A stretch of 64,000 bases of DNA, taken from NCBI GenBank assembly GCA_030295235.1, contig AP026151.1, positions 620,001-684,000 on the forward strand, read 5' to 3'. Source of the DNA: Fistulifera solaris (Eukaryota; Bacillariophyta; Bacillariophyceae; Naviculales; Stauroneidaceae). A program made the translations under genes and the position numbers. Of the stretch, positions 1 to 64,000 are shown one piece after another. Positions within the stretch are counted from its first letter, which is position 1; the number at the start of each line of letters is the position of its first letter. The notes below the pieces were generated by a model. It had not been told where the DNA came from. It saw only the letters and a list, made by a program, of their open reading frames with translations, and ran no database searches.

Positions 1-2
1 TG

Positions 3-1376
3 TTTGCGTTTCGAATTCCGTGTGACCCAGATGACGAGTCGTTTTGCGACGAACATTTCCTTTCCTCTGAAACTGAAGCACTAGAGATAGCCAGCGCGTC
101 TTCGGTCTCTTGCCAACAAGAGGCTCGCTTGGATAGTGATTCCATCGACAAGGGCAAGCCTGGCATGTATGAATCGAATCCTATCGTGATTGCTGATCAG
201 CAGCCAACAAGCGTCTCTTTCAAGGTGAAGCAATCTTGGAGCACACCCGATGGAACTTTGGGTGCAATGAGCGTATACTACGAGAGTGCCGAAGATGAAT
301 CGATGGTTTGTGATGAAATCACAAACATCCATCAAGAAAGTTCACTGTATGCTGCAAAATGCGTGGATGGCATTGCGGAGATTGCTATCTTCGTTCGTGA
401 CGGTTCCTTTCAAGGGCTTATGGATGTGTCGACCACGATTCCACAAATGTGTTCGAAGGCTCGTGAATCTCCTTTTGGAAAACTCGCCGTATTCTTCTTT
501 ACTATTCCGTGTGATCCTTCCGACGAAAGCTTCTGTATCAGCACCGGAGTCGACAGCAGTGAACCTCTCAGCCGGCAAATGCGCGACGATAAAGAAGACC
601 ACATTGTCATTACATCCAATGAAATCATGTGTGGAACGATCCACGAGGAAACCTTTGAATCACCCGGTGATGCCTTGTCGTGGAAAAATGGAATCGAGTC
701 GAGAAGCTGCAACGTTTGGCAATTTTCTGGGGCGGCTCGGCAGCGGCAATTCCGACGTTCAAAAAGTGTTTCGAATGCCCGTCGAAGCCAGCTCTGCTAC
801 TATCCGATTCAAGCTATATGTGATCAACGGAGGATCCAACAAAGACACGCTGCAGTTCGGCATTCAGAATTCTTGGGTGAATCTCCGTTGACTTCCAACG
901 AAACAAGATATCATCAAGATGAAAGCATTACACTTCGGGGAACGCGCGTACGACAAAGTCAGCTTCAGCAGTACTTTTCATCATGATTCGACGTATGACA
1001 TTGAAATCGTCGTTCCCAGACGATGGTGGGTGAATCACAAGAAAATTCTGTCCTTTGGATTCCGGTGCTTACAACGAATGACATTCACGTGGACGGTTAC
1101 GGAATTGATGACTTTACCATTGAAGTGGATTGCGGAACCCAACGCCGAGCGAAAAGTCTTTCGCATGAACCAAGCAAAGAAAGTGACAATTTTTATTATT
1201 GTCAGTCAGCGGATTACCCGTGCGGCCAAGACATGGTGAATGTTTGTCACTATTCCTCGCGACAGGGATATCAAACATTTTGCATCCCGGAACAGGATTC
1301 GGAAGTCCTTCGGTTTTACCGCAATGATTACTGCGGACCGTGCGTGAACTACTTTCGCGGAGACCCTCTTCATTAA
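3..1376 (+). pseudogene. Cysteine-containing secreted-type repeat protein, 5' cut by window, broken frame
   Basis: The reading frame is already open at the window edge. The piece IPCDPDDESFC near position 20 recurs as IPCDPSDESFC near 510, so the protein has repeated modules. The second half reads like a beta-sandwich extracellular domain (AINGG-like core, then YGIDDFTIEVDC) followed by a cysteine-rich tail (CGQDMVNVCHY, FCIPEQDSEVLRFY, DYCGPCVNYF). Frame is lost by one extra G in the G-run at 729-732, by an in-frame TGA at 889-891, and by a one-base loss near 1063; the protein resumes after each. Two lesions look like homopolymer errors, but the TGA does not, so pseudogene status is likely but not certain. 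I cannot name the family; cell-surface or extracellular adhesion is a guess. Confidence 0.55.
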
Positions 1377-1738
1377 CTGATATCATAAAAAATAAACGTA
1401 AAAGAATGCACTTCCTCATCAATCATGATTGCAATAATGGGCTTCATCGCGTTTGTCGACTTTTTGATTTTGACGCCGTCGTCGCAATGCGTCGTTGTTC
1501 ACAATAATGAGGTCTTGGTTTGCATATAAAGAAGTCAGTACCGGTCAGATTCGTAAATACACTCTTTAGCTCAAACCGTCCGTCAGTCGTTCGCAGTGAT
1601 GTTGGTGTCTCAAAAAAAAACTGACGTCGTTCGAGATTCAACCTGTCATCGCAACACGGAAGTTGTGGTGGGAGATTCACTCATTCCTTCGTCCCTTGGA
1701 TGAAAGGATAGATAGACTTTTCATTCCTTCTTATTATC
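1377..1738 (+). promoter_or_regulatory. Gene-free upstream region of the MBOAT gene
   Basis: No gene is visible. A TATA-like stretch (TGCATATAAA, 1521-1530) lies about 210 bases before the MBOAT start and is followed by the string AGTACCGGT, which also appears upstream of several genes further along. Core-promoter function is inferred from position only. Confidence 0.3.
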
Positions 1739-3305
1739 ATGGAGCTTCCGGCTGCTTTAACCTCGGTCCTCGACCAAGGACTCGAGTCGATCTATGGTCT
1801 TCGAGAAGTGTTCGAGCCGACCGTCGTCCTCGGTAAGACATTTCATTTGAGGAAGGCTCATTCTTTCGGCAGTTCGTTCTCACTCTCTCTCTCTCTCTAC
1901 AGTCCCTTCGTTTGTCACAACACACGTGCAAAACCTCGCCGACAGTATCGGATTCGATGTCGAAACACTCAATTACACACTCGGACTCTTCCTTTGCTAT
2001 CCGTTGGGAATGATCATGAACTTGCTTCCGTACGGCACGATGCGGCACCTCTTTAGTTTCTTTTTCGGAGCCTTTTTGTTGCAGTTCACCATTGGTGTCC
2101 AATGGATTCATCAACTCATCAATTGTGTCATTGCGTATGTGATGTTCCTCACGCTGCCCCGGCGTCTGTCCTGCCAACTCGTCCCGACCTTTGTTTTGCT
2201 CTATCTGGTCTTTGGGCATTTGCACCGTCAGTATATCAACTACTTGGGATGGGATTTGGATTTCACGGGTGCCCAAATGATTTTGACGCAAAAACTCTAC
2301 ATGATGGCGTTCAATCTGTACGATGGAGAGCTCTTGGCCCAAAACAAACCATCCCGTGCGGCCCAAAAGTGCGCGCCCTTCGCCCTCCACGAAATGCCCT
2401 CTCTTTTGGAATTTCTTGGATACAGCTTTTGCTTTGCCAATATCTTGGCCGGACCGGCGTACGAATTCATCAGCTACAAACACGCGTGTGATGGAACACT
2501 GTTGTATGCGCCCGATGGAACACCGAAAGGAAAGATTCCCAGCAACGTATGGCCTTCACTGAAACCTTTTTTGATTAGTTTGTATTGCATGGGTGCGTTT
2601 GTCGTCATTGGTTCGAAATTTCCCCTCCAAGATCCGACGGATCCGCAAAAGAATTTGCCGGTCGTCGTGTCGGCCGAATTCTTGCAACAGCCGTGGTTTC
2701 AACGCATGATTTATTTGATGGTGGGACTCTTCTTTCATCGTCACAAGTACTACTTTGCCTGGAAGAATGCGGAAGGTGCGAATAATATCTGGTTTGTGGG
2801 ATTTGAAGGATTTGATGAAAAAGGTGAACCCAAGGGATGGGACATTTCCAACAATGTCGACATTATCGAATTTGAAACGGCGCCGAGTTTGAGTGTTCTG
2901 TCCCGGTCGTGGAACAAAAAGACGTCGCTGTGGCTCAATCGCTATGTGTACATTCGCACCAACGGAAGTCTTTTGGCCGTGTACAGTCTTTCCGCATTCT
3001 GGCATGGATTCTATCCCGGTTATTACCTCTTCTTCTTGTCCATCCCGTTGTTGACCGTGTGCGAACGCTTGGGACGCAAAAAAATTTCACCCCTCTTTTC
3101 TGCCAGTCGCTTCAGTTTGTACGGCATTCTCTGTACACTGGTCACGGCCGCGGCGGCCAGTTACATGGTCTCGGCCTTTGTCCTTTTGGCCTTGGATCGA
3201 TCGTGGGCCATCTGGAAGTCGTTCTACTTTGCCGGACACGTGCTTTGTGTCATCTTTTACTTGTTGGTCTCCAACCTTCCCACGCCGAAAACGAAAGAAA
3301 GCTAA
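1739..3305 (+). CDS. MBOAT lysophospholipid acyltransferase
   Basis: Two exons (1739-1832 and 1903-3305) join across a 70-nt GT-AG intron with a CT-rich 3' end, giving 498 residues. The protein is a polytopic membrane protein of the MBOAT family. The conserved asparagine region (SLWLNRYVYIR, about residue 374) and the catalytic histidine motif (SAFWHGFYPG, about residue 395) match the LPCAT/MBOAT1/2/5 branch, which re-acylates lysophospholipids in the Lands cycle at the ER. The N-terminus LPAALTSVLDQGLESIYG and the length fit that branch. The first ATG of exon 1 was chosen because it keeps the frame and gives the expected N-terminus. Substrate preference cannot be read from the sequence. Confidence 0.9.
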
Positions 3306-3549
3306 TTAGTTAATGAATTAATTATATATAACAGGCAGAAGCATTTCTAGTTCGTTCTGTCGATATGGAAACAATTTACAGTATTAGGTCTGGAAGATCC
3401 GGAATTTGTCCGAGTCCCGATGGGAAACCTGTTCCTTTGCTATTGAGACCGGTTTTTCAACGGTTATAATGAACTAAAAATAGAACATCTTCAGTACTTT
3501 TTGTCGGGTAATTCTTCAGGCAGGCTATCGCTCACTATTTTCGGCAGGC

Positions 3550-3665
3550 ATTGCGCGAAGTTCATCACATTGCGCGAAGTTTTCGCAATTGAGCGAAATG
3601 TTCGCGCAATGCGCGAAATTATTGCGCATTGTGCGAAGTTTGTCGCATTGAACGAAGTTTTCTAC
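3550..3665. repeat. Degenerate short direct repeats, unit ATTGCGCGAAGTT (left array)
   Basis: About six imperfect units of roughly 16-18 bases (TTGCGCGAAGTT, TTGAGCGAAATG, TTGTGCGAAGTT, TTGAACGAAGTT) follow each other in the same orientation inside putative element 1. Confidence 0.75.
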
Positions 3666-4105
3666 ACAATCAAATTGAACTGGTACTGCTTTAGTACAAA
3701 CTGACACAAAAGCACTATAGTGCGAAATCCACTTGCAAAACGAGCGACCTTTCAACGAAAACAAAACGACCACCATGGACAAAACATCGTTAATTTCCTT
3801 TCCTTTACGTGCAAGTGGAACAACCAGAAGCTTAAACGGAATAACATATAAGAAATGAACAGAAGTATGGAAGTTGAAGCACTGAAACGCCACAATAACT
3901 AAGCTTTCCGCCAATTTTTGCCCCGTAACGTCGCGAGTTCGAGCTTCGGCTTTTACTTTGCGATATAATGAAATACGATAGAATAAGATAACAACTTAGT
4001 CGTTTTATATTCATTTCGCTTATTTTGACTGTGTTGTTGTTAGCAATAGACGTACGAGCTTCTTTGCGGCTTTTTTCATGCTTTGCACCATGGTGAAAGT
4101 TGGCG

Positions 4106-4250
4106 TTGCGCGAAGTTCTTCACATTGAGCGAAATGTTCGCGCATCGCGCGAAGTTTTTGCGCGTTGTGCGAAGTTCGTTTGATTGGGCGAACTACGTCA
4201 CAATGAGCGAACTTTGTCATGCATTGCGCGAAGTTTTAGCGCGCAATCCC
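4106..4250. repeat. Degenerate short direct repeats, unit ATTGCGCGAAGTT (right array)
   Basis: About eight imperfect units of the same type as at 3550-3665, in the same orientation, with spacing near 17-18 bases. The remainder of the element (3666-4105) shows no gene. Confidence 0.75.
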
Positions 4251-4640
4251 GCATCACTACTGTACTGTATGGAAAGGAGCCGCGTGGTCTGGCTGGCGCG
4301 TCCGGCATGCGCGAAAATTAGCGAGTGTGACGAATCGTGGATGTTTTTAGTCACGATTCCGGATCTTCCTGTTGACCGAATTTCTGGATGGGTATAAAGT
4401 ATAGACCCAAAGACAGGTACAGTCAAAACGTATACATACGAATGACGTCGAATTCGTGACAGATTTCACGTTGGAAGAACACGCACAACACCACCCATTT
4501 TTTCCAGTTGATGTTTATTTTGGAAGAAAGACATCAACGCAAGCAATTCCGCAACGTTTCAAGTACCAGGTATCGGCAAAGCCGCACCAAACCATCCATG
4601 TTCTACCTTTTGTTTGCTTAGTTTAGCACAAAGGATCATT

Positions 4641-7116
4641 ATGGCGTGGAAATACACGTACCTATGGAGCGTGATCGCTCCACTACTATTCCTACCGCCG
4701 ACGGCATCTTTTACAACAACCAGTGTTTCGGTTCGAACACCGAAGTGGGCTCTATCCAGCACTCCTCTCGACAATAACAACAACCGAAAGAAGAAGAAAA
4801 CGAAATCCATTACGATCAAAGAATGGAGTCAAAAATAAAGAACAGTCCGACGGTAGAAACTACGACGAAAAAATACCGTCGCTCACGGAAACGCGTCGAA
4901 CATCCGAAACAGACGTACTTGTACAAGAGTCAACGGGAGCGATTGGAACGAGCGGGGGAAGAAGAAAAGCGGGAGACGACATCATTACCCGATGTTTTGG
5001 CACAAGCCAAGGAGTTTGGAATGGTGCCTTCCGCGCAACATTGTGATCCGGACGGTACGGAACCAAAAATTGTCGGACGAATCCAGGTCAGTGAGGAAGA
5101 CGGTAGCAGTGGATCTTATGCGTATTTGATTGAAAAACCAGCGGGTTGGGCTATTTTGGGAGGTGGTGGATCGTCCAATAAAACGACAGAGAGCTATCGC
5201 AAGACGAAAAGCAAAAAGCATCGAGTTATCATTCAAGAGAAAGATGGAACAAAAGATGTCTTGGAGTATGATGAAAACGATATTCTGGCATGGATGACCC
5301 CTGAGGAGATCGAGGAGTATAACGCTTCGGAGGAAGCCGAAGAAGAAACGAAACGGAGATCGATCACCATTGTGGATGAAGACGACGACTCTGTCGACAC
5401 AGTTTTGGACGACGACAGCGACGTCGTAGAAGTAATGGTAGATGATCGCGAAGAAGAAGAGGATCTTGTCGACAATTTTGAGTCCGAGCCCTCATCATTC
5501 GAAACAGATGGGACGCTAGACTTGAACGAAGAAGATATGGACCCGAAAACTCTGGAAAATCTTCGCCGTATCGCCGCTCGCCGTCAAACGCAATCGCGAA
5601 CTGCGTCGTTTGCTCCTTATTCTCGTCCATCTGTTGTTTCATGGCTCAAAGATGTCAAGGCCCAGGAGGGGATGCCCGTTCGTGGTGGGAACTTTTGGAC
5701 GGCTTTGGCGGGGGCCGCGGATGTCGACGACTCTGGTTTGGTTTTATTATGCCCAAAAGCAAATGCTGCGAACGTGTTTGTTGAGCTGACAGAGTATGTA
5801 GCTGTACTTGGAACAGGCGGGTATGTTGCTCCAAAGTCTAAGCTGAAAGCTTCCAAAGGACTGGAAGAATCGATCGTCGTTGATGAGTTGTCTAGGATGC
5901 GGAAGGGACGTCTCGAAGATACGGTCCATACGGTGAAAGTGACTGTTCCGGATAACGGATCTACATGTGGCCACATTATCGATACTCTTCAGTCGAAGTA
6001 CAAGGATGGCATAAGAGGCGATCCGTCCGCAAATCCCCTTGACCGTCGAGCCCGGCGGCGTCTCATGCATTGTGGCGCAATGACTGTATCTAGTCTGATA
6101 TGTGATGACACAGTCACGTACACTGTGCCTTCATTCCCTGACGATATCGCAATCTTAGTAGAACGAAGTACTGATATGTTCAAATCAGGTCGTTTCCGAG
6201 GGAGATCTGGTTTGATGGATAATCCTTGACAACGTGCTATCGGGAAGTCAATGGGATTGCCGACGGTATTCCTGGCTGGACTGTCGATCGGTACGACAAG
6301 TGGCTTTTTGTACAACATGACCCGCAATATCCAAGAGGCCCTCTTCCGTCCATCCATGACGGGAAAACCGCCGGGGTTTATTGCTTGGAGGCTCGACAAG
6401 ATCGAAGTGCGATGGGGTCGCAGGAGGGAATTAAGCCAAGGCTGCTCGAGGGACAACCGCTGAAGGGCAATCTGACTGTTCTTGAGAATGGCATCAAGTA
6501 TGTCGTAAGCCTTGACAAGGATTTTTCTACTGGTATTTTCCTTGACCAGCGTCCGCAGCGAGCCTGGTTGTCCCAGAACTGTGACGAAAACACACACGTT
6601 CTAAACTGCTTCGCCCACACGGGTGCATTTTCTGTCGCCGCTGCTTCTGCTGGCGCTTCCACTGTGAGCCTTGATCTTTCTCAAAAATGGCTAGGTCGAC
6701 TTCCTGAACATTTCAAGGCTAACAACATACCATTTGATGAACGACACGATTGCATTTACGGAGACTGCTTTGATTGGCTTGAGCGCTTGGCTAAGCGAGG
6801 AGAAAAGTATGATATAGTTATCCTCGATCCTCCAAGCTCAAGTGTCGGGGGTCGCAAAAAGAAACGATGGAGTATCAAGAGCGATCTGGACGAGCTTGTG
6901 GCACTCGCAGCAAGGCTTGTAAAAGATGGAGGTTTACTTTGGACCACGACAAATAGTGCGACTTTGACTTCCGTAAAAATGGCGAAGATGTGCATAAAAG
7001 GTTTCGAAGAAGCCGGAATCGAATCAGCACGGCTCGAACGGATACAGCCGATGCCTTACGATTTCCCATCAACAGGGAGTCAACCTGTAAAAAACTTGGT
7101 TTGGCGGATACGGTGA
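4641..7116 (+). CDS. Plastid-targeted RlmI-like rRNA (cytosine-C5) methyltransferase, two homopolymer frame breaks
   Basis: The start (4641) gives a signal peptide with the diatom import motif at its end (PPTASF then TTTS), so delivery to the plastid stroma is expected. An acidic linker follows. The C-terminal third is a class I SAM-dependent methyltransferase: YREVNGIADGIPGWTVDRY, the turn FSTGIFLDQR, motif I NCFAHTGAFSV, and motif IV DIVILDPPSSS, as in bacterial RlmI, which makes m5C in 23S rRNA. The frame breaks twice: in the A-run 4831-4835 and in the TT at 6225-6226. Both behave as one missing base in a homopolymer, and the conserved sequence continues directly in the next frame, so I treat this as one gene of about 825 residues. 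The exact rRNA target is inferred from the family. Confidence 0.75.
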
Positions 7117-7203
7117 AACCTACTTGTAACAACCCATTAATAAAGGTTACGTTGTCGATGTTCCGTTTCGATATCGGTAAATGCGCGTGATTAACAGTCG
7201 AAC

Positions 7204-9052
7204 TTATAGAAACGAGAAGGAGAATGACGGGCAGGGCCCCGCTTCTTTCGCTTGTTCGATGACACTTTTCTTAGGCGCCTCGGCATCCTTCCAAGCTCTA
7301 CATGTCCATGTTGGTACTTTTAGAGCCTCGCTGAGAAGTTCGGGGACCTGTTGCTTCAAAGCCTTTTTGAATTCCTCCGATAAATGCTCTGGCTTTATAC
7401 TTTCTTCTCTATCACGACATCCACTGATTTGGTCAACTTTTGTTTCCAAAAATTTGAGTGTGTTCGAAAGGTTGCTATCACTGACATAATTGTGCGTGAT
7501 AGCAATGTTCATTTTATCGAGATTCACCACCAGATGCCACCAGCCATGTGGCACAAAGATAACATCGCCCGGCATCGCAGTGCATTCCAATGGCCGTTCG
7601 TGCAATGGCGCCGATTGTTTGCGCTGCATGTGCTCGTCCCAGAATTGGAAAATCCATTCACCCACCGATAAAGGCAATGTCACTTCATCGCCGTCCGCAC
7701 TGGGATGAACGCCCGGCGGCGTTACCCCGGGCGGATAGAATATCCATCGTTTTCTACCGCAAATCGCCGCATTCCACGCATGAGTACAATTGGGATCAAT
7801 GTGAAACACCGAGCCACTCCTCTTGGGACCAGCGATTAGCCATGTATGATCCGGTCGTCGTCCTTCCCCTAATACTTGGAATAGATCGTGTCCATTCGAT
7901 TTCATGAGTTCAGGATCCCAGTACGGACACGAGCTTTTCAAATCCTCCATATAATCATTCCACAAGTGCGATCCCGGCTCCAAAGCGGTTCGATCGAAAA
8001 GATACAACGGCGCTTCTTCCAATATGGTCGACTCACAGTATTTAAGATAAGCGTCGAGAGAAAAGTTACCGGGAAGGGGAGCTACCCCACTGGTGGTTCG
8101 AAAGGTACGACCGGCCGCATGCTGCAGTAGATACTCGGGCCGATTCCATCGTTCAAACGCCTTCCAATCTTTTGCGGCCCCTTCAATGAGAACGGGAATA
8201 TTGGGTTTTTCATAACGCGACTTGAATTGTGATACGGTGAGATCGTTCACGGAAACTCGTTCCAACGTATCTGTCGGGGATCGATCCAACCAGACTAGAG
8301 GTACACGTGAGAGATTGTTACTCGTGTGTGACCAATTACCATTGTTATCTTACGTACCTTTAGGAATAGAGAAAGATCGACACGAATGCAATCGATACAG
8401 AGTATCCGAATAGATTCCCGGAATGCTCATGGGTCGGTGGGGAGGAATCGTCTCCGAATAGAAGAGTTTGACGTAGGTATCTTTCCACGTGGGACCGACG
8501 TTTCGAATGGCTCTCTTTTCACATTGTCGCAACACCAAATCTCTCCACAGTTCGGGTGAATGACCGGCTAGGTCTCGGTGAGATTCGAAAAGAAAGCAAC
8601 CTCAGATACGGTTTGTTTGACACGTACCCACGTAAAAATATCGACACGAACGGACCAACTGCTCGTCACCGAATTACGAGATGAAGACGTCAGAAGCCCC
8701 GCAAATGTACATGCTACACACCTTCAGTTACTTACACACCCCAGATCACGTCCATTGCAATATCCCAAAATATGAAGCCACGCATCATCATCGGGAAGCA
8801 GATCGGAAGGACGGATGGCGGAACGGGCTTGTTCCGCAAAGAAGACATTCTCCACCGGGCAGGGCGCCGTACGCTGTGAATACACTAGTCAGTGGAAGCC
8901 TAGTTGTGGATATTTCTTGGTACAAACTACTTACGATGAAGGTGTTCGAGCTCGGCAAAATCGGAAGCGGTGACATCCAATCGCATCCGTTTCGATGGGC
9001 TCGTCCGTCTTTCACAAGGTGCTTCCGTCATTTCACTCTTTGATTTCCCCAT
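7204..9052 (-). CDS. F-box / JmjC-domain oxygenase (JMJD6-like)
   Basis: Five exons on the - strand: 9052-8935, 8884-8736, 8658-8628, 8573-8358 and 8294-7204. All introns are GT-AG, 50-77 nt, and the model stays in frame for 534 residues. Exons 2-4 assemble a full F-box (LPDDDAWLHILGYC to SPELWRDLVLRQ). The last exon carries a JmjC double-stranded beta-helix with the iron ligands FHID and the distal histidine in IAITHNYV, as in JMJD6 and plant F-box-JmjC proteins. Expected role is a 2-oxoglutarate/Fe(II) hydroxylase or demethylase that can also join an SCF ubiquitin ligase. The gene ends 87 bases from the stop of the convergent methyltransferase gene. The substrate is unknown. Confidence 0.85.
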
Positions 9053-9302
9053 GTCTCTTATTGTCGTCGCCCTTCTCTGATTTCGATGATGGTTGGTTGC
9101 TTCTTGTTGGGTGATTCTGTTGAATGGTTTTTGAAAGTCGTCGTCGTTTTTGTTCTTCGTGTTTTTTGCGGCCCATTTTAGTCAGCGTACGAAAACAGAC
9201 GGCTGATTATACGCCCTCTATCTAAAAACCAAGTTTTTGTCTTACCATCACGGATGCGTCGACGCATTTTACGAAAAAACTCTTGAAAATTTTCATGGAA
9301 AC

Positions 9303-9371
9303 GACGTTAAAATTCTGCCTCGCCGTAGGCTTTACGTAGAAACTTGTACTGAGAGGCAGAATTTTAACGTC
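9303..9371. mobile_element. 69-bp hairpin repeat, copy 1
   Basis: Ends are a perfect 18-base inverted repeat (GACGTTAAAATTCTGCCT and its complement) around a 33-base loop. A second 69-base copy with the same arms and only a few loop changes is at 45706-45774. It sits in the 9053-9566 gap between two divergent genes; otherwise that gap holds only a short perfect hairpin, GCTTCGCA-CGT-TGCGAAGC, at 9500-9518. Confidence 0.7.
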
Positions 9372-9566
9372 CTTCCATGGCTCAATCAAAATCGACTTCA
9401 TGGACCTTTCGGAACTCTTGGATCGTTTTCTCAGGATGTAGCCATTTACAATGCAACCTTCTAAATTCAGCAGCGAATCAATGTTGAGAGCGGATAGCTG
9501 CTTCGCACGTTGCGAAGCTCACTTGATTCTTTATCCGAGCATCACAATAAAAAACAGCGATTGGCC

Positions 9567-12368
9567 ATGATCGGATTTAATTGGTGGTTTCGTTTTGGAT
9601 CCTCCGGCGGTGCATCGACAACGCTTGACACGTTTCTTGCGACGTCTCCGTCGTACTGTCTGGGGCCGAGACGATGCAGCTGTTCCGTTTGTGGTCTTGT
9701 GTTATCCACGCACGGGCAGCAACTGGTTGTGTGGGATGCTGTATCAACATCCCGAAATTCTCATGCACAATGAAGTCTTCAATGAAAATTGTGTACATGC
9801 GTATTACAAAGAAGACGTTCAACGTAACCATTGGGACTACGAGAATCGCGATGTCGATCCCGAAGGTTTGTGGATTTTATCTTCGACAGTCGACACTTCT
9901 CCAAAGAGCCGATCAAAGCCATCGGATACAAGAGCTTTCCGAACCATTATCAACAGAGATCAATTCCTCTCGCTACCTTGGACGAAGTTTATAAACGACG
10001 CATTTTGGAAGATTCTGATGTTTTGAAAATCATTCTCCGTCGTGAAAATGTCCTCCGGACGTACGTGAGTTTGTGTCGATCGTCTCAAACCGCATCGTAT
10101 CAAGACTGTCAAATTCATATTGATATAAGCGAGATGCAGCGTTTCGTGGATCGCTATTTGGCTGCTTATGAGACTTATTGGAAACAAACACGCTGGCATC
10201 CGCGGTGTATCGTGCATTACGAAGACCTCATCCGCGACGACGCGTCGCTGAAAACGGCCATGGCCAAAATTTGGAAGCTGTTGGGCGTTCACGATAGGGA
10301 GGAACCGAAAGCATTGGCCGAGTGTCAACCGCAGAGTCCCATTGAAGCGCCCTTGTGGGATGCCATCCGGAATTACGACGAAGTAGAATTTGCCTGCCGT
10401 CACGATCCGAAATTACGGCAGTGTTTCGCGTCCGATTGTGCTTCAAATACAGAAAAAAGTCCCACAGTTGACTACATTTCTCCCGACATTAACCAGAGCC
10501 TGGAAGTCGCGTCCGAGACCTATAAATGGGCCCTCCTCATCCCTGTACGTTCGGGACGCAATGAATCCATTCACGAATGTGCGGATCGTTTGAAGCGAAT
10601 GTACATGTCGATCCTGACCACATCGAGGCCTGCACCGAATGCTCCTCTTTTGTTGTTCGGAGTGGATGATGACGATGACGCATTGTGTAATGGGCAACTT
10701 ATTCGGTCAATTTGCAAAGACTTACCTGTACAAGTTGAGGTGTTCAGCGGACTTCAAGGGAAAATTTGTAAAATCTGGGGATTGTTGGCGGCGCTGGCCT
10801 ACGAAAAGCACGGCGCACATTTCACTTGCCTCCTCGGCGATGATGTGGTGATACAAACAAGCCACTGGCAAGAAAAGATTGAAAGCGAATTTAAGGCCAT
10901 TGCACGCGACGAAAGTCTTCCGTTGGGTGCGGCGTGCGTTGCATTCGTTGACGAATCGTTCCGAGGATTCCCGTCATTTCCAGTCATACATACGTGGCAT
11001 TTTGAGACATTTAAATCAGTTCTTCCTCCCAGCTTTACCAATCAAGGCGGCGACCCATTCCTCTTCGAGCTCTACAAGCGCCTTGGGGCGGCACGATTCG
11101 CGCTGGACTGTTCCTTGGTAAATACTATAGGAGGAAAACATACAGCGCGATATACTAAGCAAAGCCTTCGCTTTGAAGGGGATATGCTGTCTTCAGCTAT
11201 TTCTACGCTTCTCAAAGCCATCGAAAAGCCAGTAAAGAGTGGGACTAAAATCCAACGATCCCTTTCAGTGAAGCCTCGCATGTGTCTTGATGTTGTGGTG
11301 CCAACGTACCGATGTGATATTCAGAAATTAAAGACCATCACGTCGTTACGGGCCTCGTGGCCAGCGCAAGTGAGTTTTTGGCTAGTTCTCGACAATCCCA
11401 CCCACCACAATGCACCAATAGTACGAGACATGCAGACCGTCGCCCAAAACTACCAAGTGAATGTTCTGGAACAGTTTACCGCCACCGGGATACCACGGAA
11501 CGTCGGAGCTTCAGCAGCAAGAAATTTCGGAATGGCATTGAGTATGGCAGACAATGTGGTACTCCTGGACGATGATGTCGAACCCGACGATAATTTGCTG
11601 GACGCCTATCTTGGCGCGATCATGCGTTGGCCAGATGCTAGTGTGTATGTTGGGTCGACCAAGATGCCCTACCCAACGAACTGGTTGACCCACGCTCTCG
11701 TCGCCGGTGACATGGCAGGCACCTACACGGTTGCCGAACGTATGCGCAATCCTCCATGGGGCGTTACCGCGAATCTCTGTGTCAAAGCCCGGACTAGTCG
11801 CATTCGATTCGATCTGAGTTATCCGAAGACTGGTGGAGGCGAGGATCTCGATTACTGTGCAAGAGCCGCTAGACATGGTCCGATACAAGCAGTATCTGGA
11901 GCAAAAGCATTTCATCCATGGTGGCATGATGGCGAAATCACTGCAATTCGGCATATTCTTGCTTGGGCGAAAGGTGAAATGCAGTGCGTTACCAAACCAT
12001 GGTTTCGCCAGCACACCTTCTTTTCAATGCCAAACGGCGCAGAGATACTCTTTATGGTCGTTTCATTCGGAATCCCTTTGACATTACTGTCTTGTCGCTT
12101 CAGGATGGCTCTCAGGTTGCTATTATCCTGTTTTGCTATTCTTTGTTTCGAACTATTTTGGCACGCGTCTCGAATAGGCGATCATCGAATTCGAAGCCCC
12201 ATGAAAGAATCGTTGGTGCGCTCTACGATGGTGCGACTCTTAGCTGCGTCAATCATGATGCTTCAAGAAGGGACACGATTTTGGCACGTTCTCCACTCCC
12301 CCTTCTTGTATTCTTTGGCGGATCGACTGGCACTTTGGACAAAGTCCCGATTGGGTAGTCTACAGTAA
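9567..12368 (+). CDS. Sulfotransferase-glycosyltransferase fusion protein, two homopolymer frame breaks
   Basis: Read as one gene of about 930 residues. The N-terminal third is a sulfotransferase: the PAPS 5'-phosphosulfate loop is CYPRTGSNWL (about residue 45) and the 3'-phosphate region is IILRRENVLRTYVS (about residue 155). A second region begins WALLIPVRSGRN (about 320) and resembles a nucleotide-sugar-binding fold. A third region is a GT2-type glycosyltransferase: LDVVVPTYRCD (about 574), VVLLDDDVEPD with the DXD metal site (about 665), GGGEDLDYC near 750. One or two hydrophobic helices follow (about 826-865), suggesting Golgi or membrane anchoring. Breaks are one extra T at 9593-9596 and one missing T at 9867-9869; conserved sequence continues across both. 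Likely role: making sulfated extracellular polysaccharide. Confidence 0.75.
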
Positions 12369-12525
12369 GCGAAACAACTTCTTGCGAAGTCTTTTTTACA
12401 TTGTATTGATCTATAAGATCGGAATGGCCAGTTAAAAACCACGATTGGCAACAGCTGGGTTTTACACCTTATTTTCTCTCTATTATGTACGAATAAGTCA
12501 GAAAAAATCTCAATCTGAGTATCCA

Positions 12526-15166
12526 CTAGCTAACTATTATCGTTTGGATCGAACGAGAGGGTATCGAAGACGTTAACAAAACAGCATCACCGTCCTTTAG
12601 CGCGAAGTTGGCAGGATCGTTGGCCTCATTGAGGATAACAATAGTATTATCACCAGTCGGAGTCTGAAAAGCACCCATCTGTTGGTATTGAAGTAGGATC
12701 TGTGTGAGATCACGGAAAATCCATCAAGACTTGACTATATTTCATTGTCCTTACCTGTAAAAACGGCCAACCGGTTGTCAGACAAACATCATCACCAAAG
12801 TACTTCGATGACGCCTCTCCGCTGTTGAGATCAAGTGACCATTTTGCAGCTTCGCTCTCGCAGTCTCCTAAACTTATTTGTGCTCCACCGCGTGGGCCAT
12901 ACGCCCCGCCTCCATTATGCAGCTCTAAGATCACAAGACACTCATCTCTCTTCTTCGCTTTCACGGGGTTCAACAGCTTCACAATATACCGACCATCCGG
13001 ATCGTCCGTCAATAAAAGCACATCGAAAGTGCCAGCATGATTTTCGTCACATTCATCCAATCGCAAGCCGAGCAAGTCAACGTCAGGTTCACGCCCAATA
13101 CAGGAAGTGGTCGGTGTCCCTAACCAGTCATGACCGTACACCTGAATGTGCTTCCTATCATCAATATTCCATTTGAATTGCTGCCTCGTTGATCCTTCAC
13201 AGGGCCAAACAGTAAGTTCAATTCCATTACGAGCCAAATCATTTTGACCACCGCCCATCACAACGCTATCGGCGTGTCGAAAGATTTTACTCGAATTGCC
13301 GAGACTTTCTTGAACTAAAGCGGATACAGCGTAAGACCCCGGGCGCACATGGCGCGAGATGTGTCCCATATAGAAATAGATTGGCTGAACGACAACGCCA
13401 ACATCCAAAAATTTGGCCGGAAAGCCCAACGCATTCAATTCTTCACGAGTACGACCATCCCCCAGACTCACATTCCCGAATGGTTTCTGTTTTTCGAAAG
13501 AAGGAAGGTGAGGATAATCGGGTGCCATGCCAACTGCGCGATGAGGAACAGCGAGTATTGTTGCCTCACAAAGGTTATTCAAATGGTTTGGACCACCGAT
13601 CCCATCCAGAATGAGATTCCATTCTACCCAGCCATGACTCCCGGCAGCCAAATCCGCCAAGATGGTGTGAGCATATCGTTCCGCTCGCGACCAGTAGATC
13701 TCTGGGCTACCACCAGCATAACCTGTGGTTGGACAGTGACACGACTCCGAACCCAGAACAATGTGTTCTGACAAGAGTCCATATTCTCGCAGCTGAGCCT
13801 GCAAGCGATGCATATTCGGAATGCCCAAGGCGCCATCCAGCAATCGGTCCATACCTTTCGTCAGAATGTTAAGAATACAGTGTCGAATCGCAATCCAATA
13901 CACAACACTTTCTGCTTCTACATACCTCCCGCATACCAGTGATACGCCGTTCCCGAAATATACGGTTTGGCTTGACTACTTTCATTCAGCATGGTGTTCG
14001 CCCATTGATTGATGTGATCCTTGTTGTGATCAAAGGCCAAAATCTTAACATCCGGGTGGTCTTGTCGCAACCGCGGTCCGAGATGATTTGCCACAAAGTC
14101 GTGTTGAGATTCCGAATCGTACGCACACGCTTCCCACGGCGCCGGAAATTCGGGCTCATTTTGCACCGTCACAGCCGACAAGGATAATCCAAGATTTTTG
14201 TAGGCGGTCAAAAACTTGGAAAAATACAACGCCCACGATTTCGCGTATTCCGAGTCGGGACCCACCCCATCTTTCAAACACTGCGGCAAGGCACTTCCCG
14301 TCATACTCGCAAACGTTTTGTTTTGTTCCCAATGATACGTCGGTGTCTTCATCCAGGCGGGAGGAGACCAGGGACTCGCGTAGAGGAACATTTCCCCATC
14401 GTCAGCACCATCACTCCACGCTTGACGGAGCGTCGAAACCGCACGTAGCGCCATATCAACCATACCCGATTCGACATCATGATGTACGCCGGTATCAAAG
14501 TCGTTCAACTCGAAATCATCGGCCGTTTCATCAAACGTATACGATTGGACGGAAAAATCGCCTAGGAGGAAAGCAGAGTTTAAGGAACCAACACGCCACG
14601 CACGAATGCGCTCGACGAGACTTACACGAATTGATCGGAAATCGTCCCAACGTATATCCGAGTCCACTTTTTCCAAACAAGAGCTCCATGACGGTTTCTT
14701 TGCCTTTCATAGACAATTGCTGAAAATTGAGGGCGGCCGCCTCGGTAAAGGCACCCCCAAAGCCTTTGATTGTGCTGTGCGGGAAGACTATATTCGAAAG
14801 ATTCGTCTGTAAAATGGCATCGGGCAATCCGAACGAGTTGAGTTCGACGACATTGTCGTGTGGGGCCTTGTCGCACGGTACGGGGGCCCACGGATGATCG
14901 GGCGTTTGCATCGAGGTTTGCAAGACGGTCACGGTCCGACCGTACGAAACACAATTCGGACGAATCAGAACTTCATCTTGTTCTTCGGGAGGTAATACAA
15001 TCACTTTGGGAACACGGGGAGAATGATTTTGACGCGTCAAGACAATTCCGGAAGCTACGACAAGTAGTACAGCGACGACGGCTGTCGCGATCTTCTTATC
15101 GATCGGACGTGGTGGTGGCTCGGTATCATTCTCGGTGACGGGGATAAATTCGTATCCCTCTCTCAT
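12526..15166 (-). CDS. GH30 glucosylceramidase-like hydrolase, type II membrane-anchored
   Basis: Four exons: 15166-14626, 14561-13926, 13854-12755 and 12678-12526, with GT-AG introns of 64, 71 and 76 nt, giving 809 residues. A short cytoplasmic tail and a hydrophobic anchor (IATAVVAVLLVVASGIVLT) place the enzyme in the secretory or lysosomal system. GH30 marks are FPINSCDFSVQSY, the acid/base glutamate in TVQNEPEF, HWYAGGM and the nucleophile in VLGSESCHC. The C-terminal beta-domain ends with the usual SIPSRSIQT. A cysteine-containing segment (WPCEGSTRQQFKW to LRLDECDEN) looks like a ricin-type sugar-binding insertion. Expected reaction: removal of beta-glucose from glucosylceramide or sterylglucoside. 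It converges on the preceding gene with 157 bases between stops. Confidence 0.9.
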
Positions 15167-15535
15167 TGCTGCAATGCAGGAAACGTGTATAAAGGTGGGT
15201 CTCTTTGTGTTTGATGTCCTTCTCACGATAGTAAGTTCATTATTTTCTATCTATAATGGACTAAAATAATAATGGATGATGCGATTTTTCTTCGGGTCGA
15301 GCCCGACAATAACTATGCGACAACAGATGCGCGATGCGGGTCGGCCATCTGTTGTTGCTGTTGCGGGATGGAACACTATCTGTAGAATGACAGTTTAGTA
15401 CCGGTTTGAGTACTAACGCTGCTTTGTCATCGCTCTCTGCTCGAAAGCCGCACTGCAAAACGATGTTTTCTTCGACCGCAATAACGCGAAAGTCTGTCCT
15501 CATTCTTCTCAGTACGAACGGAACACAAAGAGAAA
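15167..15535. promoter_or_regulatory. Divergent intergenic region before leucine-rich-like copy A
   Basis: No gene seen. It contains CTATCTGTAGAATGACAG and AGTACCGGT around 15380-15405. Near-identical strings occur upstream of copy B (17245-17275), so this looks like a duplicated promoter segment. Confidence 0.35.
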
Positions 15536-16977
15536 ATGACTTACACAATCAAACGCCTCCGAGAGGAAGGGCTTTTTGCCTCAGCAACTTGGACGGCGTC
15601 GAAAGTCTTGATGTCTTCTGGGCGGAAGTCAACAAGGTTGCACGGCTCTACATTGAAGATACGGGTGCTTACGTTGCACCCACAAGAACCAAAACGTACA
15701 AAGGAGAGTTTATCGGCTTTACTTGTCTACGCAACGGAGACTATTTAACGAGATTGGCATTCGTCGGAAATCTTGATGATGATATCGCCTTGCTGCGCTC
15801 TGTGGCCATTCGAGTCCTTTGTCTTCCAGAAACAAACCCCCAAAGCATGGAACTACGAGGAAATATTACACATTTAGGTAGACCCGGGGACATATATGAT
15901 CACTTGGCTCTCACGACAGAGCAATTGCGACATATCATATGCGCCTTTCCATCGCGACAATACACTTTTCGTTTTTTGTGCTTCACTCCAAAACAATCTG
16001 TGGAGCTCGTTTCGCATCGGAAGTTTGCCATTGAAGTGCACTCGTGTCAGTTCGAAGATAAAGGTCAAGCGATGGTAGATTGGCTGGAAAAGCAAAACGG
16101 GGCGGAAATTATTGATTCTTGCTATTTTCCTGACTGCGACTGCGTCGAAAAGATTCTCAAGTTTTTGAGCCGTTCCATGTATCCCGTGTTCGAAAAGCTA
16201 TATGATCTTACTGGTAGAGCGGTTTTCGTCCCTGAACTATCTCACTTAATTTCGGCAGCAAACATTAAAACGGTAATGGCGGATATTCGTTTCTTTTCTT
16301 GTTGCGATGGCTGGCGAGCACCCTTACTAAAAGCCCTCCGTGAGGGAACGTTCCGACCACAAACTCTCGAAATATGTTTCAGCTCCCACCGTATTTTTGA
16401 CGAAGGTGATATTCCTATTATCGGCAAGGTCGTCCGCAAGTTGTTGAAAGCAATATCATCTCCCGACTGCACCTTGAAAGAACTTCATTTAAAACATTTC
16501 GAATTCACCGAAATCGCCCACGACTTTGAAAGGTACTTGCTGAATATGCTGCAGACGAATGAAAGGCTTGAAGTGCTGGGTGTTTATAGCACTCTTGCGA
16601 CGTTGGAATTTCCACAGATAAAAATCATGGATGCCGCAACCAAACATCCGCGTCTTCGGAAGATGTGTTTCTATCCTCCGACTTCTCACGACCCACCAGA
16701 AGTAGGATACGCCGAACCGTTCCAAGTGTGGGTGCAGAAAAACCGTTGTCACATCATACAGTTCAACGACTTCACTCACTCCGATAAGAAACCCTATCGC
16801 TCCAAGTGGCAAAATGCAGTCTTTGCTGTCTTCACGTCCGAGTTCGACGCTCTCCAACAAGTGGAGGACGACAAAGCCCGCTCCTATTTACTGGCAACGG
16901 CTATTGCGATATTCCAACAGATGCCGGATCGGATCTACAACCTTTTGACCGGAAATCTCGATGTTTTTGCGAATTAG
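15536..16977 (+). CDS. Leucine-rich-like family protein, copy A
   Basis: First of eight paralogues in the window. The family start MTYTIKRLREEG is at 15536; the body (about 465 residues) then runs in the next frame because one T seems missing from the T-run at 15573-15577. Marks shared by all copies: SLDVFWAE, RLYIEDT, EQLRHIICA(F/Y)PSR, SVELVSHRKF, LKELHL, LGVYS, HPRLRKICFYPPT, MPDRIYYLL. The regular spacing of leucines, cysteines and asparagines in the middle suggests an irregular leucine-rich-repeat fold with a helical C-terminus. No signal peptide or catalytic motif is visible; function unknown. An alternative upstream ATG at 15406 is in the body frame, but the conserved N-terminus argues against it. 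Confidence 0.65.
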
Positions 16978-17930
16978 TTACAGAGTCGTTCGCTTTCTCG
17001 TCTCGTGAATGTTAATTGCCAGCGCGCCTAGAACGACTATGTTGCAGCGACTCAATAACAACAATGCGGTGGAAGCTTTTTAACCTCACAAGATTTGTAC
17101 CCGTAGCCAAAGATGAAACTCCCTTGGCAGAGGTAACGATGACTATAATGTTGTGAGCCCGCTAGATAAGTCTTTATTTTACTCCGTAGTCATTTTACCA
17201 ATGATTTTTACTCGTGATTGCTGTTGCTCAACGAAAAGAGCACTCTATCTGTAGAGGGACAATTGAGTACCGGTAAGTCGAGTCACTGTGCGAAATTAGA
17301 ATGTCATTGTCATTGCTCGGCTTGAAAGCTGTAGGCCGAGATCGAGATGAGTGCGAACAAGAACAAATAATACAAGTCAAAAATGTCTTTCGCACGTTGG
17401 CATGACTTTCGCACCTTCAGTACCAAATAAATCATAAAATCTACAAAAATTGCCATATAACTTTTTTTAACGGAACATATCGATTGCTTTTAATTAGAGC
17501 TTTCCAAAACACCACGATTTGTTATTAACAGACAAAAACTCGTTGAGTTATTTAGCGAAAACTTAAGGAACCGGAAAAAGTGGGGTAAATTTTTTCACGT
17601 AGAAAAATGTACGGTGCCCTACGGCACCACTTTCGCACGTTCGACCTCTTTTTGAAATGTAAATATCAGCCCGAAAACGATAGATATTTAGATATTAAAC
17701 ATTTTAATATGTTTTTTAAACGTTTAGGCTGTATTTATGAAAAGAACAAGCGAAAAGTAAAAAAAATGATTGTTGTATGACCTTTCAAAAACAGGGTAAA
17801 TGAACGTGCGAAAGACATTTTTGACCTCCGTGGTATTCATTTTTTCATCGACCGCAACACGAAAGCAAACAATAACCTTTGCTCTTCCAGTTTCCTCATT
17901 CCCCTTATTCTTCACAAACAGAAAATAAAG
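16978..17930. other. Gap between copies A and B
   Basis: No gene. It carries a 3' flank resembling those of copies B and C (around 17000-17240), a promoter-like segment with GAGTACCGGTAAG near 17264, and a 450-base inverted-repeat element listed separately. Confidence 0.5.
17376..17825. mobile_element. 450-bp MITE-like element in the copy B upstream region
   Basis: The two ends are a perfect 23-base inverted repeat beginning GTCAAAAATGTCTTTCGCAC at 17376-17398 and its complement at 17803-17825. The interior is AT-rich, has no gene, and repeats the string TTTCGCACGTT at 17630-17641. No target-site duplication is obvious. The flanks on both sides look like one duplicated promoter region of the paralogue family, so an insertion is the simplest reading. 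Confidence 0.6.
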
Positions 17931-19386
17931 ATGACTTATACAATCAAGCGCCTTCGAGAGGAAGGGCACTTCCGCTTGAGGAACTTGGACGGCGTGGAAA
18001 GTGTTGACGTGTTTTGGGCGGAAGCCCTGAAGGTGAAGCGTCTTTATATCGACGACACGGGTGTTTACGTCGCTCGTGCCAAAGACCAAATGCCAGAAGA
18101 ATATGTTGGCTTGAAATGTCACCGCAATGAGGACTGCCAGACGCGATTAGCATTTGTGGGTCAACCTGATGATATTACGTCGTTGCGATCCGTGACATTT
18201 CGTATCCTTTGTCTACCCGAAACAGATCAGCCCCAAAGCATGCATCTCGCCGGAAACTCATACACCCCCGGAAGACCCGTGAACGAACGCGATCAGCTGA
18301 TTCTCACACCTGCACAGTTGCGGTATGTCATTTGTATCTATCCGTCGCGACGATTTGAATTCAGTTACATGGCATTTAATGGGGACCAATCGGTGGAGCT
18401 TGTATCTCATCGGAAGTTTCAAATTGACCTTTTCCACTGTCAATTTCTTGATAAGGGTCGGGAAATTGTCAAATGGCTGGAGAACAGAAACACATCAGAG
18501 GTTTTTGATTTCTTCGATTTTTACTCTTGTGACTGTATCGAGGGAGATCCTAACGTTCTTGAGCCGCTCCACGCACCCAGTGTTCAAGAAACTCTATGCA
18601 AAAGAACGTGATGTACCTTCTCGAATATCTCCTTTGGTTGCTGCAGCAAATGTTACAGCATTGGTAGTGAATATTCGCTTCTTCATTTATGACGAACAGT
18701 GGAGAGCACCAATTGTAGAGGCTATCCAGCGATGGAACGTTTCGACCAAAAAGCCTTGAAATAGATTTCAGATGCCCGCTAATTCGCGTCGATTTTGACC
18801 GAAAAGAATGTCAGACTATCGGTAGTTTCCTTTCGAACTTGTTTGAAATCATGTCGGCTCCCCCAATGCAGCGTTGAAAGAATTGCACTTGAATCATTTC
18901 AATGTGTACGGCATCATGCAGAACTTCAAAAAGGACTTGGATTACATGCTGGAGAACAATCAAAGCCTTGTTGCGCTGGGGAGTTTATAGTACTGGCGCC
19001 CGTTGAAGTTTCCGCAGATGAATTTCATCCTCCACGCTGCTGAGAATCATCCGCGTCTCCGGAAGATCTGTTTCTATCCCCCTACCGATGACCCACCCCA
19101 ATTGGCGCAAATTGATATCTATCAGATGTGGTTGCAACGAAACCTCTCGCGTGACATTCAGTTCAGAGACTTTGGTTACTCGGATCTGAAAGCCCATCTT
19201 CCAGCATGGCAGATGTTAGTCTTTTCTGCTTTTACAAATTATTGCTATTACCACGGCTTCCACCGGATTCGGGACGAAAGAATCCGCTCTGATTTACTTG
19301 TAAAGGCACTTGCCACGTCGTCATATGCCCGATCGGATTTATTACTTGCTTTCCAAAAATCAGGATCTAATTGCGAAGCAAGCTGA
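17931..19386 (+). pseudogene. Leucine-rich-like family, copy B, decayed
   Basis: Starts with the intact family N-terminus at 17931 and is readable to about residue 200. Frame is then lost near 18541 (extra base, not a clean homopolymer), near 18730, near 18865 and near 18985, compared with its close relative copy C. The last recognisable block is HPRLRKICFYPPT to SDLLVKALAT (19003-19330). Several independent lesions make this a pseudogene. It is nearest to copy C and shares flanks with it, so B and C arose by tandem duplication. Confidence 0.8.
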
Positions 19387-20138
19387 AAAGGAGCAATTAT
19401 TGCTCTGCTTGAAAACTCGTGAAAGAGATAATGCAAACTCCGTAGCAACGAATCTTCAAGCAACTCGTTTATACTTTTGTGTGATTAAGTTTTCATCTTA
19501 TCTTGACAGATGCAGCCAATAGCATTCCGCTCTAACTCTCTAGGTAGATGATTCAACTCGGAACCCTTAACGCTTATTCGCCTTATATATGATTGACCAA
19601 TGCATGAACTTTTTACTGAGTTGAAAAATAGACTAGACTTATTTCAGAGTCGTTTGCTTTAGCCTGTCGCTTCTTTGTCTCGTCAAATGTTGATAGCTAG
19701 CTACGCTCTAAAAGGAGATTTTTGCAGTGATTTCTACAAAACTAGTGTGATGTAAGTCTATTTTGCCCTACCAGGTGTGTACCCTTAGCTAAGACGAAAG
19801 CCACTCGGCATCTGTAACCTCTTGCTGTAACCTTATTTTCAGCCCGCGTGAAAGTCTTTATTTTAGTCCCTTTTACTCATGATTGATTTTGTATAAAAAT
19901 AGTCAAGTACAGTACTGTACTGTACCTGGTAAACCTTACTTGTACCGGCAAAGCGTAAAGACGATGCGATGATTCACTCTAACAGAAATTGTACTTGCTT
20001 ATTTTTGTCATTGCTGTTGCTCGCGTGTCTGCTCGAAAAGCGGACGAAAGAAATCAAAATAAATTTTCATCAACAGCATTTTACTGGCAAAAGCACGAAA
20101 GCCTTTGCTCTCCTCATTCTCTACAATCGAAAGTAAAG
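19387..20138. other. Gap between copies B and C
   Basis: No gene seen. The segment repeats, in diverged form, the 3' flank and promoter-like sequence found between A and B (for example GTCTTTATTTTAGTCCCTTT near 19852). A self-complementary run AGTACAGTACTGTACTGTAC lies near 19906-19925. Confidence 0.45.
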
Positions 20139-21571
20139 ATGACTTATACAATCAAGCGCCTTCGAGAGGAAGGGCACTTCCGCTTGAGGAATTTGGACGG
20201 CGTCGAAAGTCTCGACGTCTTTTGGGCGGAAGCCTTGAAGGTTGAGCGTCTTTACATCGAAGACACGGGTGTTTACGCAGCACCCACAAAAACTAAACCA
20301 TCCGAAAGAGAATTTGTCGGGTTGAAGTGTCACGACTTTTCCACGGAACTACAATTTGTGGGAAAACTTGATGATATTTCGTCATTGCGATCCGTGACAT
20401 TCCGCGTCCTTTGTCTGCCCGAGACAGATAACACCAAAACAATGAGTTTCTCTAAGAACTCATACAATCCCGGCGAGCCCCCCGAACGAGCGCGATCAAC
20501 TGATTCTCACACCTGTGGAGTTGCGCCATCATTTGTGCTGATCCGTCGCGACGGCTCAAATTCAGGTATCTGTCCTTCAACGGCGATCAATCGGTCGAGC
20601 TTGTATCTCATGGGAAATTTCAAATTGAACTTTTCGACTGTCGATTCCTTGATAAGGGCAGAGCCATTGTGGAATGGCTGGAGAACAGAGACACATCAGA
20701 AGTTTTCGATTATTTCGATATGAAGTTATGTGACTGTATCGAGAAAATCCTAACGTTCTTGAGTCGCGCAACACACCCCGTGTTCAAGAAATTCTATGCG
20801 AACGAAATTGATGAACCTTCTCGACTCTCTCCCTTGGTTGCGGCAGCAAATGTAACAGCATTGGTAGTGAATATTCGTTTCTTCATTTATGACGAACATT
20901 GGAGAGCACCAATCTTACAAGCAATCCGTGATGGAACGTTTTGACCCCAAAGCCTTGAAATAGATTTCAGATGTCCGCCCATTCACGGCGACTTCAACCG
21001 AAAAGAATGTCAGGCAATCGGGCGATTCCTATCCAAGTTGCTGGAAATCATGGCGTCGCCCCAAGTGCTCGTTGAAAGAATTGCACCTCAATCATTTCAA
21101 TGTGTATGGCGTCATGCAGGACTTCAAAAGGACTTGGAATACATGCTGGAGAACAATCAAAGCCTTGTTGCACTGGGGAGTTTATAGCTTGGCGCTCCCC
21201 CATTGAAGTTTCCGCAGATAACTATCCTGCATGCAGCATCGACACATCCCCGTCTTCGGAAAATCTGTCTCTACCCTCTTACGGACGAGGCACCGCGATC
21301 TGTAGATATTAACTTCATTCAGTTTTGGTTGCGGAGAAACCAGTCACGCGACATTCAGTTCAAAGACTTTGGTTACTCGGACCTGAGAGCCCATCTCCCA
21401 ATGTGGCAGAAGATAGTCTTGTCCGCGTTTACAGAAGATTTCGACGCTCTTCGGCAGGTTGAGAACGAAAGATTCCGCTCTCATTTACTTGTGATGACAC
21501 TTGCCAAGTTTCGTCATATGCCGGATCGAATCTATTGTTTGCTTTTCGGAATCAGGATCTTATTAAGCTGA
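20139..21571 (+). pseudogene. Leucine-rich-like family, copy C, decayed
   Basis: Family start at 20139. Frame shifts near 20490 in a C-run, resumes at MEWLENRDTSEVF (20669), then hits an in-frame TGA at 20941-20943 where paralogues have an arginine codon (GTFRP), consistent with CGA to TGA. Further shifts follow near 21060 and 21190 before the C-terminal block (21203-21571). The ending lacks the usual NQD tail. The point stop plus several shifts support a pseudogene. Confidence 0.8.
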
Positions 21572-22042
21572 AGAAACGATTATTGCTCTTATCAAAAATA
21601 GTAAAAAAAAGATATATTAGAGCAACCAATTCTTGAATATTCGTGTTGTGACAAAAAGTTTTCATGTTTCTTGACAGGTCCAGCCAATAACATGTCAGGC
21701 CGGCCTAACTCTAGCTAGGTCATCAACTCAGTACCTTTACCGCCCATTCGTCTTATACATGATCGGCTAATGCATTAACTTTTGAAAGACCACATAGACT
21801 AGACGACAAAATTTTGAGCTCTTAAAACTAGAAACGACGACAATACCAGGTAGAATTTGACAAGAACGTTCATGGAATCCAAAAATCGGTCTCCTTGATT
21901 TGTTGAACCGTTGCGACAGTTTTATGTCTTACCCGGACAATGCGACGAAACATCGTCACGCGAAACCGCTCATTTTTCGCATTGCTTCAAACAAAAATCA
22001 AAAAGTCCAATTTAAAAGTTAGTGCAATCGACTTACTGCAAA
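21572..22042. other. Gap between copies C and D
   Basis: No gene seen; AT-rich sequence with a diverged copy of the family 3' flank. The upstream region of D does not resemble those of A-C closely. Confidence 0.35.
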
Positions 22043-23475
22043 ATGAGTTATACCATCAAAAGACTCCGAGAGGAAGGTCTCTTTGCCTGAGTAGTTTAGA
22101 CGACGTCGAAAGCATTGACGTTTTCTGGACGGAAGCGAACAAAGTTGAGCGTCTTTATATCGAGGATACGAATGTGTATGTTGCACCTAGAAAGATCAAG
22201 ACATCCGAAGGAGAATTCGTCGGTTTGAAATGTCATCGCGACGGTGACTATTCAACGCAATTAGCATTTGTGGGTAACGTGGATGATATTGCGTCATTGC
22301 GATCCGTGACATTCCGTGTCCTTTGTCTTCCCGAGGCAGGTAGACCTCAAAGCTTAGCATTTTCATTAAGCTCGTACAGACCTGGTAGACCTGTAGGGAC
22401 ACGCGATAACGTACTGCTCACAGCTGAACAATTGCGGCATATAATATGCGCCTATCCATCGCGGTGGTTCCGTTTCAGTGATTTGTCTTTCAATGCCGAG
22501 CAGTCTGTAGAGATTGTCTCTCATCGAAAGTTCAAAATTGAATTCTTCGACTGCCGATTTGATGACAAAGGTCGTGCAATTGTTGCTTGGCTGGAAAACA
22601 GAAACGAAACAGACATCATGGAATGTTGTGATCTTTTCCGTTGCGATTGTTACCCGGCAATTCTCAGGTTCCTAAGCCGGTCGATGTACCCCGTTTTCAA
22701 AAGGCTCTACTTGGACTCAATTGACATTCCTTCTCAACTAACCCCCTATGTTGCAGCAGCAAATGTCAAGTCCTTAGATGTGGATATTCGTTTCTTTGTC
22801 TGTGACAAGGGTTGGAGGGCACCACTACTGCAAGCGCTTCGAGATGGAACATTTCGTCCAGAGATACTCGACATCAGTTTCATTTGCGCGCCATGTCACG
22901 GAAAAATGAACAAAGAAGAAATCGCTGTTGTCGGTGAATTCTTACAAAAATTGCTTGCAGCATTATCCTCACGAGAGTGCTCTTTGAAAGAGTTGCACTT
23001 GTGGGATTTTAATTTAAGAGGCATCGGACAAGAATTCAAAGATGATTTGATTGTCATGCTCCAGAAAAATAAAAGCCTTCGAACACTCGGTGTTTATAGC
23101 ACCATGGGTCTGTTCAGTTTTCCACAGATGAGTATTCTGAAAGTAGCAGCCATGCATCCACATCTTCGGCGACTCTCTTTCTATCCCCCGACTTCTGATC
23201 CACCCGTACCCAGGCCTTTCCAGGTATGGGCGAAGAAAAATCATTTTCATGATATCCGATTCGAAACTGCACGCGACCCAGAGATGAGAGTTCAACGCGA
23301 GAAGTGGCAGAACGCTCTCTTTTCTCTTTTCACGGGGGAGTATGCGGCTCTCAAGCAAGTCCAAGACCAAAATGCCCGATCTTATTTGCTCTTGACAGCT
23401 CTTGCTACATGTCGCCAGATGCCTGATCGAATTTATTACTTGTTGTCCGACAATCAGGATATTGTTGCGAAGTAA
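22043..23475 (+). CDS. Leucine-rich-like family protein, copy D
   Basis: Family start MSYTIKRLREEG at 22043. As in copy A, the frame slips by one T at 22081-22083 right after this motif, then the body is uninterrupted for about 463 residues to the stop at 23475. All family blocks are present: SIDVFW, RLYIEDT, EQLRHIICAYPSR, SVEIVSHRKF, LKELHL, LGVYS, MPDRIYYLL and the NQD tail. The missing T is probably a sequencing error because it restores LFCLSSLDDVES. Function unknown. Confidence 0.65.
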
Positions 23476-23552
23476 TTACGTCAAAATTAGAACAATGGTT
23501 GTCTAGAGTAAATGCGTTCACCTAGCAAAGTAATGATATCCTATAGGTCTGT

Positions 23553-24826
23553 TTATGTCGCAATCGACGACTCTGTTAGCTCTCTCAGTTTCTCCTCCTG
23601 ATCTTTCGCAATCATGGCACTAATCATGCCATCGATATCACCGCTCAAAAATTGTTGCAGGGGGGAAGTTTTGCCCGAGTCGATGATCACTACAGCGAGA
23701 GTCTTTCCAGTTGTAGGTACGGATCTTCTCACTACGACTACCCGTCCCTACCTGTGAACCGCGCCTCGCTCGCTCTTCCATCTCTCTCTTTTCGTTTTCT
23801 AAATCGTACAATTTCGACATGAGCATTTTCATAGCTAATTCTTTGTTTTTGAGCTGCGAGCGCTCTTGAGTGCACTTAATTCGAATACCTTTGATTTACA
23901 AAAAGGTCAGACACGACACACATTTCACAGAGCAAAATTTGAATCATCGATCATTCTGATACATACCTGTTGGTTTGTGGAGCAAGTCGACTGCTGTCTC
24001 GACCTTGTTCACATTCTGTCCTCCCGCACCACCGGAGCGCATGGTCGACATTTCAATGTCTTTAGGATCAATCTTAACATCCACTTCATCACATTCCGGC
24101 ATGATGGCTACGGTAGCAGTGGAAGTGTGGACACGTCCCTGCGATTCGGTGGCCGGAACTCGTTGCACCCGATGCACACCGGCTTCCCATTTCAATTTGG
24201 AGTAGACGCGATCGCCCTTGATGTCAAGGACCGCGTTTTTGTAGCCACCATCATCACCAGGAGCCGCATCGATCAAGGTACTCTGCCATCCCTGAGACGT
24301 AATATATTTACGATACACATCTAACAAGTCACCCGCAAAATATTGGCCTCGGAACCTCCCGTTCCGGCACGAATTTCGAGCAACACATTGCGATCGTCGT
24401 TGGGGTCACGAGGCAGCAACAAAACTTTAATTCGCTTCTCTAATTCCTCCATTTTCGGTTCTATTTCTTTCATTTCCTCCCGAGCCATTTCTTTCATGTC
24501 CGGATCGGCCAGCAATTCCTTGGCGCCGGCGTAATCTTCCCCCAAAGATTTGTATTCTTCATAGGCTGCCACCACATCTTCCGACTGTGCCCGATCGCTC
24601 ATGACTTGTCGTAATAAGGAGGAATCGGCAATGACGTCCGGATCACCCAATCGCTCTGTCAATGCTTGATACGAACGGCGAATATTCTCTAACCTGTCCA
24701 TCATGGAATCATCCAGGACCATTTGAAGGGTAGACAACGGCCGAAGAAGAAAGGGGGAGAACCATTCGAAAGGTGAACGAAGGCCGCCGTTTGCCAGGCA
24801 GCGGAAGCAAAAAGTAGCAGTTTCAT
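23553..24826 (-). CDS. prfA: Peptide chain release factor 1, plastid-targeted, three homopolymer frame breaks
   Basis: From the ATG at 24826 the N-terminus is a signal peptide ending in an ASAF-like motif (WQTAAF then VHLSN), so the product should enter the plastid. The core is RF1: [14 protein letters not shown], the peptidyl-tRNA hydrolysis motif in [30 protein letters not shown] and [16 protein letters not shown]. One 78-nt intron (23966-23889) interrupts PTG/GIR. Frame breaks in the G-run 24753-24757, the A-run 24338-24341 and the CCC at 23674-23676 (plus-strand coordinates) each need one base to restore conserved sequence. The protein ends near 23553. RF1 reads UAA and UAG in plastid translation. 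Confidence 0.8.
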
Positions 24827-25132
24827 ATTTTCGAAGCCTTCTTGTAGATTGATGGAATCTTATTTCGAATAATGAAAAGATTATTGATTGAAGGAACCCG
24901 ATCACCTTATCGGCTCATTTCGTTTTTAGTTGAAAACGTCAAGATGAAAATAAGTTTTGTGGCCGTCGTGAATGCGTCAGCGTCCGTCAGTCTCATCTCA
25001 GTACCGGTAAGCTACTATAAGGCAATAGAGTAATCCGTGGCTTGAGTATAGCTTGAAATGTAGGAGGGAAGAGCGGACGCACGAAAAAAAAATAAAACTA
25101 ATAACACAAAGAGCATTCCTTTTCCCCCTTGA
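24827..25132. promoter_or_regulatory. Intergenic region between divergent genes
   Basis: No gene. Contains TCAGTACCGGTAAGC near 25000, the same string seen before the leucine-rich-like genes. Confidence 0.3.
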
Positions 25133-26681
25133 CTTCTTCATCAGTTAACTAACGCCACTAGAGTCTTCGCTAATAGCGCAAGCACGCCCTTTGACGAGCA
25201 CGAGAAGCGCGGCTTTTTACTGGAAGTTATTCCGCCGTACCTTTGCAAGGAAGAGCAAGTGCCTCAGTGGAACCACGGAAGAAGTTCTCCCGTGTATCGA
25301 CTGAAGCGAAAGCCTATCAACTTGCAAGAACTCAATCGATACGGGTACGGAATTGCTATCTGGCGGGAAAATGGGACTTTGACCTATATCACGCCGTGCG
25401 ATAGTAACGATTTTCCGTCTTTTGATCTCGATCTCCTGACAATCAGCTACAACGACAACTGTCCTGTCTTGAACATTGCCGGTAGAAACAACGCGGCTGT
25501 ATCAGAAACAGCCGAATTCTTCATGAAATTGGAAAGACCGACGGCAAACAGTTCTTCTGTCGTAATTGATAGTACTCACATGTACAAACACGACTTTCGC
25601 CATGCTGGACTTTCCTGTTTTCGGCATATCTTTAAAACTTGCCCATCTCGCGCGGTATGCCTTCGGAACATGACACTCGGCGTTTCTAGCGACTCGCGCA
25701 ACTCAGCTAAGTTTGTGCGATTGTTGCTTGGAGGATGCCGGTAATTCGTTCATTGACGCACTCACGAGGCGCACCTCTTCCATGCAATCGCTCACCTTGG
25801 AAGGAGAAACCGGACTAGAGGAGGAAAATTTGCGATTTTTGTTACGAAGTGAAAAAGTGCAAAAGTTGACTCTACCGCAGTTGGACGAAGATATCGTAAT
25901 GCTTCCTTTTTCCGCAAAAGTGGATCATCTTGACTATGAAATAAAATCATCAGCATTATTGGATGGCGATGTTCAATCTTTGAACATTGTGACCCAAAAA
26001 CTCGGTTTTACAATATTTGAGGAGGGCGACGCCTTCCCAGTGGAGACTACGCTGGCGTTTCTTCGGCGCTTGGCGACTTTAGGCCACTTTGTCGAGCTGA
26101 AAATCCGCTTCACTTTTGACGACGACGAAATGGAAGTAGAGATACCGGATTGCGTGGTACAAGAAGTGATTCGCACTGCGCTGGCTAACCCCAAATTACA
26201 AGTTTTAGACCTGACGAGTTGCGACGACGACATTGTGAGTTGGGAACGGCATGTGGAAACACTGTTGCAAGGTCTCAAAGACCATAAAAAACTACGCACT
26301 TTGAAAATCAATGTCGACGAAGACGCTTTCGGTTCCGATTACTCCCTCCTTCGACAGTTCCTAACGGACAACAGAAACGTAACGGTGATGAATGAAGAAG
26401 ATGAAATTTATACAGACGAAGCAGATATCGATGAGCTCTATTCGCTCAACCGCTTTTACCGGGGCTCGGCGGATCTTGTAGTAACGCCATCATCAGAAAG
26501 ACTATCGTTGGTAGCGACTGCCTTGATGGAAACTTTTTCCAGCGATTTTCAATGCTCCGCTCTCTTGCTCTCTGATCATGCGGATGTACTGTATGACCTC
26601 GTTCATGACGTCCGTGTCGATGAACTTGAGGATGGATTGTCTGATCAACGTGATACTTCAAAGCGGAGACGACGGGCGTAG
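25133..26681 (+). CDS. Second type of leucine-rich-like protein, 5' end unresolved, one frame break
   Basis: The frame is open from 25133 with no in-frame ATG before 25259, so the true start is in a missed exon or behind another indel. The first part (RLKRKPINLQELNRYGYG to KFVRLLL) joins the second (EDAGNSFIDALTRRTSS onward) across one extra G at 25730-25731. Regular leucine spacing (LTLEGETGLEEENLRFLL, LQVLDLTSC, LRTLKI) indicates leucine-rich repeats. The end, SLVATALMETFSSDF to HADVLYDLVH, resembles the C-terminal block of copies A-H, so this is a distant relative. Acidic overall, with a basic tail SKRRRRA. Function unknown. Confidence 0.55.
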
Positions 26682-26773
26682 ATAGGCCTACATTGTAAAA
26701 TGGTTAAATTTTACTACTTGGGAAAATGACTGATTAAATCTAATCGCTAAGCCGTCTTTATCGCCACCTTCGT

Positions 26774-26893
26774 ATGGACTTTCAGCGCTCGTCTCTCTTA
26801 ACTTCTCTCCTAACTTTTGATCACGCCGATGCACTCTATGAAGTCATCCATCACACCAAGCTCGATGAACTTGGAAAAGATGATACCTGGTAA
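26774..26893 (+). pseudogene. Relic of a leucine-rich-like gene tail
   Basis: Thirty-nine codons (MDFQRSSLLTS to FDHADALYEVIHHTKLDELG) match the end of the gene finishing at 26681 (DFQCSALLLS, DHADVLYDLVH, VDELEDG). Nothing upstream in this frame belongs to the family, so it is a duplicated tail fragment. The remaining gap to 27177 holds nothing else that I recognise. Confidence 0.55.
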
Positions 26894-27177
26894 TATTTTG
26901 ATACCAAATCACGGCAATGAGCCGAAAAAACGACGAAGGATCTAGCCACTTCGTACGACAAGCAACACAATGCTGCGACTTTATTATTTACTGTTCTTGC
27001 GAGCACAGAAGAACAAGGGTAGATAGCCCTCAAGGCGTGAAAGACAAGCGCGGCTCCTCGAAAATAAAGGCTTTTGCAACAACTGATGTTGCTGGGACGT
27101 GAACCAATGGTCGCTACCCGCGGGCGCCCGAGGCGTCTTGTCTGTTTACCCCTTCATTATAAACTACAACTACAGTG

Positions 27178-28499
27178 TTAAGGAGTATTTTCGGATTCCC
27201 TTCGTTCGTATTGTACAGAAAGCTGTTCCTCATTCGGATTGTCTTGCTCCATTTTCGGTGTTACTGGGTACACGGCCAACAGCGTCCGCAGCATCAAAGG
27301 GCTCAAAATCGTCGACAACAAGATGGCCAACACGACACTGGCATACAAATCCGGCGGAATCAATCCTTCCGTGACACCAAATACCGCCACCAAGAAAGCA
27401 AATTCCGCTTCGCCCGCCATACTGAATCCTACGACCGCACAATCCCGCCAATGGTTTCCTCGCCACTTTGGGCTTTCCCAAGCCGGCGTAAAGAGAGGTC
27501 CGACGGCCAATTTTCCCAAAAGAGACAAATACAATAAACATCCATTCCGAATGACCCGACCATTGTTGAATTCCGACAGTGGCACTTGAAAACCAATGGT
27601 CGCCGCGAAAAGAATTTCATCAACCACGTGAGGAGACGTTGAAATTGTTGTCGATACAATTTACGGAACGTCAATGGTTCTTGACAAAAACTCAAGCCGG
27701 CCAAAAAGGCCCCCATCAAATAGGATGCTTGAGAATAGTAGGTGGCGGGTAATAACACAAAGACCAATCCCAGCAATGCCATAAGTGATACTGTATTCTG
27801 GTTGTGGGTGTTGTCAGGGAAAGATGGTATTCGATCCAAGAACCATTGAAACAAGACCGGAACGACCCACAAGGCGGCGGCTCCGCCGATTAACAGCCAC
27901 GCGAAGGCACTGACAATCGGCACCACAATCTGTGTCACGGTAATATCTCCCGTCAACGCTTCCAATTGACTCAATACCAAGAGTGCAATCAAATCATCGA
28001 CAATGGCGGCGGCCAAAATTAATTGCCCCAACGGTTTCTCCAACACCGCACATTGCCCCAAGACTTGCAACGCAATGCCGACACTGGTCGGTCCAAAACA
28101 ACAACCCATGGCAATGACCGTACTACCCGATTGTCCCAGCAAAAACTTGGAAACAAACATCCCCACCGATATGGGCATGATGGATCCGGCAATCGCCATG
28201 AAAAAACCTCGGACACCGACTCGTTTTAAAGTCAACAAATCCATTTCCAAACCCGCTTGAATCATCAATAAAACCAATCCGAGATTGCCCAACAGAACCC
28301 ATGCGGCAGGAAACGGCACAAAATCGAATCCTTCCGTTCCCAACAAAACGCCCGTCACTATATATCCCACCAGGGGCGGTACGATGCGGAGGCATCTCTT
28401 GCACACGACGTCGCCGGCGAGAAAGAGCCCGAGACAGAACAGTAACGTCGCATACAAATCTTCATAAGTACTCGGGACGCCCGTAAAGACATCTCTCAT
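27178..28499 (-). CDS. CPA2-family monovalent cation/proton antiporter (KefB-like)
   Basis: Start MRDVFTGVPSTYEDL at 28499 was preferred over an in-frame ATG at 28661 because family similarity begins there. About ten hydrophobic helices follow. Typical CPA2 segments are PPLVGYIVTGVLLG, LGLVLLMIQAGLEMD, CCFGPTSVGIALQVL and AAIVDDLIALLVLS; the VDD is the ion-binding aspartate pair. One missing T in the run at 27608-27611 (plus strand) breaks the frame between LLTWLMKFF and AATIGFQVPLSEF; the last four helices continue in the next frame. No RCK/TrkA domain is seen. Likely K+ or Na+/H+ exchange in an organelle or vacuole membrane. Confidence 0.82.
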
Positions 28500-29038
28500 T
28501 CTTCTTTGCAATAAATAATGCAGTGTTCTGGAATAAAAAGAACGTATGATCGTGAATAATGAATGAATAGAAAATGCACGAAGTTCTCTTTTGAAAAAAT
28601 GAAAAGGAAAAATGGCGGCGTCGCGATGTGCCTCGGTGACTGACGTCATGTGTGACGACACATTCGGAACTCGATCGAGTCGAACGCAGGCTACGGAGCC
28701 AAATCTAAATAAAAAAATGGCTGCATTACCACGTTGCTTTACAGCTTTAAGTCATATAGCTATTTTTAAGCTAGCATGGACTACTAGTAGCTTGAGAGAA
28801 GGAGCACGCGCCTTTTTGCTTTCAAGACCAATGAGTTATACTGTTTCAGACATCGCTCACGCAGCGACAAAAACAAGAGGTCAATTTTTTTAAATAGCAC
28901 CATCTACATTTGTTATTAATATTTAACAAGCAAAAAAGAGCGATTGAATGATGTCAAACCGCCACTAAGGCAAGCACAACACACGAAAAGACGAAAACTA
29001 CAGGATACGATAGAAAACGACAAAGCAAAGCATCTCTT
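28500..29038. other. Gap between antiporter and P3
   Basis: A 93-codon open frame at 28612-28893 has no recognisable features and I do not call it a gene. Nothing else seen. Confidence 0.35.
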
Positions 29039-29801
29039 TCACCGACTGGATGATGAAAACGCACGATTCGGGAGAATATGATCATAGAAGTGCTCGTATT
29101 TGAACAAATACTCCTTGTAGGCTGCTACCGACGAGAAACCAGGTGATACGGATGTAGGATCGACATCAATGCTGTCAACGATCTCGTCCGTAAAAGCGCT
29201 CCAGTGGGCTGGATGAACCAATTCTCCACGACGATTCCGAAAAAAAAGCATCTTCTTCCAACACATTCTCGAGGCATTCATCGCCATACAGATTGAGCTC
29301 AAATTCACTCTCCTGACACATCACATCGCTCTCGGCTTGCAAGGTCTCAAGGTCACGATATAACGAACGCTTTTCCTCAGCTGTGAACGAACAATGATGG
29401 GGAATCTCTTTCACTGTCGCAAGATCCGAAGCAAATTGTACACAACGAGGCACAGGAGGACTGGATGTTGCAATCTTGAGCGAAGAGCGTAACGTCACCG
29501 GAAGAGCGCTCGTCTTTAAAAATCCCTTTTGAGTCGTTTTCGCCGTCGACAGCGATTCTTCACTCGGCTCCGTAAGCGATAAAAGGAAAGAAGAGACTTG
29601 ATCATCATTATCGACATCGAACTCACGTGGAAGCCACGATTCAGCGACATCCGCGTCGCAATTCGACAGAAAGGGAGCATCGCCAACGTTTTCGGCTTGC
29701 AACGACCACAGAGGGCTTGTCAGCCGCTGTAGCGTGTCGACAATCGTCTCAGACAGACTCTGGGAGCATGAAAGATGTTGATGTTTGCTAAAAACCTGCA
29801 T
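29039..29801 (-). CDS. P-family protein P3 (left copy), one homopolymer frame break
   Basis: Unknown family. The copy at 56693-57457 is intact and nearly the same. Shared blocks: LSCSQS near the start, TVKEIPHH plus AEEKRSLYRDLETLQAES in the middle, and RRGELVHPAHWSAF near the end. Here an eight-A run at 29240-29247 (plus strand) has one base too many relative to the other copy and shifts the frame near the C-terminus; the tail (to 29039) continues in the next frame. No signal peptide or membrane helix. Serine-rich and acidic first half suggests disorder. Confidence 0.6.
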
Positions 29802-30397
29802 TTTGATTCAAAATAGATGAAACAATGAGGACTTGGTAAAACTGGGCTGTTTTTGTGCGCGAGAGAGCGAAAAAAAGGCTTGCTGCGGACTGACCGCTGG
29901 CTGACAGACCGACAAGGTTTCTACGACTGCCCTGGTACAAATTCGTGTAAGTAGCGCTCACGTAGACCTGGTAATCTAACGTTTACACATCATGAAGAAG
30001 TCGGAGAGACGACGAGTCTAGGCGAGAGTAAAAAAGATTAAAAAGCATTGAAGAACTAGATTTGCTGTCAAGAGATCTCTAATAAATACGGATGAATGTG
30101 AAAGCACGACGCGTATTGTGTGAAAGGTCACCTTACGCTGCAACGATACCATACGATACCGTACGATACAATACGGTACGATACACAACAACAGATACGA
30201 CGTTATTACGAAGAAAGCTAAGAAGGAGAGGCACTATAATAGCTATAAAACTGAATATTTTTCAAAGCATCATTTACAGTTATCACTACTTCACACTTGA
30301 CATATAACAAAGAGCGGTTGGATCATTTTAAATCAATCGCTATTACGATAAGCACAACAACGGGAAACGAGACGAAATACAAAGTCAAGAAAAACAA
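29802..30397. other. Spacer between P3 and P2 with an intact 'empty' retrotransposon site
   Basis: Matches 50760-51306 plus 56657-56692 in inverted orientation. TTGGT at 29833-29837 is the single-copy target that is duplicated around the copia element in the other block. ATACG-rich simple sequence (CGATACCATACGATACCG) lies at 30143-30195. Confidence 0.7.
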
Positions 30398-31183
30398 TTA
30401 CGAATCAAGGGACCGAGGATGGAAGACTTTCTTTAGCATGGAGCTGTCGAGGTATTGCTCATACTTGGACAATATATCACTTTGCTTGTAATCGTTCAAC
30501 GAGGAAAAGCCAACGACGGGGGTATCGAGGGGAAGACTTGGAAGAATGTCATTCACATACACGAGCCAGTGTGCGGGATGGACCAACTCTCCAAGATGAT
30601 TGCGGAAGAAACACCCTTCTTCCAACGCATCAGCGGCGCCGCAAAGACGTAAACGACGCTCAAACTTGATCTCCAGGCAAATCTCATCCTTCTCTGCTTG
30701 CAACGCGCGCCCGTTACGATACAAAGAACACTTTTCATCGGCCGTCAACGAATTATGATGGGGAATCTCTTTGACAGTGTAGAAACCGGGCGCAAACTGT
30801 ACACGGCGAGACGCACGATGATTACGAAGAGAAAAACATCCTGAAGAGCCACGAGACGTAGTGACATTCAACGAAAGGAGCGCCTGAACAGTGCTCTGAG
30901 CCCACGCGGCGTCCTCGTTCTCGCAGATCCACGACTGCATCTCTTCACGCGATTCCGCAAACGACAGAATGAACAACATCTCATCATCAGGAATCGATTC
31001 ACAATGAAAGGAATCGGAGGGGAAACGGAGATCATCATCATTGTTGTCTCGAAAGTCGACAGGCGATCGAAGGGAAGCGAACAACGAGTGAACAGGGCCT
31101 TTCGTGCGCTGTCGCTTGAAATCACTCGTCACCAAGTCGCTCTGGGAGCATGAAAGATAATCTCGTTTAGTAGAAAGTCGCAT
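30398..31183 (-). CDS. P-family protein P2 (left copy)
   Basis: Intact, 261 residues. N-terminus MRLSTKRDYLSCSQSD; middle block RRVQFAPGFYTVKEIPHH then SLTADEKCSLYRN; C-terminal block LGELVHPAHWLVYVN and a Y-x-K-Y-E-Q-Y end. The first half is serine- and acid-rich. It is close to the + strand copy at 49318-50103. The motif 'IPxHxSxTxEEK' recurs in P1, P2 and P3, so the three are old tandem paralogues. I do not recognise a function; no targeting signal is seen. Confidence 0.7.
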   Translation of the reverse strand: MRLSTKRDYLSCSQSDLVTSDFKRQRTKGPVHSLFASLRSPVDFRDNNDDDLRFPSDSFHCESIPDDEMLFILSFAESREEMQSWICENEDAAWAQSTVQALLSLNVTTSRGSSGCFSLRNHRASRRVQFAPGFYTVKEIPHHNSLTADEKCSLYRNGRALQAEKDEICLEIKFERRLRLCGAADALEEGCFFRNHLGELVHPAHWLVYVNDILPSLPLDTPVVGFSSLNDYKQSDILSKYEQYLDSSMLKKVFHPRSLDS

Positions 31184-31806
31184 TTTGATTCAAAATTGGT
31201 GAAACTTTAATGATTTTGGTAATTGGGTTGTTTTTGTACTTCGCTGCTGCTGCTGCTGCGCTGCTGCCGCGGATCGACGTGTAGAAGGACGGACCCTTGG
31301 TACCAATGCGATGTAGAAGAATACCGTACCTACTGTTTGGGGTGGTGCTCCGACTTCTTCTTACTACAGCATCTTGGTACAGTACAATAACAACAGAACT
31401 AAAGTGCTCTCGTTCTAGTTGATGATGGTTTGTCAAGAACTATCAGTCCGTGAATACAAATTATCGAAAGAGATACCAGGTACTGTACATGTACCAGGTG
31501 CGTGGATGCCAGGTATTGGTACTATAAGCTAGGCGATCACATTCTAAAGCAACATCATGGCAAGATGTAGAACAGGCTCGTACAAGAAGAAGGATCATCG
31601 TCGACATCGATAAAGCAGAATGATAACTTATTATATATACATGATCAACAAATAATGATAAGATTATAATTGATTAGAAAGGATGAATTGCTAAGTCTCC
31701 GCGGAGACATTTATGCTACGGAAACGACAACGAAACAACAAACGCGAGGACGATTGATTTGCAAAACACAACAAACACAGCGAGCAAATACTACGACTTC
31801 AGCTCG
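31184..31806. other. Spacer between P2 and P1
   Basis: No gene. It matches 48706-49317 in inverted orientation at high identity, including the strings TCTCCGCGGAGACTTAGCAA and CCTGTTCTACATCTTGCC or close variants. A GCTGCTGCTGCTGCGCTGCTGC-type triplet run lies near 31245-31268. Confidence 0.6.
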
Positions 31807-32573
31807 TCAAACTTCGACGGGATCATCTTGGATCATTTCTGCGACAATGGATGTATTGTATTTACGCGCATGATATTCCAGGAGGCTGTAATATTCTTCA
31901 AAGGACAAGAGACCAGGGACATTCATGTCGCGAGGAAGGGTTGGAAGGATTTCACGCACAAACGAACGAAAATGGGCAGGATGAACCAACTTGCCCTCGT
32001 GATTTGGAAAGAACATCTCTTCCTCGATTGCATTTTCAATGCAGTGCTTGCTGTCTTCAAAGTGCTGCTCCTTTAGGCTCTTCTCCTTCTTCGTAATCTT
32101 GACGCCATACAAAGAACGCTTCTCGTCTTCCGTCAACGACTGACGGCTTTGAATGGGAACAACAGTCACATCTTCAGCAAAAGTGACAAGACGAGTTGGA
32201 GGACTGAAAAAGCTGTCAAGAGCGGCGTCATAATCACAAGCGAAACGCGACGCTTGTCGACCGGGGCCGCAGCAGCGCTCGCGCGACCTTCTGCTGCCAG
32301 ATAGTGATATTCCGGGGCCTGTGACAGCATCTCCTCATTAAAAGGACGAGAATCATCAATATCCCAGACAATGATACGATAAGGATCGCGAGAAACACGC
32401 TCCGGAGCAGCAGCTTCACGGTCAAGCGATACAGCATCATCTCCGGCGTCGCGGCGAGAACGGATTGAAGCCCACAGCTTGCGGAGAGGACGCATCGTTT
32501 GTCGACGCTTCTCAATTGTCTTATGATGACTTTTGTTACGTCGAAGGTAGCTTAAACGGCAAGAAACTTTCAT
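31807..32573 (-). CDS. P-family protein P1 (left copy), one homopolymer frame break
   Basis: N-terminus MKVSCRLSYLRRNKSHH is highly basic and could be a nuclear or organelle signal. Middle block is TVVPIQSRQSLTEDEKRSLYG, C-terminal block EGKLVHPAHFRSFVREILP. One C is missing from the run at 32263-32266 (GGGG on the plus strand) relative to the intact copy at 47938-48705, shifting the frame near residue 105; the rest follows in the next frame. Probably the same 255-residue protein. Function unknown. Confidence 0.6.
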
Positions 32574-32994
32574 GTTTGGTTCAGAATTGATGAAACAATA
32601 AAGATATCGGTAGAAAGGGGTGTTTTTGTGCGAGAGTGCGGAAGAGGCGCTGCTGCTGCGGATGGACTTACGGACGAGGATACTGCTAAGTGAAAATGAC
32701 GTCTAAGCGGTAACGGTACTGTCGTACTGTGAAGTTATTGTACACTATGTAATCCGTTGACGACGCATTCGTCACTCGATTGTTTCAGTCCCTTTCCTAT
32801 AACTCGTTTGAGTGGTATTACAAGAAGAGTACTACGAAACAACGCGAACTCCAGACGCACACGTTCTATCCGCGCAGACGAAGAAACAACAACAGCAACA
32901 ATTCACAATTCACAATTCGCATTCTTGACATTCGTTCTTTCCTTTTTCGCCTTTTCATCGGCCACAATTTCGACAATTCATAACAAATACAACA
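32574..32994. promoter_or_regulatory. Divergent upstream region of P1 and the FNT transporter
   Basis: No gene. GGAAGAGGC at 32640-32648 is the undisturbed single-copy site at which a foldback element inserted in the other block. Homology with the other block fades beyond about 32660. The last 150 bases are A/C-rich, as expected of the FNT 5' leader. Confidence 0.5.
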
Positions 32995-33972
32995 ATGACC
33001 GACACAACATCCTCCCATCCGGATTTAGAAGCCGGCGAAACCTCCACATTACCGCCCAAACGCAGCGACAGTCGTCTTTTGAATGCTCTGCAACGACCCG
33101 GCACGAAAGCCCCCAAAGATGCCTTAAAGGCGGTTTACGCGGCGGGCGTCTACAAGGCGAACTTACCGCTCGATATACTGCTAGTACAAACCTTCATGGC
33201 CGGTTTTTATATCGCCATGGCGGGACAATTCTTTCTCAGTGTCGGTGGTGACTTTTTAGGAGCCGCCATGTTTCCAGTCGGATTGGTGGCGGTTGTACTC
33301 ACGAGTGGAGAATTGTTTACGGGTGATGCGTTAGTCTTCATTACGGCCTGGTTGGGACAAAAAGTCACATCCAAGCAGTTAGCGCGCAATTGGACGGTCG
33401 CGTGGCTCGGCAATTTCGTGGGCGCATTGACGTGGGCCGCTTTGTTGAGTTACGCGTCCGATGCTCTGCACGACAAAGGACAAGTGGAATTGGCGATTCA
33501 TATCGCGCAAAAGAAAGCCTTACAACCATGGTTTCATATCTTCTTGAAAGGCATCGGAGCGAATGCCATGGTGTGTTTGGGAATATGGATGGCCACGTGT
33601 TCCGAAGAAGTGGCGGGCAAAATATTGGCCATTTGGTTTCCTACCACCGGCTTTGTGATCATGGGATTTGAACATTCCATTGCCAATCAATACTTTTTAC
33701 CCCTCGGAATGATGTTGATGGCCCAACATCCCGAAATTGAAGGTCCGCGCATCACGGTACAACACTTACTGTTCAAAGCATTGCTGCCAGCGACCTTGGG
33801 AAATCTGGTCGGTGGCGGAATCTTCATTGGTGCCATTTACTGGTACGCCTTTGATTCAATGGAGTCGATGAATCGCGTACGAGAACGCATTGGGCGGGCG
33901 TGGTCGTCACGGCCGCATTATCATCACAAAAAGCAGGATCCACAGGAACAGGCTTCTCAAGATAGTGCATGA
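32995..33972 (+). CDS. Formate/nitrite transporter (FNT, NAR1-like)
   Basis: Single-exon gene of 325 residues with six hydrophobic helices. FNT signatures are clear: AGFYIAMAGQF in helix 1, SGELFTGDALVF in the Omega-loop region, LKGIGANAMVCLGIWMA and GFEHSIANQYFLPLGMM. The second histidine-containing segment carries the conserved pore histidine. In algae NAR1 proteins move nitrite into plastids, and others carry formate or lactate; this copy lacks an obvious plastid presequence, so location is open. The ATG at 32995 follows an AACA leader. Its stop lies 122 bases from the end of the convergent next gene. Confidence 0.88.
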   Translation: MTDTTSSHPDLEAGETSTLPPKRSDSRLLNALQRPGTKAPKDALKAVYAAGVYKANLPLDILLVQTFMAGFYIAMAGQFFLSVGGDFLGAAMFPVGLVAVVLTSGELFTGDALVFITAWLGQKVTSKQLARNWTVAWLGNFVGALTWAALLSYASDALHDKGQVELAIHIAQKKALQPWFHIFLKGIGANAMVCLGIWMATCSEEVAGKILAIWFPTTGFVIMGFEHSIANQYFLPLGMMLMAQHPEIEGPRITVQHLLFKALLPATLGNLVGGGIFIGAIYWYAFDSMESMNRVRERIGRAWSSRPHYHHKKQDPQEQASQDSA

Positions 33973-34094
33973 GAGCCGGCACGAAAAGACGCCGGCAAAG
34001 ATAGTAATTGTCAGCAATAACATCTAGTGTAACTTTGTATCTATTACAGTCATAGCAACCTTTGTCACCCTCATACAACATGTGCTTCTTCTAT

Positions 34095-36837
34095 TCATTC
34101 AAAAGCGCCTTCACCATCACTGAAGCTATCCGTGTCACTACTCACATGACAATAACCGGGTGTGACCAGTTCGCGAAATTCGTGGGACTTGTACAGCTTG
34201 GGCCAATCCAAGAGCATCAAATGCAAACGGACTAAATTCCATTCTTCTTGACCATCGGCTTTGTTCGAAGTGGGCAACGATACAACACGACAGCGACCGC
34301 AACACAAAAAGGCCGCTTTTCCCACACGCACAAATAAAGAAACAATCGTGGGACTCTCCGCATCTTGCGTCGACAGCAATTTTTGGGCCATGGGCGTCGT
34401 CCCCGATTGCCACTGATTCTGTCGAATGAACCACGTCAAAATTTGTCCATCTTCCAGCCATTCGTTGGGAAAACTGCGGGGTTGACCGCGACCGGGTGTT
34501 TGTGGCATATTCACAAATAGAAAAAAGGCATTCTCCATTTCAATCAATCCGGATCGTTGCTGAAAGTCAAGTTTTCCTCCTTCTGGTATCGGCAGAAACG
34601 GCATGACACAGCGATCTTTGGATTTGCCAACGTAAGCTCCCAACAGCGAATCCATTCTCTTGTGGAAGGTCGGTATGTCAATCGATATCATGTGTGATGG
34701 ATATCGAACAATACCTTCTCGATCCGTGTAAGGCCGGTCACCTTCCATGTCCGATGGTCCCGATGGATAACGCGGCGGATCGTCTCCTGTTGACCAGTCT
34801 ATCATTGTAAAATGTTTCGTGAGTCACACATCCAAGCATCATGCATCATCGTCACATTAGCGACTTACGTTGATTCACCACAAAATGGTCACCGACCACA
34901 CGCTTAGCATTTAACTTTCGAATCACTTGAGCGTCGGTATCACTATCCAGAAAGAGGAAACGCCACGACACGAGCGTATTGAAAAACAATCGATCATCTT
35001 TCCACCGTCCCACTTGAGGGTGATGGAAAAAATCGGCATGGACCGCTTTCAAGAGAAGTTCTGTGATCACGGGTGTCACCGCCGCATCCAACGACGCGTA
35101 CTCGATTTGTTCCATCGTGAGAGGCCGTGAGGACCAATTGGAGCACTGTTCCTCTTTCTGTAGAGCCTTGCCCAAGAATGTTTCACACAAACGACTGAGT
35201 GACGATGTCGCGGTTCGTGCATTCCGCTGCTTATTGATGTGCATTACTCGTTTCGCCAGTACTGACGATTCCAATACGGAATGAATGGTCTGCAACGCCG
35301 TTATGTGGGGATAACTCGCCGCCAGCTGACGCAAATCGTGTACGACCTGGAAACCCGTTTTAATGAGACGCTGTGAAGTCAACAGATCGCCCAACACTTG
35401 TGCCACGGCGATTTCCAAAGAATTCTTGGGAGTACTCGTCATTTGCAAAGGCCGCAACAGGGCTTGCAAATCCAGCAAATACACCTTGCGTAAGGGGTGC
35501 AACGAAATTTGCAACAGTAACACCGGCTGTGGTTCCTGCCGTGATGTGGTGTAAAAACTCGGCAGCCATTCACAATCCAAGCCCACCAATCCTGTCGCAA
35601 AGCCATCATCATTGGCCGTTTGTGTCGTCAATTGCAACAGCATTTGGGACACATCGTTCGAAAATTGTTGTACCGCTTCCATCGTATCGACCACCAAAAT
35701 ATGTTTTCGATAATAATCTTCCACACGCTGCCCCGGCTCCGGCTCGTACAGATCCTGCAATTGCAAGTAGACTGTTTCGTCTTCGGTCACTGATGGAACG
35801 GGACGCGGACGAATCCCCAACACGCTGGAGGCTTGTTTTGACCACAATGATGATTTGGTCACCATTGCTTCCGCCGGATCCTCCAATGGACTCAATAATT
35901 GGTACGAGTACACGACCAAATCCAACGTCTGATTCAATACCCAGTTCCGTAACGAATCGTGACTTTGGACGTTGGTGCGAGCTTCGATGAGCAACAACTG
36001 TCCCGGTTTGAGCCTTCGAATGACGTGGGCTCCTTCGTCCGCATCCAAGTCCCTGTGTTGCAGCAAGGTTTTTCCGGCAATGATCTGCACCGCCATGTCA
36101 TGACCCGTGCCGGGACATCTCCACGGATACAAGGTGGAATTTTCCTCGACAGGCGGCCCGAGATCTCCAAACACGAGACACCGGGCCATTTTTCGGACGC
36201 TCGTCAAACGCCCCACAATCGTGACATCCACATTCTGTAACGGATTCTCTGTATCCGGATGATTCAGAATTTGTTTTACAGTTTCCACACTCGGTGGTTC
36301 GACCGAAAAGAAGGGTTTGTAGCGGGGAGTTTCAGGAGTTTCATTGTTGACATTGGAAGCCGCAATCGACGCCGTCCGAACCTGGGGTTGTTGCAACAGA
36401 TACTTTAAGGGCAGAACACACGAGAATTCCGGATGTCCTCCGCCACCATAGAGTAAATGGTGATCGAGAAGAGAAGTGTCGATCACCGTCATGGCCGGTA
36501 ACGGCTGTAACCCCAGCAACGGAGGCACCGTTCCGGGGGCGAAACCGCACAACGGGCACAATCGATCCGAAGGACAGAGTTTTAAAGCAAGACCGGTCAC
36601 GTGTTGCAATTGGGTAACGTCGACACGGTGTGTTGCGGGTAGTATGGCAAGAACATACGACCCAGTGTCGGCTTCAAAGACTATCGAATTGACATGGATG
36701 GCTTTTGCAGGAATATCGCGATCGTGAACTAACTGAGCGTCCGGTGTGACTTCGACCAGACGCGACAATCGTACGAAAGAATCATTCTCAAGGGCCGTAA
36801 AGGATGTAATGTTGTAGTCGCCGTTGAATGAATTCAT
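34095..36837 (-). CDS. YbaK-like / OB-fold / RNase D-type 3'-5' exonuclease fusion
   Basis: Two exons, 36837-34869 and 34798-34095, with a 70-nt intron, 890 residues. The N-terminal part resembles YbaK/ProX tRNA-editing domains (LCPLCGFAPGTVPPLLG, DTSLLDHHLLYGGGG). Next comes an OB-like segment (VDVTIVGRLTSVRKMARCLV). The centre is a DEDDy exonuclease: Exo I GLDCEWLPS, Exo II LIKTGFQVVHDLRQL, Exo III EYASLDAAVTPVI. After the intron comes a C-terminal domain of about 235 residues that I do not recognise. The ATG at 36837 was preferred because the upstream in-frame codons come from the adjacent mobile element. A role in RNA or tRNA quality control is inferred from the domain mix. Confidence 0.8.
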
Positions 36838-37019
36838 TCGAAGGAACGTTACTTGTCTTCTTGTATGAGCAATGAGAAACGACTCGGTCAAACTGGAAGA
36901 TCCGGAATCGTGATTGAAAATCACGTTGTCGCAGTCACGAGTAGCATCAACGATAAAACTACACGCAAGCCGACCCTTAACTCTAGAAAAGGATTGCTCG
37001 GCCGGCTACTTTCCCCAGT

Positions 37020-37165
37020 GGTGAAACACCTTTCTCATCACTTTCCCCAATTGGGGAAAGTGCGAGACACTTTCCCCAATTTGCACTTTCCCCAATGCAA
37101 CTTTCCCCAATTGGGGAAAGTGCGCAACATTTTCCCCATTGGGGAAAGTGTCTCGCTTTTCGCGC
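37020..37165. repeat. Palindrome array, core TTTCCCCAATTGGGGAAA (left)
   Basis: Several copies of a near-perfect palindrome built from CACTTTCCCC and GGGGAAAGTG, separated by short GCGAGACA-like spacers. Some units are whole palindromes, others half-sites. Confidence 0.85.
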
Positions 37166-37544
37166 AATCGCCAAAACAATGCTCCGGGCGGCTGTTCACA
37201 CCTTGCAGACGACATGACGATTGTTATCATTGCAGATACCTTCAACAACAACATTGACTTTCACGGAAAATGAGGTAGGCAACATTACGGATGCGACGGC
37301 GACCGAAGCCGCACCGTTAATCGGTGTGAAGCGCGACCCTAACCAATCAAGAGGAGCCAGCCAGGGCAAGGAATGGCGGCGTGGACGTGAAGAAAAAAGC
37401 CAGCTGATAAAAAAGACCACAAGGTTAATATATTATTACATGGATGTTATTGAAGTAAAAGGTTGTTGCTGTTATTATTATTCATTCCTTTCCTCCGGCA
37501 CGCAAAGACGACTTTTTGTTTGCGCAACGTTGAAGCACTTTACG

Positions 37545-37668
37545 CACTTTCCCCAATTGCACTTTCCCCAATTGGGGGAAGTGCGTGACACTTTCCCAAT
37601 TCGCACTTTCCCCAATGCAGCTTTCCCCAATTGGGGAAAGTGCGAGACACTTTCCCCAATTGCGCAAG
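37545..37668. repeat. Palindrome array, core TTTCCCCAATTGGGGAAA (right)
   Basis: Same units and spacers as 37020-37165, again mixing full palindromes with half-sites. Confidence 0.85.
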
Positions 37669-37970
37669 CCGTGCTTATCATCATTGAACCTGTTTTGCGT
37701 GAAGACTTTTCAAATCGCTGATAAGGAGCGCGGTCGGCGTTTTATGATGACGAAATCAATGCCAAATTAAGCAAAACAGGACTGATTGAGTCACGATTCC
37801 GGATCTTCCTGCTGCGACACGAAAGAAACAGCCCGAGAAGAAGACTATACAACATTGCGGAAGACGATCCTGCAGTCACCCCGTCGTCGAAAAATAGATT
37901 TTCGAAACATATACAGAGAAAGAGAGAACAAAAAGTAAGAGTCTTTGGTTGCGCTTCGAAGAGAATGAAT

Positions 37971-38000
37971 AATGCAATGCAATGCAATGCAATGCAATGG
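37971..38000. repeat. AATGC microsatellite
   Basis: Five perfect AATGC units followed by AATGG. It lies between putative element 2 and pseudogene E; the rest of 37810-38208 has no gene. Confidence 0.9.
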
Positions 38001-38208
38001 AGAAGAAAAAGAACAAAACAGCCGGCGCGAATCTTTCTCAGCAAAAGCGAAAAATGCGCTGGAGGAGGGAGAACGCGAACACATTTTGTTCTTAATCGAC
38101 TAGGTACCGCTTTTACTATCATCAAGTACCGGTCACAAGACCAACGGAAATGAGCCGCCTTGACCTATAGGTCATTCACGGCATTTAAGTCATGAATTAA
38201 GAATCACT

Positions 38209-39633
38209 TCATTCATTCTTAATTCCTTGACATACCAGTACAGAACGCCACATATTGCGGCGCAACAGATAATACAGGCGATCCGGTATGGAATGACAAG
38301 TCCTTAGTGCCGTAACTAGCAAATGCGAACGGATTCTCAGGTCTCTCGCACATAGCATCGCGTCCATTAGCATCGTAAAAACCGAAAAGACGGCAGATCG
38401 CCACTTGGCCAAATGCGGCTGTTTATCGCCATCGCGATAGTCGTTGAATTGAATGTCGATGGAACGATTGTTCTCCATCCACAGTCGAAAGGGTCTTCCT
38501 ATTTCGGGTGGACGGGTCGTCGGAGGATAGAAACAGATCTTCCGCAGATACATATGTTCGCGAAGCCGCGTTCAGAATCTTCATCGCCGGAAACTCCAAC
38601 GGCGAAATGTTGCTGTAGATGCCCAATACTTCCAAGCTGTGGCTGTGTTGTAGCACGGTCAGTAACGACTGTTCCAAGTCGCGGGCGATAATGCGCATTG
38701 AGATTTGCGCCAAATGGAGTTCTCTCAAGTTACAGTACGGCGAAGCGATCGCATTCAGCAGTTGACCCATATATTGACCGATGGTACGAGCTTCGTCCCG
38801 ATCCCAATTGCAAAACCGGGAGATTTCCAAACTGCGGGGTCGGAAGGATCCATTCCGAAGAGCCTGCAAGACGGGTGCTCTCCCCGCTCTGTCACACACA
38901 AAGAAGCGAACATCCACCACCAGGGCACGGACGTTCGCTTTCGCAATCAAAGGAGAAAGTTGTGGTGCGACTTCGGGTCAGACGAGATACAATCGTTCAA
39001 AAACAAGATGCTTCGCACGGCTGAAAAATTCCACCAGTTTTGCGACACAATTGCAACGTGGAAAATAGGCCGAAGGAAAGACTTCTTTTCCATTTTGACG
39101 TTCTAGCCAGTCCACGATAGCTTGACCTTGGTCCTCGAAATGACAGTCGTACAATTCGATTTCGAGCTTTCGATGAGACACCAGCTCAACCGATTGCTCG
39201 GAATTGACGGAAAGTTCACCGAAACTATACTTTCGCAGAGGATGATTGCATATGATGTGTCGCAATTGCTCCGGTGTAAGCATCAAGGAGCTTTTAGTGA
39301 ATACTGAGCTTCCTTGGATCTCCAACTGTTGCGGATCTGTATCGGGCAGAGAAAGAACACAGAAAGCCACCGAGCGTAATGACGCAATATCATCCACTTT
39401 ACCCACAAACTGCAACCCCGTGTCAAAGTCCTCGTTGCGGCGGCACCTCAAGCCGACGCATTCTCCTTCGGATATTTTGGTTTTTGAAGGTGCAACATAA
39501 ACACCCGTATCTTCGATATAAAGACGTCAACTTTGTTTGCTTCCGTCCAAAAAACGTTAAGACTTTCGACGTCGTCTAAACTACTTAAGCAAAAGTGTCC
39601 TTCCTCTCGAAGGCGTTTAATCGAATAACTCAT
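38209..39633 (-). pseudogene. Leucine-rich-like family, copy E, decayed
   Basis: Family start MSYSIKRLREEGHFC at 39633. Frame is lost near 39525, where GTTGACGTC stands for the family GTTGAGCGTC. The next block (39451-38981) ends in an in-frame TGA at 38980-38978 within conserved sequence, then LSPLIAKANVRALVVD continues in the same frame. A further shift lies near 38550 before CFYPPT. At least three independent lesions, so a pseudogene. Confidence 0.8.
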
Positions 39634-39973
39634 GATGATTTCAATGATTAGAGAAGTAATAGTTCATTGAAATGAAAAAGGAGCTCATGTTTTTGCGGAT
39701 TGTGTTTTCGTGCATCTCGCATCGCATTTTTTCTTTTTGTCATTGCGGTGGGGGTTGGTATTCTACTACGTACTACAGACAGGAATATGTCGCAACGGCA
39801 TGTGATACTAGGGACACCAATAATTCTTTGTCGTGGTCTCTCTGGCCCAAAATGATGTGTTTTTGGAAAGTGATGCGATAAGACAAGGGGGATAAATGGT
39901 AGAGGCAACAAGTTATTACCTAAATTTACTAGTCCGATCTAACTCGGTCCGACAAACTTTCATCTGTACGCAT
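39634..39973. other. Gap between E and F
   Basis: No gene or clear repeat seen. Confidence 0.4.
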
Positions 39974-41425
39974 TCAAGAAACACAAGAGCCTAAGGTTTC
40001 TTTGGCGAAAACATCTTGATTCCCAGAGAGCAGATAATAGATCCTGTCAGGCATCCTATGCCAAGTTGCAAGCGCCGTACCGAGTAAATACGAGCGAATT
40101 CTTTCGTCTTCTACTTGTTTAAGGGCGTCGAACTCTCTCGTGAATATATCAAAAACGGCTTTTTGCCACTTCTGTCGCTGTACAATCCTGTCGGGCCAAC
40201 TGAAATCATCGAAGCGAATATCATGCGAGCGGTTTCTTTGCAGCCACACTTGGAACGGTTCGGATCGCCCGAGAATGGGTGGGTCACGCTTCGGCGGCGG
40301 ATAGAAACGAAGTGTTCGAAGACGCGGATGTTGTGCCGCAGCATTCAATATATTCATCTGGGGAAATACGAAAGGAGTCTCGTCACTGAACAAACCCAAA
40401 ACTTGAAGACTTGTGTTAGTTCGTAGCATATCCAACAAGTACATCGCAAAGAGTAGAGAAATGAGTGTCAAATCAAATTGTTTGAAATGAAGCTCTTTTA
40501 ACGAGCATTCAGGCGAAGACACTGCGTCAAGCAGTTTACGTAGAAATTTACCGATCGCGAGAACAGTGTCATTGTCGTATTCATATTTCCCATCAAGAAA
40601 GCTCACTTCGAGATTTTGCGGACGGAAAGTTCCATAACGGAGCGCTTTGAGGAGTGGTTCTCTCCAGTCCTTGTCGAAAAGGAAGAAATGAATATCGACA
40701 ACAAGGGTGTTCACGCTTGCTGCGGCAATAAGAGGAGAGAGTCGTGATGGCATATCTTGTCCGTTGAAGTAAAGGCGATCAAACACGGGGTACATGGCGC
40801 GATTCAGAAATTTGAGTATCCTTTCATTACAGTTGCAACCAGGAAAGCAACAAGCTTCCAAAATCTCCGTTTCTCTTCTTGTATTTTCCAGCCAGTAAAT
40901 TATTGCTTGACCTTCGTCATCGAATTGACAGTGGTACAGATTGACATCAAACTTTCGATGTGAAACAAGTTCAACAGATTGGTCAGGACTTATTGAAAAA
41001 CAATGGAAAGAATATGACCTCGATGGATAAGCACAGATGATGTGTCGAAGTTGCTCGGGCGTGAAAATCAATCTGTTTCGGGGGCTCGAATAATAGTCGT
41101 CTCCTATCTGCAGTTTGTGGGAGTCAATCTCCGGAAGACTAAGTACACGGAATACCACTGATCGAAGCGAATCGATGTCACCGCGTTCGGCAGCAAAAAC
41201 TAATGAGCGCGTCGTAGAATCACAACCACGGGAACACCTCACAAAACTGTATTCTTCCTGCATAATTTTAGTTTTTTCCGGTGCAACGAAAACACCCGTA
41301 TCCTCGATACAAAGACGCTCAACTTTGTTAGCTTCCGCCCAGAAGACGTCGAGACTTTCGACGCTATCCAGATCACGCAAGCAGAAGTGCCCTTCCTCTC
41401 GAAGGCGTTTGATCGAATAAGTCAT
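39974..41425 (-). CDS. Leucine-rich-like family protein, copy F (intact)
   Basis: The only copy with no interruption. From the family start MTYSIKRLREEGHFC at 41425 it runs 483 residues. All blocks are present: SLDVFWAEANKVERL, EQLRHIICAYPSR, SVELVSHRKF, LKELHFKQF, LGLFS, HPRLRTLRFYPPP, MPDRIYYLLSGNQD. The frame stays open upstream to 41569, but the family N-terminus fixes the start. Scattered leucine-rich segments suggest a curved repeat fold used for binding. No membrane segment, signal peptide or enzyme motif. Function unknown. Confidence 0.75.
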   Translation of the reverse strand: MTYSIKRLREEGHFCLRDLDSVESLDVFWAEANKVERLCIEDTGVFVAPEKTKIMQEEYSFVRCSRGCDSTTRSLVFAAERGDIDSLRSVVFRVLSLPEIDSHKLQIGDDYYSSPRNRLIFTPEQLRHIICAYPSRSYSFHCFSISPDQSVELVSHRKFDVNLYHCQFDDEGQAIIYWLENTRRETEILEACCFPGCNCNERILKFLNRAMYPVFDRLYFNGQDMPSRLSPLIAAASVNTLVVDIHFFLFDKDWREPLLKALRYGTFRPQNLEVSFLDGKYEYDNDTVLAIGKFLRKLLDAVSSPECSLKELHFKQFDLTLISLLFAMYLLDMLRTNTSLQVLGLFSDETPFVFPQMNILNAAAQHPRLRTLRFYPPPKRDPPILGRSEPFQVWLQRNRSHDIRFDDFSWPDRIVQRQKWQKAVFDIFTREFDALKQVEDERIRSYLLGTALATWHRMPDRIYYLLSGNQDVFAKETLGSCVS

Positions 41426-41744
41426 GGTGCTAAATGTCAATTTTAATGGTTGACGGAGAAAGGGATAATCACTTCGAGCATGGTGATAATAAGCTCTCGC
41501 GCGTCGTCGTATCGTGTATCGTGTTGCTGCAAAGGGCGTTAAAATTCTTCCTCCGTATTTCCATGGCAATAAATATTTTCGTGTGGGTTCAGAATAACGC
41601 AGTCCTGGGTCGTGGGTCCCGGGTAAAACTAACGCGAGCTTTTGTGACCAGCAGCGGTTAAGGCGGGCCTAGGTGTCACAAACAATCCTGCCGCTTTAAC
41701 TGATTCAAAAAAATGTTTTACTTTTTCAATAAACACGTTGTTTG
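41426..41744. other. Upstream region of copy F
   Basis: No gene. The final bases (GTTTG at 41740-41744, or TGTTTG from 41739) form the left target-site copy of the TRIM element. Confidence 0.4.
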
Positions 41745-41865
41745 TGATGAAAATACTAACGTACTGTGGAATCGAACCACAGAGCCAACCCAATCACGTC
41801 GTATTTCTACCCCGATCCATGATATATAAGCCACTCTGATTGACGTCCAGACCCTCAATCTGACA
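41745..41865 (-). repeat. TRIM long terminal repeat (3' copy on - strand)
   Basis: Identical to 42018-42138. Contains a TATA-like TTATATATC and a string like a tRNA T-arm or Pol III B-box (GGTTCGATTCC) inside a 6-base stem. Confidence 0.8.
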
Positions 41866-41873
41866 TCCTCCCT
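41866..41873 (-). other. TRIM polypurine tract
   Basis: AGGGAGGA on the - strand, directly adjoining the 3' terminal repeat; expected plus-strand primer. Confidence 0.65.
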
Positions 41874-41999
41874 GGCCTTATACTATCATGATCGTACTGT
41901 TTTGCCCTTCAGCCTCCTCGCTTGAGACCGCTTCAAGCCCTGTTCTTTTATCCTCCCGGCTTCACAGGAGTCGGCAACAAACTCACTCCGCCAGGGTTC

Positions 42000-42017
42000 G
42001 AACCCTGCACGTTACCA
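42000..42017 (-). other. TRIM primer-binding site
   Basis: On the - strand TGGTAACGTGCAGGGTTC starts at the base after the 5' repeat. TGG pairs with the CCA end of a tRNA, and the following GGTTCGAACC resembles a T-arm. The spacing between T-arm and CCA is two bases shorter than a standard tRNA, so the primer tRNA is not identified. Confidence 0.65.
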
Positions 42018-42138
42018 TGATGAAAATACTAACGTACTGTGGAATCGAACCACAGAGCCAACCCAATCACGTCGTATTTCTACCCCGATCCATGATATAT
42101 AAGCCACTCTGATTGACGTCCAGACCCTCAATCTGACA
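42018..42138 (-). repeat. TRIM long terminal repeat (5' copy on - strand)
   Basis: Identical over 121 bases to 41745-41865, implying recent insertion or gene conversion. Confidence 0.8.
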
Positions 42139-42360
42139 TGTTTGTACGAATGCCAAGAACATCTCCAGATATGACTAGAAATGATTAACTCGAATTATCC
42201 AAGAAAGCCTCATACTCACTTGAGCGCCTCCAAGGGAAGCACCTAAGTTAGGGCCCACGATGGAAGCTATCGCAGCTTAAGAAATTTGTTGTTGTCATGT
42301 AATTTATGGTTATTAGTTGTGGCTATACTAGCTCTGCTTCTGAATCAAGAAAAATACGTT

Positions 42361-43790
42361 TCAACAATATCGAGCAAGCAAGTCCTGATTCCCGCACAAT
42401 AAATGGTAAACTCGATCCGGCTTCTGATGAAAATTCCCCAGGGTGGTCGCAAGTAAATGCGAGCGGATCCTTTCGTCTTCTACTTTCGTGATGGCATCAA
42501 AGTCTTTCATGATGATCGCGAACACGGCTTTCCGCCACTTCCGGAGACGACGCCTGTTGCTCAATTCTTCTTTGTCTATGAACTGAATGTCGTGCGATCG
42601 GTTCTTCTGCGCCCACATTGGAAAAGGACCCGTTTGCCCGGGCTTCGGTGGGTTCCGCGTTGGGGGATAGAAACAAAGCTTCCGAAGGCGCGGATGTGCA
42701 GCGGCAGCATTCAAAATGCTCATTTGCGGAAACTGCAGACGAGAAACAGTGCTATAAACACCCAGTACTCGAAGACTTTTGTTTTTCTGCAACATCTCCA
42801 CTACGTTCTTTTTCAAATCGAGTGCAATGTCTGTTAAATTGAAAGCCCTCAGATGAAGCTCTTTCAGAGAACAGTCAGGCGACGAAAGAGCCTCGAGAAA
42901 ACCAGCCATGAACTCGCGGACCTCATCTATCTCTGTCGCTCTAAATGAATGATTGCCGGGAGCGAACGATATACTGAGGCTTCTCGGACGGAACGTTCCA
43001 TCTCGAAAAGCGCAAAGTAGCGGAGCCCTCTCATGCCTATAATCTTTGATGAAGAAGTCAATACTCGTCATGACTGTCATGACGTTTGCTGTAGCAACGA
43101 GCTGAGTAAGTCGAGATCCGATATCCTGTCCTCTCAGATAAAGCTTATCAAAGACAGGATACATGGAGCGGCCCAAAAACTTCAAAATATTTTCATGGCA
43201 ATCACAGCCATGCAAACAATAATACTTCAGAATGTCCGATTGCTCTCTGCCATTCTCCAGCCAATCAACTATCGCTCGACCTTTGTCCTCAAACTGACAC
43301 GAGTCGACATTGATTTCAAACTTTCGATGGGAAAACAGCTCCACAGATTGCTCGGCAGTAAGTGACAAAAATTGAAAGATTACCGTCGCAATGGAAAGGC
43401 ACAAATGATATGCCGCAGCTGCTCAGGAGTAAATATCAAACGATTTCTTTTGCTTAAAATGAATTTTCCCAGTATCTTCAAGCCTTGGGCATTATTTGTC
43501 TCTGGAAGACAAAAGACGCGGAAAGCCACGGAGCGAAGCGTCTCGATGTCACCACGTTTTCCCACAAATGCAATGCGCGTATTGTAATCATCGCCTCGGA
43601 AACACGAAAAGCAGGTTTGTTTGTCTAAGGCTTCGAAAAGATCAGGCGCAACGAATACATTCGTATCTTCAATATAAAGCCGCGCAACCTTTTTGACCTC
43701 CGCCCAAAAGACGTCAATATTTTCGACGGCATCCAAATTACTCAAACAAAAGTGCCCTTCCTCTCGGAGGCGCTTTATTGAATAAGTCAT
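42361..43790 (-). pseudogene. Leucine-rich-like family, copy G, interrupted once
   Basis: N-terminal part from MTYSIKRLREEGHFC (43790) to ICAFPLRR is intact. There an in-frame TAA (43382-43380) replaces the tyrosine codon of the paralogues, and within 20 bases a T-run is one base short. The remainder (SLTAEQSVELFSHRKF to LLCGNQD) is then uninterrupted to 42361. The stop is not a homopolymer change, so I call it a young pseudogene, though a local consensus error covering both changes is possible. Confidence 0.6.
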
Positions 43791-44150
43791 GTTCTTTCTG
43801 TCGACGAAGACAACCGAGAAGTTTTGGCACGGATCATCGAATGAGCAATGACAACGAGCACGTCCATTCGAATGACACCGCAGTTTTCGCGTTATTCGTT
43901 TTGTTGCGTTTGTTGTGAAAGTGCGAGACGATGAAGCGGGAACCGGAATCTGTTTTCTACATAGGTTATATGATCGCTACGGTACTCAACATTGTAAGAA
44001 AAACTAAGGTTGCTACTACGTATACTTAACGCTAGCTCTCTAGTAAAATTGACTTTAAAACATTTGAACCGCAAAGTAAATAACGAGATCTTACGGTCCA
44101 GGTAAAGCTAATTAGATCTATCTGTAGAGAGAGTAACCAAAAACCATTCT
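43791..44150. other. Gap between G and H
   Basis: No gene seen. Confidence 0.4.
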
Positions 44151-44183
44151 GAAATTATCTTGCGTAAGCATCCTGATTTGCGG

Positions 44184-45605
44184 TCAAAAGATAGTAAACC
44201 CGATCTGGCATCTGGCAAAAGTAGCTAGTGCCGTTACAAGCAAATGCGAACGAATCCTTTCGTCTTCCACTTGTTTCAGCACATCAAACTCCCGCGAAAA
44301 CACGGAAAAGAAGGCTTTCTGCCACTTCGAGAGATGGGGCTTTTTGTCTGGATGACCGAAATCTTTGAAATGTATGTTGTGCGCACGGTTTTTCTGCGCC
44401 CATAACTGAAAAGGCTCGTCTTGTCCTACTTCTGGCGGGTCATAAGAAGTAGGTGGATAGAAACAAATCTTCCGAAGGCGCGGGTGTTTGGCTGCAGCCT
44501 TCAAGATTCTCATTTGCGGAAATACCAACGGAGCGACTTCGCTATAAATACCCAATACCCGAAGACTCCTGTTATTCTGCATCATATAGAGCAAGTAGCT
44601 TTCCATGGTGCGTGATATATTCGTGTAATCATCATCAATATGTTTCAGATGAAGCTCTTTCACCGAACAATCGGGAGACGATATTGCTTCAAAGAACTTG
44701 GATAAAAACTTGCTGATCAGACGAAGGTCGTCCTCATCAAAGCCAAATAAGTCATTGGAAGAAAAATTTACTTCAAGGTTCCGTGGACGGAATGTTCCAT
44801 TCTGAAGAGCTTTGAGCAGAGGTGCTCTCCAACCTTCGTTACAGAGAAAAAACTTGATATCCACCATCAGCGTGTTGACGTTAGCTGCCGCAATTAACGG
44901 AGATAACGAAGATTTTGATTCGACATCTTTTCCGGTGAGATAAAGCTTATTAAAGACGGGGTACAATGAGCGACTCAAAAAGGTGAAAAGTTTTTCGACG
45001 CAATCGCATTGAGGAAAATAGCACGAGTCAATAATTTCCTTTTCGTTCCTATCTTCTAGCCAATCCACAATTGCTTGCCCTTTGTCATCGAACTGACACC
45101 AGTTTACTCCAATCGCAAACTTTCGATGAGATACAATCTCCACAGATTGCGCTCCAGTGAGTGAGAAGCGACTGAAAGTGTATTGCCGCGATGGATGGGC
45201 ACATATGATATGCCGTAATTGCTCTGTCGTGAAAAATAACTGCTTGTATCTGTCGCCGGGTTTGCTTGGAAGATAATCGATTCCGTCTAATTTCATACTT
45301 TGAGGATTTGTCTCTGGAAGACAAAGTATGCGGAATGCGACGGATCGGAGCGAATCGATATCAGTAGGCTTACTTACAAACACTAAACGCGTTTTATAGT
45401 TATTGTCACGGCGACATGCCAAGCCTTCAAACTCTCCCTCTGATCTTTTGGTTTTTGTAGGCGCAACATATACATTCGTATCTTCGATGTAAAGACGCGC
45501 AACTTTGGTGGCTTCCGCCCAAAAGACGTCGAGACTTTCGACGGCGTCTAAACTACTCAGGCAAAAGTGGCCTTCCTCTCGAAGGCGTTTGATTGTATAA
45601 GTCAT
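44184..45605 (-). CDS. Leucine-rich-like family protein, copy H
   Basis: Starts at 45605 with MTYTIKRLREEGHFC and is open for 473 residues with every family block. The annotated stop at 44184 cuts off the conserved MPDRxYYLL tail. One missing T in the run at 44217-44220 (AAAA on the plus strand) explains this: the next frame reads QMPDRVYYLL and ends near 44150. It is most like copy A. Probably functional if the missing base is a sequencing error. A 69-base hairpin repeat sits about 100 bases upstream. Confidence 0.7.
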   Translation of the reverse strand: MTYTIKRLREEGHFCLSSLDAVESLDVFWAEATKVARLYIEDTNVYVAPTKTKRSEGEFEGLACRRDNNYKTRLVFVSKPTDIDSLRSVAFRILCLPETNPQSMKLDGIDYLPSKPGDRYKQLFFTTEQLRHIICAHPSRQYTFSRFSLTGAQSVEIVSHRKFAIGVNWCQFDDKGQAIVDWLEDRNEKEIIDSCYFPQCDCVEKLFTFLSRSLYPVFNKLYLTGKDVESKSSLSPLIAAANVNTLMVDIKFFLCNEGWRAPLLKALQNGTFRPRNLEVNFSSNDLFGFDEDDLRLISKFLSKFFEAISSPDCSVKELHLKHIDDDYTNISRTMESYLLYMMQNNRSLRVLGIYSEVAPLVFPQMRILKAAAKHPRLRKICFYPPTSYDPPEVGQDEPFQLWAQKNRAHNIHFKDFGHPDKKPHLSKWQKAFFSVFSREFDVLKQVEDERIRSHLLVTALATFARCQIGFTIF

Positions 45606-46021
45606 GTTTTTTTATATTCTTTGTTCCTCGACGATGGGACAGACTAAATTGCATTGCATGAAGGATTTCAAGTTTTGAGGTCTTCTCATTGCGTTGCCTG
45701 GGATCGACGTTAAAATTCTGCCTTGCCGTAGGCTCTACGTAGAAACTTGTACTGAGAGGCAGAATTTTAACGTCCTTCCTGTCATCGCACTTTCATTTTT
45801 TTATTGTGGCAGCAATGACAAAACCATCTCGAAAGGTCTTCAGGTTAGCGTTCTACATTTCCTCCCGGAAAAAATATTGGCACTTCTATAGACCCTAGAC
45901 TACTGTAGTAGAAAGGCGCATAAAACAGGTTCATTTACACATTAGCTGATTCGTGGGTGGCAAGATCGCTTCGTCGAACTCGCTATCAACCACAGAGCTA
46001 GCTACGAAGTAGCTAAGTAGC
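45606..46021. other. Gap between H and the cyclophilin gene
   Basis: No gene; contains the second hairpin repeat (listed separately) and otherwise nothing recognised. Confidence 0.4.
45706..45774. mobile_element. 69-bp hairpin repeat, copy 2
   Basis: Same length, same 18-base perfect arms (GACGTTAAAATTCTGCCT) and almost the same loop as 9303-9371. Both copies are followed by CTTCC. Confidence 0.7.
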
Positions 46022-47128
46022 CTAAGTAGGTTTCGGTCCTACCCGAGATATTTCCGTGTCCCGTACTACAACCTTTAACAACGGTGGACCCGATGTTTGA
46101 CCCGGTATCACACCTCGGATGCCCCTTTTGGTGGGCAACGTCGCGAGTCGTTCCAGAAAAGCCATCGACGAAGCATCCAAAACTTGTCCAATCACGCGAC
46201 GGTTCTTATCCAGAGACGGCACGGGCCCCGCAGTAATTAGGAAAGTACTCTCGTACGCTTCATCGACTTGTTCAAAACCGGTTCCACCGTGTCCTAAACC
46301 TTTGCGTGGGACAGATACAAGACCTGCAACGTTGTGCGGGCGTATGGTTTCGGCGTCGTTTGCCACCATCGTCGGGTCCGCTCGATTTTGCGGCACAAAG
46401 TTGTCAATGCGTGAGAGGTTGCGGGATCGTCCATAGGCCACCGATTGACTCGGGACACCGAAACTAACAGTAATGCCCGGTACAATGGAATCAATGACAC
46501 CTCCGCGTTTCAACGAAACGGGGGCGGTGACACTGCCGATGGGATCGTTATTGGAGGGAACAGAAAAGCCTTCACTGGACAAAAATTCCAAAAATTGTTG
46601 TACACTGGCAGGTGCATCATTGCCATACAGCCCCAATCGCAAAATTCCTACTTCCCCCCGACCAATTTCAATTTGCAAAGCCGCCACATAAGTAATGTCG
46701 GAAGCGGGTGTCGGCACCGGTTGTCCTCGCAGCGGTTCGTCCCGTAGTTTGCCGTCCGTACCACACAAAGGATCCGACGGATCGCATCGGTCTTTGCCGC
46801 CCCAGTTCCAGCCGACCGCACCGTCCCATTCACCCACTTCCAAACAATTTCCGGCCTTGCGACAGGTCGATTCGCCACTACCGACGGCTTGCACGACAGC
46901 AGCGTTGGCCCATTGTGAAGGTACAAGGACGGAGACGACGGAGGAAGTGATTAGTTGCTGCATTATTTGACGGCGAGACGTGATTTCATTCATATTGGTG
47001 CCATCGGCATGTGCATGCCGACGACATTGAAAATGTCGAGAGACCGATCGAGGTGACTGGTTGGTCCATGCGTGACATGATGCTATTGAAGAGAGAAGAA
47101 AAAGCGCAACCTTAACCAATCTTCTCAT
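46022..47128 (-). CDS. Thylakoid-lumen cyclophilin-like peptidyl-prolyl isomerase
   Basis: 368 residues. The start MRRLVKVALFLLSSIASCHAW is a signal peptide with an ASAF-like end. A second signal follows: twin arginine SRRQIMQQL, hydrophobic SSVVSVLV, then cleavage after WANA, as in Tat-imported lumen proteins. The mature part has a small cysteine cluster (TCRKAGNCLEVG, CDPSDPLCG) and a divergent cyclophilin domain beginning VAALQIEIGRGEVGILRLGLYG. Classical catalytic residues are not all evident, so enzyme activity is unsure. Expected role: folding or assembly factor for photosynthetic complexes. Confidence 0.75.
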   Translation of the reverse strand: MRRLVKVALFLLSSIASCHAWTNQSPRSVSRHFQCRRHAHADGTNMNEITSRRQIMQQLITSSVVSVLVPSQWANAAVVQAVGSGESTCRKAGNCLEVGEWDGAVGWNWGGKDRCDPSDPLCGTDGKLRDEPLRGQPVPTPASDITYVAALQIEIGRGEVGILRLGLYGNDAPASVQQFLEFLSSEGFSVPSNNDPIGSVTAPVSLKRGGVIDSIVPGITVSFGVPSQSVAYGRSRNLSRIDNFVPQNRADPTMVANDAETIRPHNVAGLVSVPRKGLGHGGTGFEQVDEAYESTFLITAGPVPSLDKNRRVIGQVLDASSMAFLERLATLPTKRGIRGVIPGQTSGPPLLKVVVRDTEISRVGPKPT

Positions 47129-47374
47129 TTTTGAGAAATATAGTATTCAAACTCGTTGAATTTCGTCGATTCTAGACAAGAATCATTATCATTTCGACAA
47201 CAATGAATAAAATAATGAAATGCGAAGTTGAGGTTTATGCCGATCTTATTTTATTGCGAATGCGTACAGTTTTTAAAAGCAGTTTTGTACCAGTCGTACG
47301 TAGCATATACGTAATACACCAAAGGAGATAGTCGCGTTGCCGCTAAGACAGCATCAAAAGTCCGCAGCAGCAGC

Positions 47375-47383
47375 GCCTCTTCC
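47375..47383. repeat. Target-site duplication of the foldback element, left
   Basis: GCCTCTTCC, repeated exactly at 47866-47874. Confidence 0.85.
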
Positions 47384-47865
47384 ATGAGTAAATGGTAAAC
47401 CCTGGGGTGAAGATAAGTCCGTCTTCGCCCGTCTCCTTTTGACACCTCTTTTTCAACGTTTGGCCGTCGTCAGAGTCTTTCGCGCTGCTCGAAAAAATTG
47501 CAGCGAAACTTCACCGTGTAACAACACGGCATAATGCTGATCTTAGTTTGGTTACCTTAATTTGAAAGTATGGTCCTGCCATTAGCCGTCGACGCAAATC
47601 GTTTCAAAATAAATAATTTAATCATTTTGCAGCGACGGCTAATGGCAGGACCATACTTTGAAAATGGTGTTGGCATGCAAAGTTCGATCATTTTGTCGTG
47701 ATAATTATACGGTGAAAATTTTTCACGGCTCGATTTTCGAATGTCGCACCTGACAAAATTCAAAATGGGGGACACCAATGCTGACATGCGCACAAGCGCG
47801 GTGTATCACGTAAAAAACGGTTGAGAACAGACACATCTTCACCCCAGGGTTTACCATTTACTCAT
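47384..47865. mobile_element. 482-bp foldback, MULE-like DNA transposon insertion
   Basis: Perfect inverted ends of 31 bases (starting ATGAGTAAATGGTAAACCCT) are flanked by a 9-base target duplication, the size typical of Mutator-like elements. Near the centre a second perfect inverted repeat of 27 bases (47565-47591 and 47633-47659) surrounds a 41-base loop, and the stretches in between are imperfectly complementary, so the whole folds back on itself. The related locus at 32640-32648 has one copy of the target and no insert. No coding sequence. Confidence 0.85.
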
Positions 47866-47874
47866 GCCTCTTCC
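47866..47874. repeat. Target-site duplication of the foldback element, right
   Basis: GCCTCTTCC, exact match to 47375-47383; after it the homology to the left P1 leader resumes. Confidence 0.85.
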
Positions 47875-47937
47875 CTCTCTCGCACAGAAACACCCCTTTG
47901 CCGATATATTTACTGTTTCATCAATCCTGAACCAAAC

Positions 47938-48705
47938 ATGAAAGTTTCTTGCCGTTTAAGCTATCTTCGACGTAACAAAAGTCATCATAAGACAATTGAG
48001 AAGCGTCGACAAACGATGCGTCCTTTCCGCAAGCTGTGGGCTTCAATCCGTTCTCGCCGCGACGCCGGAGATGATGTTGTATCGCTTGACCGTGAAGCTG
48101 CTGCTCCGGAGCGTGTTTCTCGCGATCCTTATCGTATCATTGTCTGGGATATCGATGATTCTCGTCCTTTTAGTGAGGAGATGCTGTCACAGGCCCCGGA
48201 ATATGACTATCTGGCAGCAGAAGGTCGCGCGAGCGCTGCTGCGGTCCCCGGTCGACAAGCGTTGCGTTTCGCTTGTGATTATGACGCCGCTCTTGACGGC
48301 TTTTTCAGTCCTCCAACTCGTCTTGTCACTTTTGCTGAAGATGTGACTGTTGTTCCCATTCAAAGCCGTCAGTCGTTGACGGAAGACGAGAAGCGCTCTT
48401 TGTATGGCGTCAAGAGTACGAAGAAGGAGAAGAGCCTAAAGGAGCAGCACTTTGAAGACAGCAAGCACTGCATTGAAAATGCAATTGAGGAAGAGATGTT
48501 CTTTCCAAATCACGAGGGCAAGTTGGTCCATCCTGTCCATTTTCGTTCGTTTGTGCGTGAAATCCTTCCAACCCTTCCTCGCGACATGGATGTACCTGGT
48601 TTCTTGTCCTTTGAAGAATATTACAGCCTCCTGGAATATCATGCGCGTAAATACAATACCTCCATTGCCGAAGAAATGATCCAAGATGATCCCGTCGAAG
48701 TTTGA
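47938..48705 (+). CDS. P-family protein P1 (right copy), intact
   Basis: 255 residues from MKVSCRLSYLRRNKSHH. Basic N-terminal third with several serines and arginines; then VTFAEDVTVVPIQSRQSLT and EDEKRSLYGVK; a lysine-rich stretch; C-terminal block EGKLVHPVHFRSFVREILP. Nearly identical to the interrupted copy at 31807-32573, and shows what that copy should read. The foldback element lies 73 bases upstream, inside its leader region, and might alter expression. Function unknown. Confidence 0.72.
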   Translation: MKVSCRLSYLRRNKSHHKTIEKRRQTMRPFRKLWASIRSRRDAGDDVVSLDREAAAPERVSRDPYRIIVWDIDDSRPFSEEMLSQAPEYDYLAAEGRASAAAVPGRQALRFACDYDAALDGFFSPPTRLVTFAEDVTVVPIQSRQSLTEDEKRSLYGVKSTKKEKSLKEQHFEDSKHCIENAIEEEMFFPNHEGKLVHPVHFRSFVREILPTLPRDMDVPGFLSFEEYYSLLEYHARKYNTSIAEEMIQDDPVEV

Positions 48706-49317
48706 CGAGCTGAAGTCGTAGTGTTTGCTCGCTGTGTTTGTTGTGTTTTGCAAATCAGTCGTCCTCGCCTTTGTTTCGTTGTCGTTTCCGTAGCACAAAG
48801 GTCTCCGCGGAGACTTAGCAATTCATCCTTTCTAATCATTTATAATCTTATCATTATTTGTTGGTCATGTATGTATAATAAGTTATCATTCTGCTTTCTC
48901 GATGTTTACGACGCTCCTTCTTCTTGCACGAGCCTGTTATACATCTTGCCATGATGTTGCTTTAGAATGTGATCGCCTAACTTATGTACCTGGCATCCAC
49001 CTACCTGGTACATGTACCTGGTATCTCTTTCGGTGAACTCTTTACGTGGTAATTTGTATTCACGGACTAATAGTTCTTGACAAACCATCATCAACTAGAA
49101 CGAGAGCACTTTAGTTCTGTTGTTATTGTACTGTACCAAGATGCTGTAGTAAGAAGAAGTCGGAGGTGACCACTCCAATCATTAGGTACGATATTGTTAC
49201 AGATCGCATCGGTACCGAGACGTCCGTCCATCAACATGTCGGTCCGCAGCAGCAGCGCAGCAGCACAAAAAAACCCGTTAACCAAAATCTTTATTGTTTC
49301 ATCAATTCTGAATCAAA
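48706..49317. other. Spacer between P1 and P2 (right block)
   Basis: No gene; high-identity inverted match to 31184-31806. Confidence 0.55.
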
Positions 49318-50103
49318 ATGCGACTTTCTACCAAACGAGACTATCTTTCATGCTCCCAGAGCGACTTGGCGACGAGTGATTGCAAGCGACAGCGCACGGA
49401 AGGCCCTGTTCAGTCGTTGTTCGCTTCTCTGTGGTCACCTGTCGACGTTCGAGACGACAAGGATGATGATCTCCGCTTCCCCTCGGATTCCTTTCATTGT
49501 GAATCGATTCCTGATGATGAGATGTCGTTCATTCTGTCGTTTGCTGAATCGCGTGAAGAGATGCAGTCGTGGATTTGCGAGAACGAGAACGCCGCTTGGG
49601 CACAGAGCACTGTTCAAGCGCTGCTTTCGTTGAATGTCACCACGTCTCGTGGCTCTTCAGGATGTTCTTCTCTTCGTAATCACCGTGCGTCTCGCCGTGT
49701 ACAGTTTGCGCCTGGTTTCTACACTGTCACGGAGATTCCCCATCATAATTCGTTGACGGCCGATGAAAAGTGTTCTTTGTATCGTAACGGGCGCGCGTTG
49801 CAAGCAGAGAAGGATAAGATTTGCCTGGAGATCAAGTTTGAGCGTCGTTTACGTCTTTGCGGCGCCGCTGATGCGTTGGAAGAAGGGTGTTTCTTCCGCG
49901 ATCATCTTGGGGAGTTGGTCCATCCAGCACACTGGCTCGTGTATGTGAATGAAGTTCTTCCAAGTCTTCCCCTCGATACGCCCGTCGTTGGCTTTCTCTC
50001 ACTGAACGAATACAAACAAAGTGATGAATTTTCCAAGTATGAACAATACTTCGACAACTCCATGCGAAAGAAAGTCTTCCATCCTCGATCTCTTGATTCG
50101 TAA
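49318..50103 (+). CDS. P-family protein P2 (right copy), intact
   Basis: 261 residues with the same layout as 30398-31183: MRLSTKRDYLSCSQSD, REEMQSWICENENAAWAQS, TEIPHHNSLTADEKCSLYRN, LGELVHPAHWLVYVN. Substitutions between copies are mostly conservative or silent by inspection, which suggests purifying selection, but this was not computed. Confidence 0.72.
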   Translation: MRLSTKRDYLSCSQSDLATSDCKRQRTEGPVQSLFASLWSPVDVRDDKDDDLRFPSDSFHCESIPDDEMSFILSFAESREEMQSWICENENAAWAQSTVQALLSLNVTTSRGSSGCSSLRNHRASRRVQFAPGFYTVTEIPHHNSLTADEKCSLYRNGRALQAEKDKICLEIKFERRLRLCGAADALEEGCFFRDHLGELVHPAHWLVYVNEVLPSLPLDTPVVGFLSLNEYKQSDEFSKYEQYFDNSMRKKVFHPRSLDS

Positions 50104-50216
50104 TAATCGTTTTTCTCGTCTGCGTATTTTGTCTTGTTCCCTGTGTTGTGCCCACCGTATTGGTGATTTGAAACTATTCAACCGCTCTTTGTCGTTTTGC
50201 GGAATCGCGCGAAGAG

Positions 50217-50759
50217 ATGCAGTCGTGGATTTACGAAAACGAGAACGCCGCGTGGGCTCAGAGCACTGTGCAGGCGCTGCTTTCTGTGAATGTCACTACG
50301 TCTCGTGGCTCTTCAGGATGTTCTTCTCGTCGTAATCATCGTGCATCTCGCCGTGTACGATTCGCGCCTGGTTTCTACACTGTCAAGGAGATTCCCCATC
50401 ATAATTTGTTGACGGCCGATGAAAAGCGTTCGTTGTATCGCGACAAGCGTACGTTGCAGGCAGAGAAGGATGATATCTGCTTCGAGATCAAGTTTGAGCG
50501 TCGTCTGCGTCTTTGTGGCGCCGCTGATGCGTTGGAAGAAGGGTGTTTCTTCCGCGATCACCTTGGAGAGCTGGTCCATCCAGCACACTGGCTCGTGTAT
50601 GTGAATGAAATTCTTACAAGTCTTTCCCTCGATACTCCCGTCGTTGGCTTTCTCTCACTGAACGAATACAAACAAAGTGATGAATTTTCCAAGTATGAAC
50701 AATACTTCGACAACTCCATGCGAGAGAAAGTCTTCCATCCTCGATCTCTGGATTCGTAA
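50217..50759 (+). pseudogene. 5'-truncated tandem duplicate of P2
   Basis: Contains only the last 180 residues of P2, from MQSWIYENENAAWAQS onward, and is intact in frame. Upstream of 50205 the sequence is P2 3' flank (CAACCGCTCTTTG), which runs straight into coding sequence at TTTGTCGTTTGC. This is an unequal-exchange junction with short shared sequence. The internal ATG could still start a protein carrying the conserved EIPHH and LVHPAHW blocks, so a functional short form is possible. Confidence 0.65.
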
Positions 50760-51306
50760 TCGTTTTTCTCGTCTGTGTATTTCGTCTCGTTTTCCCTGTA
50801 TTGTGTTTCCCGGAGTAGCGATTTGAAATGATTCAACCGCTCTTTGTTATATGCCAAGTGTTAAGTAGTGATAATTGTAGATGATGCTTTGAAAAAATCA
50901 GTTCTATAGCTATTAAGTGCCTCTCCTTAGTTTTCTTCGTAACGTCGTCGCTGTTATTGTGTATCGTATCGTATCGTATTGTATCGTCGTGTTTTGTCGA
51001 AGCGCAAGGTGACTTTTAACACAATAAGCGTCGTGCTTTCACATTCATCCGTATTTATTGGAGATCTCTTGACAGCAAATCTAGTTCTTCAATGCTTTTT
51101 AATCTTTTTACTCTCGCCTAGACTCGTCCTCTCTCCGACTTCTTCATGATGTGTAAACGTTAGTCTACCCGGTCTACGTGAGCGCTACTTACACGAATTT
51201 GTACCAGGGCAGTCGTAGAAACCTTGTCGGTCTGTCAGCCAGCGGTCAGTCCGCAGCAAGCCTTTTTTTCGCACTCTCGCGCACAAAAACAGCCCAGTTT
51301 TACCAA
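50760..51306. other. Spacer between P2 duplicate and the copia element
   Basis: No gene; inverted match to the left spacer, including simple sequence GTATCGTATCGTATCGTA near 50966. Ends with ACCAA (51302-51306), the left target duplication of the retrotransposon. Confidence 0.6.
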
Positions 51307-51570
51307 TGTTGGAAAGGCAGCGCGAAACGAAGTTTTGGACAAGTATTCACGGTGTGACATCGGACGACGTGTCTGGCAGTGAGACGGATGGATGGACGGT
51401 AGTTGGAAAGAAAACGCAAACCACGAAAGGCTATTCGCGTCAGTCGAGACGAACGAAAGAGCGTGATGAGAAAGAGGACACGATGCGCCGCTCTTCTCAC
51501 TTTTGTTTTAATGGTTAGCCAATCGTAATAGTATTGCAACTCGTTGTGAATAATTCGCGTAGTTTCAACA
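51307..51570 (+). repeat. 5' LTR of the copia element
   Basis: 264 bases, from TGTTGGAAAGGCAGCGCG to TAGTTTCAACA. Confidence 0.92.
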
Positions 51571-51596
51571 CATTAAAACAAAAGAGGAACCGAGTC

Positions 51597-52845
51597 ATGT
51601 CCTCAGAAAAGCCCGACAGGACGGGAAGTGGGGGACACAAGCTGGACCCTGGAGGGGGAAAGCCAAACAACATGAAGAAGGGCAACCGCGGCGCTCCAGC
51701 GGTTGGGTCCAAGTTTACTGGGGCATGTGATGCACTGAAGGGAAACATCTTTGACTGTGGCACTCTCAATCAAGCCGATCTCTTCGTGAAGTCACAGAAA
51801 GCCCTGTCGATTTACATCGGAAGTGACAATAAGTTCAAAAACTCGAGCTATGTGGTGGCAGCTGTTGAGACGCTGGAGATCCCAACAATTCCTGCACCGG
51901 ATCCACTCCCTGCGGAATCGCCAGCATCGGAAGTGCGAATTTGGAACAAAATGGTGGATGCTATTGCGGAGCAAAGAATGGAGTTGATTGAAAATATTAA
52001 AAAGCTCTACTCGCTCGTTGAAGGACAATGCACCCCGATGCTAATTAACCGCTTTTCAGCAGATTCCTCTTTTCCGAGCATAAAAGCATCTCGCGAATGG
52101 AGTCGAGCTCTTGAAGCTCATCAAGAAGATTGCCTTTAGTGACAAGACGGAAAAGAGAGTCGCTTCTGCGCTCGACAATGCGCACCATCGATTCTGGACC
52201 TACTACCAAAAGAAAGGAGACTCTGTTGCGGCGTACATTGAAGGCTTTCAGAATCGTCTGGATGTGTTAAAGCACCTCGGAGGTACCATTGGTGATGACA
52301 TTGGATTGATAAATGAAGTTTGCCGTCGGAATAATGAATTAGTGGGGTCTCTGTCGAGCGAAGCATTTTGCAAGCGCGCCATGGAGGCATCGGAAGAAGC
52401 AATGGCAACAAGATTCATCAAAGGTGCAGACAGAGCTCGATACAAGCGGTTACAAGACAAGCTGGATGGTGACGTTCTTCAAGGCATGGACAATTATCCA
52501 AGAACCTTGCATGCAGCATACGAGCTACTGACGGCATGGACTCCGGACCGTGAGGATACGTCACGTTATGGACCAGCAAATGACGGTGCTGTATTCGTGC
52601 AGGATGGAGAGAACACTGAAAACGGCGTGGCGTTGGTCAATAGCGAAGGAAAAGGAAAGAAAAAAACCTGTTTCGCTGCAATAAGCCAGGACACACAGCA
52701 CCAAACTGTCGCGAGATACTTCCTGATGACAAGCCAGCCACCGATAAAGATAAAAATGACGAAGGAGCACAGCTTTTTAATGCAGGAGGAACTTTTGATG
52801 ACTACTCTCCCAGTGATGACGGCGACTATGGCTTTCAAATGCTGA
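51597..52845 (+). pseudogene. copia gag region (frame-shifted)
   Basis: Starts MSSEKPDRTGSGG. One shift near 52110-52135 joins the N-terminal part to KIAFSDKTEKRVASALDNAHHRFW and the capsid-like core (VAAYIEGFQNRLDVLKHLGG). A basic lysine-rich end and a zinc-knuckle region near 52665-52720 appear in different frames, so the ORF as given is not continuous. Confidence 0.7.
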
Positions 52846-53310
52846 ATAATCGATACAATGGCATCCCGAGAAACTGGATTCTTCTGGACAATCAGTCCAC
52901 AGTGGACGTGTTTTGTAATCCAGGCCTGGTAACTAACATACGAAAGGTGGACAGGACTCTCACGGATCAATACAAATGCAGGAGTGGCAACGACCAACAT
53001 GATGGCGGACTTGCGAGGTTACGGAACGGTGTGGTTCTACCGTCAAGGAATTCGCGAATATACTATCATTGGCTTTAGTAAAGAAGAAGTTCCGTGTAAC
53101 TTTTGACAGTGCCGATGGAAATGCATTCATCCTTCACAAGGAAGACGGCAAGACGCGCAGATTCCAGGAGTCGGACGGTGGCCTCTACTATCTGGAAGTC
53201 CCTATGCATGGAACGGTGATGGTTAATACTGTAGCCGATAATGCGTCTAGGTACACCAATGAAGAGTATTCTCGTGCCTTACTAGCCCGCAGCATCCAAC
53301 GGTACAGGTA
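52836..53310 (+). pseudogene. copia protease and pre-integrase region
   Basis: WILLDNQSTVDVFCNP near 52876 is the aspartic protease active-site region of diatom copia elements. A further frame (53069-53310) has VTFDSADGNAFILHKEDG and KTRRFQES, matching the pre-integrase segment. At least one frame break lies between them. Confidence 0.7.
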
Positions 53311-54360
53311 ATCACACCACGGCACAAATGAAGCGCCTAGTGAATGCAAATTTGATCCCGAATTGCCCAATTACTGCACAGGACCTCCAAAATGCTGAAG
53401 ATATATTCGGAACGGATGTACAAGCCTTGAAAGGAAAAACAGTTCGTCGCGCTCCAATTGCAGTTCGGTTCAACGTTGTGAATGTTCCAGTTGAAATCAT
53501 GGATCGGCATCGTGAGATAACGCTGGCTGGTGATGTCATGTTTGTGAATCGAATCCCGTTTCTAATCACGATTTCACGCCACGTCAAGTTTGGGACGGTA
53601 GAAATGATTCGAAACCGAACAGCTAAAACACTTCTGAATGGACTAGAACAAGTCTATGGGCATTATTTGAAACGTGGATTCAAGATTACACACCTACTGA
53701 TGGACAATGAGTTCGAGCCGCTGCGTGGGGATCTCGCCGGCAATGAAGATTGAGCTTAATATCGGCTGCTGCAGATGAGCATGTGCCTGAAATAGAACGA
53801 TATGCGCACAGTCAAAGAACGAACACGATCGACATACAACGGTCTTCCTTTCAAACACATGCCACCACGTCTGGTAATCGAAATGGTCTATTTTAATGTT
53901 TTCTGGTTGAACTGTTTCCCTCGAGACGGAATTTCTGATACACTGAGTCCTCGCGTTGATCTCTGGGCAGCAGATTGATTATACCAAGCATTGCCAACTT
54001 GAATTTGGGGAATACGTGCAGACACATGAGAAACATGACAATTCGATGGCCCCTAGAACAGTTGGAGCACTTGCCTTGCTCAACTGGAAACGACAAGGAT
54101 CCTATTTTTTCTTTAGCCTTGCTACTGGGAAACGCCTCCACCGGAATCGATGGACCGCAGTTGCCATGCCTGAAGAAGTTATTGAAAGGGTTCATCTTCT
54201 TGCGAAAATAACCAAAATTGATGAGGGTCTTGAATTTGCTGATCGGTACAATCACACTGACCACGATGATCCTGAAGCAAGTGACGATGCTTCCGCTGTG
54301 CCCCATCCTGACAATGACGACGTCGTTAGCATTCCGAGTATCCTAACGCCGCAGGAGTGA
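53311..54360 (+). pseudogene. copia integrase region
   Basis: Pieces include RRAPIAVRFNVVNVPVEIMD (53440s), ITISRHVKFGTVEMI, GFKITHLLMDNEFEPLRGDL with the central acidic residue, and RTNTIDIQRSSF-like remains near 53830. A later frame (53956-54360) gives SMAPRTVGALALLNWKRQGSY. Stops and shifts make it non-functional as written. Confidence 0.65.
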
Positions 54361-54984
54361 TGGCCGAGGTTGAGGTCGAGGGCCCACAGGAAGCAGAAAA
54401 CGAAAACGAAAATGAATTTGAAGAATATCAAATTGAAAACAACAATGAAGACGGAAATCTCGGTAACATGGACGAGGATGATCCCGCCAATGATGACCAA
54501 GTGGAGATCCCAGGAGTGGAAATTGCAGGAGTGGAAGCCGCAGGAGAGCCCGCAGCAAATGAAGAGAATGCTGACGAGGAAAGCGTACAGCCACATGGTG
54601 CAAATGACGAGGACCCAGGTCATAATGCCGTTGAGGACGAAATGGATGCGCTGATATGGCCCGGCGTCTTCACAGTTATAACCTTCGCCAACGCAAGCGA
54701 TTACGGACACCTGTTCCATCAATCAGCCGAAGTCGTTAACTCTGTCATGTTCACGCAATATCCCGTGGAGAAAGGCCTTAAGATATTTGGTGATCCCGGG
54801 AGTGAATGCCGTGGAGGCGGAACTCCGACAGCTAGATATCTGACGTGGCGTTATTGAGCCGGGAAGACGCTGGATCGCTGACACGTGAGGAGAAGCTTCA
54901 AGCGCCGATACCTGATGTATCTAAAGAAGAAAACGATGCGGCAGAATCAAAGGACGAGGATGTGCTGATGGAAGGAAACAGCGA
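54361..54984 (+). other. Acidic linker region of the copia polyprotein
   Basis: A Glu/Asp/Asn-rich stretch (54357-54657) followed by frame-broken sequence leading to the reverse transcriptase (DYGHLFHQSAEV near 54700). Low complexity; typical of the CoDi linker. Confidence 0.5.
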
Positions 54985-55790
54985 ACTTACATAAACAAAG
55001 AAGATGCTAGCTCACCAACTGTTTCCATCGAGGCAGTGTTCCTCTCATTCTTGATTGATGCGAAGAGAAAACGTGATGTTGGCATTATTGATGTACCAGG
55101 AGCTTTCATGCACGCGTTTATGGATGAACTGGTTCGAATGCGAATCTCGGGAGAAATGGTCCGAATTCTTGTAAAGATCAATCCGTCCAGATATGAGAAA
55201 TACGTTCACGACAGAAAGGGGGAGAACCTGTATTGTACGTGAGACTGAAGAAGGCGTTATATGGGACACTTCAGCGGCATACCTATTCTGGCAGTTACTT
55301 ACCAAAACATTGGAGAAATGGGGCTTTGTGATCAATCCATACGACCGATGTGTGGCCAACAAAATGATCAACGGCCACCAGTGCACAGTTCTTTGGCATG
55401 TTGATGATATAAAGATCTCGTGTCGCCGGAGGTAGTAACTGATGTGATTGCGAAGCTCAATGCGGAATTTGGGAAGGAAGAACCCCTTAGTGTCTCGCTG
55501 AGGAAAAGTTCACGAATATCTTGGCATGACAGTGAATTACGAAAACGAGGGGAAAGTGACAATCGGCATGACTGAATATGTCCAGAACATTATTGAAGAA
55601 CTGCCACCGGAAATGATCGGACACGCTGCTACGCCCTGCTGCGGCACATTTGTTTGAGGTGAACTCAGAGGACCCAGTATTGCTGAATGAAGAGGATAGA
55701 GAGCAATTCGTGCACCTGGTAGCAAAGTTGTTGTATTTGTGCAAGAGAGCGACCCGACTTACAAACTGCAATAGCGTTCCTCTGCACAAG
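54985..55790 (+). pseudogene. copia reverse transcriptase region
   Basis: RKRDVGIIDVPGAFMHA (near 55070) carries the first catalytic aspartate. The frame shifts near 55220, then AAYLFWQLLTKTLEKWGFV leads to TVLWHVDDIKIS (near 55390), the equivalent of the YVDD active site. Further shifts lie near 55430, 55505 and 55645. Confidence 0.75.
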
Positions 55791-55791
55791 A

Positions 55792-56553
55792 GTGAAGGCA
55801 CCCGACAAGGACGACTGGAAAAAGCTCACCCGTGTGCTCAAATATCTGCAATCGACAAGCGAAATGTCTTTGACTCTGGAAGCGGACAATTTAGAGGAGC
55901 TCCAATGGTGGGTTGATGCGTCATTTGCGGTTCATCTCGACAAAAGAAGTCACACTGGTGGTATCTTGATGCTTGGGCGAGGAGCTGTGTACAGCACGTC
56001 GACAAAACAGAAAATCAACACCACGAGTTCCACTGAAGCGGAGCTTGTCGGAGTCGGCGAGGTCATCGGTCAAATGTTGTGGACGAAAAGATTCATGGAT
56101 TGCCAGGGATATAACACCAAAGCATCGATTGTGTATCAGGATAATGACAGCGCCATTCTATTGGAAAAGAATGGGAAAGCCTCGAGCAGTAAAAGAACTC
56201 GGCACATTGACATTCGCTACTTCCACATCACGGATCGAGTTGCGGCGGGCGAAGTCGTGGTCAAATATTGCCCTACAGAAGAGATGTTGGCAGACTTCTT
56301 TACCAAACCTCTGCAGGGAAGTCATTTCATCCGTTTCCGCGATTTGCTGCTCAATCTCGATCGTCGCGTTGGAGAACTTCACGATCGCGGGAGTGTGTTG
56401 GAAAGGCAGCGCGAAACGAAGTTTTGGACAAGTATTCACGGTGTGACATCGGACGACGTGTCTGGCAGTGAGACGGATGGATGGACGGTAGTTGGAAAGA
56501 AACGCAAACCACGAAAGGCTATTGCGTCAGTCGAGACGAACGAAAGAGCGTGA
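55792..56553 (+). CDS. copia RNase H domain
   Basis: Longest clean piece of the polyprotein, 253 residues. RNase H marks are WWVDASFAVHLDKRSHTGG, TTSSTEAELVGVGEVIGQ, YQDNDSAILLEKNG and KRTRHIDIRYFHI. The frame runs 158 bases into the 3' LTR before stopping. Confidence 0.85.
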   Translation: MKAPDKDDWKKLTRVLKYLQSTSEMSLTLEADNLEELQWWVDASFAVHLDKRSHTGGILMLGRGAVYSTSTKQKINTTSSTEAELVGVGEVIGQMLWTKRFMDCQGYNTKASIVYQDNDSAILLEKNGKASSSKRTRHIDIRYFHITDRVAAGEVVVKYCPTEEMLADFFTKPLQGSHFIRFRDLLLNLDRRVGELHDRGSVLERQRETKFWTSIHGVTSDDVSGSETDGWTVVGKKRKPRKAIASVETNERA

Positions 56554-56656
56554 TGAGAAAGAGGACACGATGCGCCGCTCTTCTCACTTTTGTTTTAATG
56601 GTTAGCCAATCGTAATAGTATTGCAACTCGTTGTGAATAATTGCGTAGTTTCAACA
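56396..56656 (+). repeat. 3' LTR of the copia element
   Basis: 261 bases, same as the 5' LTR apart from three single-base deletions (A in GAAAACG, C in TTCGCGTCAG, C in TTCGCGTAG). Confidence 0.92.
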
Positions 56657-56692
56657 ACCAAGTCCTCATTGTTTCATCTATTTTGAATCAAA

Positions 56693-57457
56693 ATGCAAGT
56701 TTTTAGCAAACATCAACATCTTTCATGCTCCCAGAGTCTGTCTGAGACGATTGTCGACACGCTACAGCGGCTGACAAGCCCTCTGTGGTCGTTGCAAGCC
56801 GAAAACGTTGGCGATGCTCCCTTTCTGCCGAATTGCGACGCGGATGTCGCTGAATCGTTGCTTCCACGTGAGTTCGATGTCGATAATGATGATCAAGTCT
56901 CTTCTTTCCTTTTATCGCTTACGGAGTCGAGTGAAGAATCGCTGTTGGCGGCGAAAACGACTCAGAAGGGAGTTTTAGAGACGAGCGCTCCTCAGGTGAC
57001 GCTAAACTCTTCGCTCAAGATTGCTTCATCCAGTCGTCCTGTGCTTCGTCGTGTACAATTTGCTTCGGATCTTGAGACAGTGAAAGAGATTCCCCATCAT
57101 CTTTCGTTCACAGCTGAGGAAAAGCGTTCGTTATATCGTGACCTTGAGACCTTGCAAGCTGAGAGCAATGTCATGTGTCAGGAGAGTGAATTTGAGCGCA
57201 ATCTGTATGGCGATGAATGCCTCGAGAATGTGTTGGAAGAAGACGCATATTTTCGTAATCGTCGTGGAGAATTGGTGCATCCAGCCCACTGGAGTGCTTT
57301 CACGGATGAGATCGTTGACAGTCTTGACGTCGACCCGACATCCGTACCCCCTGGTTTCGCGTCGGCAGAAGCCTACAAGAAGTATTTGTTCGAATACGAG
57401 CACTTCTATGATCATGACCTTCCGAAACATCGTTCGTTTCTATCATCCAACCATTGA
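56693..57457 (+). CDS. P-family protein P3 (right copy), intact
   Basis: 254 residues. MQVFSKHQHLSCSQSL, then an acidic serine-rich half, RRVQFASDLETVKEIPHH, TAEEKRSLYRDLETLQAES, RRGELVHPAHWSAFTDEI and a tyrosine-rich end. It shows the correct frame for the left copy. The copia element ends 37 bases upstream, within what should be its leader, so its promoter has been moved 5.3 kb away. Confidence 0.72.
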   Translation: MQVFSKHQHLSCSQSLSETIVDTLQRLTSPLWSLQAENVGDAPFLPNCDADVAESLLPREFDVDNDDQVSSFLLSLTESSEESLLAAKTTQKGVLETSAPQVTLNSSLKIASSSRPVLRRVQFASDLETVKEIPHHLSFTAEEKRSLYRDLETLQAESNVMCQESEFERNLYGDECLENVLEEDAYFRNRRGELVHPAHWSAFTDEIVDSLDVDPTSVPPGFASAEAYKKYLFEYEHFYDHDLPKHRSFLSSNH

Positions 57458-57939
57458 TTGATAAAGTAAACGTCGTCCTTGTTGTTGTGTATCGTTTCGT
57501 ATCGTATGGTGTCGTATCGTATTGTATCCATGTTTGTTGCATCGTTTTCTGTCGTTGTAGCATAATAAGACCGCATTTTGCTTCGTCGTTATTTTAATTC
57601 GATATTAGTAATTGATTTTTTTATGAAAAATAAGAAGTAAATAGCTTATTTGGGTGAGTCAATAGACGATTCTGTTGTAGTCGTGAATGAATTTTTGTCC
57701 GTCGTGTATGAATACAGACGGCGTAACACGAACGCTGATGATGCTGTGTGCGAGCTAAAAATGAAACAACGATGCATCGCAACAATGACAAAAATAAAAG
57801 CAACATATTATCCTTCGAACAAGAATGCCTATAGCTTTAAAAATTGATTTGACAATCGATCAAACCGACAAGCTGCAACACAAGGCTACGCATAGACTTC
57901 TAGGAAAGAGAAGAAGGAGCGAGCGTTACAGAGACGAAG
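57458..57939. other. Gap after the right P block
   Basis: No gene. Simple sequence GTATCGTTTCGTATCGTATG near 57488 resembles that in the P spacers; homology with the left block ends near 57460. Confidence 0.4.
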
Positions 57940-59569
57940 ATGAATAACAAGCGAAGTGTACAGCAACAAACGCTGACTTCGTTTTTCCAGCCTCCTCCGA
58001 AAAGACCAGCCAGTGTTTCTCCGCTTATTGAGCTAGCAACCGAATCCCAGCAACAACAAGAAGAGCCATCGTTTCAGTCTGCGGCGTCGCTTTCGGTGAA
58101 TAGCAATAACAACACCAATGACACCAACAAAGAAAATGAACCCATCGAAGAATCAAAGCCGCCAAGTACTCGCAAAATACGTCATCGCCGTACAATGGCG
58201 ACTTCCAGAAATACCATCCATCACTTGCATCAACAATCTACGTACGGAAGAAGAATGAGCGATTCTCGAAACATTCCTTGGACGGCGCCCTCGTGGTTGC
58301 CCTTGCCGGCCGGAAAGGTGACCGATCTGGCCTTTGATGCGACGGGTGTCTTGTTGGCGGTCGCTACAGCAGTGCCGCAGGGTCGGTCAGCGATTCGTGT
58401 GTTCGATTGGGATATGTTGGAAGCGGCGGATGTGCAGTATCGTCGTCGATGCGAGGGCGAGACCGCCGCCTTGTCTCCCGTCATTGATTTGGTTCTTTCT
58501 CATTCATCGATTGCCTTTTTGCAATGGAATCCCTTTCAACCCGATGTCTTGGCCGTCGGAGTACGGTACGTCATGATTGCGTCTTGATACGATTAGCCGG
58601 TGTCACTCTCATCTTCTATTTAGAAATACAGGAACGGTTCGGTTGTACGATATGGGCATTGTGGCGGAATGGGACGATCGTAAGGGTCCGATTCCTTTTG
58701 TCGAATTAAAAACCAGCGTAGTTGCACCGACGGAGTTCTCGGTTGAATTTGCGAAAGAAACGCAAGTGATTGTGGCCGCGAATCAGTTTCTTTCGTGTTA
58801 TGATATACAATCCAACCGTGCCACACGGAAATGGACATGTGATCTACGTCGCCGTGTGACGAGTGTCGTGGCGTTGAACGACCAGGGCCTTCTGGCTGCG
58901 GGAACTATCAATGGTATCATTGGTGTACTGGATTGCAACCGACTCTCGAAACAGCCCTTTTCCAGCGAATCGACTCCCACTGTGTTCAAAGAATTCAATA
59001 CGTTGCGTGAGATAGAATCCTCACCGGGTCCACAGAATATGGGGATTCGGGGATTGTCAGTGGATCGGCTCGGACCTCCAAGGTGGTTTCAATTGCGATG
59101 GGTGACTTCGTGTGGATGGCATTTATCGGCACAACTCGACGGGAATCGTCTCAAGATGGCGCCCATCTGCATCCATTACACGACCGCGCGAATGCAATGT
59201 CAAAATGCGCAAGGTGTCTTGTTACCCGAATTGCCAAATGCTTGGAGTTTGCCCGCTTATAGCAAAGTATGTGCGGGGCAACTTCCACAGGCCTTGTTTT
59301 GGGAAAATGTACCCGCGGTTACCCAGATCTTGCCGGGTCACGACTCGCGTGCGGAAGGTGACGATGTGTGTCGCTACGTACGGTCAGACACCAAACGTTT
59401 CTTGTTATGGAGAAATCACTACGATCCTAAAGTGCGACGAATCCCCCTATCCAAATCGAAAGGAAATCCCGTTTGTTTTGCGATTCATCCACAATTGGAA
59501 TGGATTGTGGTGGCGACAGAACAAGATCATCTTTATTTGATCAACTCTCGGGCTAGAATGACAGCATAA
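57940..59569 (+). CDS. WD40-type beta-propeller protein with N-terminal PIP box
   Basis: Exons 57940-58565 and 58624-59569, intron 58 nt, about 523 residues. Residues 9-16 are QQTLTSFF followed by basic residues, a perfect PCNA-interacting (PIP) motif. A disordered Q/N/S-rich stretch follows. From about residue 110 there are WD40-like blades: GKVTDLAFDATGVLLAVA, AIRVFDWD, SIAFLQWNPFQPDVLAVG, GTVRLYDM, VTSVVALNDQGLLAAG and near the end VCFAIHPQLEWIVVAT. An adaptor acting at replication forks, such as a CRL4 substrate receptor, is a reasonable guess only. Confidence 0.7.
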
Positions 59570-59680
59570 AGTTTAGTCAGCTTTTACAAGTGTTGCGTGT
59601 TTGGCTAATGATTAGACTGAAATGAATTATTTTTTTGAAATGGAAACATGTGGTATTGAGGAATGCTTGTGTGTCAATGC

Positions 59681-60888
59681 TCAGGAACAAACCGATGTGG
59701 GCGGTGAGCTGCGATTCAATTCGAGCAACAAGTCAGCATCGTTCATCATATCCGACAAGCGCTGTCGGTTCTCGGTCACAACTTCTTCGTGATCCGATGA
59801 CGCTGTGCTGTTGCGACAATCTTGAGGAATTGAAACTGTACGAGGTGGTCGTATACGCTTTAAGGTCGAGTTCCATCGATTCTTGATGGCATTGTCCGTT
59901 CGACCGGGCAAGCGCTTCGCAATTTCGGCCCAGCGATTGCCGAGCTCTTCGTGAGCCATGATCAAAATCTGATCTTCTCGTTCGGTCCACTCGCTCTTGT
60001 TAATGTTGGGATCCAAGTGATTGTACCAGCGTTCTCGACATTGTTTGCCCAAGCGTCCTTTCAATTGTCGTGCAATTTGACTCCATTTCTTGGTTCCGTG
60101 CAAGTGCACCATGCGAGCCACCGTCTCGTCTTCTTCGGTCGTCCAGGGTCCCTTGACGAGACCGGGTCGCAGTACTTTTGCCAACGGTGCAAGCATTGAA
60201 CGTCTGATCTTCCAGGCAAGCAACTAGCAATCTTCTTCCAGTTCTTACCACCGTGTTCTCGTACGGCTCGACGCAACAGATCGTCTTCTTCTTCCGTCCA
60301 TTTTCCCATGGACGCCCGGCGCTTGTGAAGCATAGTATCGTGGCGAGGAGCATCGTCGTTACTGACCATGCGAGCCTCCAGCGCCGCCGGCGCGGGCGAA
60401 GGAGTCACGCCGGGCGAAACCACTTTCGTCCGCGGATCATTTCGATGGCTGTAGGGCTCGGAAGGATACGAGTAGGGAGGAATGGCGTGTGGGTAGGGAT
60501 ATCCACTCCAGTACGAAGGCGGGTGATGATACGGAGGATGCGGATGATATCCGTAAATAGGATACGGAGGAGCTCGCATGTAATGATCCATAGTATGGGG
60601 CGGTGGAACTGCGGATCGTTCCGGTGGCTGTGGATCTACCACCGCAGGCTGCGAGGATGGCGTCTTCGTTAGCTCTTGAGAAGACTCACGCAAAGGCTCC
60701 GCTCTCAAATTGGGAGTCGTCACGTTCGAGTCGACCGTCGTGGCATCGGAATCAGCCAGAGCAGCCGAAGCTAAAGCCCCTAAACGGCAAGCCACCATTT
60801 TCTTGGAATCACCCGAGGGCGATTCGGCTTCCAGCGACGATGGTTCAGCGGCAATCAAAGAAGGCATCGGCTGGCGTATCATGTGCAT
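59681..60888 (-). CDS. Three-repeat (R1R2R3) MYB transcription factor, one homopolymer frame break
   Basis: The N-terminal half is proline/tyrosine-rich ([16 protein letters not shown]). Three MYB repeats follow: R1 [12 protein letters not shown] to CLHRWQK, R2 [13 protein letters not shown] to [10 protein letters not shown]3 [12 protein letters not shown] to [10 protein letters not shown], each with the regular tryptophans. One A is missing at 60176-60179 (TTTT on the plus strand) between R1 and R2; the next frame continues exactly with [12 protein letters not shown]. About 400 residues. 3R-MYBs in plants control G2/M genes. Its stop is 112 bases from the convergent WD40 gene. Confidence 0.85.
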
Positions 60889-61636
60889 GCGAGATTGTGA
60901 AATGCAAATTGAACTGAAGTATTCGTTAGATATGTGTAAAAGATTGATCTTTTGTTGTACCGGTCACTTTTTGTGGCCCGTTTACCGGACAAATAAGCTG
61001 GAAGAGGCTGGACGAATTTGTGAAGGCAAGAAGAAAAAAGGAAGCAAACGAGTCTTTTTCCCACCGTGGCGTGCGTTACTGTATTCTAATTACTGTACTG
61101 GACTTGGGAGCGCGCCAATGAAATGTGGACTTTTGGTCCGTGAAAAATCATTTCGTTCTAAGTAATAAACCCGGCTCGCGCGCGTAAGTGTACACTAACG
61201 ACTGGGTCAGTCACAGGGGAATAGGTTTCGTTTGAAGTTTGAAGGACTTTTTTCGAACGGTTGGAACCTTTCTTTGGGGAGCAACTGATTTTTTTTTTCA
61301 AAAAGTGGAGGCACTGATAAAGAAGCTCGGAGTGACAGCTTGTTGCAAAGGCCTCTCAATACTTTTGCTCCTTCCTACAAACAAAACGGATGACTTGAAA
61401 AAAGCCGTTGACGTTTTTGCGTCCGTTCGGTCGATCAGCCAAAAATGAAAAAAGGTACGGGAACGTTAGTCAAAAGTTATCCTTGTTCTATCAACAATCT
61501 ATTTAATTCTTCGTCGTGTTCTAATTTATATATTGTATTACGTCTCTCTATTGTATTCTTTTCTTTCTTGTCTTCCTCTTCTTCTATCCTGCATTCTCAT
61601 AGCATTCTCTATAAATATAATATCGCATCCTCCTCT
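60889..61636. other. Gap between MYB and carrier genes
   Basis: No gene that I can support. An open frame at 61445-61975 on the + strand is mostly antisense to the carrier gene. A GCGCGCG-type run and ACCGG strings occur near 60960-61190. Confidence 0.4.
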
Positions 61637-62536
61637 TCAAACACTCGGTTGCATCCAACGATACAATACATTGGAAACACCAAACATCCACGCCATATGA
61701 TAAGAATTATCAATGACACGGAGCGCCCATCCTCGTGTAAAGGCACGGACTCCCTGTTCGCGGTACATGCGCGCCGCCACGGAGAAAAAGTCCCGGGCCG
61801 CACCCTCATGGAGCGGTTTTTGACTGTGCGTAATGATATTGTCAATGGGATGCGTCAAACTTCCCACAGCACCACCAATGAGTCCACAAATGACCAATTC
61901 GGCCGTGTTGAGTTCCGAAGTGTCACCAGAGATTCTCTTTTGATGAATGCGCCAGTTTTTGGCTTCGGTCGATAAGCCAAAGCGGACGCCCCAATCGAGC
62001 GAACGACGCACCATGGTCGGAACAATCCCATCGTACAGTGCCAAGACTCCGCGTTCCCGCACCACAACTTGCAACGCTTGCGAAGGAGTCATTTGCACCA
62101 TATCTTGTCGGGCCACCGCAAAGAGTTTCATTTTCTGAAAGGGCGTAATGAAAAAGGCCTGTGACAGTCCCCCGACAAATCCCGAAGCTTTCTCGGCAGC
62201 ATCGTGTGCGACACCCATTTGTTGAAAGACTTGCATCGATTCGTGTTGCACAAAGAGGACCGGAACACCCTTGGTACATTGACACAATCCCCACGGCATG
62301 AATCCCCGAAAAAAGGCCCGATGCGCGTAACCACCGGCTTCTTGCATCAATTTGCGGTGCACATTCCAGTACGACGAATCCGTGACGAGTTGTTTTTTGA
62401 GTTGCAAGACATCCAAATAATGTCCTCCCGTGACCATTTCACCAAAGACCATGCAAGGTCCGATGATGAGTTGTTCGAACGCGGGTCGTCGTGTGCGGGG
62501 TTCGCGAATCGCGACGTGTTTGTGGAGCATGGCCAT
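61637..62536 (-). CDS. Mitochondrial carrier family protein
   Basis: 299 residues, single exon. Three related halves of about 100 residues each have two helices. The second repeat signature is ITPFQKMKLFAVARQD and the third is LTHPIDNIITHSQ, both of the P-x-(D/E/Q)-x-x-(K/T) type. The first is degenerate (GHYLDVLQLKKQL, no proline). A GGxxGSLTH turn and GVRAFTRGWALRV match the carrier C-terminal repeat. Likely in the mitochondrial inner membrane; substrate cannot be assigned and the atypical first repeat sets it apart from ADP/ATP carriers. Confidence 0.85.
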   Translation of the reverse strand: MAMLHKHVAIREPRTRRPAFEQLIIGPCMVFGEMVTGGHYLDVLQLKKQLVTDSSYWNVHRKLMQEAGGYAHRAFFRGFMPWGLCQCTKGVPVLFVQHESMQVFQQMGVAHDAAEKASGFVGGLSQAFFITPFQKMKLFAVARQDMVQMTPSQALQVVVRERGVLALYDGIVPTMVRRSLDWGVRFGLSTEAKNWRIHQKRISGDTSELNTAELVICGLIGGAVGSLTHPIDNIITHSQKPLHEGAARDFFSVAARMYREQGVRAFTRGWALRVIDNSYHMAWMFGVSNVLYRWMQPSV

Positions 62537-63042
62537 TTTCTAGTGAGAGTCTATTATTCTAAAATGTTTATTGTTGCTTAAAATCAATTCTATCTAATCG
62601 ATTCGATGATGATTCGAAAGAACATGGCAACCTATCGAGAAATGCAGGGTTTTTGGCGGTGATATCGTTTTTCATGGTGGGGATGAAAGTGCAAAACGAA
62701 GGCATGTCACTACACTTTTGTTATAGAATCCAAAGGATTCGCTGTATCAGTCGTGATGTCAGGTTGATGCAAGTGCAACGATCCGTTGACACGATGCGAT
62801 CTCGAGCTAAGAGCGTGCTTAGCGAGAATCTTAGCAACCCGAAGGCGAGATTCGTGGTTCGGGTTTCTACTTTTACAATCATTACTTTGTGTCGCAGCGT
62901 TGTGACGAGAGAACAGACGTGTCACAAACAAACACAGTCACCAGTGGTGAGTCACGAGTCGTGGAATACTCCGGAAAACCCGAAATGACTTTTTTCTTTC
63001 GCATCACAAAAAGCAGAAAAAGCAACAACTGTATCATCAACG
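62537..63042. promoter_or_regulatory. Divergent intergenic region
   Basis: No gene or clear repeat seen between the carrier and the secreted-protein gene. Confidence 0.35.
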
Positions 63043-63657
63043 ATGAAGTTCCTTTTCTTGACGACAAGTTGGATCATTCTATCTTGTCTTGTTCTATCAA
63101 CAACAGCATCCCGGTGGAAATGTTCCGTCGTATTGCGGCACCGACATTACGAACTCGCTTTCTGGCGTCTCCGTATTTCGCGGCAATCTTCCATCTCGAA
63201 ATGGTTCCGCTTTCGTCACTTTACTCCCTACAGTCTCACCGAACAGTGTCAAAGCGACTGGAATAAATTATGGGGCAAATCACGGTGTGGGAATCATCAT
63301 CATGACGATAGTGATCGCTTCGTCTGGAGGGCTACGACCGATGGCAACATTCAATTGGCGGCGTATGCGTACGATCAGGGCAAGAAACCCTTTCAAAACG
63401 AAGGAACTTTGTTAAAGACATTCACAACTACAATTGCACCGCAACAGAAAGTGGGATCGAAGATAGAATGGTTTCTGGATCGCACCGAGTATTCTCTTTT
63501 CGATGAAAATGGAACTCTGTTGGAGATGGTAACAATTGAACATGAGAATACTTGCGCCAACTATAATCGCGGTTACATGCTGGGTTTGTATTTCGGGGGA
63601 AACTGTCGAGCACCGGATCGGGTTACCGTGTGTTTTCAAGAAACGTCTGACTTGTAA
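63043..63657 (+). CDS. Secreted protein of unknown family
   Basis: 204 residues. A clear signal peptide (FLFLTTSWIILSCLVLSTTAS) is followed by an R/W-rich segment and a small domain with paired cysteines (SLTEQCQSDW, SRCGNHHHDD, HENTCANYNRGY, GGNCRAPD, VTVCFQE). Alternating hydrophobic pattern (IQLAAYAYD, KIEWFLDRTEYSLFD) suggests beta-sheets. No enzyme motif. Its 3' end overlaps the 3' end of the convergent next gene by 22 bases. Confidence 0.65.
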   Translation: MKFLFLTTSWIILSCLVLSTTASRWKCSVVLRHRHYELAFWRLRISRQSSISKWFRFRHFTPYSLTEQCQSDWNKLWGKSRCGNHHHDDSDRFVWRATTDGNIQLAAYAYDQGKKPFQNEGTLLKTFTTTIAPQQKVGSKIEWFLDRTEYSLFDENGTLLEMVTIEHENTCANYNRGYMLGLYFGGNCRAPDRVTVCFQETSDL

Positions 63658-64000
63658 AATAAAGCAGTTTTGTTGCACTTTTTACTTTCCACAAGTTGCT
63701 GTCCCCTTTGCAACTGCAACTGCGTTAGCTCTTGGGGAACATAATGACACTTTCCCGTCCGTGTACTGCATACTTGCAAAAGAGTGGGAAATTTTGCAAA
63801 GCGGTTGTAAAAAATACTAAATCCTTCCGCTGTATACGTTTCGTTGCCGATTTTGATCACATCCCCTTCCTTGGCCAAACGCCGTGTGACCTGTTTGGCG
63901 CGTTTCGCACGTTGGACCCATCGTTCTGCCATGGTACGTCGTTTTTTGACAAATGTTTGACCAATGGTGCTTTCCATGTCCGCCGGCAGGCGCTGTCCGG
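63636..64000 (-). CDS. Unknown protein, 5' part outside the window
   Basis: The frame is open to the right edge; at least 120 C-terminal residues are present. Basic segment VKKRRTMAERWVQRAKRAKQ then a compact part KIGNETYTAEGFSIFYNRF and a glutamine-rich LTQLQLQRGQQL. Not recognised. Confidence 0.5.
   Translation of the reverse strand, partial: GQRLPADMESTIGQTFVKKRRTMAERWVQRAKRAKQVTRRLAKEGDVIKIGNETYTAEGFSIFYNRFAKFPTLLQVCSTRTGKCHYVPQELTQLQLQRGQQLVESKKCNKTALFYKSDVS

Follow-up and report, generated by a model that had tools for sequence, protein, structure and literature searches.

The gene-less LTR retrotransposons known as TRIMs have been reported outside plants from an ant, a bivalve and a tapeworm, and helpers for such elements have earlier been proposed from sequence similarity (e.g., PMC3281118). 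As described there, SMART FRetro129 is, like the element presented here, gene-less, shorter than 1 kb and equipped with a primer site (PBS) and a purine tract (PPT), and its candidate helper FRetro64 is likewise a Copia element whose LTR shares little with that of the small element. The choice of FRetro64, however, was based on 96% identity of the internal regions together with a similar PBS and PPT, whereas our TRIM has an internal region and PBS unlike those of the Copia element, is tied to it by composite insertions, and has a target duplication (TSD) of 6 bases. In rice, Dasheng (Jiang 2002, cited in PMC1940013) is another LTR element that lacks autonomy and has a putative autonomous partner, RIRE2, but Dasheng is described as a large derivative with high identity to that partner, while the TRIM here is small and shares little sequence with its own.

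Similar in build are Helenus and TRIMp3, likewise short TRIMs whose LTRs contain a B box and resemble a tRNA in their 3' part; most Helenus families carry boxes A (TRGCY..YGG) and B (GGTTC), and for Helenus of fungi a Copia helper was proposed, as it is here (PMC10886601). According to the same survey, Helenus comes from fungi, animals and one lycophyte and has TSDs of 4 or 5 bases, against 6 here, with a method that allowed 4-6. Its naming criterion is a tRNA-derived sequence in the LTR; the LTR of the present TRIM has a T-arm, a B box and a tRNA-type 3' end, yet no tRNA model fits it. None of the matches listed in the open-access literature reports a diatom TRIM, which characterizes those matches and supports no claim about print as a whole; for T. 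lutea, 240 automatic, unchecked TRIM calls are on record (PMC5963040).

Here we describe a TRIM of 394 bp from the window, as we call the whole stretch of 64,000 nucleotides analyzed (C25:620001-684000, in an assembly of 51.7 Mb and 61 contigs). The element is real and recently mobile, and judging from sequence comparison it is very probably (probability about 0.93) an LTR retrotransposon without genes that one Copia family in this genome mobilizes in trans. TRIM RNA would enter Copia particles and be copied by the Copia reverse transcriptase, which would at times switch between TRIM and Copia RNA, and the resulting product would be inserted by the Copia integrase.

An earlier, sequence-only reading had proposed a complete TRIM at this place, with identical 121-base repeats ending in TG...CA, a PBS and a PPT that each adjoin a repeat, a TGTTTG duplication outside and a B-box-like string within the repeat, and all of these features are present as stated (Table 1). 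The two LTRs agree at 121/121 bases and enclose an internal region of 152 bp, with the sense strand of the element being the minus strand. Since the longest ATG frame in the whole TRIM, on both strands, encodes only 74 aa, there is no coding sequence, and together with the two short LTRs, the PBS, the PPT and a size below about 1 kb this places the element among TRIMs. The same reading called a copy of this size with every hallmark unusual; 394 bp is no record, however, as SMART FRetro129 measures 292 bp (PMC3281118).

Table 1. Features of the TRIM and its surroundings, in window coordinates.
Feature	Position	Strand	Basis
Complete TRIM copy, 394 bp	41745..42138	-	sequence comparison
5' LTR (element sense), 121 bp	42018..42138	-	identical to 3' LTR
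3' LTR (element sense), 121 bp	41745..41865	-	identical to 5' LTR
TRIM internal region, 152 bp	41866..42017	-	
PBS TGGTAACGTGCA, adjoining 5' LTR	42006..42017	-	
PPT AGGGAGGA, adjoining 3' LTR	41866..41873	-	
TSD TGTTTG (sense CAAACA)	41739..41744	+	
TSD TGTTTG (sense CAAACA)	42139..42144	+	
B box GGTTCGATTCC, LTR 88-98	42041..42051	-	other LTR holds second copy
T-arm-like hairpin CTGTGG-TTCGATT-CCACAG	42037..42055	-	from sequence
tRNA-type 3' end GTACGTT-A (LTR 102-109), then GTA + TTTT (LTR 113-116)	42030..42037	-	tRNA-end reading inferred
Putative A box or TATA-like stretch TGGCTTATATATCATGG (LTR 33-49)	42090..42106	-	tentative assignment
Predicted U5-PBS hairpin, PBS buried within	41980..42060	-	folding of RNA

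Searching the assembly with the 394-base query gave 21 matches over 18 loci (the window copy and 17 others, which were extracted). A plain LTR-internal-LTR structure is found in seven simple copies (window, L009 to L013 and L015), three are composites with Copia (L014, L016, L018), L017 has three LTRs of which one is partial, L019 is inverted and rearranged, and L020-L025 are solo LTRs or fragments. Each of the seven simple copies lies within an exact 6-base TSD of its own sequence; that of L012 (GCATTT) was scored by eye because its 3' LTR carries 9 extra bases. In all, exact 6-base TSDs are found at 14 of the 18 loci (the simple copies, the three composites, L017, L019 and the solo LTRs L020 and L022), with 5/6 bases matching by eye at L021 and none at L023-L025; the lack of an exact TSD at these four weighs against the main reading. 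Among the 36 flanks of the 18 loci, of up to 1000 bases each, none is shared between loci, and the sole match is that of the two sides of L012 to each other, 93% over 131 bases; L012 (C7:891272-891657) is thus inserted in a local repeat. With 14 exact TSDs and no flank common to two loci, the TRIM must have transposed. The sequence-only reading had made its case depend on a second copy with different flanks, and the simple copies provide just that.

The two LTRs match at every base in the window copy, L009, L013, L014 and L015; those of L010 differ by one substitution and those of L011 by two substitutions and two gap columns. Two subfamilies can be told apart by the LTR tail (TTTTCAACA or TTTTCATCA; TTTTAACA) and the internal region. 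As a further point against the main reading, neither a close allele nor an empty site of the window copy was found with its flank, which beyond itself gave 11 matches at 65-85% identity, and one exact 22-base pattern found no relatives in viral contigs, a collection from which records near this genome are possibly excluded. Small insertions in L012, L023 and L024 cluster near LTR 102-112, beside the tRNA-like 3' end. An odd PBS, TGGTACTGGTAACGTTATCTCAATC, marks the middle unit of L017 (C4:1009976-1010531), in which the start of the second LTR, near base 55, may correspond to the 5' end of the RNA.

The window copy sits between minus-strand frames (39974-43976), and the frames next to it (39974-41668, 42361-43422) have no Pfam match. 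Relatives of the right-hand frame at about 65-66% lie at C25:660083, 664166 and 635943 and on C26, forming a local gene family. Elsewhere in the window, one minus-strand frame (34852-37005) fuses aminoacyl-tRNA editing and 3'-5' exonuclease domains. Similar genes, tRNAs or pattern matches recur on the paired contigs C25/C26, C5/C6, C19/C20 and C23/C24, a pattern suggestive of an old genome duplication or of hybrid origin. The diatom-type genome assumed at the outset is supported by a PsbV frame on C60, whose best PDB matches are 8iwh, 6j3y, 6jlu and 7vd5, which we take to be diatom photosystem II entries; the PDB search with another plastid frame gave nothing at E 1e-10.

That an autonomous helper must exist elsewhere had likewise been anticipated, and a Copia family of about 5.4 kb is a strong candidate. 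RVT_2 matches stand close to two of the TRIM fragments, one on C13 and one on C39. The C39 element has LTRs of 511 and 513 bases and a total length of about 5.38 kb, and its open frame encodes, in the order typical of Copia, a zinc knuckle, integrase-type domains and RVT_2 (Pfam). RVT_2 (695-926) scores above the Pfam cut-off and rve (288-378) below it (E 1.7e-5, 25.5 bits against 32.6); an RVT_2-type reverse transcriptase with the integrase upstream of it is the arrangement of the Copia superfamily. The Copia LTR has 31 matching stretches in the assembly, and all nine further full-length copies checked carry a 6-base TSD. Eight of these TSDs were found by script, while TACCTT on C1 was read by eye, as the LTR of that copy is a variant at 90-91%. 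Among plant LTR elements surveyed, 6-base TSDs occur in 0.4% (PMC6317226).

The longest identity between TRIM and Copia is the 14-mer CAGGGAGGATGTCA, located at the PPT/LTR junction of both; the TRIM junction, CAGGGAGGA followed at the LTR boundary by TGTCA, is exactly the same in the putative helper. Also shared are GGTAGAAAT in the LTRs, the LTR tail TTCAACA and the TSD length. Against the helper reading count the facts that outside the 14-mer only runs of up to 9 bases are held in common and that the Copia PBS, CGCTTATAAGCG, differs from that of the TRIM. An element that bears the TRIM PBS and could serve as helper was not found in the assembly: TGGTAACGTGCAGG occurs exactly at eight places, all of them TRIM loci, and with one mismatch at seven further ones, compared with 11 in all for the reversed-pattern control. 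Nor do any of the 21 matches form an LTR pair about 5 kb apart, as a helper flanked by TRIM LTRs would. The Copia primer pattern GCCACGCTTATAAG has eight exact places, all beside Copia LTRs, and six with one mismatch (control 20). After the Copia 5' LTR, CGCTTATAAGCG is a 12-base palindrome in a predicted hairpin (-11.4 kcal/mol over 60 bases) that spans the LTR junction, and a pattern search of the assembly found no tRNA to fit it. Only one family among the 134 RVT_2 matches was examined, and another Copia family could help too.

How the TRIM itself is primed can be approached from its LTR, in which GGTTCGATTCC within a T-arm, GTACGTT-A, GTA and TTTT follow one another in an order that resembles the 3' end of a tRNA gene. 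PBS bases 1-11 can pair with an LTR-derived ..GTACGTTA plus CCA through 10 Watson-Crick pairs and one G-U; once CCA/TGG is set aside, pairing extends over 8 of 8 positions at a spot that the T-arm determines, for which chance is about 4 in 10,000 counting G-U. RNA folding predicts a U5-PBS hairpin with a 56-base core of -21.8 kcal/mol (z -5.3, none of 200 shuffles as stable), while the LTR folded alone has a z of -0.37. The hairpin is predicted in all eight full-length copies, in L015 with a different outer stem, and as these copies are nearly alike this is weak evidence of conservation. GGTTC (box B) is invariant in their 5' LTRs, and the box A TGGCT..TGG of the window copy is altered in L010 and L014. 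On the window, ARAGORN found no tRNA in the LTR and Rfam nothing at gathering score. In E-value mode (41700-42200, up to E 10), Rfam gave no tRNA match there despite the T-arm, B box and 3' end; its two hits, both below threshold, were a cyanobacterial tmRNA (13.5 bits, E 0.16) that overlaps the T-arm and U5-PBS hairpin and a worm snoRNA (E 1.8). Pol III transcription of the TRIM, the property that would place it with TRIMp3, is possible given the B box and TATA-like stretch in the LTR, yet neither program calls a tRNA.

An ordinary cellular tRNA stands about an even chance of being the primer. Its gene would be missing from the assembly or lie beyond our patterns, and the likeness in the LTR would be a relic of that tRNA or serve the hairpin alone. 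The PBS does begin with TGG, and seven of the eight full-length copies retain TGGTAACGTGCAGG instead of the LTR-copied TGGTAACGTACTGTGG, an observation that speaks for a cellular primer and against one from the LTR. Coverage of the tRNAs is also partial, as 63 of 1908 candidates were scored in the genome search, 56 of them on C57-C61; the 31 distinct tRNAs examined come mostly from organellar-looking contigs, and the nuclear set is incomplete. All 31 have GTTCRANYC 11-14 bases from their end, with exactly 12 in 17 of them, presumably because ARAGORN gene ends are often one base too long.

Four pattern searches of the assembly, read alongside this partial tRNA set, found no cellular tRNA gene that fits the TRIM PBS. 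The first had eight matches, all TRIM (control 0), and the fourth had nine against a control of 12. The second, with a fixed spacing that suits 17 of the 31 tRNAs if ARAGORN ends are taken literally, had 28 matches (control 3), of which 26 are TRIM, and at one of the two other places ARAGORN found no tRNA. The third counts in favor of a cellular tRNA, as the 28 of its 53 matches that lie outside the 25 TRIM ones slightly exceed a control of 23; these others were not individually inspected. Within the 31 tRNAs the best contiguous pairing with the PBS is 6 bases, compared with 11 for the LTR-derived end. The match to the tRNA gene set that the sequence-only reading had proposed to look for did not appear in the partial set, and the best-matching 3' end found is the TRIM's own LTR-borne tRNA-like end plus CCA.

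It is conceivable, if on balance unlikely, that the TRIM supplies its own reverse-transcription primer from the LTR. LTR RNA would be cut after the tRNA-type discriminator A (LTR 109), receive CCA and then prime on the TRIM's own PBS, and LTR-derived RNAs would end ..GTACGUUA-CCA. Tf1 primes with the folded 5' end of its own RNA. Priming of the Tf1 type, predicted for 12% of plant elements (PMC6317226), resembles this proposal in that an LTR element uses its own RNA, but here a CCA-tailed tRNA-like end from the LTR would do so. For Helenus, Kojima found no complementarity between the tRNA-like part of the LTR and the PBS and concluded that this part is not a primer, as that survey puts it (PMC10886601), whereas here 11 bases can pair. 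Self-supplied priming would explain a PBS unlike that of the helper and unfit for the cellular tRNAs found, the presence in the LTR of a T-arm and of GTA-TTTT beyond the tRNA-type 3' end, and the order of parts in L019. Between two copies of CCCACA, this locus has the PPT, LTR 1-109, CCA and the reverse complement of a whole LTR, as if CCA-bearing LTR RNA had been joined to the first cDNA base, with cDNA starting from the exact LTR end. We do not accept L019 as proof, because a plus strand ending TGGTAACGT and annealing to the ACGTTA of the LTR gives the same letters, so that mispriming over 6-9 bases explains it too. In favor of a self-supplied primer, the C13 composite described below breaks at internal base 12-14, just beyond the 11 pairable PBS bases; the absence of a tRNA model for the LTR counts against it.

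The case for Copia as helper is carried by the three composite loci, each of which lies between copies of one 6-base TSD that abut a Copia end on one side and a TRIM end on the other. The C39 composite (C39:504.7-510.6 kb), with CGATCA on both sides, starts with a whole Copia, followed by 17 bases equal to Copia 2961-2977, 352 bases of inverted pol, and the last 18 internal bases and LTR of the TRIM. At the C13 composite, GCGCAC stands after the TRIM LTR and outside an inverted Copia that is complete except for two LTR bases at the inner junction; the stretch from this Copia to the TRIM LTR holds pol sequence, about 150 bases long, and TRIM internal 12-152. In L014, AAGGTG precedes Copia LTR 1-423, which gives way to an A run; TRIM internal sequence starting at about base 115 comes next, then an LTR, an internal region and another LTR, and a second AAGGTG closes the locus. 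Its A run has 24 A. The Copia LTR accounts for 4 of them and TRIM copies for 4-5, which leaves about 15 extra; TRIM is joined here to what resembles a Copia transcript's poly(A) tail, as if the growing strand had slipped across to it.

A single TSD around each whole composite means one integration with Copia and TRIM joined beforehand, and so demonstrates, as far as junction sequences can, that composite molecules integrated as single units. The joining is most simply attributed to template switching in a shared particle, each step inside which is inferred. Composites within one TSD are also known from cereals, where they are ascribed to switching between co-packaged RNAs, but those complexes, as described, join close relatives and have three LTRs, whereas TRIM and Copia have little shared sequence and are joined internally, once via an A run (PMC1950507). 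The great majority of known complex LTR elements reportedly arose by recombination between separate insertions (PMC1950507), and if the present ones had formed after integration, by such recombination or by nesting of Copia into or beside the TRIM, they would have no bearing on a shared particle. We regard this as very improbable, since recombination of separate insertions predicts mismatched flanks and nesting predicts internal duplications, while each composite has one matching 6-base TSD, at a Copia end and a TRIM end, and the A run of L014 speaks for RNA as the template. That the TRIM is instead a SINE-like Pol III element, for which the B box and T-arm in the repeat might speak, has next to no probability and is refuted as a transposition mechanism by the two LTRs, the PBS, the PPT, the fixed 6-base TSDs and the integrase-type composites.

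The complementarity between LTR and PBS is a feature that was sought and, as reported, not found in the 2024 survey of tRNA-bearing TRIMs (PMC10886601), and it makes self-supplied priming testable. Mobilization of the TRIM by an autonomous LTR element is indicated by the three single-TSD composites, and with them the apparent link between TRIM and helper goes beyond proposals based on similarity. These three insertions record TRIM and Copia nucleic acids united before integration, although the PPT, the LTR ends and the TSD length are nearly all that the two have in common, and thereby bear on the minimum sequence that a parasite needs for borrowing a helper.
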